Source: Candidatus Methanomethylophilaceae archaeon
GTDB taxonomy: Archaea; Thermoplasmatota; Thermoplasmata; Methanomassiliicoccales; Methanomethylophilaceae
Direction: 5' to 3'
DNA length: 35,152 bases
NCBI GenBank assembly: GCA_017461225.1
Contig: JAFTYV010000023.1
Location: 1 to 35,152, forward strand
In this document: one piece after another, positions 1 through 35,152 of the stretch
Layout of the letters: every line of letters begins with the position of its first letter
Numbering within the stretch: position 1 is the stretch's first letter
Notes under the pieces: generated by a model
The model's database searches: none
Seen by the model: only the letters and a program-made list of their open reading frames with translations
Told to the model about the DNA's origin: nothing
Position numbers and translations under genes: made by a program

Positions 1-88
1 ACTCGCTCATCCTCTTTCCCATAACAGATTCGATTTTCTCGACGACCTCTTCGGCCATCATTTCATCGTTCTTGCAAACTGCCTTCAT
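1..88 (-). CDS. N-terminal fragment of an unidentified protein, cut by window edge
   Basis: The first 29 codons of a leftward gene start at an ATG (88-86) and run off the left edge. The visible peptide begins MKAVCKNDEMMAEEVVEKIE and looks like a soluble, charged, helical N-terminus with one Cys at residue 5. A Shine-Dalgarno GGGAGG lies 7 bases before the ATG, and a TATA-like GTTTTATC (150-157) further upstream would give a leader of about 40 bases. The product cannot be identified from this fragment. Evidence that it is a real gene is the start signal and the following open frame. Confidence 0.6.
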   Translation of the reverse strand, partial: MKAVCKNDEMMAEEVVEKIESVMGKRMSE

Positions 89-99
89 GATAATGCCTC

Positions 100-115
100 C
101 CGCTTTGACAAGCGG
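100..115 (-). promoter_or_regulatory. Leader hairpin touching the ribosome-binding site of the edge gene
   Basis: CCGCTT and AAGCGG form a perfect 6-bp stem with a 4-base loop. On the minus strand the 3' arm runs straight into the GGGAGG Shine-Dalgarno sequence of the gene starting at 88. The last stem bases are shared with the first G's of that site, so the hairpin could modulate translation. This is a structural observation only. Confidence 0.35.
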
Positions 116-197
116 ATGATATTACGCGTGCAGGTACGCGCTCATGTGTGATAAAACTTTACGGGGAGCGCGACCGCGGCCCCCGCTGGCATCACAT

Positions 198-279
198 GGT
201 CCCGGGGACGAGAACGGCGGGGACCGGGACCCCGTACCGGGCAAGTGGCGGTCCCGCCCCCTTGGATGGGACGGGACCG
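198..279 (-). terminator. GC-rich hairpin pair downstream of the alcohol dehydrogenase gene
   Basis: There are two perfect 8-bp inverted repeats: GGTCCCGG (198-205) with CCGGGACC (224-231), and CGGTCCCG (249-256) with CGGGACCG (272-279). Both are built from the same GGTCCCG unit. They lie just 3' of the alcohol dehydrogenase stop codon and are the obvious candidates for ending that transcript. No long T-run follows, so termination is inferred. Bases 89-296 hold no convincing gene. Confidence 0.4.
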
Positions 280-296
280 GGTTTCAGGATCGGTCT

Positions 297-1451
297 TCAG
301 CTGAAGATCTTCTCGAGGAGCATCTTCGCATCCTCCTCGGTGACCTTCCTGGGGGTCAGGGGGGCGAAGCACTCGGTTGTGATGTCCTTGGCGAGCGCCA
401 CCGCATCCTCCTTGGATATGCCGAAGTCGGACAGGGGTTTGATGTTGAGGCCGTCGCGGAACGCGACGTACGCGGCGGCGGCCTTGCGCCCGATCTCCTC
501 GGGGGTCTCGGTCCCGTCGAACTCCGCACCGAGGATCGTTCCGACCTTGCGCATCTTCTCGGGCACCGCGGTGGCGATGTACTCTATGGTCGCAGGACAT
601 GCGTACGCACATGCTGCACCATGGGGGATGTGGAACTTCGCACCGATCACGTGCGCCAACGAGTGTCCCACGTGTGCGCAGCAGTTGAACAGCATCCATC
701 CCCCGAGGGACGCGCAGTCCAGCATCCTCTGGCGCGACTCGATGTCGCTGCCGTCCTTGACGACACGCGGGAGGTACTCCACGACGTCCTGCATGACCTT
801 CTCGCAGATGATGTCGCTCATGGGGCCGGACAGCACGGTGGTGTACGCCTCCATGGCGTGGGAGAACACGTCGAGTCCGGTCATCATGGTGAGTCCCGGG
901 GGCATCCCGAGGGTCAGTTCGGGGTCGAGGATGATGTACTCGCTCATCGCCTTGTCACCGACGATCGGCACCTTGACCTGCGTCTCGGGGTTCGTGATGA
1001 TGATTCCGTTGGACAGCTCGCTTCCGGTTCCGGCTGTGGTGGGGATGGATATCAGACCGGGACTGTAGACCATGTTGGATGCGGGATCGGCGTAGTCGAG
1101 GATCTTGCCGGGGTTGAACCTCAGAACGGTCACACCCTTCGCGGTGTCGATGGAGCTTCCCCCTCCGATGGCGATCACACAGTCGCATCCGGAGGACTTG
1201 CACAGGTCCGCGGCGGCCTCCACGACGGTGCACGGGGGATCCGGGACGACATCGGAGTACTCCACGAAACCGATTCCGTTCGCCCTCAGGACATCGAGGA
1301 CCTTGTCCGCGATGCCGCAGGCCTTGACACCCTGGTCGAATACGACGAAGGGTTTCCCGTAACCCGCGTCCTTCAGAACCTCGGCGATCTGCGATACCGA
1401 TCCGGGGGCGGCTATGATCTTGGCTCTCTGCATCAGTGTGTATGACAGCAT
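297..1451 (-). CDS. Iron-containing (group III) alcohol dehydrogenase
   Basis: This 384-residue protein has the usual length of the Fe-ADH family (FucO/GbsB/AdhB-like), which interconverts alcohols and aldehydes with NAD(P)(H) in the cytoplasm. The nucleotide-binding GGGSSIDTAK lies near residues 96-105. The four expected metal ligands are present with family spacing: Asp194 and His198 in GLDVFSHAMEAY, His263 in GHSLAH and His277 in HIPHG. The ATG at 1451 is chosen because AGGAG lies 9 bases before it; an in-frame TTG at 1460 abuts that Shine-Dalgarno and is unlikely. The gene follows the aldehyde dehydrogenase by 16 bases, so the two form an operon and probably oxidise an alcohol to its acid, or the reverse. 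The true substrate (ethanol, choline, propanediol) cannot be read from sequence. Confidence 0.93.
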   Translation of the reverse strand: MLSYTLMQRAKIIAAPGSVSQIAEVLKDAGYGKPFVVFDQGVKACGIADKVLDVLRANGIGFVEYSDVVPDPPCTVVEAAADLCKSSGCDCVIAIGGGSSIDTAKGVTVLRFNPGKILDYADPASNMVYSPGLISIPTTAGTGSELSNGIIITNPETQVKVPIVGDKAMSEYIILDPELTLGMPPGLTMMTGLDVFSHAMEAYTTVLSGPMSDIICEKVMQDVVEYLPRVVKDGSDIESRQRMLDCASLGGWMLFNCCAHVGHSLAHVIGAKFHIPHGAACAYACPATIEYIATAVPEKMRKVGTILGAEFDGTETPEEIGRKAAAAYVAFRDGLNIKPLSDFGISKEDAVALAKDITTECFAPLTPRKVTEEDAKMLLEKIFS

Positions 1452-1467
1452 CTCTCTCAACTCCTTA

Positions 1468-2964
1468 TCACTGGGGGTAGAATCCCAACGGGGATTCCAG
1501 CGTGCTTATCTCGATGGACTTCACCTGGCGGTAGTGCTCGAGCGCGCACTTGTTGATCTCACGTCCGTATCCGGACTTCTTGTATCCACCGAAGGCGATT
1601 CCGGCGGGGACGTTGGAGCATGAATTGATCCAGACACGTCCGCTCTCGATCCTCTGTGCCACACGGAGGGCGCGGTTTATGTCCTGGGTCCATACGGCAC
1701 CTGCGAGGCCGTAGTCGGAGTCGTTGGCCATTGCGATGGCCTCCTCCTCGGTCTTGAACTTGATCACGACTGCGACGGGTCCGAAGATCTCCTCCCTTGC
1801 GACACGCATGTCGTTGGTCACATCGACGAGGAGCGTGGGGGCGACGAAGCACCCGTTGGCAAGGTCCCCTTCGGTGAGGCGGCATCCTCCGCATGCGACC
1901 CTGGCACCCTCGGATTTGCCGATCTCGATGTAGTTGAGGACGGTCTCCATCTGCTTCTCATCCACGAGGGACGCCATCTGGGTTCCCATGTCCCAGGGCA
2001 TTCCGACGTTGATCTTCTCGAAGGCCTCGACGGCCTTCTTCATGAACTCGTCGTAGATGCCCTCCTGTACGAACACACGCGATCCGGCCGCGCAGACCTC
2101 GCCCTGGTTGAACAGGATTCCGAGCTGGAGTCCGTCGATGGCCTTCTCCAGGTTGCAGTCATCGAAGAATATGTTGGGGCTCTTCCCGCCGAGCTCCAGT
2201 GTCGCGGGTATGAGTTTCTTCGCGGCGGCCTCCGCGACCTTGTAACCCACATCGGTGGAACCGGTGAACGAGAGTTTGCGGATGTCGGGATGGTCCAGGA
2301 GGTACTGTCCCGATCTGGATCCGGAACCGGTGACCACGTTGATCACTCCCGGGGGGACTATGTCCTGGATGATCTCCATCAGGACGAGTGCGCTGAGGGA
2401 GGTCACGGACGAGGGTTTGAAGACGACGGTGTTCCCTGCGGCGAGTGCCGGTGCGAGCTTCCATGATCCTATCATCAGGGGGAAGTTCCACGGAACGATC
2501 TGGCCGACCACTCCGAGGGGCTCGTGGACCATCATCGCGATGGTGTTGGAATCCACCTTGGTGACCGCTCCCTCCTCTCCGCGGATGAGTCCGGCGTAGT
2601 ACCTGAACTGGTCTGCGGTGGTGGGGATGTCGATGATCGTGGTCTCGCGTATGGGTTTGGCGACATCCATCGCCTCGATCATGGCGAGACGCTCCGCGTT
2701 GGCGTCGATTGCATCCGCGATCTTGTTGAGGATGGCCGCCCTCTCGGCGGGCATCTTCGCGGCCCACGAGGGGAACGCCTCCCATGCGGCCTTCACGGCG
2801 GCATCCACATCGGCCTCCGTCGCCTCTGCGCACTCTGCGAGGACCTGGCCGTTCGCGGCGCATCTGGCCACGAACTTGCCACCATCGGATGCGGGAACCC
2901 ACTCCCCTCCGATGAACAGGCCGTACTCCTTCTCGAGTTTCATGATCTCTTCCACATTGGACAT
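1468..2964 (-). CDS. NAD(P)-dependent aldehyde dehydrogenase
   Basis: A 498-residue ALDH-superfamily enzyme that oxidises an aldehyde to a carboxylic acid. Visible catalytic features are Asn160 in PWNF, Lys183 in FKPSS, the general base Glu257 in LELGGKSP and the nucleophile Cys291 in NQGEVCAAG. The segment IDIPTTADQFRYYAGLIRGE resembles the ExaC/AcoD acetaldehyde dehydrogenase group, which hints at acetaldehyde, although betaine aldehyde enzymes are also close. The open frame continues upstream to 3291, but that part is low-complexity Arg/Ser/Pro with no ALDH character. A TATA box 26 bases before the ATG at 2964 supports a leaderless start there. An alternative is the ATG at 2943, preceded by GGAAGAG. 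It is the first gene of an operon with the alcohol dehydrogenase. Confidence 0.93.
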   Translation of the reverse strand: MSNVEEIMKLEKEYGLFIGGEWVPASDGGKFVARCAANGQVLAECAEATEADVDAAVKAAWEAFPSWAAKMPAERAAILNKIADAIDANAERLAMIEAMDVAKPIRETTIIDIPTTADQFRYYAGLIRGEEGAVTKVDSNTIAMMVHEPLGVVGQIVPWNFPLMIGSWKLAPALAAGNTVVFKPSSVTSLSALVLMEIIQDIVPPGVINVVTGSGSRSGQYLLDHPDIRKLSFTGSTDVGYKVAEAAAKKLIPATLELGGKSPNIFFDDCNLEKAIDGLQLGILFNQGEVCAAGSRVFVQEGIYDEFMKKAVEAFEKINVGMPWDMGTQMASLVDEKQMETVLNYIEIGKSEGARVACGGCRLTEGDLANGCFVAPTLLVDVTNDMRVAREEIFGPVAVVIKFKTEEEAIAMANDSDYGLAGAVWTQDINRALRVAQRIESGRVWINSCSNVPAGIAFGGYKKSGYGREINKCALEHYRQVKSIEISTLESPLGFYPQ

Positions 2965-2986
2965 ACCGTGCGAATGATTATCATGG

Positions 2987-2994
2987 TATTTAAA
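2987..2994 (-). promoter_or_regulatory. TATA box of the ALDH-ADH operon
   Basis: TTTAAATA on the minus strand is centred 26 bases upstream of the ATG at 2964, the spacing expected for an archaeal promoter that starts transcription at the start codon (leaderless). Bases 2995-3082, up to the end of the DUF123 gene, hold nothing else I can recognise. Confidence 0.6.
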
Positions 2995-3082
2995 TGTGTG
3001 ACATGTTGTAGCATGGCACGCTTCCGAATGTACGAAGATCGACCCAGAGGTGTTTTCGACGATGTGGGCCGATGACCGGGGA

Positions 3083-3514
3083 TCAGATGATGCCGGGGTG
3101 CGTGTGTCCGCCCCACGGATGCAGGCCCGCGGATGAAACAAGGACGGACAGCGACCCGGGATCCGCACGGAAAAGATGGGTGCGGCAGCGGCAGTCCGAA
3201 CATCCGAATCCGTCGACCGCGGGGACCATGCCGCCCTCGCACGCCATGCGAGCCAGGGTGCACTCCGGCACGGGGTCCGGATACGACTCATATGCGTACA
3301 CGCCGTCCGCGGCGAGGGTCAGCCGATCTATGTGCCAGCGCACCGACTTGTCCCTCGAGGTGTGCCTGGAGATGCGCTGATCCAGGCCGCCCATCGCACT
3401 GCCGACGTAGCAGTACGTGCCGGCCCGCAGGTTTACGGTGCCCAGGGCCCCGACATCCAACACGGTGTCGGAGCCCAGGGTCACCACGAGGACGTACGTT
3501 CCCGGACGCCTCAT
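3083..3514 (-). CDS. DUF123 (GIY-YIG-like nuclease fold) protein
   Basis: This 143-residue protein matches the archaeal DUF123 family: GTYVLVV at residues 5-11, then GTYCYVGSAMGG at 32-43 and an RWHIDRL motif at 59-65. DUF123 has a GIY-YIG-like fold and occurs alone or fused to endonuclease III, so a DNA-repair role is likely but unproven. The C-terminus carries five Cys/His-rich positions (CEGG, GCSDCRC) that could bind metal. It is the last gene of the MCR-activation operon: its ATG overlaps the mmp7 stop (ATGA) and is preceded by GGGAG in the mmp7 coding sequence. Its presence there is probably transcriptional convenience rather than a role in methanogenesis. Confidence 0.8.
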   Translation of the reverse strand: MRRPGTYVLVVTLGSDTVLDVGALGTVNLRAGTYCYVGSAMGGLDQRISRHTSRDKSVRWHIDRLTLAADGVYAYESYPDPVPECTLARMACEGGMVPAVDGFGCSDCRCRTHLFRADPGSLSVLVSSAGLHPWGGHTHPGII

Positions 3515-4452
3515 CTCCCGGCCTTCAGGTCCTCGTCCCTGACCTGCGAGCGGGTCTTGATGCGGACGATGACGCTGCTGTCGTCGATCTTGGAGGGGCT
3601 TATGTCGGCCACCTCCCCGAGCCTGCGACCGTAGACCATCACGTTCTCCAGGTACTCGCGGTGCTCGGAATAGGGTATCTTGATCCTGAGTCCGTCCAGA
3701 TGGAGCACCATCGGTGCCGGCCTCAGGCACATGTCTATGGGTTCGTAGTTCTCGAGGATCTGCTTGACCTCGGACGGATGGACGAACAGGGGGTCCTCCT
3801 CCAGGCTCCTCTTCTTGTCCCTCAGGACCGCCTCGAGCGTGTCCGCGATCTCCTCCAGCTTGGCCCTCTCGGGAGGGGTCCTCATCCTGGAGGCCTTGCG
3901 GCCCACACCGGACACGATGGCCTCGCAGCAGTCGTCTATGCCCTCGGGCTGGGGTCCGGTGACGAGGACCACGGGGACGTGGATGTCGCGGACCAGGTCG
4001 GCCTTGGCCTCGACGCAGCTCTTGAAGTTGCCCATGACGAAGATCGCCGCGTCGTACTCGTCGACGATCTCCCTCTCCGTCCTGGAGATCTGGGCGGTGG
4101 CCTTCCCCCTGCCCCTCGCCATGCCCATGACGACGGTGATGGAACCGTAGCGCCTGAGCTCCTCGGCGATGTCGCAGATCGGGTGGGGCATGTGGTGCCT
4201 GCCGAGGGTGGGTCCCACGACGGCGATTTCGGTGCCCGCGAGGGGGACGTCCTTGACGACACCCCCGATGTCCACGCACACCCTGGACACGGCCTCCTTG
4301 TCCTCCTCCGGGATGGACATGATGACGGTCAGCATCTGGGAGCTCCTGTTCTTCTGGAGCACGACCCCTCCGACGTCCTCGATTATCTCGAAGAGCTCCT
4401 CGGAGCGGTAGACGCCCCCGTCGTACATCATGACCTCAAACAACGGCGGCAC
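3511..4452 (-). CDS. mmp7: Methanogenesis marker protein 7 (Mmp7), MCR activation complex
   Basis: This 313-residue protein is recognisable as methanogenesis marker 7, known from the family as a component of the ATP-dependent methyl-CoM reductase activation complex (component A3a). It has the N-terminal pattern MMYDGGVY (residues 8-15), AGTEIAVVGPT (72-82), RHHMPHPICDIAEELRR (85-101) with His86/87/90 and Cys93, then EYDAAIFVMGNFKSC (132-146). The middle region is strikingly similar to McrC (see findings), so Mmp7 looks like McrC with extra N- and C-terminal domains. The start is uncertain: GTG 4452 overlaps mmp17 by 17 bases; TTG 4443 is preceded by GGGGGGTG and would give MFEVMMYDGG, which suits the family; ATG 4431 follows GAGGT closely. 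Residue numbers use 4452. Confidence 0.92.
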   Translation of the reverse strand: MPPLFEVMMYDGGVYRSEELFEIIEDVGGVVLQKNRSSQMLTVIMSIPEEDKEAVSRVCVDIGGVVKDVPLAGTEIAVVGPTLGRHHMPHPICDIAEELRRYGSITVVMGMARGRGKATAQISRTEREIVDEYDAAIFVMGNFKSCVEAKADLVRDIHVPVVLVTGPQPEGIDDCCEAIVSGVGRKASRMRTPPERAKLEEIADTLEAVLRDKKRSLEEDPLFVHPSEVKQILENYEPIDMCLRPAPMVLHLDGLRIKIPYSEHREYLENVMVYGRRLGEVADISPSKIDDSSVIVRIKTRSQVRDEDLKAGR

Positions 4453-5002
4453 CCCCCATGGACTCGTGGACCTCGCGGCCCACCTGCACCATCTCCGGGA
4501 GGAGAATCTCCTCCGTGGCGATCACGGTTATGACGTTGCCGTCCACCAGGGTGCGGCGGTTCTTGATGCCCTCGGGCATCGTCCTCCAGATCGCACCCAT
4601 GATCTCGCGCCTGTCCTCCTCCCCGGAGGATACGATCATCTCGGCCATGTCCGACTCCTTCGCACCCGTCACGTCTATGTCGAAACGGGTCTGCTGGTAC
4701 ACGTTGGACCTGCCGTACCTCGCCCAGAGTGCGGCGAGGATGTCGGGGGCGTAGCGCTCCTGCGTGATGGTCACGTGCACGCCCGTGGACTCCATCCTCA
4801 CGGTGGACACGTCGGCGATGCTCTTGCTGCCGGGCTCCGCCCTGAGGGCGATCGAGAACACGAACAGGGGGACCGAGGGTCTCAGGACCAGCTTCACCCT
4901 GTCGATGAGGACGGCCTTGTTGAGGTCGTTCATGATCTCCTCGAAGAGCTTCGAGTAGACGTCGGAACCGTACTGCTCGTCCCCTGTCACCTCTATCTCC
5001 AT
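4436..5002 (-). CDS. mmp17: Methanogenesis marker protein 17 (Mmp17)
   Basis: This 188-residue protein corresponds to methanogenesis marker 17, a methanogen-restricted family found with Mmp3, Mmp7 and McrC in the MCR activation complex. Recognisable features are an N-terminal IEVTGDEQYG, a central RYAPDILAALWARYGRSNVY (residues about 82-101) and VTGAKESDMAEMI. It has no Cys-rich motif, so it is more likely structural or an MCR contact than cluster-binding. The ATG at 5002 lies 9 bases after the mmp15 stop, with GAGGGG just upstream. The gene continues the activation operon and its end overlaps the start of mmp7. Its biochemical role is unknown. Confidence 0.88.
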   Translation of the reverse strand: MEIEVTGDEQYGSDVYSKLFEEIMNDLNKAVLIDRVKLVLRPSVPLFVFSIALRAEPGSKSIADVSTVRMESTGVHVTITQERYAPDILAALWARYGRSNVYQQTRFDIDVTGAKESDMAEMIVSSGEEDRREIMGAIWRTMPEGIKNRRTLVDGNVITVIATEEILLPEMVQVGREVHESMGGAAVV

Positions 5003-5011
5003 CTGATCCCC

Positions 5012-6235
5012 TCACAGGAGTCCGGAGCTCAGGAGCGCGCCGCCGACCGCACCGATGTACTGGGAGTCCGGCGGGACGATCGGCCTCTCACCCAGGACCT
5101 CACCGACTGCGGTGACCAGACCCGAGATGAGGGACGTGCCTCCGACCTGGATGATCGGGCGCCTGACGTCGATCTCCTGGAGCTGCTGTTCGTAGACCTG
5201 CTCGGCGACGGAGTGGCACGCCGCGGCGGCGACGTCCTCGAACCTCTTCCCCTCCCCCAGGGTGGTGACGAGGTCCTGGATACCGAAGACGGAGCAGTAG
5301 GAGTTCATCTTGGCGTTCCTCCAGTTGCCCTGGTCCGCGAGGGCACCCAGCTGGGTGACCTCGATCTTGAGCCTCTTGGATGTCATCTCGAGGAACCTGC
5401 CGGACGCACCGGCGCAGATGCCGCCCATGGTGAAGTTGTCGGGTACACCGTCGCGGACGGTGATGGCCTTGTTGTCCATACCACCGATGTCGATGATGGT
5501 GGCCTCGCCCCTCTGCTTATCGGCGAGCCACACGGCGCCCTTGGAGTTGACGGTGAGCTCCTCCTGGACCAGCTTCGCGTTGAAGTGGTCGCCGAGGGTG
5601 AAGCGCCCGTAGCCGGTGGTTCCGATGGCCTCGACCTGCTTCATCTCGATGCCGGCCATCTCCAACGCGTTGTTGAGGACCAGTGTGGCGGACGCCACGA
5701 CATCCCCTGACGGGGTCCAGTCCTTGCCGATGATCTTGTTGTTCTCCATCACCACGGCCTTGGTCGTGGACGATCCGGAGTCGATACCGACGGTGATGCC
5801 GGTCTGCCTCTCCCTGGCGAGGAGCTCCTTCCTGGTGACGATGGTGACCAGCGCCTCCATCCTGGTCAGGAGCTGGGACGCCTTGAGCCTCTCCGTGAAG
5901 GAGTACGTGACCACGGGCAGCCTGGTGTTCTCCTGGATGAACCTCCTGAGCTCGTTCCTGACCAGTGCGGCCTCGGCGCACCTGAAGCAGGTTGTGATGA
6001 ACACGGCGTCGGCATCGTACTTGCCGTCCGCGAGCTGGGCGGCCCTGGCGATCATCAGCTTGAGCTGCGGGGAGCGGGGGTTGAACCCGAACCTCCTGAC
6101 GGCGTCGTCGATGTCCGCTGCGGATACGTCGGGGTAGACGATCTTCGCCCCGACGGACCTTGCCGCCTTCTCGATCTCGTACTGGACGCTGCTGTACTCG
6201 GTACCGCAGGACAACTGTGCGATCTTTATCGTCAT
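5012..6235 (-). CDS. mmp15: Methanogenesis marker protein 15, BadF/HgdC-type ATPase
   Basis: A 407-residue protein in two parts. Residues 148-407 form an ASKHA-fold ATPase of the BadF/BadG/BcrA/HgdC family: phosphate loop DSGSSTTKA (152-160), IDIGGMDNK (248-256) and GGTSLISG (365-372). The two cysteines that hold the inter-subunit [4Fe-4S] cluster in HgdC are conserved, Cys274 in [12 protein letters not shown] and Cys314 in [10 protein letters not shown]. Such ATPases couple ATP hydrolysis to low-potential electron transfer, which suits reduction of F430 to Ni(I). Residues 1-130 are a separate alpha/beta domain with Cys83-x-x-Cys86 in TTCFRC, reminiscent of 2-hydroxyacyl-CoA dehydratase subunits and of Mmp7. 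The ATG overlaps the mmp5 stop (ATGA). Membership of the MCR-activation group is established; the electron-transfer role is inferred. Confidence 0.92.
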
Positions 6236-6666
6236 TCCAATCCCTCCAGGAACTCCCTGGTCTGCGCCACGAAGTCCACCGCCTGCTCGTCCGTCTCCGG
6301 ATACGACACGTGGAACGTGGGGATGCCGCGCCTCTTGATCAGGTACTTCACCATGAGGTTGGAGCGCTCGCATCCGACGCAACCGAAGCTGTAGGGGCAG
6401 TCGTCCATGATGATGGCCGCATCCGCCTCCTCTATGAGGGGGCCCCAGACGGCGAGCCTCCCCCTGATTCCGGAGGGGACCTCCACTCCGGCGTACTTGA
6501 GTCCCCTGACGACGTCGTCCAGGGTGACGTTCATGGGCGGCATGTCAACCTCCAGGTTGTCCACCCTCTCCTGAATGGCCGCCATGGCGCTGAGCGGTTC
6601 GTGTCCGAACCTCTCCACCAGATCGAACAGCACGAGGCTGTTGGGCGGGTCTATGAAGATCTTCAT
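6232..6666 (-). CDS. mmp5: Methanogenesis marker protein 5 (Mmp5)
   Basis: This 144-residue protein is methanogenesis marker 5: [20 protein letters not shown] at the N-terminus, [20 protein letters not shown] at 56-75 and the Cys motif [10 protein letters not shown] (Cys90, Cys96, Cys99). The three cysteines, following a DAAIIM strand and preceding a GIP turn, suggest metal or cluster binding. It is an MCR-activation-associated family of unknown mechanism. Start and stop are both nested: its ATG overlaps the mmp6 stop (TGATG) and its TGA overlaps the mmp15 start. The open frame extends upstream to 6960, but that part is out-of-frame mmp6. Confidence 0.92.
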
Positions 6667-7085
6667 CACTGCACCTCGCAAATCCTTTTGAAATCGTTTA
6701 CGGGGATGCGCTTCCTCTCGGCCGGAGCCTCGTACTTGGCACCCCTCTCTATGTTCTCCAATCCGTACTGTATCCTGGAGAGGAGCTCCCACTCCTCCTC
6801 CAGCTGTGCGTACCCGGGCCTGGTCCCGTGCTGGGCACGGCACCTCCTGGGGTCGCTGCAGGGGTACGCCCTCACCTTCGAGAACACCTCGTTGGGGTAC
6901 GTCTCCCTGACCTTCGACAGGATGTCCAGGACGAGTTCCCTGGGTCCCTCCACGAGGCACCCGTAGCAGGTCTCCTTGACGATCGCCGCCGCACCGAAGG
7001 CGTGCACCATGCGGACCAGCTGGTCCGGGGTCAGCATCGACCTCGGCGATATCATGAACAGCCTTGTCTCCCTCTCCTGGCTCAT
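6666..7085 (-). CDS. mmp6: Methanogenesis marker protein 6 (Mmp6)
   Basis: This 139-residue protein is methanogenesis marker 6, recognisable by RLFMISPRSMLTPDQLVRMV (residues 8-27), VKETCYGCLVEGPRE (36-50) and FSKVRAYPCSDPRRCRAQHG (68-87). Cys40 and Cys43 form a CxxC, and Cys76 and Cys82 a second pair, so iron-sulfur or zinc binding is plausible. The family is specific to methanogens and related alkane-metabolising archaea and travels with Mmp5 and the MCR activation genes. Its ATG overlaps the mmp3 stop (ATGA), with GGAGG in the end of mmp3 as ribosome-binding site. Exact function unknown. Confidence 0.9.
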   Translation of the reverse strand: MSQERETRLFMISPRSMLTPDQLVRMVHAFGAAAIVKETCYGCLVEGPRELVLDILSKVRETYPNEVFSKVRAYPCSDPRRCRAQHGTRPGYAQLEEEWELLSRIQYGLENIERGAKYEAPAERKRIPVNDFKRICEVQ

Positions 7086-8599
7086 AGATCCTCCTCCGTT
7101 ATGTAGACGACCTGCTCCAGCTCCAGTCCCTCCATGAGCCTGTCCAGGTCGCCCTTGAACCTGCCCACGATGTTGGTGCCGTAGGGCTCCTCCCCGGTGG
7201 GGCCGAAGTCCTTGCTGTCGTCGAGCCTGATGCCTATCAGGCCGTGGTGCGGCCTCGCCTGGTTGGTGAGTCCGATGTCCCCGCGCTTGACCTTCTTGAA
7301 CGGGTTCTGCGGGTAGAGGTTCTTCCCCCTCATCTCGTCACCGTAGAACGTGACCATGGGGAGCCCCTCGAACGTGAACTGGACCTTCAGTATTCCGACG
7401 GGTTTGTGGCTCAGTCCCGTGACCTTCCTGAAGTAGTGCGTGCTCGCCGGGTCCTTGTCCGTGAGCTCTATCCTGTGGACGTCCTCCCTGGGGACCCCGA
7501 AGGTCTCGACCTGTCCGGCCTCCAGGGCCGCCATGGTCTGCTCCGGGCTCTGCTCCACGATGATCGCGTCGTCGGACGTGTCGCCGGTCCTGACCTGCAC
7601 TATGCCCCTCGACTCGAGGAACGCGCGTCCCGCCTCCTGGGTCATGCCCACGGCGAGGGCGCGTGCGGGATTGGTCGTGACCGTGAACACGTCGCCCTGC
7701 GACGCCTGCGCTATGATGGCCCGCCCGGACACGACCCTCCCGGCCACGTTGTGGTTGGGGGAGAGCTGCCTGCGGTCCTTGTAGATGTGTATGCGTCCGG
7801 TTCCGAGACCCTGGTTCCTGACGGTGACGGTGCCACCGTCCCTGATCCCCGTGGACTCCACCGGGATCTTGACGTCCAGGTCGTCGGAGCACGCCATGTA
7901 GCTGCCCGTGACGTCCGTGGCGCCCATTGTCCCGTGGGATGTGAGCACGAGCACGTGCTCGGCGGACTCGGGTGACTCCCTGGAGAGGTCGACCGCGACG
8001 TTGGTCTCTATCCTGTAGCCCTCCTCGAGCTTCATGGAGAGGTCCCTGGTGACGACGACGTTCTCCGTGCTCGTCTCGGACATGAGGGGACGGATCGATG
8101 TCACGTGGTCCCCCTCGCGGATCTGGTCCAGGAGGTGCCTGCCCACGGTTATCCTGCCGATGACCGCGGCCCCGGCGCCGTAGGACCCCACATGGTTGTC
8201 CCTGGCTATCATGAGGTAGGTGGTGTGGTTGTCGAAACCGCCCAGCGAGAGGAAGCAGTCGTACATCCTGTACATGTGCTCGCTCCTGTCCACCTCCAGT
8301 TCCGTGGGGAACGATCCGAACGCCGCTATGTCGTGGGTGACCCATCTGGCGTTGATCCCCGCCATCCTGTCGATGAGGGACGTCCTCCACATCTCGGCCT
8401 CGGGCGAGTCGTTCAGGTGCATCACCATGGTCCCGCGGTCGGTCTCCAGTTCGAAGTCGCGTGTCTCCCTGATCACCCTCTCCTCCGAGAGGTGGACGGA
8501 CACCAGGGTGCCCTTGACGTAGGGCTCCCCGGACACGGCGGTCTTCAGGGTCGAGCCCGCCCTCACCGTCCTCTCCTTTCCGTTGACGACGACCTTCAC
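7082..8599 (-). CDS. mmp3: Methanogenesis marker protein 3 (UPF0288), MCR activation complex
   Basis: A 505-residue protein of the UPF0288 / methanogenesis marker 3 family, reported as a core member of the MCR activation complex with McrC, Mmp7, Mmp17 and the A2 ATPase. It opens with a small beta-rich ubiquitin-like stretch (VVVNGKERTVRAGSTLKTAV, residues 3-22), followed by a long mixed domain and a C-terminal part with SHKPVGILKVQF, YPQNPFKKVKRGDIGLTNQA and HHGLIGIRLDDSKDFGPTGE. The start is a GTG placed directly after the mcrC TGA with no gap. It has very few cysteines (in YDCF and MACSDD), so it is probably a scaffold or chaperone rather than a cluster carrier. That role is inference. Confidence 0.92.
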   Translation of the reverse strand: MKVVVNGKERTVRAGSTLKTAVSGEPYVKGTLVSVHLSEERVIRETRDFELETDRGTMVMHLNDSPEAEMWRTSLIDRMAGINARWVTHDIAAFGSFPTELEVDRSEHMYRMYDCFLSLGGFDNHTTYLMIARDNHVGSYGAGAAVIGRITVGRHLLDQIREGDHVTSIRPLMSETSTENVVVTRDLSMKLEEGYRIETNVAVDLSRESPESAEHVLVLTSHGTMGATDVTGSYMACSDDLDVKIPVESTGIRDGGTVTVRNQGLGTGRIHIYKDRRQLSPNHNVAGRVVSGRAIIAQASQGDVFTVTTNPARALAVGMTQEAGRAFLESRGIVQVRTGDTSDDAIIVEQSPEQTMAALEAGQVETFGVPREDVHRIELTDKDPASTHYFRKVTGLSHKPVGILKVQFTFEGLPMVTFYGDEMRGKNLYPQNPFKKVKRGDIGLTNQARPHHGLIGIRLDDSKDFGPTGEEPYGTNIVGRFKGDLDRLMEGLELEQVVYITEEDL

Positions 8600-9220
8600 T
8601 CAACCACGCTCCGGCAGCATCGACTGGACCTTGGACACGATCTCGTCCAGCTTGTCCTGCGTGCAGGTGACACCCCTGACGACGCCGGTGACGATGTGGA
8701 CGATCTCGCCCTTGGTCTGGATCTTGTCCTCGGGGGGCATGACCACGGAGGTCCTCACACCGACCGCGGCGAAGTCCTCGAAGTCCACGGGGCACTGCGC
8801 CACCACGATGGCGGGTATGCCGACGTTCCTGAGGATCAGCCTGGCCTTGTACACTATGTGCATGCGGACGTTGCCCAGGTGGATCAGCGCCACCTTGTAC
8901 TGCCTGATCCTCTCGACCTCTATGGGGTCCAGTCCGAAGTAGGACCCCGTGGTCATGTCCGGGGCATCCGCCGGGACACCCGACCCCGCGTTGACGACGA
9001 GGACGCTGGTGTCGATACCCTCCTCGCGGAGGGCATACGTGATCTCGCACACCGGCTTCGTGATATGCCTCCTGCCGGGACCCATGGCGATCGCCACGAC
9101 GTCCCTGCCCGATTCGGAGATGGTCGCCCTCTGGGCGAGACCGCCTCCGACACCGAGGCCCATCGACTCCCTGCACTCCACGAAGCTGAGGTGCCTTCCC
9201 ATCTTCTGCTTCAACTTCAT
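8600..9220 (-). CDS. mcrC: McrC, methyl-CoM reductase operon protein C / activation factor
   Basis: This 206-residue McrC family protein has [20 protein letters not shown] at residues 48-67 with Cys58, [11 protein letters not shown] at 108-118, and [17 protein letters not shown] at 134-150 with Cys143. In many methanogens mcrC sits inside mcrBDCGA. Here the mcr operon lacks it and it lies between atwA and mmp3, matching its biochemical co-purification with the activation complex. Its ATG overlaps the atwA stop (ATGA). The motif around Cys58 and the following alpha/beta unit recur in Mmp7, suggesting a common origin and equivalent cofactor contacts. An alternative start at Met7 would remove six residues. 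Confidence 0.93.
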
Positions 9221-10824
9221 TCACCTTCCGGTACGGGCTCCATACCGAACTCCTCGAGGACCACCTCGGGGTCCCCTATTGAAACGACCTTGCCGCCCTT
9301 CATGAACGCGGCACGGTCGCAGCAGTTCATGACGAAGTCCATGTCGTGGCTGACCACGACGAACGTCTCGCCGAGGGTCTCCCTGGCGTTGACGACCGAC
9401 TTGGCGATGATCGTCTTCGTGATGGGGTCCATGGTACCGGTGGGCTCGTCGAGGATGATGATACGGGGCTCCTTTATCAGGACCTGTGCGAACGCGATCC
9501 TCTGGCACTCACCCACGGACAGGGAGTCGGGGTACGAGTACAGGATCTTCTCGATGTCCTGCTTGGGGAAACCTACGCTCAGGAGCACCTGGATGGCCTT
9601 GACCTTCGCGAGCTCCGCGGGCATCTTCATGCCGATGCAGGTGCTGAGGTTCTGCAGGACGGTGTCGAACGGGTACAGTGTGTACTCCTGGTGGAGGAAC
9701 CCGATGTAGGGTGTCGCCCTCCCCTTCCCGGAGAAACCGCTCTCGGACATGTCGACCCAGTCGTCACCGATCTTGATCTTGACGGAACCGCCGGTGGCGG
9801 GACTCATCCCGGCGATCATACGGGACGTTGTGGTCTTACCGGCTCCGGAGTACCCGACGAGCGCGAAGACCTCCCTCTCCTTGATGTCGAAGGACACACC
9901 GTCGACGGCCTTGACGACTCCCCTGACGACGGAGAAGTAGTGCTTCTTGGCATCGTCGAGGACGATGAGGGGTTCACCGAGGTTGCTGACCTGGCTCTTC
10001 TCGAAGTGGTAGTCCTTCATGAACTCGTCCGCGATGGCCTTGGGCTCGCCCTGCATGAGGACGTCCCCCGCATCCAGGAGGATGGCCTCGTCCGCCATCC
10101 TGGTGATGGCCTCGGGCCAGTGGGATGCGAACACCATGCATATGCCGTTGTCGCGGACGTAGTCGATGAGACCCTGGTGGACCGTCTCGGCGGTCGTGGG
10201 GTCGAGTGTACCGGTGGGCTCGTCCGCGAGGAAGAACAGGGGCTCCTTGGCGAGTTGCCTGGCCATGACGGTACGCTGCTTCTCCCCACCGGAGAGGTCC
10301 CTTGCGATGTGGGTCGTCCTGTGGGTCATGTTGACCAGCTTCAGCATGTCGATGGCACGGTTGATGCGTGCGTCGCCGTGGACATCGTCGGGTATGGCCT
10401 CCATGACGTTCTCGATGACGGACCTGTCCCCGAAGAGCGCGAAGGTCCTCTGGAGCATGATCGCCACGTGCGCCTTCACGGCCTGCCTGAGGGGGTCGCT
10501 CTCCTTGAGCGACCAGAAGTCCACGGACAGGGTCTCCGTCTCCCCTCCGCACTTGCCGCAGGGGACACCTTTGAACGGGAGGTCGAGGTCGCCGCACTTG
10601 CAGCAGCGGTTGACGTTGTAGATCACACGACCCTCGTCGGGTGCGTACTCCTCGCTGCCCCTGATCATGTGGATGAGCACACTCTTACCGGCGGCGCTCT
10701 TACCGATCAGTCCCAGAATCTTGCCAGTGCTCAGCTTGGCACTGACGTTCTTGAGGACGCATCTTCCATCGAACGACTTGGACACGTTCTCAATTACCAA
10801 TAAATCGACCGACTCTCTGACCAT
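9217..10824 (-). CDS. atwA: AtwA, component A2 ATP-binding protein of MCR activation
   Basis: A 535-residue soluble protein with two ABC ATPase domains and no membrane segments. Domain 1 has Walker A GKSAAGKS (41-48), signature LSGGE (178-182) and Walker B LADEPTG (199-205). Domain 2 has GYSGAGKT (324-331), LSVGE (435-439) and ILDEPTG (457-463). Inserted in domain 1 is a zinc-ribbon-like element with Cys74-x-x-Cys77 and Cys89-x-x-Cys92, typical of component A2. Component A2 delivers ATP for reduction of MCR's F430 nickel to Ni(I). It is the first gene of the operon. A TATA element 26 bases before the ATG at 10824, and no Shine-Dalgarno, indicate a leaderless transcript. The distant start and neighbouring mcrC/mmp3 make the assignment secure. 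Confidence 0.95.
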
Positions 10825-10957
10825 GTCCCGCGGACAATTTGCTACAATTTAAATTATCTGGGAACACGTCCAAGGTATAGTGCCGTTAATACTGAACACC
10901 GTTAAACACGGGCTCCGGGTGATAAAGGTTTTTATGATGGATATATGATACATCCAT
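10825..10957. promoter_or_regulatory. Divergent promoter region with candidate operators (atwA operon / DUF4443 regulator)
   Basis: The leftward TATA, AATTTAAATT (10846-10855), lies 26 bases before the atwA ATG. The rightward TATA, TTTTTATG (10929-10936), lies 26 bases before the ATG at 10958. Between them CCGTTAA occurs twice in the same orientation (10883-10889 and 10899-10905, period 16 bases). ATGGAT (10937-10942) and ATCCAT (10952-10957) form an inverted repeat sitting between the rightward TATA and its start codon. Both are plausible protein-binding sites for the adjacent winged-helix protein; binding itself is inference. Confidence 0.5.
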
Positions 10958-11917
10958 ATGCTTGTCCGTCCATCGAAACTCGGGGGACCGATACCCAAAT
11001 TCAACGACTACCACATGTGGAAGACATTCGAGTGCCTGGACGAGAAGACGTCCGTGGGCAGGAAGAAGCTGTCCACCATGCTGGGCATAGGCGAGGGAAG
11101 CACGAGGACGATCCTCTCCATCATACAGGAGCAGAACCTGATCTCCATCGGGAAGAGCGGGATCAGCCTCACCGCCAAGGGTGCCGAGTTCAAGAAGACC
11201 ATGCACATGGACGTCGCCGACGTGTCCATCAGCGACCTGACCATCGGCGACAAGGACTGCGCGGTCCGCGTCCCCCGCATGGCACGCAACGTCAGGTACG
11301 GGTGCGAGGAGAGGGATGCGGCGATAAAGTCCGGTGCGACCGGTGCGACGACCCTCATCTACTCCAACGGCAAGCTGATCTTCCCCGGATCCGACTACCC
11401 TGTCGAACCGGAGATAGAGTCGAAGGTCAGGTCGGTGTTCAACCTCAAGAACGACGACGTGGTCATCATCGGCACAGGGCCCACCCGCGAGATGGCGGAG
11501 ATCGGGGCGGTCATGGCCGGTCTGACCATCATGGGCGGGTTCCAGTTCAACAGGGAGCTGAAGGACATCCTGTCCTCCCGCAGCTCCGCCAACGAGATGA
11601 TCTCCCTCGCCTTCGCGATACACGACCTGGTCGGCGGACTCCCGGTGTGCGCCAAGAGCAGGGACAACCTCGGGATAAGGATCGAGAACGGGGCTGTGAT
11701 CGACAACGCGTACAACGGACCCGTCCTCGAAGAAGTAATAAATGCGGGTACGACCATCCGCAAGATCGCCACTGCCGGCCCGTACAAGGGGATAAGGGTC
11801 ATCGTCACCCCTATCGAACTGGACAACCGTATCATCGCCGCTATCGGTGTCGTGGACATACGTTCGATGGCAGGGGTCAACAACCTGATCAGACTCAGAA
11901 GTGATGAAAATGAGTGA
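10958..11917 (+). CDS. Winged-helix DUF4443 / DUF2111 predicted transcription regulator
   Basis: A 319-residue protein with an N-terminal winged-helix DNA-binding domain (about residues 20-80; TSVGRKKLSTMLGIGEGSTR at 31-50 is the helix-turn-helix, RTILSIIQEQNLISIGKSG the wing). The middle region (about 85-200) follows the DUF4443 pattern, and the C-terminal DUF2111 domain (about 215-305) has IRIENGAVIDNAYNGPVLEE and GPYKGIRVIV. DUF2111 is a small-ligand-sensor-like domain common in methanogens. The protein has no obvious metal motif. It starts leaderless (TATA 26 bases upstream), is divergent from the MCR-activation operon and overlaps the next gene by 8 bases. It may sense a metabolic signal and control atwA-mmp and/or itself. 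The target is inferred from position. Confidence 0.75.
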   Translation: MLVRPSKLGGPIPKFNDYHMWKTFECLDEKTSVGRKKLSTMLGIGEGSTRTILSIIQEQNLISIGKSGISLTAKGAEFKKTMHMDVADVSISDLTIGDKDCAVRVPRMARNVRYGCEERDAAIKSGATGATTLIYSNGKLIFPGSDYPVEPEIESKVRSVFNLKNDDVVIIGTGPTREMAEIGAVMAGLTIMGGFQFNRELKDILSSRSSANEMISLAFAIHDLVGGLPVCAKSRDNLGIRIENGAVIDNAYNGPVLEEVINAGTTIRKIATAGPYKGIRVIVTPIELDNRIIAAIGVVDIRSMAGVNNLIRLRSDENE

Positions 11918-12233
11918 GTGTAAAGTATGTGTCGATGCCGGCGTCTGCAAGATGAAGACCATCATCACCGCCAAGGAGAACGACATGGGCCTCGTCGAGC
12001 TCGACATCAAGAGCGACTGTCCCAACGTGCTCAGGATGTCCTGGAAGCTCGAGCCCCTCAGCCCCTACGCCGAGGTCGAGGCGGAGTTCCACAAGTCCGA
12101 GATCTACAAACTGGCCAACGATGCCATCCCCCACACCGCATGCCCCGTCCCCTCGGGAATCGTCAAGGCACTCGAGGTCGCCGGTGGACTCGGGCTCAAG
12201 CGCGACTGCTCCATCACCTTCATCGATGAGTGA
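11910..12233 (+). CDS. Small Cys-containing conserved archaeal protein
   Basis: This 107-residue protein is probably of the archaeal DUF6951-type family (recalled, not verified), with the conserved tail HTACPVPSGIVKALEVAGGL at 75-94. Cysteines at 4, 7, 13, 37, 78 and 100, with CKVC and VDAGVC at the N-terminus, suggest metal binding or redox sensing. The ATG at 11910 is chosen because GTGAT, complementary to the 16S tail, lies 4 bases before it; in-frame ATG 11904 and GTG 11901 are alternatives. It overlaps the end of the regulator gene by 8 bases, so the two are co-translated and probably act together. No function is known. Confidence 0.75.
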   Translation: MSECKVCVDAGVCKMKTIITAKENDMGLVELDIKSDCPNVLRMSWKLEPLSPYAEVEAEFHKSEIYKLANDAIPHTACPVPSGIVKALEVAGGLGLKRDCSITFIDE

Positions 12234-12256
12234 CACGGGGGCAACCCCCGTGAAAC

Positions 12257-12265
12257 ATTTTTAAT
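12257..12265 (+). promoter_or_regulatory. TATA box of the 185-residue orphan gene
   Basis: ATTTTTAAT is centred 26 bases upstream of the ATG at 12287, matching the leaderless spacing seen at many promoters in this window. It argues that the next gene has its own promoter rather than depending on the regulator transcript. Confidence 0.55.
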
Positions 12266-12286
12266 CCACACCTCTTTTTGCACCTC

Positions 12287-12844
12287 ATGCCAGCCGATGT
12301 GAACGCACCTGGAGATTCGCAGTTAGAACTAATACGTAGTCTTAGAGGGGTCATACACGCCTTCTACCTCGACAGGGATATCCTCGAGAAGCTCCGTGAG
12401 GAGGAGGCCAAGGTGCGTGCCATGGGCAACATCGAGGTCGACAACCAGGGATTCAAACAGGCCCTGGAGCGCGACAGCGTCATATGCATCGTGAAGGACC
12501 CCAGGTTCAGGCCCCCGCCGGAACCCACCGTCATCCTCGTGTCCCACAACGGGAACGTCATCGGCGAGGAGGTCTTCCCCTTCACCGCCAAGAAGTACGA
12601 GAACAGGGAGGACGTCGTCTGGCTGTCCGACGGTTTCGTCCTCTTCCCCCTCGTGGAATCCACCGGCGGGGAGCAGTTCGTCATGCCCCCCGTGTCGTTC
12701 CCCGAACTCAACGAGGGCAACGGATGCTGCGACGTCGTGTCCTGCAGCCCCGCACCCACCAGCGACCTGATGATCAAGAACCACTACGGGATCACGGACA
12801 ACCCCAAGATCGCCTCCGTCCTGGTCGCATTCAACAGACTCTGA
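12287..12844 (+). CDS. Unrecognised 185-residue protein
   Basis: I do not recognise this protein. It starts MPADVNAPGDSQLELIRSLR, has a charged helix (about 20-50), a beta-rich centre with VICIVKDPRFRPPPEPTVIL, then FPFTAKKYENREDVVWLSDG, a Cys cluster GNGCCDVVSCSPAP (about residues 142-155) and a C-terminal SVLVAFNRL. It lacks a signal peptide and membrane segments. ATG 12287 is preferred to the TTG at 12278 because the TATA box sits 26 bases upstream. It is a single-gene unit ending in a strong hairpin. GC-rich third positions and normal composition support a native coding gene. Confidence 0.8.
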   Translation: MPADVNAPGDSQLELIRSLRGVIHAFYLDRDILEKLREEEAKVRAMGNIEVDNQGFKQALERDSVICIVKDPRFRPPPEPTVILVSHNGNVIGEEVFPFTAKKYENREDVVWLSDGFVLFPLVESTGGEQFVMPPVSFPELNEGNGCCDVVSCSPAPTSDLMIKNHYGITDNPKIASVLVAFNRL

Positions 12845-12851
12845 GAATGAT

Positions 12852-12881
12852 GGTCGGCCCGGTTACCGGGCCGACCCTTTT
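12852..12881 (+). terminator. Strong hairpin terminator after the 185-residue gene
   Basis: GGTCGGCCCGG (12852-12862) and CCGGGCCGACC (12866-12876) form a perfect 11-bp stem with a TTA loop, followed by CTTTT. It lies between two convergent genes and could serve both strands. Confidence 0.75.
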
Positions 12882-12915
12882 AACTTGTTTTGAGGGGCTC
12901 ACGCCCCCATTGTCA

Positions 12916-14574
12916 TCAGGACGACCTGTTCCTGCACACCAGGACGGGGCATCTGGCCTTGCGCACGACGGAATCGGCGACACTGCCCATGAGCGCCCTC
13001 TCGGTGTTGGTGCGTCCGAGCGATCCGCAGACGATGAGGTCGTATCTGGAGGACTCGGCGATGATGACGTCGGCAGGACGGCCACTGAGGACCTGGGTGC
13101 TTATCTCGACACCCATGTCAGCAGCCATCTCCCTCGCCCTGTCAAACGCGGTGTGCGCGATCTCCCCTCCCGACGTCTGCAGTTCATCGACGGTCGCGAT
13201 GTTACCGATGATACTGGAGTCCTCGGGATCGGACACGTAGAGCACCGTGAGATGTGCGGAGTTCCTCTTGGCGACGGCCACGGCGTTCCTGATGGCGTAC
13301 ATACCTCCCTCGCTGCCGTCGGTGGCAACCATAATGCTGCTGTACATGAGGGGGATCTCGGAGGGCTCGGACCCCTCGTCCTCGACAGCGGGTCTGTTGA
13401 GACGTGCCCTCAACACGAGGGAGAAGAGGCACATCACCACACCGAGGGCACCTGCGAACGCGTATGTCGTGAAGAAGGATCCGAGGACCCCCAGCACGAT
13501 GGCGAACACGATGGTGGACACGAAGTTGGAGAGGTTGAGTGCGACGGAGTAGCCTCCCATGACCTTCCCGGACGTCTTCGCGGTGGAGTACATGGAGAGC
13601 TGCGAGATGACGGTGGGCATCAGGAGACCGAGGCTGCATCCCATGAACACCATGCTGATGAACGTCACGTAGATCACGGGGATGTAGAGCAGGAACAGGC
13701 TCACGGCCATGAGCAGGAACGCTATCGCGTACGCACTGAACTCGGAGGGCTTGCTGGCCCTGCGGGAGTACAGGATGCTGAAGACACCCTGGGACACGCC
13801 CATGATACCCATGAGGAGACCGCACATCGTGTAGCTGGCACCCAGCTCCGACACGTAGGCGGAGAAGTTCATGGGAACGGAGAACATCAGGAACATCTCC
13901 ATGAACACCACGAGGTAGCAGATCAGGATCCTCCTGCCCTTGTCGGGGATCTCCAGCTCGGGCATGGCACCGGACTGCTCGTTGGACCTGGCGATCCTGG
14001 AGGGATCCCTGATGGAGACGAATCCCATCACGAGGATGGGGAGTCCGATGAGGTAGACGAGGAAGGGGTAGGCCCAGCCGATGTCGGCCATGGCACCTCC
14101 GAGGGTCTCGAGGACGAGTGTCCCCACACCGATGGCCGCGGACTGGTACCCGATGACCTTGGCACGGTTCATGCCGGTGTAGTACTCGCCGATGAGGGCG
14201 GTGGTGGTGAGCGAGATACCGGTGATTCCGATTCCCAGGAGGAAACGGAGGACGAGGAGCACCTCGTAGGAGGGTGCGACGAAACCCGCGGCACCGGTGA
14301 CGGTGAAGATGACGAGTGCCCCGAAGAACACCTTGACCTTCCCGAGCCTGTCGGCCAGGTACCCCACGGCGAACCCGGTGATGGCACACGAGAGCGATGG
14401 GAGACTGACGACGAGCGATTTGGTGAAACTGTCCGTCACACCGAAGTACTGGGCGATGGGTTCGATGGCCGGAGCCACGACCGCCGCGCCCATGAGGATG
14501 ACCATGGACGACAGCAGGATCGTCAACAGGGTCACCGCGTTGGGTGTGAACGGTTTTACTTCGTTGGAAGCCAT
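12916..14574 (-). CDS. MFS transporter fused to a C-terminal UspA domain
   Basis: This 552-residue protein joins a 12-helix major facilitator domain (about residues 12-392) to a universal stress protein domain (about 409-548). MFS motif A is GYLADRLGKVKVF at 71-83, and a cytoplasmic loop (190-215) separates the two halves. The Usp part starts YSSIMVATDGSEGG (411-424), with Asp419, and ends with the nucleotide-binding G-x2-G-x9-GS pattern in GSLGRTNTERALMGS (517-531). The substrate is unknown; the fused sensor probably makes transport responsive to ATP or energy state. TATA-like CTTAAGTA 26 bases before the ATG supports a leaderless start. It is a single-gene transcript facing the orphan gene. 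No frameshift lies between domains, so the fusion is real. Confidence 0.9.
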   Translation of the reverse strand: MASNEVKPFTPNAVTLLTILLSSMVILMGAAVVAPAIEPIAQYFGVTDSFTKSLVVSLPSLSCAITGFAVGYLADRLGKVKVFFGALVIFTVTGAAGFVAPSYEVLLVLRFLLGIGITGISLTTTALIGEYYTGMNRAKVIGYQSAAIGVGTLVLETLGGAMADIGWAYPFLVYLIGLPILVMGFVSIRDPSRIARSNEQSGAMPELEIPDKGRRILICYLVVFMEMFLMFSVPMNFSAYVSELGASYTMCGLLMGIMGVSQGVFSILYSRRASKPSEFSAYAIAFLLMAVSLFLLYIPVIYVTFISMVFMGCSLGLLMPTVISQLSMYSTAKTSGKVMGGYSVALNLSNFVSTIVFAIVLGVLGSFFTTYAFAGALGVVMCLFSLVLRARLNRPAVEDEGSEPSEIPLMYSSIMVATDGSEGGMYAIRNAVAVAKRNSAHLTVLYVSDPEDSSIIGNIATVDELQTSGGEIAHTAFDRAREMAADMGVEISTQVLSGRPADVIIAESSRYDLIVCGSLGRTNTERALMGSVADSVVRKARCPVLVCRNRSS

Positions 14575-14595
14575 GGAACCATCAGCTACGAACCC

Positions 14596-14691
14596 TACTT
14601 AAGCCTCCCTGAACACTGCATAGTCCCCGGTTGGACCGTTTTAATCAACCATCGGACGGGGACGTGTACAATATGTCGTATGTTGGACACG
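14596..14691 (-). promoter_or_regulatory. MFS-Usp promoter with upstream inverted repeat
   Basis: CTTAAGTA (14596-14603 on the minus strand) is 26 bases from the ATG at 14574. Further upstream CGTGTACAATAT (14663-14674) and ATGTTGGACACG (14680-14691) are arms of an imperfect inverted repeat with one mismatch and one G-T wobble. This could be an operator for the transporter or the 3' structure of the opposing end of the mcr transcript. A plus-strand TTTTAATC (14638-14645) also resembles a TATA box, but no convincing gene follows it. Confidence 0.4.
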
Positions 14692-14718
14692 TGTGGGAAA
14701 GCACTCATCGGAATCCGA

Positions 14719-14771
14719 AGCGAAGGGATGGAAAAAGGGGAAGGGGTTGGGTAAAAGGTTTGGGAAGGGGT
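14719..14771 (-). terminator. Pyrimidine-rich tract ending the mcr operon
   Basis: Directly after the DUF2098 stop, the transcribed strand runs for about 50 bases almost entirely in C and T, with T4 and T5 runs. Archaeal transcription ends at T-rich tracts without needing a hairpin, so this is the likely terminator of mcrBDGA-DUF2098. Confidence 0.55.
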
Positions 14772-15056
14772 TTATCCGCCTCCGGAGGGCATGAACTCAG
14801 AGATGTCGACCTCTTCGGACTCCTTCCTGATATCCTCGATGGATCTCATGCCTCCTTCGTACGTCGAACGCTCCTTGAAGGAGACCTCGATGTACTCGGA
14901 CGCATCCGCCGGGACGAGGTACGTGGAATCGTAGTAGAGTCCGGTGAAGTCAAGTTTGACCCAGACGACACCGTTCTCCTCCTTGATGTCCTGCACCTTG
15001 CCAACCGTCGATGTGGGCAAGTACTTCAAGATGTCTCCGTTTTTCAAGGTGATCAT
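14772..15056 (-). CDS. DUF2098 family small protein, last gene of the mcr operon
   Basis: This 94-residue protein has the DUF2098 signature: [20 protein letters not shown] at 7-26, [17 protein letters not shown] around 33-49 and YIEVSFKER near 55-63. That is a small beta-barrel-like fold restricted to archaea. The C-terminus is acidic and ends in PSGGG. Its ATG overlaps the mcrA stop (ATGA) and the ribosome-binding AAAGGA lies in the mcrA end, so it is translationally coupled to McrA. No function is known. Its place suggests an assembly or stability factor for MCR, which is inference. Confidence 0.85.
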
Positions 15057-16711
15057 CCTTTGATGACAGCGCTTCTCTCACCGGCGGGCACGAACTCCCT
15101 GAGGGCTCCGCGTCCGATCTCCTTGGTGATGTTTGCGAAGTCGAAGACCAGTGCAGGGTCAGCGAACGAAACACGCACGAAGGGGTTGCAGGTGAATGCG
15201 TCACCGCGGGCAACGTGAGCTGCCTTGGGGATACCGGTGTATCCGGACTGGTGACCGACGTTCATTGCGTAGTTGGGGTAGTTGGGTCCACGGACCTCTG
15301 CGGGGAGACCCTCATCGGACCTGTATGCGTAGGAGTTGGCGGAACCGCACTGGTCCTGGAGGTCGAATCCGTAGAATCCGAGCCTTCCGGTCCTCTCCTT
15401 GTGCTGGAGCATGGAGAGGTACCAGCAGTTCAGACCGACATCCGCGACTCCGGTTGCCATTGCACCAGCGATTCCGGTGGATGCTGCTGCGACGGTTGCC
15501 CTCTGGGATCCACCGAAGTGGGTCTCCATGACAGCGGGGTACCTCTCGTACATCTCGAGAGCGTATGCGTTGATGTCGTCACCGAGTTTCATGATCTCGT
15601 CGGTGTTGGAGGGGTCCAGTTTGCAGAATCCTCCGTACCTGTCCTTGATCTGGTCGATTGCGTAGTAGACGTAGTCCTCGAGGATGTTGTCGGTGTATGC
15701 TGCGGTAGCGTACTGGGTGAATCCGACTCCTCCGGACATGTATCCACCGAGGTAGACCTGGTCGTAGATGGCTGCTCCGAGGGCGACTGCCTCGAGTGCT
15801 GCACGTCCGGGGTCGTCAGGGTAGACACGGTCGGACTGGGTGATGTCAGCCATGTATCCGAAGGGGATTCCTCCGGGCTCGTTGGGTCCCCTTGCACGCC
15901 TTGCGGGCATCATGGTTCCCATGTTGAGGGACTGGTGCTTCGCGGAGTATGCGAAGTCTGCGATGGCTGCCTCTCCTGCTGCGAGCTTGTAGGAGGAGAT
16001 GAATGCCATGGAGATCTGCATTGCTGCGTGCCTGGAGACGGTTGCTCCATCCATGAGCCTTCCAACGATGGTGGGGACACGGACGGACTGCATGAGGGTC
16101 TTTCCGACGGCTGCCTTCAGCTGCTCTGCCTGCTCTGCAGGGAAGAGCTTGTTGATGTCGAGGACGTACCTGGAGTCGATCTCGTCGATGAGCTCGTCGT
16201 CTCCGGAGAAGACCTTGACGTAGGAATCCCAAGCGAGTGCGGGGTTGACCTCTGCCATGTGCTCCTGAACGACTGCTCCACCGGGAACGGTGTGGTTGAC
16301 GGTCTCGAGGTATGCGTTGATGGTCTCGGGGGTGACCTCCTTACCGAGCCTTCTCTCGATGGTCTGGTGAGGGGAGTCGAGTCCGACGAGGATGGTCCTC
16401 CTGATGTCGTCCCATGCCTGCTGGATTGCGCAGTTGTTCACGCAGTGCAGGTCGTCTGCCTCTGCGTAGATGTCGGTGTGGGACAGCTGGTAGGGCATCC
16501 AGGACCTCTGTCCGAGAGGAACTCCGATGTCCTCGTTGAGCATGGGGACTCCACGCTTCTTTGCGATCTCGTCTGCGGTCTTCTGGAACTCGACCTTGGA
16601 CTTGGACTGCTTCCATCCACCGTAGCAGTAGTACTTGGTGGAGATGTCGGTAGGCTCTTCCTTGAATTTCTTCTTGCATGCGTCCATGAACAGCTTCTCT
16701 TTTCCTGCCAT
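15053..16711 (-). CDS. mcrA: Methyl-coenzyme M reductase subunit alpha
   Basis: This 552-residue alpha subunit of the enzyme releases methane from methyl-CoM and coenzyme B. Expected landmarks by similarity are axial F430 ligand Gln149 ([10 protein letters not shown]), the methyl-His site His259 in AKHQ, the methyl-Arg site in [11 protein letters not shown] (271-281), Tyr334 in [12 protein letters not shown], the methyl-Gln site Gln403 in FGGSQRATV, thioglycine site Gly448 and Cys455 in [15 protein letters not shown] 16711 is preferred because GGGAG lies about 10 bases upstream; a GTG at 16720 overlapping the mcrG stop would add MIT. Alanine codons are mainly GCA/GCT, unlike most genes here, marking very high expression. 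It is followed by the overlapping DUF2098 gene. Confidence 0.99.
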
Positions 16712-16716
16712 GGTAA

Positions 16717-17490
16717 TCACTCTCCCTTAACCTTCCAGGGCTGGTATCCACCAAGGGTCCTCAGTTTGTGGATCCTGAGTCCGTACATGGTGACCTCTTT
16801 GTCGTCTCTCATGTCAACACCGTCTGCTCTGAAGATGGTGGTCCTCTTCCTGAGGTCAGAAAGGGGGCTGGGCTTTCCAACGGAGATCTTCCTGTCGAGG
16901 GGGATAGCGACCTGGTCCTTGACGTAGACGACCTCTTTCTTCTCGTCGTCCCAGACGTACCTCTGCCATCCGTCGAACATGAGTCCGTTCTCATCGAGAC
17001 GGCAGGAGTGTCCGTGAACGGTTGCTCCCCTGATTCCGGTGAGTGCGGGGTCGAAGGTCTCGTTGTCGATCATCTCTTTTGCCATGACCTCGAGGTCTCT
17101 CTCACGGACCTCGATGATCTGCCTTCCGGAAAGGGTTCCGGTGTCGACTCCTCTGTACCTGGAGAGGTACATCCATGCCCTCTGGTAGGGGGAGATGGGT
17201 GCGAAGTAGACGGAGTCAGCGAACTGGATGTACCTGACACGGTCTCCGTGTTTCGCTCCCTCGATGGGAACGACGAGCTTCCTGATGGGGCACTCGGGCT
17301 CCTTGCCCTCCTCGATCGGGGGGTGGATGGACTTGTAGTCCTCTCCGGGGTTCCTGTGTCCCATGATCCTGACAACGTCGTCCATGGAGACATCGCGGAG
17401 CTGCTTCAGTTTGACTTTGGGGTCCAGGTATCTGCGCCTGTTTTTCGCAGGGACGGAGTTACCGGGATAGAACTGTCTCTTGTATGCCAT
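16717..17490 (-). CDS. mcrG: Methyl-coenzyme M reductase subunit gamma
   Basis: This 257-residue gamma subunit of MCR has the usual length. Landmarks are the N-terminal [20 protein letters not shown], the coenzyme M-contacting [13 protein letters not shown] (121-133) and [11 protein letters not shown] (155-165). ATG 17490 is chosen over the upstream ATG-like start at 17511 because GGAG lies 8 bases before it and because family members begin at this point. It starts 1 base after the mcrD stop and ends 5 bases before the mcrA ATG, inside the mcrBDGA operon. Codon choice shows the same high-expression bias as mcrA. Confidence 0.98.
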
Positions 17491-17491
17491 A

Positions 17492-17926
17492 TTATGCACT
17501 CCTATAATCATGTAGTGTAGGTTTGTATTTCAAGTACCTTCCAACCTGGAGGGTGTAACCGTGCTCGATGGTCGCATCGCACGCGGCCTTGATCTCCTCC
17601 AACCTAGCATCGAGTTCCTCCTCCGACTCAACATCCATCTCGATGTAGAACCCTCCGACGAGGTAACGGAGTTCGACCTCCTGGTTGCCCACGTGGATGA
17701 TCTTACGCTCGGTGTGGTTGTTGGCGTGTCCCTTGCCGGGTCCGTTGTTGATGGTCTTGGGAAGGCTCTCACCAGTCATGTTGATCTGCCTGATGTTGGG
17801 AATCACATCCAGAGCGTTCAGGACCCTCTCGGTGGAATCGGCACTGAGGAGGCGGTTCGTGAGAATCTGCACCTCGGGGAGGGGTTTCTCGGCGTATTCG
17901 GCTGTAGGTTTGATGGGACTTGACAT
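17492..17926 (-). CDS. mcrD: Methyl-coenzyme M reductase operon protein D
   Basis: This 144-residue McrD homologue is recognisable by VQILTNRLLSADSTERVLNA (19-38), LPKTINNGPGKGHANNHTER (55-74) and the HVGNQEVELRYLVGGFYIE strand pair. McrD is not part of the purified hexamer; it associates with apo-MCR and is thought to help assembly or F430 insertion. It starts 9 bases after the mcrB stop with GTGAGG as ribosome-binding site, and ends 1 base before mcrG. The order B-D-G-A without C is notable because mcrC lies with atwA elsewhere in the window. Confidence 0.95.
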   Translation of the reverse strand: MSSPIKPTAEYAEKPLPEVQILTNRLLSADSTERVLNALDVIPNIRQINMTGESLPKTINNGPGKGHANNHTERKIIHVGNQEVELRYLVGGFYIEMDVESEEELDARLEEIKAACDATIEHGYTLQVGRYLKYKPTLHDYRSA

Positions 17927-17935
17927 AACAAGGCC

Positions 17936-19270
17936 TCACAGTTTCTTTTTCACCTTCTTTGCCTCAGCAGCGACGTACTGCATGGGCTTCTGGAACTCTT
18001 CCATGTCTCCGAAGACCTCCCTGAAGAGACCGGATGTGGCCTCTGCGGAGAAGGTCTGTGTTCCTCCGTCCAGACAGTTTCCTGCGGTGACGGCGGGGAT
18101 CAGGACTCCCTTTGCGTGCCTGGTAACGACGTGGTTTCCGTGGAACAGACCGGGTCCGCCTCCTCCGTAAATGGAGTGAGAGAAGAAGGACATACCGACT
18201 CCGACTCCCTCAGACCTTCCGTAGTCTGCTCCGGGGAGACCGGACTCGTGCTCGAGCAGGTCGTTGTAGTACAGGACGGTTCCGGGGATACCCTGTGCGG
18301 CCCTTGCGGCTCCGACGTTGACCATGACTGCTGCGACCATTCCGGTTGCTGCGTATGCGTTCCACTTGGGGAGATCATCGGTGGTGTAGACCTTGTATCC
18401 AGAGGGCAGGGTCTCCTTCACGCGGATGACTCCATCGTCGATTGCCCTCTCCATGAGGGATGCGATAACGGTACCGACGGTTCCGGTCTTTCCGTTCTTC
18501 TTGACGAGAGTGTAGAGCATGTTGTTGGCGTTGAGTCCCTCGTACGCGAAGGAGAGGAGTGATCCACGCTCGAAGTTTCCGATTGCATCTCCCATCTCGT
18601 AGGATCCGCACTGCTCGAAGATAGAGGAGAGTGCGACTCCCTGCATGGCGTTCCTGTTGACGAGTGCGACAACGTGGTTGGCCATGATGTTCCTGAGTGC
18701 GAATCCAGCACCCTCGTTGTTCTGGGGAACCTCGAGGATGGACTTGACGTTTGCACCCTGGAATGTGACGGTCTGGGGGTACCTTCCCCAAACTGCAGCT
18801 TTAACCATGTTAGCCTTGTACATGGGGATGTCAAAGGTGTCGATGATTGCCTCGGTGGCTGCTGCTGCGACGGATGTGAATCCAGTGGTGTACTCGATTC
18901 CAGCGTTCATTCTCTCCTCAGGCACAACGACAACGACGTTCTTTCCGTCGGACTTGACCTGGGAGATGGTTCCATCGCCGTCGTATACCTGGACTTTCTC
19001 TTTGACAAGCTCTGCGATCTTGTCGGCGTTCTTGACGAGAGGGATGTCGATCTCCTTTCCTTTGATGATGACACCGCCGCCGGTCATGGAACCGGACTTG
19101 AGTGCTTTCTCAATTCCGGCAAGGTTGATGGCGCAGGTCCTCTTTGTCAGAGAAACGATCTTCTTGATCGCATTGTTGCGCAACGGACTGATGGCCTCCA
19201 ACGGAATGTCTTTCGCGATGCGTTTTCCGTTGTCGTCATACAAGTCGATTACGTCCTCGTATTTTGGCAT
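17936..19270 (-). CDS. mcrB: Methyl-coenzyme M reductase subunit beta
   Basis: This 444-residue beta subunit of MCR is the first gene of mcrBDGA. It starts [20 protein letters not shown], and the active-site region is [20 protein letters not shown] (362-381), with Tyr368 and His380 at the positions that contact F430 and coenzyme B in known MCRs. The strong Shine-Dalgarno AGGAGGT lies 5-6 bases before the ATG, unlike most first genes here, which are leaderless. Codon bias towards GCA/GCT for Ala matches mcrA and the methyltransferase gene. Length and order are normal for the family. Confidence 0.98.
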
Positions 19271-19390
19271 TTTATACCTCCTTTCTCGATAAATGTCGTG
19301 GAAGCCTCAAAATCCCCAAGAAACCTCAAGAATTATTCCGAATCCACATTACCCCTTGCAAGCTACGGTATCGGATTTGACAATATAAAA
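19271..19390 (-). promoter_or_regulatory. mcr operon promoter and about 90-base leader
   Basis: On the minus strand TTTTATATTG (19381-19390) is the only good TATA element upstream of mcrB, predicting a transcript start near 19360 and a leader of about 90 bases ending in AGGAGGT. Most other first genes here have no leader, so the mcr mRNA is built for ribosome loading through Shine-Dalgarno pairing and possibly leader-based control. Bases 19391-19510 hold no gene I can recognise. Confidence 0.6.
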
Positions 19391-19510
19391 CCATAGCAAA
19401 ATCGATAACTTCGGACGATGCCGTCGCATGTCCCAGCATCCTCAGAAACGTGTGCGGTTCCAGCCCGGACGACGACGGGCCGACCACATGTATAATAATG
19501 TTTGTGAAGG

Positions 19511-19536
19511 GGCCCGCCCGGTCGCACGGACGGGCC
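19511..19536 (-). terminator. Hairpin terminator after the DUF169 gene
   Basis: GGCCCG-C-CCG (19511-19520) pairs with CGG-A-CGGGCC (19527-19536), with a single mismatch and a 6-base loop. It lies 9 bases past the DUF169 stop on the minus strand and is followed by an AT-rich stretch. Confidence 0.6.
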
Positions 19537-19545
19537 GTTTGGACC

Positions 19546-20256
19546 TCAGTCGCGCTTCGCCTTGGTCATGATGCCGGCGGAGTACCTCCTCAGGCGCTCC
19601 ACGAATCCCGGGATCATGTCGTACGGGATACCGCATGCGAGCTCGTCCGCCGCCATGGAGGTCTTCTTCCTGCATCCGAAGCAGCCGAGCGAGATGTTCG
19701 GCTTCCCCGTGCAGATGGGCACCGCGGTTATGTCCTCGCAGGCGCACTGGAAGGGGGATGTTGTGAACGTGACGCGTCCGCCCTCCTCGGCGGTCGCGAG
19801 CGGGACCACCCAGTAGATCCTCTCGGGTATGTCCTCGAGCGTGACCACGTCGGGGACGAAGTCCGCATCCTTCAGGGGGCAGACGACCTCGCCCTTGGTC
19901 TTGAACGGCACGATCATGCGGTCCGCGATCATCTTGGCGGCGGCCTCGGGACTGTCGTGCATGCCGAGACCGGCGTGGAAGTCCCCCGAGACGACCTTGT
20001 CGGGGGTCTCGTTCATGTTGAGGGCGGATGTCCCCACCATGCAGTTCTCCGCACTGAGGGGGAGTTTGAACGACTCCCCGTCCCTCGCCCTGAAGATCGC
20101 CTGGCAGTGGCCGAGCTGGAGCTCCGGGACCTCGTATCCCTCGGGGAAGTCCTCGTCCTCCCTGATCAACCTGACCGCGACGGGTTCGCCCCTGAGCCTG
20201 AGGACGGTCCTCATGACCTCGGCGAACTCCCTGTTCTTGTCCAGAATGTCCGACAT
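19546..20256 (-). CDS. DUF169 family Cys-rich protein
   Basis: A 236-residue DUF169 protein with the family pattern LRGEPVAVRL (21-30), QLGHCQAIFRARDGE (47-61), ENCMVGTSALN (70-80) and SLGCFGCRKKT (189-199). Nine cysteines (51, 72, 126, 171, 173, 182, 192, 195, 208), including CAC and CFGC, suggest an iron-sulfur cluster or other metal or corrinoid-related cofactor. DUF169 proteins are common in anaerobes and methanogens and have no established function. It has its own promoter (TATA 27 bases before the ATG) and a 3' hairpin, so it is a single-gene unit between mcr and the methyltransferase gene. A methyl-transfer or redox role is a guess from context. Confidence 0.85.
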   Translation of the reverse strand: MSDILDKNREFAEVMRTVLRLRGEPVAVRLIREDEDFPEGYEVPELQLGHCQAIFRARDGESFKLPLSAENCMVGTSALNMNETPDKVVSGDFHAGLGMHDSPEAAAKMIADRMIVPFKTKGEVVCPLKDADFVPDVVTLEDIPERIYWVVPLATAEEGGRVTFTTSPFQCACEDITAVPICTGKPNISLGCFGCRKKTSMAADELACGIPYDMIPGFVERLRRYSAGIMTKAKRD

Positions 20257-20277
20257 GGGGATGTCCTAGGGATGGTG

Positions 20278-20286
20278 GATATTAAC
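20278..20286 (-). promoter_or_regulatory. TATA box of the DUF169 gene
   Basis: GTTAATATC on the minus strand is centred about 26-27 bases before the ATG at 20256, fitting a leaderless transcript; no Shine-Dalgarno precedes that ATG. Confidence 0.5.
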
Positions 20287-20336
20287 TGTTTCCCCTTGCG
20301 ACGGGGAACCGGGATATGAGTTGCAGAAGTATGTTG

Positions 20337-20360
20337 GGCCCCCGCCCGGAGGCGGGGACC
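20337..20360 (-). terminator. Hairpin terminator after the methyltransferase gene
   Basis: GGCCCCCGCC (20337-20346) and GGCGGGGACC (20351-20360) form a 10-bp stem with a 4-base loop; on the minus strand the one non-Watson-Crick pair is a T-G wobble. It lies about 30 bases past the methyltransferase stop codon. Confidence 0.6.
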
Positions 20361-20391
20361 GTGAAGATGTTTGTTAAGTGAATCGTCCCGT

Positions 20392-21429
20392 TTATGCGAG
20401 GGACTTGATTGCCTTAACGAGGGCCTCCATGTTGGCATCGGGTGTTGCCACTGCGATACCGCATCCGGAGGAGATGACGTTGAAGCCGGCTGCTGCGGAG
20501 CGCTTTGCGGCTGCGTCGACTTCCTCGGGGGTTCCCTGGAAGAGAGGCCTGACGGATCCGACGTTTCCGACGAGGACGGTCTTTCCGCCGACTGCTCCGG
20601 CTGCCTTCTCGGGCTCGACCTTCTCCTCGATGGAGATTCCGGTGACGCCGGTGCCGATCATCTGGTCGAGGATGGGGAAGGTGTCTCCGCAGATGTGGAG
20701 GACGGTGTACTTGTCTGCCCTGGGCTTGAGGGAGACCCTGACGTGCCTTCCTGCTGCTGCCTCGAACATGTCGGGTGCGAGCATGTCGGTGGATCCGGAG
20801 GGCTCGGAACACTGGACGACGTCTGCTCCTGCGTCCATGAGTGCGTTGGTGTATGCGGTGACGTAGGGGTTGACGGCGTCGACCCACTTGTCGACCTCCT
20901 CGGGGGCCATCATCATACCGAAGATCATGTTCTCGGTGTTGACGAGGTTACCGGTGAGGGTGAAGGGACCGGTGTTTCCTGCGACGACTGCGTAGTTCTC
21001 GCCGTGGGACTTTGCGAGGAGCTCCATTGCCTTGATTGCCTCGCCGGGCCTTCCGCCTGCGATGAACTCCTCGGGGGACATGAGGGAGGAGGGGTCGTCG
21101 TACTCGCCCATCATGGGGTCGAAGTGGCAGGGGTGGGTCTTGATCATGGGGGATGCGTCCTTCTTGTCGACCTGGACCGTCGCACCGAGCCTCTCGGACT
21201 CTGCGGTAAGGCAGAAGGGTGCCCTGACGCACTCGAATCCGAAGACGTCTGCCTGTGCTGCTCCGAGTTTTGCCATGAGCTCGGCGTCCTTGTGGGCCTC
21301 GGGCCATGCTGCGCCGACCTTCTCCATCTGTCCGAGGGTGGAGGACTGGGTGAAGATTGCGACAGGGGGCCTGTCGAGGGATTCCTGCTTCATTGCTGCA
21401 AGTACTCTGTCTCTGGGAGTCATTGTCAT
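20392..21429 (-). CDS. mtaA/mtbA: Methylcobamide:coenzyme M methyltransferase (MtaA/MtbA type)
   Basis: This 345-residue zinc methyltransferase of the uroporphyrinogen decarboxylase-like fold moves a methyl group from a corrinoid protein to coenzyme M, making the MCR substrate. The expected zinc ligands are His245 and Cys247 in LHICGD and Cys323 in SSGCG, closely matching the H-x-C-x(~76)-C arrangement of MtaA/MtbA. Other family stretches are AAWPEAHKDAELMAKLG (40-56) and GNTGPFTLTGNLV (151-163). Methanol (MtaA) versus methylamine (MtbA) specificity cannot be decided from sequence alone. ATG 21429 has AAGGAG 9 bases upstream and a TATA at 21466-21474. Ala codons are mostly GCA, as in mcr, indicating strong expression. 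It is transcribed alone. Confidence 0.93.
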   Translation of the reverse strand: MTMTPRDRVLAAMKQESLDRPPVAIFTQSSTLGQMEKVGAAWPEAHKDAELMAKLGAAQADVFGFECVRAPFCLTAESERLGATVQVDKKDASPMIKTHPCHFDPMMGEYDDPSSLMSPEEFIAGGRPGEAIKAMELLAKSHGENYAVVAGNTGPFTLTGNLVNTENMIFGMMMAPEEVDKWVDAVNPYVTAYTNALMDAGADVVQCSEPSGSTDMLAPDMFEAAAGRHVRVSLKPRADKYTVLHICGDTFPILDQMIGTGVTGISIEEKVEPEKAAGAVGGKTVLVGNVGSVRPLFQGTPEEVDAAAKRSAAAGFNVISSGCGIAVATPDANMEALVKAIKSLA

Positions 21430-21437
21430 GTTGAATT

Positions 21438-21486
21438 TCTCCTTGCGTGCGGAATAGCTTACTATTACTTAAAGGCGGATGTCCGC
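21438..21486 (-). promoter_or_regulatory. Methyltransferase promoter with adjacent palindrome
   Basis: The TATA CTTTAAGTA (21466-21474 on the minus strand) predicts a start near 21444 and a leader of about 15 bases carrying AAGGAG. Touching the upstream (BRE) side of the TATA, GCGGA (21475-21479) and TCCGC (21482-21486) form an inverted repeat with a 2-base centre, a possible operator. Confidence 0.5.
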
Positions 21487-21530
21487 GGGATTTGAGGGGA
21501 CCAAAAGGCGATGATCCGGTCGAAAACGCA

Positions 21531-22253
21531 TCAGATCGAGATGTCGCTGAGGTCGCGGAGCGTCCCCAGCCTCATGACGCCCATGTCGGTGACCCCGTAC
21601 AGGTCGGCGTTGGCGAAGTCCGATGCCCTCAGCGCAGGGGCCATCACGCACCCCCTGTCCAGGACGAGATCGTTGCCGGACGAGAAGGGACTGAAAGGCG
21701 GGAGGACCATCACGCCGTCCGCCCTGGCGTGGACGAAGCACTGGACCTTCAGCCCCCCACCCACGGAACCGGGTATCCTCACGGACGGGTGCTCGTGGCC
21801 GATGATCACCGGACGCACCCCCGAGTCCACGTGCCCGTGCTCCAGCCTGAACCCCATTATGTCGACGTGGTCCACCACCAGCATCCCCATGTCGGCCACT
21901 ATGTTCTGCAGGTAGTTGTCGTGGTTGCCCTTGACCACCACGGTCTCCGCGGCCTCCGACAGGAGGGTCATGATCCTGCGGACCTCGGCCTTCTCCTCGT
22001 AGCTGGACCTCTTGAAGTCGTGCTTGACGTCGCCCAGGAGTACGACCCGGGACGGCTCGTAGCGGCAGAGGATCTCGTTGAGGGCGTCGCGGATGGACTC
22101 CGTGTTGATCCTGGGTATGTACATCCCCTCCTGCTCCAGCGCCCTCTCGTACCCGAGGTGCAGGTCCCCCAGGACCACGGTGGGGCCCTCGTCCAGCACC
22201 AGGCACCTGTCGCTGGTGACCCTCACACCCGGCATGACCTCCACGGACCTCAT
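21531..22253 (-). CDS. Calcineurin-like metallophosphoesterase (archaeal Mre11/SbcD-related)
   Basis: This 240-residue protein carries all metallophosphoesterase motifs in order: GDLHLG (Asp30, His32), LLGDVKHD (Asp75), VKGNHDN (Asn110, His111), EHGH (His139) and GHEHP (His153, His155). It has the length of the small archaeal stand-alone phosphoesterase family whose members are often annotated as ATP-dependent or Mre11-like; no nuclease-capping domain is visible. The substrate is unknown; a phosphodiester or nucleic acid is likely. TATATA (22276-22281) sits 26 bases before the ATG at 22253, supporting a leaderless start. It is divergent from the YprB-RecJ pair, which is consistent with a nucleic-acid role. 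Confidence 0.88.
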   Translation of the reverse strand: MRSVEVMPGVRVTSDRCLVLDEGPTVVLGDLHLGYERALEQEGMYIPRINTESIRDALNEILCRYEPSRVVLLGDVKHDFKRSSYEEKAEVRRIMTLLSEAAETVVVKGNHDNYLQNIVADMGMLVVDHVDIMGFRLEHGHVDSGVRPVIIGHEHPSVRIPGSVGGGLKVQCFVHARADGVMVLPPFSPFSSGNDLVLDRGCVMAPALRASDFANADLYGVTDMGVMRLGTLRDLSDISI

Positions 22254-22275
22254 GGTGCCGGGATGGTCCCCGCCC

Positions 22276-22281
22276 TATATA
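22276..22281 (-). promoter_or_regulatory. TATA box of the metallophosphoesterase gene
   Basis: TATATA is centred about 26 bases before the ATG at 22253. The divergent YprB-like gene at 22334 has only a weak pyrimidine-rich candidate (around 22300-22308) in the remaining 50 bases. Confidence 0.55.
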
Positions 22282-22333
22282 CCTGTGTCCGGACCGTTCT
22301 CTTTTTCATGTCGCCTGACGATCGCCCCCCGTC

Positions 22334-23095
22334 ATGATAGAGCACACATTCCAGATCCTCCCCTCGGTCGGCGCCAAGAAGGAGATGGCCCTCTGGGAGG
22401 AGGGCGTCCTCACCTGGGACGACTTCGTCTCGGCCGACTCCATCGGATGCATAGGCAGATCCCTCAAGGAACGCGGCGACGCGGTGCTGACCCAGGCGTC
22501 CGAGCTCCTCGACTCCGGGGAGTGCCGCCTCCTCGGCGACATGCTCCCCCGCGGCGAGCACTGGAGGATGTACAGGCGCTTCAGGGACAGGGCGGCGTAC
22601 CTGGACATCGAGACGGACGGACTCAGCAGGGACGCCCTCGTGACGGTCGTCACCGTCCACCGCCACGACCGCACCGTGACCCTCACCGAGGGCATAGACC
22701 TCACGCCCGGGGCGCTCGCCGATGCGCTCGACGGCGCCGGCATGCTCGTCAGCTTCAACGGGAGCTGCTTCGACGTCCCGGTGCTCAGGAACAGCTTCCC
22801 CGAGGTGGACCTGGACCTGCCCCACTTCGACCTCCGCTTCGCATCCCGCAAGGTCGGGTTCCGCGGGGGACTCAAGCCGCTCGAGGCGGAGCTCGGCATA
22901 GCCAGATCGGAGGAGATCGGGGATGTGGACGGTGCGATGGCCGTTCGCCTCTGGAAGCAGTGGGTGCGCAACGGGGACAGGGACGCCCTGGACATACTCA
23001 CGGAGTACAACCGGGCGGACACGGTCAACCTGGAGACCATAGCCGACACGATATACGACAGGATGGTGACCGGTTATGCCGGCTACAGGTGGTAA
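22334..23095 (+). CDS. YprB-type RNase H-like (DEDD) exonuclease
   Basis: This 253-residue protein has the RNase_H_2/YprB ribonuclease H-like fold. The four acidic metal ligands are visible as Asp91 and Glu93 (YLDIETDGL), Asp147 (FNGSCFDVPVL) and Asp229 (YNRADTVNL). Residues 1-80 form the helical N-terminal region usual in this family. A role as a 3'-5' exonuclease in repair or RNA turnover is predicted. The gene ends inside the next gene (20-base overlap), so it is coupled to the RecJ-like protein, which strengthens the nucleic-acid assignment. The biological substrate is unknown. Confidence 0.87.
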   Translation: MIEHTFQILPSVGAKKEMALWEEGVLTWDDFVSADSIGCIGRSLKERGDAVLTQASELLDSGECRLLGDMLPRGEHWRMYRRFRDRAAYLDIETDGLSRDALVTVVTVHRHDRTVTLTEGIDLTPGALADALDGAGMLVSFNGSCFDVPVLRNSFPEVDLDLPHFDLRFASRKVGFRGGLKPLEAELGIARSEEIGDVDGAMAVRLWKQWVRNGDRDALDILTEYNRADTVNLETIADTIYDRMVTGYAGYRW

Positions 23096-24488
23096 CCTCC
23101 GCCGCATGGAGCGCGACCTCTCCGAGGCGGCGACCGCCCTCAGGGGATCCCGCAGCGTCCTGATAGTGTCCCACATCGATGCCGACGGGATATCCGCCGG
23201 TGCGGTAGCATCCATCACGGCGGACAGACTCAGCATCCCGCGCAGGACGGTTTTCGAGAAGAAGATCACCGAGGACACCATCTCGATGGTCGACTCCGCG
23301 GAGGAGGACGCCGTGTGGATATGCGACCTCGGCAGCGGATACCTGTCCGAGTTCGGACGCAGCGGGATAATCGTCACGGACCACCACGTCCCGGACCCCA
23401 GGTGGAGGAGGGACCAGACGGTCCTCGACAGCTTCACCTCGATCCACCACCTCAACCCCCACGTGTACGGCATGGACGGTTCGTACGAGGTGTGCGGGGC
23501 CGGCATGACGTACCTGCTCTCCAGGGCCGTCGACCCGTCCAACACGGACCTCGCGTTCCTCGCGGTGGTCGGTGCGGTGGGGGACTTCCAGGACTCCGGC
23601 GAATCGCGCCTTGTGGGACTCAACCGCATGATACTCAGGGACGCCGAGGTGAACGGGGACGTGCTGGTGGAGGACGACCTGCGCCTGTTCGGCAGGGAGA
23701 CCCGCCCCCTGACCCAGTTCCTGCAGTTCTGCAACGAACCCGTCATCCCCGGGATCTCGGACAACCCGTCCGGATGCACCGCGTTCCTCGACTCGCTCAT
23801 GGTCCCCCTGAAGGAGAACGGACGGTGGCGCGTGTGGAACGACCTCTCGCCCGACGAGAAGGCGAGGGTCACCGACGGTCTCCTGGAGCTCGTGGAGTTC
23901 AACCAGAGGGACAGGTTGCTGGGCGAGATGTACACCCTCCCGAAGCTCCCGTCCGGAACCGGGCTCAGGGACGCCAAGGAGTACGCGACCGTCCTCAACT
24001 CGTGCGGACGCTACGACGACGCCGAGACCGGGTTGAGGATATGCATGGGCGACACGTCCGCACTCGCCGTCGCGGACCGCAACCGCGCCGAGCACAGGCG
24101 CCACATCTCCACGGCGCTGGCCTACGTGAGGGACAACCACCTCATGCGCGAGCGCAGGTTCCTCCAGTACTTCGACGCCGGATCGGAGATCAGGGAGACG
24201 GTCGTCGGGATAGTCGCCGGCATGCTCCTGAACACACCGGAGTGCCGCCACAACCTGCCCATAATAGCGTTCGTGGACGCCGAGGACGGCACCAAGGTGT
24301 CCGCCAGGGCGAACAGGGACCTCGCATCCAGGGGACTCGACCTTTCGGAGGTCATGAAGACCGCCGCCGGACTGGTGGGCGGTTTCGGAGGGGGACACAG
24401 CGTCGCCGCGGGCGCCACGATCCCGCCGGAGTCCAAGGAGGAGTTCCTGGACATAGTGGAGGACATCGTGTCCTCCCAGGTGTTCTGA
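23076..24488 (+). CDS. RecJ-like DHH-family phosphoesterase / exonuclease
   Basis: This 470-residue DHH-DHHA1 protein has motifs HIDADG (33-38), ICDLGSG (82-88) and the DHH signature DHHVPD (102-107). A C-terminal DHHA1 domain has GGFGGGHSVAAGA (435-447). It resembles archaeal RecJ homologues (GAN-type), single-strand nucleases that associate with the replisome, although related family members cleave small oligonucleotides. ATG 23076 is preceded by GGTGAC and overlaps the YprB-like gene by 20 bases; ATG 23106 is an alternative without motif loss. The operon ends in a hairpin. Exonuclease function is well supported by family; polarity and partner are inferred. Confidence 0.87.
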   Translation: MPATGGNLRRMERDLSEAATALRGSRSVLIVSHIDADGISAGAVASITADRLSIPRRTVFEKKITEDTISMVDSAEEDAVWICDLGSGYLSEFGRSGIIVTDHHVPDPRWRRDQTVLDSFTSIHHLNPHVYGMDGSYEVCGAGMTYLLSRAVDPSNTDLAFLAVVGAVGDFQDSGESRLVGLNRMILRDAEVNGDVLVEDDLRLFGRETRPLTQFLQFCNEPVIPGISDNPSGCTAFLDSLMVPLKENGRWRVWNDLSPDEKARVTDGLLELVEFNQRDRLLGEMYTLPKLPSGTGLRDAKEYATVLNSCGRYDDAETGLRICMGDTSALAVADRNRAEHRRHISTALAYVRDNHLMRERRFLQYFDAGSEIRETVVGIVAGMLLNTPECRHNLPIIAFVDAEDGTKVSARANRDLASRGLDLSEVMKTAAGLVGGFGGGHSVAAGATIPPESKEEFLDIVEDIVSSQVF

Positions 24489-24499
24489 TAGAAGTTGGT

Positions 24500-24524
24500 G
24501 GGACGGCCCGGTCCGGACCGTCCC
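24500..24524. terminator. Hairpin between convergent recJ-like and argF genes
   Basis: GGGACGG (24500-24506) and CCGTCCC (24518-24524) form a 7-bp stem with an 11-base GC-rich loop (which can itself pair as GGTCC/GGACC). It lies in the 50 bases between two genes that end facing each other, so it probably serves both. Confidence 0.6.
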
Positions 24525-24538
24525 GGTGTAAGGGGACG

Positions 24539-25459
24539 TCAGTCCTTCATGAGGGTGTACAGGACGGCCTTCTGGGCGTGGAGCCTGTTCTCCGCCTGGT
24601 CGAAGACGACGCTCTGGGGCCCGTCCATGACCTCGGCCGTGACCTCCTGGCCCCTGTGGGCGGGGAGGCAGTGCATCACGATGCACGTGGGCTTGGCCAC
24701 GGAGAGGAGCTCCTTGTTGATCTGGTACGCCTGGAACAGCTTGATCGCATCCTCCTCGGATGTGGAGTCGCCCATGGAGATCCACGTGTCGGTGTAGAGG
24801 ACGTCCGCATCCACGCAGGCCTCCTCGGGCTCGTGGGACGCGATGATCTTGGATCCGTTGGCCTCGGCGATCTTCGTGGCCTTCCACATGATCTCCGCGT
24901 TGGGCATCCTCACCGCGGGACAGCATGCGACCATGTCGATACCCATGATGGCGCAGGCGTAGAGCAGGGAGTTGCACACGTTGTTGCCGTCACCGAGGTA
25001 GACGAGCTTCTTGCCGCGGAACCCTCCGAGCTTCTCCTTGATCGTCACCATGTCGGCGAGAGCCTGACAGGGGTGCTCCAGGTTGTCCAGACCGCTGATC
25101 ACGGGGCACGATGCGTACTCCCCGAACTTGTCCATCATCTTGTAGTCGAACGCCCTGTACATGATGCCGTGGACGAAGCGGCTCATGACGCGTGCCGTGT
25201 CCTCGACGGTCTCGCTGTGGACGCCCATCTGCATCTTGGACTCGTCGATGTAGAGCGCGTGTCCGCCGAGCTCGGTGATGGCGACGTCGAACGAGATCCT
25301 CGTCCTGGTGCTGGGCTTCTCGAAGATCATGGCGAGCGTCTTCCCCTTGAGGGGGTCGCCGTGGTTCCCGCGCTCGGCCTTGAGCCTGATAGCGAGGTCG
25401 ACCAGCTCCGGCCACTTGTCCTGCATGTCTATAACGGAGATCAGATCTCTCTTTGCCAT
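24539..25459 (-). CDS. argF: Ornithine carbamoyltransferase
   Basis: This 306-residue enzyme makes citrulline from ornithine and carbamoyl phosphate in arginine synthesis. Carbamoyl-phosphate motif STRTR (50-54), HPCQALAD (129-136), ornithine-binding DTWISMGD (224-231) and HCLP (263-266) are all present, so ornithine rather than aspartate or putrescine is the likely acceptor. ATG 25459 has GTTAAAAG 26 bases upstream and is leaderless; the open frame in another phase reaching 25538 is not coding. It is transcribed alone, and no other arginine gene is in the window. The aspartate homologue pyrB lies about 6.5 kb away. Confidence 0.96.
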   Translation of the reverse strand: MAKRDLISVIDMQDKWPELVDLAIRLKAERGNHGDPLKGKTLAMIFEKPSTRTRISFDVAITELGGHALYIDESKMQMGVHSETVEDTARVMSRFVHGIMYRAFDYKMMDKFGEYASCPVISGLDNLEHPCQALADMVTIKEKLGGFRGKKLVYLGDGNNVCNSLLYACAIMGIDMVACCPAVRMPNAEIMWKATKIAEANGSKIIASHEPEEACVDADVLYTDTWISMGDSTSEEDAIKLFQAYQINKELLSVAKPTCIVMHCLPAHRGQEVTAEVMDGPQSVVFDQAENRLHAQKAVLYTLMKD

Positions 25460-25480
25460 GATGTACCGTAAAACATGTTT

Positions 25481-25488
25481 CTTTTAAC
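25481..25488 (-). promoter_or_regulatory. TATA box of argF
   Basis: GTTAAAAG on the minus strand is centred 26 bases before the ATG at 25459. Confidence 0.5.
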
Positions 25489-25550
25489 GGTATTGCTCGC
25501 AATCGGACATATATCCGGCCACTTGTCCGTGACCGCACTTAATGGACGAC

Positions 25551-25569
25551 GGGGGACAGTAAACCCCCT
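25551..25569. other. Small hairpin in the argF/tRNA-His intergenic region
   Basis: GGGGG (25551-25555) and CCCCC (25565-25569) can pair around a 9-base loop. It lies upstream of both argF and the tRNA-His promoter, so it does not obviously end any gene. Bases 25489-25606 otherwise hold nothing I recognise. Confidence 0.3.
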
Positions 25570-25642
25570 GAATGTCACCCCCGGACCCCGGCGACGATAC
25601 AAACGTTTATCTAAGGGAATACAATAGACCGGCTTACATCAT

Positions 25643-25717
25643 GGCCGGGATAGGGTAGCTTGGTTATCCTAGGGGACTGTGGATCCCTTGACTCGGGTTC
25701 AAATCTCGGTCCCGGCC
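25643..25717 (+). tRNA. tRNA-His (anticodon GUG)
   Basis: A complete cloverleaf. The acceptor stem is GCCGGGA (25644-25650) with TCCCGGC (25710-25716), preceded by the genome-encoded G-1 (25643) opposite discriminator C (25717), both specific to tRNA-His. The D-stem is GGGT/ATCC. The anticodon stem is GGGGA/TCCCT with the 7-base loop CTGTGGA giving anticodon GTG. The T-loop is TTCAAAT on stem TCGGG/CTCGG. CC follows but not the final A, so the CCA end is completed enzymatically. It has no intron. TTTATCTA (25607-25614) is the likely TATA box. The next gene is rtcB, the tRNA ligase. Confidence 0.96.
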
Positions 25718-25754
25718 CCTTCTCTTTATCATTATCTCACTACCGGTGGTCATC

Positions 25755-27206
25755 ATGGCTTGGAAAGGCACCCTCAACAGGATCGACGACAACAGGTGGG
25801 AGATCCCCATGGACGAATCCGCTGGAATGAGGACCAACGCGGTCATCTACGCCAGCGAGGACATGATCTCCCAGATACGCTCCGACAACGCACCCCAGCA
25901 GGCCGCCAACGTGGCGTGCCTCCCCGGGATCGTGGGGAGCTCCATGGCCATGCCCGACATCCACTGGGGCTACGGTTTCCCCATCGGAGGGGTCGCCGCG
26001 GTCGACGAGAACAGCGGTTCCATCTCCCCCGGCGGTATAGGGTTCGACATCAACTGCGGGGTCCGCCTCATCAAGACCGACCTCACCGTGGACGACATAG
26101 GCGGGCTCAAGGACGCCCTCGTGGACGAGCTCTACAACAACGTCCCCTCCGGTCTCGGGTCCAAGGGCCTCACCAAGGTCGGCTACAAGGAGCTCGACGA
26201 GATCCTGGAGAGGGGATCCGAATGGGCGGTGGAGAACGGCTACGGCTGGGAGCGCGACCTGGAGGTCACCGAGGAGGGCGGCCACATGGAGGACGCCGAC
26301 ATAACCACAGTCAGCGACAAAGCCCGCAAGAGGGGGCTCCCCCAGCTCGGATCGCTCGGTTCGGGGAACCACTTCCTCGAGCTGGACGTCGTCGAGAACG
26401 TCTTCGACGAGGCGACGGCCAAGGTCTTCGGGCTCAAGGAGGGGACGGTCACCATCACCGTGCACTGCGGATCCAGGGGATGCGGCCACCAGATAGCCAC
26501 GGACTACCTCCAGGAGATGGAGCGCTACGTGAAGAAGAACTCCGTGTCCCTCCCCGACAGGCAGCTCGCATGCGCCCCGCTGGACTCCAAACTCGGCGAC
26601 GACTACTACAGGGCCATGTGCTGCGGGGCCAACTACGCCTGGGCCAACAGGCAGATGATCACGCACTGGGCCAGGGAGTCCTTCGAGAAGATCCTCGGCG
26701 ACTCCGCGGAGAACATGGGTATGGACGTCGTCTACGATGTCGCACACAACATCGCCAAGAAGGAGCGTCACGACATCGACCGCCACCACGAGGACGTCCT
26801 CGTCCACAGGAAGGGTGCGACCCGCGCGTTCGCCCCGGGGAGGTCCGAGATCACCATGCGCTACAGGGATGTCGGACAGCCCGTCATCATACCCGGCGAC
26901 ATGAGCGTCGGAACGTACGTCCTGGCCGGGAGGAGGGGATCGATGGAACAGACGTTCGGATCGTCGTGCCACGGTGCCGGCAGGAAGATGTCCAGGAAGG
27001 CCGCGATCGACACGCTCTCGGTGGAGGGCGTCATGGACCAGATGGCCGCCAGGGACATCTACCTGCGCAACGGCTCCAGGGAGGGTGTCCTCGAGGAGGC
27101 TCCCGACGCGTACAAGGACGTGGACGAGGTCATCAAGGTCGTCTGCGATGCGGGACTCACCGCCAAGGTGGCGAAGCTCACCCCCATCGGGGTAATAAAG
27201 GGTTAA
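25755..27206 (+). CDS. rtcB: RtcB RNA-splicing ligase
   Basis: This 483-residue ligase joins 2',3'-cyclic-phosphate and 5'-OH RNA ends in tRNA splicing using GTP and Mn. Active-site residues seen are Asp98 and Cys101 (FDINCGVR), His206 (GNHFLE), His237 (VHCGSRG), His331 (AHN) and the guanylated His406 in SSCHGAGR, with HRKGATRAF at 351-359. It has no intein. ATG 25755 is chosen with GGTGGT 4 bases upstream; a GTG at 25746 lies inside that site. It is 38 bases downstream of the tRNA-His gene and may be co-transcribed with it. Its stop overlaps the stop of the opposing HD gene by 3 bases. Confidence 0.96.
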   Translation: MAWKGTLNRIDDNRWEIPMDESAGMRTNAVIYASEDMISQIRSDNAPQQAANVACLPGIVGSSMAMPDIHWGYGFPIGGVAAVDENSGSISPGGIGFDINCGVRLIKTDLTVDDIGGLKDALVDELYNNVPSGLGSKGLTKVGYKELDEILERGSEWAVENGYGWERDLEVTEEGGHMEDADITTVSDKARKRGLPQLGSLGSGNHFLELDVVENVFDEATAKVFGLKEGTVTITVHCGSRGCGHQIATDYLQEMERYVKKNSVSLPDRQLACAPLDSKLGDDYYRAMCCGANYAWANRQMITHWARESFEKILGDSAENMGMDVVYDVAHNIAKKERHDIDRHHEDVLVHRKGATRAFAPGRSEITMRYRDVGQPVIIPGDMSVGTYVLAGRRGSMEQTFGSSCHGAGRKMSRKAAIDTLSVEGVMDQMAARDIYLRNGSREGVLEEAPDAYKDVDEVIKVVCDAGLTAKVAKLTPIGVIKG

Positions 27207-28495
27207 AGCCCGAGCACCCTGCGCGCCGCCCTGCCGACGGCGTCACGGGATCCCGCCGGCGACGAGACGAGCAGCACCCACCCGTACGGGTTCCTGGACT
27301 GGAGCGAACGCGCCACGGATGAGAAGCGGGTGATCGACCTGACCCTGCCCTCGTCGTCGGACACGGCCACATCGGTCTTGCCTATCCTGAGGTTCGAGTG
27401 TATGTTGGAACGGGGCGTTATCTCCACCCCGACATCGTAGACGTCCACTCCCGCGGCATCCGCGATCTCGTGCTCCAGCGTGTCCCTCCCGTCCCCGGCG
27501 TACTCCGACAGACGGGCCGACGCCTCGTCGTCCACATCCTCACCGTAGACCACGAACGCCTTCTTGTCTATGTCGCGGTTGAGGAGACGGCACATGGTCA
27601 CAGCGGACCTGCCGCCCGCCGACATCAGACGGTTCACCAGGTCGTGGTCCGTCCACAGGTACATCTCCGACAGGTCCAGTCCGGATTCGGCCACGGCCTT
27701 CGTCAGCATCCTCTGCGCCACCCTGACCGTCTCGTGGAAGTAGACCGACGTGTACATCAGGGAACGGGCGACCATCAGGCCCTCGGCCGCGACGATCCCT
27801 CCCCTGCGTATCACGATGCGGTCGTTCTGCACCCTCATCGTGTTCATCAACCTCTCGCAGTCGATGGTCCCGTGCGGTATGCCCGTGTAGTGCGCGTCCC
27901 TCATGAGGTAGTCCATCTGGTCGGCATCCACGGGACCGTGTATGATCTGGTGGGCGTAGTCCCTCGACGGGAAGTAGCTGTGACCCTCGGAGAACATGTC
28001 GAGGCCACCGCGGACGGTCTCGGGATAGGCTATGAGGTCGCAGACGCCCTCGGGGGATATCCCCTCCCTCTCCAGGACCTCGCCGATGGGGCCGACACCG
28101 TCCAGAAGGGTGTCCAGGACCCCAGTGCGGTTGCGGACCCTGCCGGTTACCAGGGCGCGTGCCAGATCCATGTGGTCCATCCCGGTGACACCCTCCATCA
28201 GGGACTCCAGGGTGTGGGAGTAGGGGGGATGGCACACGTCGTGCAGCATCCCCGCCATGCGGACGGCGTCGGAGTCCCCGCGGTCGAGGCCTATGGCGGA
28301 TGCCATCCTGCCGGCGAGGTGGTACACCCCCAGCGAGTGCTCGAAGCGCGAGTGGTTGGCACCGGGGAAGACGGTGTAGCCGAGGCCCAGCTGCCTGACG
28401 TGCCGGAGCCTCTGCATCTCGTGGCGGTCCATGACCTCCAGGAACACGCCGTCGACGGGTATGCTCCCGTGCACCGGATCCTGGACCACCTTCAC
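27203..28495 (-). CDS. HD-domain phosphohydrolase (dGTPase/SAMHD1-like)
   Basis: This 430-residue HD-superfamily protein starts with the typical VVQDPVHGSIPV. The metal ligands are His53 (RFEHSLGV), His85-Asp86 (GMLHDVCHPPYSH) and Asp192 (VDADQMDYLMRD), the pattern of SAMHD1-type dNTP triphosphohydrolases. A regulated dNTPase or related nucleotidase is likely; the C-terminal 200 residues are less conserved. The start is GTG 28495, four bases after the PUA gene stop with GGGGGAG upstream, so it is in an operon with that RNA-binding protein. The stop overlaps that of rtcB tail to tail. Confidence 0.88.
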   Translation of the reverse strand: MKVVQDPVHGSIPVDGVFLEVMDRHEMQRLRHVRQLGLGYTVFPGANHSRFEHSLGVYHLAGRMASAIGLDRGDSDAVRMAGMLHDVCHPPYSHTLESLMEGVTGMDHMDLARALVTGRVRNRTGVLDTLLDGVGPIGEVLEREGISPEGVCDLIAYPETVRGGLDMFSEGHSYFPSRDYAHQIIHGPVDADQMDYLMRDAHYTGIPHGTIDCERLMNTMRVQNDRIVIRRGGIVAAEGLMVARSLMYTSVYFHETVRVAQRMLTKAVAESGLDLSEMYLWTDHDLVNRLMSAGGRSAVTMCRLLNRDIDKKAFVVYGEDVDDEASARLSEYAGDGRDTLEHEIADAAGVDVYDVGVEITPRSNIHSNLRIGKTDVAVSDDEGRVRSITRFSSVARSLQSRNPYGWVLLVSSPAGSRDAVGRAARRVLGL

Positions 28496-28499
28496 GGAC

Positions 28500-28991
28500 T
28501 CACTCCCCCGTCTTCCAGAGCTTGTCGCCGACGAAGTGGATGGTCCTGATGGCCTTCCCTCCCGCCTTCGACTTGAGGTCGGCGGCGGACCTCATGGTCA
28601 CGCCGACCGCCAGGGGGACCTGGTTCTTGATGTCCCTTATCCAGACGATGTCCCCCTCCTCGATGCCGTCGTCGGCATCGGTGATGCCGGGACCCATGAC
28701 ATCGGCCCCGTTGGTGACGAACGGCACGGCACCCATGTCCACGGTGACGAACCTCCTCTCGGGCCTGTACTTCAGGATGCCCCTTATGGTGAGGAACGGT
28801 TTGCCGTCGACGACGATACCGAGTATGTCCGCTCCGACGTAGACCACGTTGAACTCGGAGCTCTCAGCGAGATCGACGGGGTCGTCCTCGGAGAACACGG
28901 GTACACCGAGGATCTCCTCGAGGTCCCTGGACATCGCCTTGATCTCCTTGGACCTCATCCTCTTCCTCTTGCGAATCATGATGTCTGCCAT
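28500..28991 (-). CDS. PUA-domain RNA-binding protein (archaeal MCT-1-like)
   Basis: A 163-residue protein with a basic N-terminus (RKRKRMRSKEIK), a pre-PUA domain and a C-terminal PUA domain (about residues 70-150, with FVTVDMGAVPFVTNGADVMG and GIEEGDIVWI). The layout matches archaeal relatives of MCT-1/Tma20, which act on ribosomes or tRNA. ATG 28991 is preferred because GGGAGGTG lies just before it, dropping the upstream MQWEVC. TATA-like TTAGTATG is at 29021-29028. It is the first gene of a two-gene operon with the HD phosphohydrolase. A translation-related function is by analogy. Confidence 0.83.
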   Translation of the reverse strand: MADIMIRKRKRMRSKEIKAMSRDLEEILGVPVFSEDDPVDLAESSEFNVVYVGADILGIVVDGKPFLTIRGILKYRPERRFVTVDMGAVPFVTNGADVMGPGITDADDGIEEGDIVWIRDIKNQVPLAVGVTMRSAADLKSKAGGKAIRTIHFVGDKLWKTGE

Positions 28992-29094
28992 ACACACCTC
29001 CCATTGCATCTGACGGATATCATACTAACTGACATCATCGACCGCTCCGGGCGGGACCCCCATCTATTTCACATACCTCCGCCATGGTCGCACC

Positions 29095-29937
29095 ATGAAA
29101 TCCGGATCCGTCAAGGACCTGCTGGTCGGGACCCTGGTGGGGATCGTGTCCATGCTCCCCGGAGCCAGCGGTGCCACCGTGGCGGTCATATTCGGGATAT
29201 ACGAGAGACTCATAGGCGACATCGCCGACATACGCGGGAGGCTCGTCCACGACCTCGGATTCGTGTTCGTCGTCGGCACGGGGGTCGTCATAGGGCTCAT
29301 GCTGTGCGCCTTCGGACTGGACTTCCTGATAGAGCGTGTGGAGATCCCGATGATGTTCTTCTTCGTGGCGCTCATAGTCACCCAGATACCGGACATCGTG
29401 AGGCTCGGGGACGACGGCGCCCCCGCGACGGGCTGGAACCTCCTCGCCTTCATGGCGGGGTTGGCCGTCATGGTCGCGCTCCTGTTCGTTGACGGCGGCG
29501 GATCCGACGGTGGAGAGGGACTGGGTCTGCTGGCGATGGTTGCTGTGGGTGCCATACTCGCGGTGTCCAAGATCGCACCCGGGATCAGCGGATCGACCGT
29601 GCTGCTCGCCCTCGGGCTGTACGCCCCCTTCATGCATGCGCTCACGGACCTCGACATCGTGACCCTGGCGCCGGTGGGGGTCGGGTTCATCGCCGGTGCC
29701 CTGCTCTTCTCCAAAGTGGTCGACCACTTCATGAGGAACAACAGGAAATCCACGTACGCGGCCATCCTCGGCCTCACGGTCGGTTCCATCGTGACGGTGA
29801 CCGTGGACGCCGCGGGCGGCCTGACCGGATCCGACATCGTGGTGCAGAGCGCGGTGGCGGTGGTCGCCGGTCTCGCACTCGGCATCGCCCTCAGCAGGGT
29901 GGCCAGCAGGTACGCCGAGGAGACCCTTTCGGGATGA
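29095..29937 (+). CDS. DUF368 membrane protein, predicted polyprenyl-phosphate transporter
   Basis: This 280-residue polytopic membrane protein has the two DUF368 half-site motifs, PGASGATVAVIFGIYERLI (about 22-40) and PGISGSTVLLALGLYAPFM (about 162-180), each in a re-entrant-like segment, with about eight hydrophobic helices. Bacterial DUF368 (PopT) proteins recycle undecaprenyl phosphate across the membrane. In an archaeon the substrate would be dolichyl phosphate for glycosylation, which is inference. The ATG at 29083 reads into a stop after four codons, so 29095 is the start. It is divergent from the PUA gene and followed by a large hairpin. Confidence 0.87.
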   Translation: MKSGSVKDLLVGTLVGIVSMLPGASGATVAVIFGIYERLIGDIADIRGRLVHDLGFVFVVGTGVVIGLMLCAFGLDFLIERVEIPMMFFFVALIVTQIPDIVRLGDDGAPATGWNLLAFMAGLAVMVALLFVDGGGSDGGEGLGLLAMVAVGAILAVSKIAPGISGSTVLLALGLYAPFMHALTDLDIVTLAPVGVGFIAGALLFSKVVDHFMRNNRKSTYAAILGLTVGSIVTVTVDAAGGLTGSDIVVQSAVAVVAGLALGIALSRVASRYAEETLSG

Positions 29938-29940
29938 GTG

Positions 29941-29994
29941 CAACGGTGGCGGACGGGATAGGATAGGATGGATGAAAAACATCCGTCACCGTTG
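29941..29994 (+). terminator. Long stem-loop after the DUF368 gene
   Basis: CAACGGTGGCGGA (29941-29953) pairs with TCCGTCACCGTTG (29982-29994), 13 bp with one wobble. The 28-base loop contains the direct repeat GGATAGGATAGGATGGATGA. It begins 4 bases after the stop. It may be a terminator or a stable 3' element; no T-run follows directly. Confidence 0.5.
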
Positions 29995-30056
29995 GGAAGA
30001 GCCGTGTCGTCGGGATGCACACACGCCGTCTTCAATATCAACGAAGCCGTGGAGCG

Positions 30057-30122
30057 TATTTAAACGGAATCGGGGGAGGTCGTTGAAAGTGACCCCTCCC
30101 CCGAGACCATCTGGCTATGGTC
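30057..30122. other. TATA-like element and two hairpins between DUF368 and arcS genes
   Basis: TATTTAAA (30057-30064) is a good TATA box on either strand. It is followed by CGGGGGAGG (30071-30079) pairing with CCTCCCCCG (30095-30103), then GACCAT (30105-30110) pairing with ATGGTC (30117-30122). Read leftward, the hairpins would end the arcS transcript and run into an AT-rich stretch. Read rightward, the TATA could start a short RNA near 30088, antisense to the arcS end. I cannot decide between these. The rest of 29995-30149 holds no gene. Confidence 0.4.
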
Positions 30123-30149
30123 CGAAAATGGTGAAAGTGGGGTTCGGAG

Positions 30150-31841
30150 TCACTTGGACTTGTGGCGGATCTTGACGGCTATGCCCCTCCTGAGATCCGT
30201 CATCTCGCGTCCGCACATGAGTGCGACACCCACTCCGCGGACCTCCCCGTTGCATACCACGACCGCCTCGTCGCCGACGTGGATGCGGGGATCCGCCGAT
30301 ATGACACCCACCGCGAACAGGTTGCCCTTGAGCTCGAAGTCCATGATCTCGACGGTCAGGTAACCCATCTCCGACAGCACCCTGGCACCGTCCAGTGTGA
30401 GGGACACCATCCCCCTCTCGGGGGTCATCATGCCGAGCTGCACCTTCTTGGAACGGTCCTCGGGATCCTCACGGAACAGCTTCCAGTAGGGGAACTTCCC
30501 GATGGCGTAGGTGTTCTCGTCCATCAGCGCATCCGCGCACTCCCTTCCGAACTGGAACTCCAGGACCGATCTCATGAGGTTGTTGCGGTCCACGAGGTAG
30601 TCCACGGACTCCATGTCCCTGGTGGCCTCCCTCAGGGCCCTGTCCAGGTTCTCCAGGGATGCGGGGGACGTCGGATCCCCGACCACGGTGCACTCCATGT
30701 CGGCGAGGCCCTCGACGAGCTCGTAGTCGTCCCCGAGATGGCAGATGACGCGGTCGTAACCCTGGGCGATGATGGAACCGACCATCTCGCGGATCATCCT
30801 CCTCTCCTCGCACTTCCACTCACCGGTGACGGGGATGTCGTAGGAGTTCGCGGGGTACATGGCGTCGAGTTCACGGGGGACGACACCCAACGGGGACGTC
30901 ACGATGACCTCGTGGACGAGCGTGTCATGGGATGCCGTGTGTATAGCGGATGAGAAGGCCTTGTGGGACTTCGAAATGTGGTAGGGTTTCTTCGCGGAGC
31001 ACGGCAGGAGCAGGAGGACGCGCTTGTGCTCAGGTTTCCTGTAGTTGGCGATGCGCTCCTTGTAGCTCCTGATGTCGGGCCTCCTGAGGGCCTGCGTGGT
31101 GTTGCAGCTGAACCTGCATCCGACCGTCGAGCATGTCTCCTCGGCGTACGCGTAACCCTTGTCGTCGTACAGCCTCAGGATCGCCACCGACGACGGGGAC
31201 GACGGTGCCCTCTGGTCCACCAGCTCCCTGAGACGGTCGGCACCGATGAACATCCTGATCTTGTCCATCTCCTCGGAGAGGGCGGCGACGTTGGACGCGG
31301 ACTCGTCGGCACCCGTGACGATCTCGGCCTCGGGGATCAGCCTTATCCCGCTGAGTCCCGTGGCGCGGGGGAGGGCGTCGTCGAACAGGTCCACCCCCAT
31401 GTAGGACAGCAGTGCCACGGTCGAGGGTTCCGCTATACCGGACATCATGACGACCCTGTTGAAACCGGCGGCCTCCCTGAGCCTGATCACCGTGTCCACG
31501 ATGCGACGGGGATCCTTCCTCAGCTCGTACGCGTTGGGGACGACGACGAACTCGACGGTGTCGTCGAATGCGAGGTCCTCCGGAAGGGGGAGCCTCACGA
31601 CCGCGATCCCGTCGGTGACGGCCGGCCCGGACTGGATACCCGACGAGGATGTCGTCCTCAGTCCGCCCTCCAGTGCCACAGGGGTGCCCATGACGTGCAG
31701 GACCCTCCCGCTGGCCGTGGTCTCGATCCAGATGCACTCCCCGTCATCCTGACCGACCGCCGCCGGCGTGGTAATCTTCGATCCGTTCCTGCTGTATTCA
31801 CAGACCCTTCCCCTCTGGGATCTGGAGACGATGTCCAACAT
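30150..31841 (-). CDS. arcS: Archaeosine synthase subunit ArcS
   Basis: This 563-residue tRNA-guanine transglycosylase paralogue converts preQ0 at position 15 of archaeal tRNA to archaeosine. The diagnostic ArcS motif PC-x3-KPY-x2-S-x2-H is exact: PCSAKKPYHISKSH at 280-293. Upstream is a degenerate TGT-like domain with a Cys cluster (EETCSTVGCRFSC, 235-246). The C-terminus is a PUA domain (about 490-563) with the basic tail VKIRHKSK. ATG 31841 is chosen for the GGAGGTGG just before it; the longer frame to 31901 adds an unrelated hydrophobic stretch. It is divergent from pyrBI and transcribed alone. Confidence 0.95.
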   Translation of the reverse strand: MLDIVSRSQRGRVCEYSRNGSKITTPAAVGQDDGECIWIETTASGRVLHVMGTPVALEGGLRTTSSSGIQSGPAVTDGIAVVRLPLPEDLAFDDTVEFVVVPNAYELRKDPRRIVDTVIRLREAAGFNRVVMMSGIAEPSTVALLSYMGVDLFDDALPRATGLSGIRLIPEAEIVTGADESASNVAALSEEMDKIRMFIGADRLRELVDQRAPSSPSSVAILRLYDDKGYAYAEETCSTVGCRFSCNTTQALRRPDIRSYKERIANYRKPEHKRVLLLLPCSAKKPYHISKSHKAFSSAIHTASHDTLVHEVIVTSPLGVVPRELDAMYPANSYDIPVTGEWKCEERRMIREMVGSIIAQGYDRVICHLGDDYELVEGLADMECTVVGDPTSPASLENLDRALREATRDMESVDYLVDRNNLMRSVLEFQFGRECADALMDENTYAIGKFPYWKLFREDPEDRSKKVQLGMMTPERGMVSLTLDGARVLSEMGYLTVEIMDFELKGNLFAVGVISADPRIHVGDEAVVVCNGEVRGVGVALMCGREMTDLRRGIAVKIRHKSK

Positions 31842-31860
31842 GACCACCTCCACACAGACT

Positions 31861-31911
31861 AAATTAATTAACCTTACCCAGTCGCAGGCGTGCGCGAGCA
31901 AGGGTTAAGAA
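31861..31911. promoter_or_regulatory. Divergent promoters of arcS and pyrBI
   Basis: On the minus strand TTAATTAA (31863-31870) is the TATA element for arcS, about 26 bases from its ATG. On the plus strand TTAAGAA (31905-31911) is about 26 bases before the pyrB ATG, which lacks a Shine-Dalgarno and is probably leaderless. Confidence 0.5.
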
Positions 31912-31933
31912 CGATAACAAAGGTTACCTCGGC

Positions 31934-32863
31934 ATGGACCTCTACGACAAGGATGTTGTGTCTATCAGGGACTTCACCAAGGATCAGATCGAGGGTATCC
32001 TCGACCTGTCCGAGAGGATGGTCCCCTACGCCATGGGTGAGAAGACCGACCGTATCCTGGACGGCAAGATTCTGGGCAACCTGTTCTTCGAACCCTCCAC
32101 ACGCACCAAGCTCTCCTTCGAGAGCGCGGCGTGCAGGCTGGGCTGCGACGTCATCGACGTGTCAGAGATGTCGATGACCTCCATCTCCAAGGGCGAGACC
32201 CTTGCGGACACCATCAAGATGGTCGATGCGTACTGCGACTGCATCGTCCTCAGACATCCGTACGAGGGAGCCGCCAGACTGGCGGCCAAGTTCTCCATCA
32301 ACCCCGTCATCAACGCCGGGGACGGCGCGGGATCGCACCCGACCCAGACCCTGCTCGACCTCTTCACCATGAGGGAGGCGAAGGGCACCCTCGAGGGGCT
32401 CAACATCGTCCTCGTGGGCGATTTGAAGTACGGCAGGACCGTGCACTCCCTTGCCGATGCCCTGACCATGTTCGGTGCCAAGCTCACGCTCGTTGCCCCC
32501 GAGAGCCTCCAGATGCCCGACGATATCGTGAGCGACCTGGAGTCCAAGGGCTGCCACCCCAGGAAGACCGCGGAACTCGACGACGTCATCGACCAGGCGG
32601 ACATCCTCTACGTCACCAGGATCCAGAGGGAGAGGTTTCCCGACCCCGCCGAGTACAACAAGGTCGCGGGCACGTACAGGATCGACAACGCCATACTCAG
32701 GGAGGCGAAGAGCGACATGATCGTCATGCACCCCCTCCCCAGGGTGGACGAGATCGCACCCGAGGTCGACGAGACCTCGCATGCCAGGTACTTCAAGCAG
32801 GCGTTCAACGGGGTCCCCGTCAGGATGGCCCTGCTCGCATCCATCATGGGGGGTGAGCTCTGA
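31934..32863 (+). CDS. pyrB: Aspartate carbamoyltransferase catalytic subunit
   Basis: This 309-residue catalytic chain starts pyrimidine synthesis by joining carbamoyl phosphate and aspartate. The phosphate motif STRTK is at 55-59, the Ser85-Lys86 loop residues are in MTSISKGETL, HPTQTLLDL is at 135-143 and HPLPR lies near the C-terminus. TTAAGA 26 bases upstream suggests a leaderless start. It is followed by pyrI with a 1-base TGATG overlap, so catalytic and regulatory chains are made together. Confidence 0.97.
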   Translation: MDLYDKDVVSIRDFTKDQIEGILDLSERMVPYAMGEKTDRILDGKILGNLFFEPSTRTKLSFESAACRLGCDVIDVSEMSMTSISKGETLADTIKMVDAYCDCIVLRHPYEGAARLAAKFSINPVINAGDGAGSHPTQTLLDLFTMREAKGTLEGLNIVLVGDLKYGRTVHSLADALTMFGAKLTLVAPESLQMPDDIVSDLESKGCHPRKTAELDDVIDQADILYVTRIQRERFPDPAEYNKVAGTYRIDNAILREAKSDMIVMHPLPRVDEIAPEVDETSHARYFKQAFNGVPVRMALLASIMGGEL

Positions 32864-33339
32864 TGGAGCACGCACCCGTCAAGGAGGTCAAGCTCCCGCC
32901 CATCAGGAACGGGACCGTCATCGACCACATCTCGTGCGGACAGGCCCTCAACGTCATGAAGATCCTGGGCGTCAACGAGAACAACATCGACTCCTCGATC
33001 AGCATCGGCATCCACGTGTCCTCCGGCAAGGGGATGGAGTGGAAGGACATCGTCAAGATAGAGGACAGGGAACTGGATTCCAAGACCGTGGACAAGATCG
33101 CACTCATCGCACCCGAGGCCACGATCTCCATCATCAGGGACTTCTACGTCGCGGAGAAGTACACGGTGCGCCTCGACGACCACGTCGTCGGTCTCGCCAA
33201 GTGCAGCAACCCCAACTGCATCACCAACAGGGGCGAGCCGGTCTCCCCCGAGTTCTCCGTCATAGGCAGGAACCCGCCGCAGCTCAGATGCTGCTACTGC
33301 AACAGGATGCTCACGAACATCTCCGACAACCTGCTGTGA
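32863..33339 (+). CDS. pyrI: Aspartate carbamoyltransferase regulatory subunit
   Basis: This 158-residue regulatory chain has an N-terminal nucleotide-binding domain (effector site region NGTVIDHISCGQAL, 16-29) and a C-terminal zinc domain with four ligands, Cys114, Cys119, Cys143 and Cys146 (C-x4-C ... C-x2-C), that contacts PyrB. The ATG overlaps the pyrB stop by one base. Allosteric control of the pathway by CTP/ATP is expected from the family. A kinase-like gene follows 5 bases later. Confidence 0.97.
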   Translation: MEHAPVKEVKLPPIRNGTVIDHISCGQALNVMKILGVNENNIDSSISIGIHVSSGKGMEWKDIVKIEDRELDSKTVDKIALIAPEATISIIRDFYVAEKYTVRLDDHVVGLAKCSNPNCITNRGEPVSPEFSVIGRNPPQLRCCYCNRMLTNISDNLL

Positions 33340-33344
33340 TACCC

Positions 33345-33866
33345 GTGAGGATACTCCTTGTCGCAGGTATGCCGGGAGCCGGCAAAGAGGAGCTCCTGAA
33401 CGTCGCCCGCTCCATGGGGATACCCTTCCTCAGGATGGGCGACATCGTCAGGGAGCATCACGCATCCTCCGGTACCGACCTCTCCGTGGGGGAGTTCGCT
33501 ACCCGCGAGAGGGAGGTCCACGGAAGGAACGTGTGGGCCGTCCGCGCCATGGAGCGCATGTCGGGGGAGCTGTTCCTGGTGGACGGCTGCAGGAGCATGG
33601 ACGAGGTCCGCTCCTACCGTGAGCTGAGCGACGACGTCCACATCATAGGCGTCCACGCATCCCGTGCCACCCGTTACGAGAGGCTCGTCAGGCGTGGACG
33701 CGAGGACGCCCCCTCGGACATGGACGAGTTCGACCGGCGCGATGCCAGGGAGATGGGATGGGGCCTATCCGACCTCATCGCCCTCTCGGACATCATGATC
33801 GTGAACGACTCCGACCTCCCAGGGTTCCAGAAATCCGTCCGTGATGCGTTGGAGGCGATGGGTTGA
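33345..33866 (+). CDS. UPF0200-type P-loop nucleotide kinase-like protein
   Basis: This 173-residue P-loop protein begins RILLVAGMPGAGKEE, in which the usual Ser/Thr after the Walker lysine is Glu, as in UPF0200, an archaeal branch related to dephospho-CoA and nucleotide kinases. A lid-like RRGREDAPSDMDEFDRRDAR follows at about 124-143. The substrate is unknown. The start is GTG 33345 (GTGAT 4 bases upstream, homologue-like N-terminus); GTG 33336, overlapping the pyrI stop, is the alternative. The downstream start overlaps its stop. It is in the pyrBI transcript by spacing. Confidence 0.8.
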   Translation: MRILLVAGMPGAGKEELLNVARSMGIPFLRMGDIVREHHASSGTDLSVGEFATREREVHGRNVWAVRAMERMSGELFLVDGCRSMDEVRSYRELSDDVHIIGVHASRATRYERLVRRGREDAPSDMDEFDRRDAREMGWGLSDLIALSDIMIVNDSDLPGFQKSVRDALEAMG

Positions 33867-34129
33867 GGTTCACCACAGCCCGCCTCTGCGGGGGCAAGGC
33901 CCTCATGGCGGTGCCGTCGGAGGACCTGGACATAGACATGTCCGCCGCCAGGGAGGTCGTCACATCCATGGGCGGGGACATCGTCTCCTCGGACGACATG
34001 ATGATGGTCTACAACTGGAACGGGATGGAGACCACCCTCTACTCCCAGGGGAAGATCATGTTCTACCCCCTGGAGGACAAACCCCTCTGCATAAGGTACG
34101 CCACCGAGACCTTGGAGAAACTGGTCTGA
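33863..34129 (+). CDS. Unrecognised 88-residue protein
   Basis: I do not recognise this small soluble protein. It starts RFTTARLCGGKALMAVPSED, has an acidic middle and ends with FYPLEDKPLCIRYATETLEK. The fold looks like alternating strands and helices, with Cys at 9 and 76. The start codon is TTG at 33863, overlapping the kinase stop, with GGAGG 7 bases upstream; a start at ATG 33905 would lose conserved-looking N-terminal strands. It is the last gene of the pyrB-pyrI-UPF0200 unit. Codon composition matches neighbouring genes. Confidence 0.68.
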   Translation: MRFTTARLCGGKALMAVPSEDLDIDMSAAREVVTSMGGDIVSSDDMMMVYNWNGMETTLYSQGKIMFYPLEDKPLCIRYATETLEKLV

Positions 34130-34152
34130 CCCTCATCCCACTCACCCATCAA

Positions 34153-34160
34153 TTTATATA
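34153..34160 (+). promoter_or_regulatory. TATA box of the DUF92 gene
   Basis: TTTATATA is centred 25 bases before the ATG at 34181, a clear leaderless-type promoter separating this gene from the upstream pyr unit. Confidence 0.65.
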
Positions 34161-34180
34161 CAGTACATCATCCCCGGGCC

Positions 34181-34909
34181 ATGGAGCAAACCACCTTGGC
34201 GGTTCTGGCGGTGATCCTGTCCGCCGTACTGTCCCTCGAAGCCTACAAGCTCCACTGCCTCACCAGGTTGGGGTCGGTGGCATCATTCGCCGTGGGCTCG
34301 CTCGTGGGCGTGTTCGGCTCCATCAACGCGTTCTTCCTGATGACCGTGTTCACGGTCTGCGGGTTCCTGGTGACCATCAAGGACTTCGACAGGAAGAAGG
34401 CCGCCGGGCTGCAGGAAGGGGAACTGGGCGAACGTGACTGGACCAACGTCCTCGGTGTCGCGCTGCCCCCGTGCATGGCGGCTGTCGCCAACTACCTCTG
34501 GCCCATGCAGCCCGAGGTGTTCTACGTGCTGTTCATATCCACGATAACGGTGGCCGGTGCGGACACCATCGCCAGCGAGATCGGGGTCAGGGACAGCAGG
34601 ACGTACATGATCACGACGATGAAACCGTGCGAACCGGGCGTGAACGGGGGAGTCTCCCCCACGGGCACCGCGGTGTCCACCGTGGCGGCGCTCCTCATCG
34701 CCATCCTGGGTTGGTTCGCCATGACCGGCACGGTATCCGCATACGCCCTGGTCCCGTTCGCGATGGGGGTCCTGGGGAATGTGCTCGACAGCGTGTTCGG
34801 CGCACTGCTGGAGAACCGCGGTTACATCTCGAAGTACACGAATAACTGCTCCACGGCGATCATCGCATCCGTCATGGGAGCGGTGATCATGCACTGCATC
34901 CTCTTCTGA
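34181..34909 (+). CDS. DUF92 membrane protein (phytyl-phosphate-kinase-like)
   Basis: This 242-residue membrane protein of the DUF92/VTE6-like family has about six hydrophobic helices. Conserved polar patches are ADTIASEIG (about 127-135), CEPGVNGGVSPTGT (about 149-162) and GNVLDSVFGALLENRGY (about 198-214). Plant and cyanobacterial relatives phosphorylate phytyl phosphate; in archaea a role with isoprenoid phosphates (lipid precursor or salvage) is suggested, not shown. It is transcribed alone from a TATA box 25 bases upstream. Bases 34910-35040 after it hold no gene I recognise. Confidence 0.88.
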   Translation: MEQTTLAVLAVILSAVLSLEAYKLHCLTRLGSVASFAVGSLVGVFGSINAFFLMTVFTVCGFLVTIKDFDRKKAAGLQEGELGERDWTNVLGVALPPCMAAVANYLWPMQPEVFYVLFISTITVAGADTIASEIGVRDSRTYMITTMKPCEPGVNGGVSPTGTAVSTVAALLIAILGWFAMTGTVSAYALVPFAMGVLGNVLDSVFGALLENRGYISKYTNNCSTAIIASVMGAVIMHCILF

Positions 34910-35040
34910 GGGTCGCACCCATATGCCTGCACGCGGACACGGGAGGTCCGTCATCCGGATTGAGGTATGGGACATCGTCACGAAGAGACACATGTGAATG
35001 GCACGATAGGTGTCCCTAACGAGATGAAATGGAAAAAGTG

Positions 35041-35152
35041 GCAGACAGCGTGCCTGAGTTCCCGTAGGCTTGCGCACTACAGTACAGACAGGTACGCGGG
35101 CGGACTTTACTGCCGGGTTCGGAATGGGACCGGGTGTGACCCCGCCGCTTTG
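35041..35152 (-). rRNA. 5S ribosomal RNA, 5' end beyond window
   Basis: The minus strand reads as archaeal 5S rRNA: AGCGGCGGGGTCACACCCGG, then TCCCATTCCGAACCCGG, then GTACTGTAGTGCGCAAGCC, then GGGAACTCAGGCACG. About the first 10-12 bases, including the 5' strand of helix I, lie beyond the window. The 3' end is placed near 35041; T5 just beyond (35033-35037) is the likely terminator. The 3' flank leads straight to the DUF92 gene with no tRNA; linkage to 23S or 16S cannot be seen here. Confidence 0.92.

Follow-up and report, generated by a model that had tools for sequence, protein, structure and literature searches.

The gene that stands back-to-back with atwA in Methanomassiliicoccales probably encodes a one-component regulator, which would bind the palindrome GGAT-N9-ATCC, repress its own gene and control, most likely by activation, the mcr operon and methyltransferase operons, with its DUF2111 domain acting as the sensor. 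It is thus a candidate for a missing regulator of methane production in these organisms, methanogens of gut and rumen that grow on methylated compounds. Little work has been done on how transcription of the genes for methyl-coenzyme M reductase (MCR) is controlled, and mcr expression in M. acetivorans was reported to be constitutive (PMC11267899). A full-text literature search of incomplete coverage, within which novelty is judged here, returned no mention of DUF2111 or DUF4443, the two domains that follow the winged helix of the protein. With the protein, its putative operator and the target promoters all specified, the idea could be tested with one gel shift, and the operator is usable for finding methyltransferase operons across Methanomassiliicoccales.

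The window, by which we mean the whole stretch of 35,152 nucleotides that was analysed, contains the features listed below. The six families of the order are denoted f1 (the family of the window) to f6.

9217-10824, minus strand: atwA (methyl-CoM reductase component A2), the divergent partner of the regulator (TIGR03269, 714.8 bits)
10846-10854, minus strand: predicted TATA-like box of atwA, AT-rich ATTTAAATT, from the sequence and intergenic comparison
10883-10889, no strand assigned: first CCGTTAA, of which a single GTTAA is conserved upstream of the TATA-like box of atwA
10899-10905, no strand assigned: second CCGTTAA, not conserved and probably incidental
10929-10936, plus strand: TATA-like box of the regulator, TTTTTATG, read from the sequence, directly upstream of the palindrome
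10937-10957, plus strand: putative operator palindrome ATGGAT-N9-ATCCAT, ending directly before the ATG at 10958
10958-11917, plus strand: regulator open reading frame, 319 aa, with winged helix (residues ~15-85), DUF4443 (96-191) and DUF2111 (221-301)
11901-12233, plus strand: DUF6951 gene (Pfam), overlapping the 3' end of the regulator gene, of which it is a conserved neighbour
17936-19270, minus strand: mcrB (TIGR03257), first gene of mcrBDGA; palindrome at its promoter in f2-f6 and not in the genome of the window

The domain make-up of the regulator is defined by Pfam matches well above the curated cutoffs for DUF4443 (PF14544, residues 96-191, 105.5 bits against a cutoff of 27) and DUF2111 (PF09884, residues 221-301, 109.2 bits against a cutoff of 27), while the winged helix matches two families, CggR_N (36.3 bits, cutoff 30) and PH0730-like_N. 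Beyond the winged helix, DUF4443 and DUF2111 were the only Pfam domains detected and no C-terminal sugar-binding effector domain was found; IclR helix-turn-helix (HTH) and effector profiles were likewise absent from searches of Pfam and NCBIfam. The full-length structural model (mean pLDDT 81.5, pTM 0.58) matches PH0730 and the CggR DNA-binding domain in Foldseek, and the separate model of DUF2111 (pLDDT 86.0) is similar to sensor domains of the Cache, PAS and GAF types (E 3e-4, TM ~0.64), making a signal sensor with a Cache/PAS/GAF-like fold its likely identity. All 24 aligned sequences share the recognition-helix segment GEGSxRT, as expected if the operator has not changed. The earlier note, made from the letters of the window alone, had described a winged-helix protein with a putative sensor domain back-to-back with atwA, and this description is borne out by the Pfam matches, the intergenic gap and the DUF2111 model.

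The best match of the regulator in both sequence (E 5.1e-10) and fold (Foldseek E 1.7e-10) is PH0730 from Pyrococcus horikoshii (PDB 2p8t), a member of the DUF4443 family, which shares with it a winged helix followed by a DUF4443-like domain. PH0730, however, has only 200 residues, lacks DUF2111 and was deposited as a hypothetical protein; the genome of the window has its own short PH0730-like version (L002), which is not a likely binder of the palindrome. The DNA-binding domain also resembles that of CggR/SorC proteins (29% identity, rmsd 1.7 A over 65 columns; Foldseek, 7oyk), but the CggR sugar-phosphate effector domain is missing, with DUF4443 and DUF2111 in its place. One-component regulators of the IclR type have a similar layout, in which a GAF/PAS-like sensor comes after a winged helix, and give weak whole-chain matches, with TM-scores of ~0.2 that indicate no homology beyond this general layout. 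Regulators of methyltransferase or methanogenesis operons are represented by MsrA, MsrB, MsrD, MsrE, MreA and HdrR in Methanosarcina and FilR1 in Methanosaeta, which are likened to the present protein by function alone. A recent example of an activator is HdrR, which binds a region with a palindromic sequence upstream of hdrBCA (PMC11218639), and mcr promoters are unaffected by FilR1 (PMC3991700).

The start codons of the regulator and atwA are separated by a shared gap of 133 bp, and atwA is followed by an mcrC-like gene, mmp3, mmp6, mmp5 and mmp15. DUF2111 is present in 130 of 147 Methanomassiliicoccales genomes, and in 105 of these 130 the regulator and atwA are immediately divergent, so that the arrangement, whose conservation the earlier note had proposed to check, is indeed conserved. 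In the remaining genomes the two genes are divergent within 6 kb (11 genomes) or at ~12.7 kb (2 genomes), or are on different contigs (12 genomes), and a non-divergent orientation was not seen. That mcr, atwA and marker genes cluster in Methanomassiliicoccales was noted earlier, in a report whose passages on the cluster name no regulator (PMC4153887). Across a sample of 391 genomes from the phylum, DUF2111 was found in 53 genomes of Methanomassiliicoccales and in one other (G350), and a scan of genome contigs for regulator homologues returned Methanomassiliicoccales only. Among 14 control genomes DUF2111 was restricted to M. jannaschii and M. acetivorans, and since it occurs in these methanogens as well, it could be a methanogen-wide sensing module. 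In G350, which lies outside the order, DUF2111 is a stand-alone open reading frame (L310) whose neighbours encode a NifB-like protein and methanogenesis markers 2, 4 and 11; the bin has no mcrB, and the contig is perhaps a contaminant from a methanogen.

The palindrome is a conserved element of the regulator's own promoter. GGAT-N9-ATCC occurs exactly, no more than 75 bp from the start, at 78 of 107 distinct regulator loci and within one mismatch at 83 of them, compared with exact occurrence in 0.05% of shuffles and 0/106 in an upstream control window. The palindrome is found in this promoter in all six families, taking the longer form GGATGGAT-N5-ATCCATCC in the distant ones; GGATGGNNNATCCATCC is present exactly in 41 of 46 f2-f6 genomes, and none of the 147 genomes contains its reversed control. 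The TGGAT-N9-ATCCA core occurs seven times in the 1.52 Mb genome of the window, and the reversed control pattern does not occur there. The own-promoter palindrome is absent from several f1 regulators that are 50-60% identical to that of the window. It is likewise absent at the extra DUF2111 regulator copies that lie away from atwA in five genomes (L221-L225, in G130, G133, G132, G127 and G008). An AT-rich TATA-like stretch directly precedes the palindrome in the 78 aligned own promoters, and the site therefore spans the region from TATA to start, which is the position of a repressor. Autoregulation through the inverted repeat, as the earlier note had suggested, is supported by this placement at the regulator start.

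Further sites of the predicted regulon were located by pattern searches only. A search of 14 genomes, most of them from families other than that of the window, located the long palindrome, with up to one mismatch, at only 20 places, including 10 at the regulator and 6 upstream of mcrB; its reversed control had no match there. The palindrome is present at the mcrB promoter in f2 (1/1), f3 (4/4), f4 (1/1), f6 (9/9) and most of f5, with the f5 exceptions being degenerate in G020 and G023 and reduced to a half-site in G016. In f1 it is kept at mcrB in few genera, and it is absent from the mcrB promoter of the window, where mcrBDGA occupies positions 15053-19270. A further 20 exact sites in f2-f6 include 14 upstream of corrinoid methyltransferase protein genes, with more such sites in f5, and the palindrome also lies upstream of MtaA-type methyltransferase genes (L370, L371) and, in one genome, of cfbA (nickel chelatase of F430 synthesis). 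The spacing is nearly fixed: 9-10 bp separate the end of the palindrome from the TATA-like box downstream of it at all 17 mcr promoters examined and at 6 of the 7 corrinoid promoters.

In the genus of the window, mtaC-, mtbC- and mtaA-type genes have a shorter palindrome upstream, as does a CobW-like GTPase gene adjoining methyltransferase genes; the genome of the window has this CobW-like site close to the end of a contig. The mcr site is mostly lost in this genus, and the sites found are mainly at the regulator and methyltransferase genes. Single sites here are less certain because TGGAT-N9-ATCCA also matches coding sequence; such sites lie, for example, upstream of the gene for a class II ribonucleotide reductase (L107) and of a small gene of the L112 type. 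In three f6 genomes (L387, L389 and L390), the palindrome lies between the gene for a PanD-like aspartate decarboxylase and its divergent neighbour, which in L387 encodes a periplasmic binding protein.

From sequence, we infer that the N-terminal winged helix binds GGAT-N9-ATCC and its extended form, presumably as a dimer. When bound to its own site between TATA and start, the regulator would repress its own gene, and when bound 9-10 bp upstream of TATA it would control, most likely activate, mcrBDGA and the corrinoid methyltransferase operons, and would so co-regulate the entry into methylotrophic methanogenesis and its last step. DUF2111 is the likely signal sensor. More tentatively, its signal may be a molecule of methanogenesis (e.g. 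a coenzyme, a corrinoid or the F430 state), to which the regulator would match the amounts of MCR and methyltransferases. The same protein and sites could instead serve repression at all promoters, with binding upstream of TATA hindering that of TFB, which would fit both the end of the site 9-10 bp from TATA, near the BRE, and the blocking position of the regulator's own site. However, a mere blocker need not hold a fixed spacing, and keeping strictly to one upstream distance is a trait more typical of archaeal activators, so that the position upstream of TATA suggests activation and general repression is rather unlikely. A hairpin of RNA or DNA in the regulator mRNA leader, a reading invited by the inverted repeat adjoining the start codon, is highly improbable, since at mcrB and the corrinoid genes the repeat is upstream of TATA and so not transcribed, by which this reading is largely refuted.

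The earlier note had proposed that the regulator controls the divergent atwA-mmp operon, and had pointed out a tandem of CCGTTAA in the shared gap. Within the window, the plus strand has this motif only at 10883 and 10899, and the pair with a period of 16 is found in one of 82 intergenic regions upstream of atwA, that of the window's genome. The tandem was therefore rejected as an operator, leaving the inverted repeat as the one of the two proposed repeats that is conserved. A single GTTAA is found in 44 of the 82 regions, compared with 11.6 in shuffles, and usually lies 40-80 bp from the start of atwA. Control mainly of atwA-mmp, through the tandem or the palindrome, would agree with this enrichment and with the order-wide conservation of the divergent pairing, but it is unlikely, given that the tandem is confined to one genome and that the palindrome is some 80-110 bp away from the TATA-like box of atwA, compared with 9-10 bp at mcrB and methyltransferase genes. 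The conserved targets are instead the regulator itself, mcrB and the corrinoid methyltransferase genes. A second element, of approximately the form TTAAy-N-GTTAA with TCTGG nearby, was also observed: at mcrB and corrinoid promoters (e.g. L163, L346) it immediately precedes the palindrome, and an element of the same type lies upstream of the atwA TATA-like box (10883-10889 in the window); it is possibly the site of another factor.

Sequence alone cannot assign the binder, and the palindrome might belong to another transcription factor, for which the DUF4443-DUF2111 gene would be merely one target. Natural losses of the regulator bear on this question. In G019 and G021, both 99% complete, atwA is present, while the regulator gene has gone from beside it and DUF2111 was not found anywhere in either genome; in G019 the DUF6951 gene is kept beside atwA despite this loss (L213). 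Neither genome has a palindrome at mcrB, or anywhere in the genome within one mismatch, compared with 3-8 in nine relatives. Apparent mcrB sites in the two genomes (GGGGATTCGATTTTCATCC) were discarded, because they fall after TATA, in the leader, and recur in relatives as leader sequence. Because G019 and G021 belong to one genus, they probably represent a single loss event. Of the alternative binders, the nearest is the short HTH-DUF4443 paralogue; it is disfavoured, since both genomes keep it and yet have no palindrome. The converse case is G014, in which sites are present and DUF2111 was not found; given its fragmented assembly of 150 contigs, this absence is probably, though not certainly, an assembly gap. 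A different factor as the owner of the palindrome is thus improbable, considering that every copy has gone where the regulator gene has gone, and that the palindrome lies in the regulator's own promoter in six families, as autoregulation predicts.

An additional feature of mcrB is a long conserved 5' leader (19270-19390 on the minus strand of the window; leaders in L163-L212), which starts near GCAAGGGG, ~25 bp past TATA, and has an inverted repeat ahead of the Shine-Dalgarno sequence. This leader could be a structured regulatory RNA.
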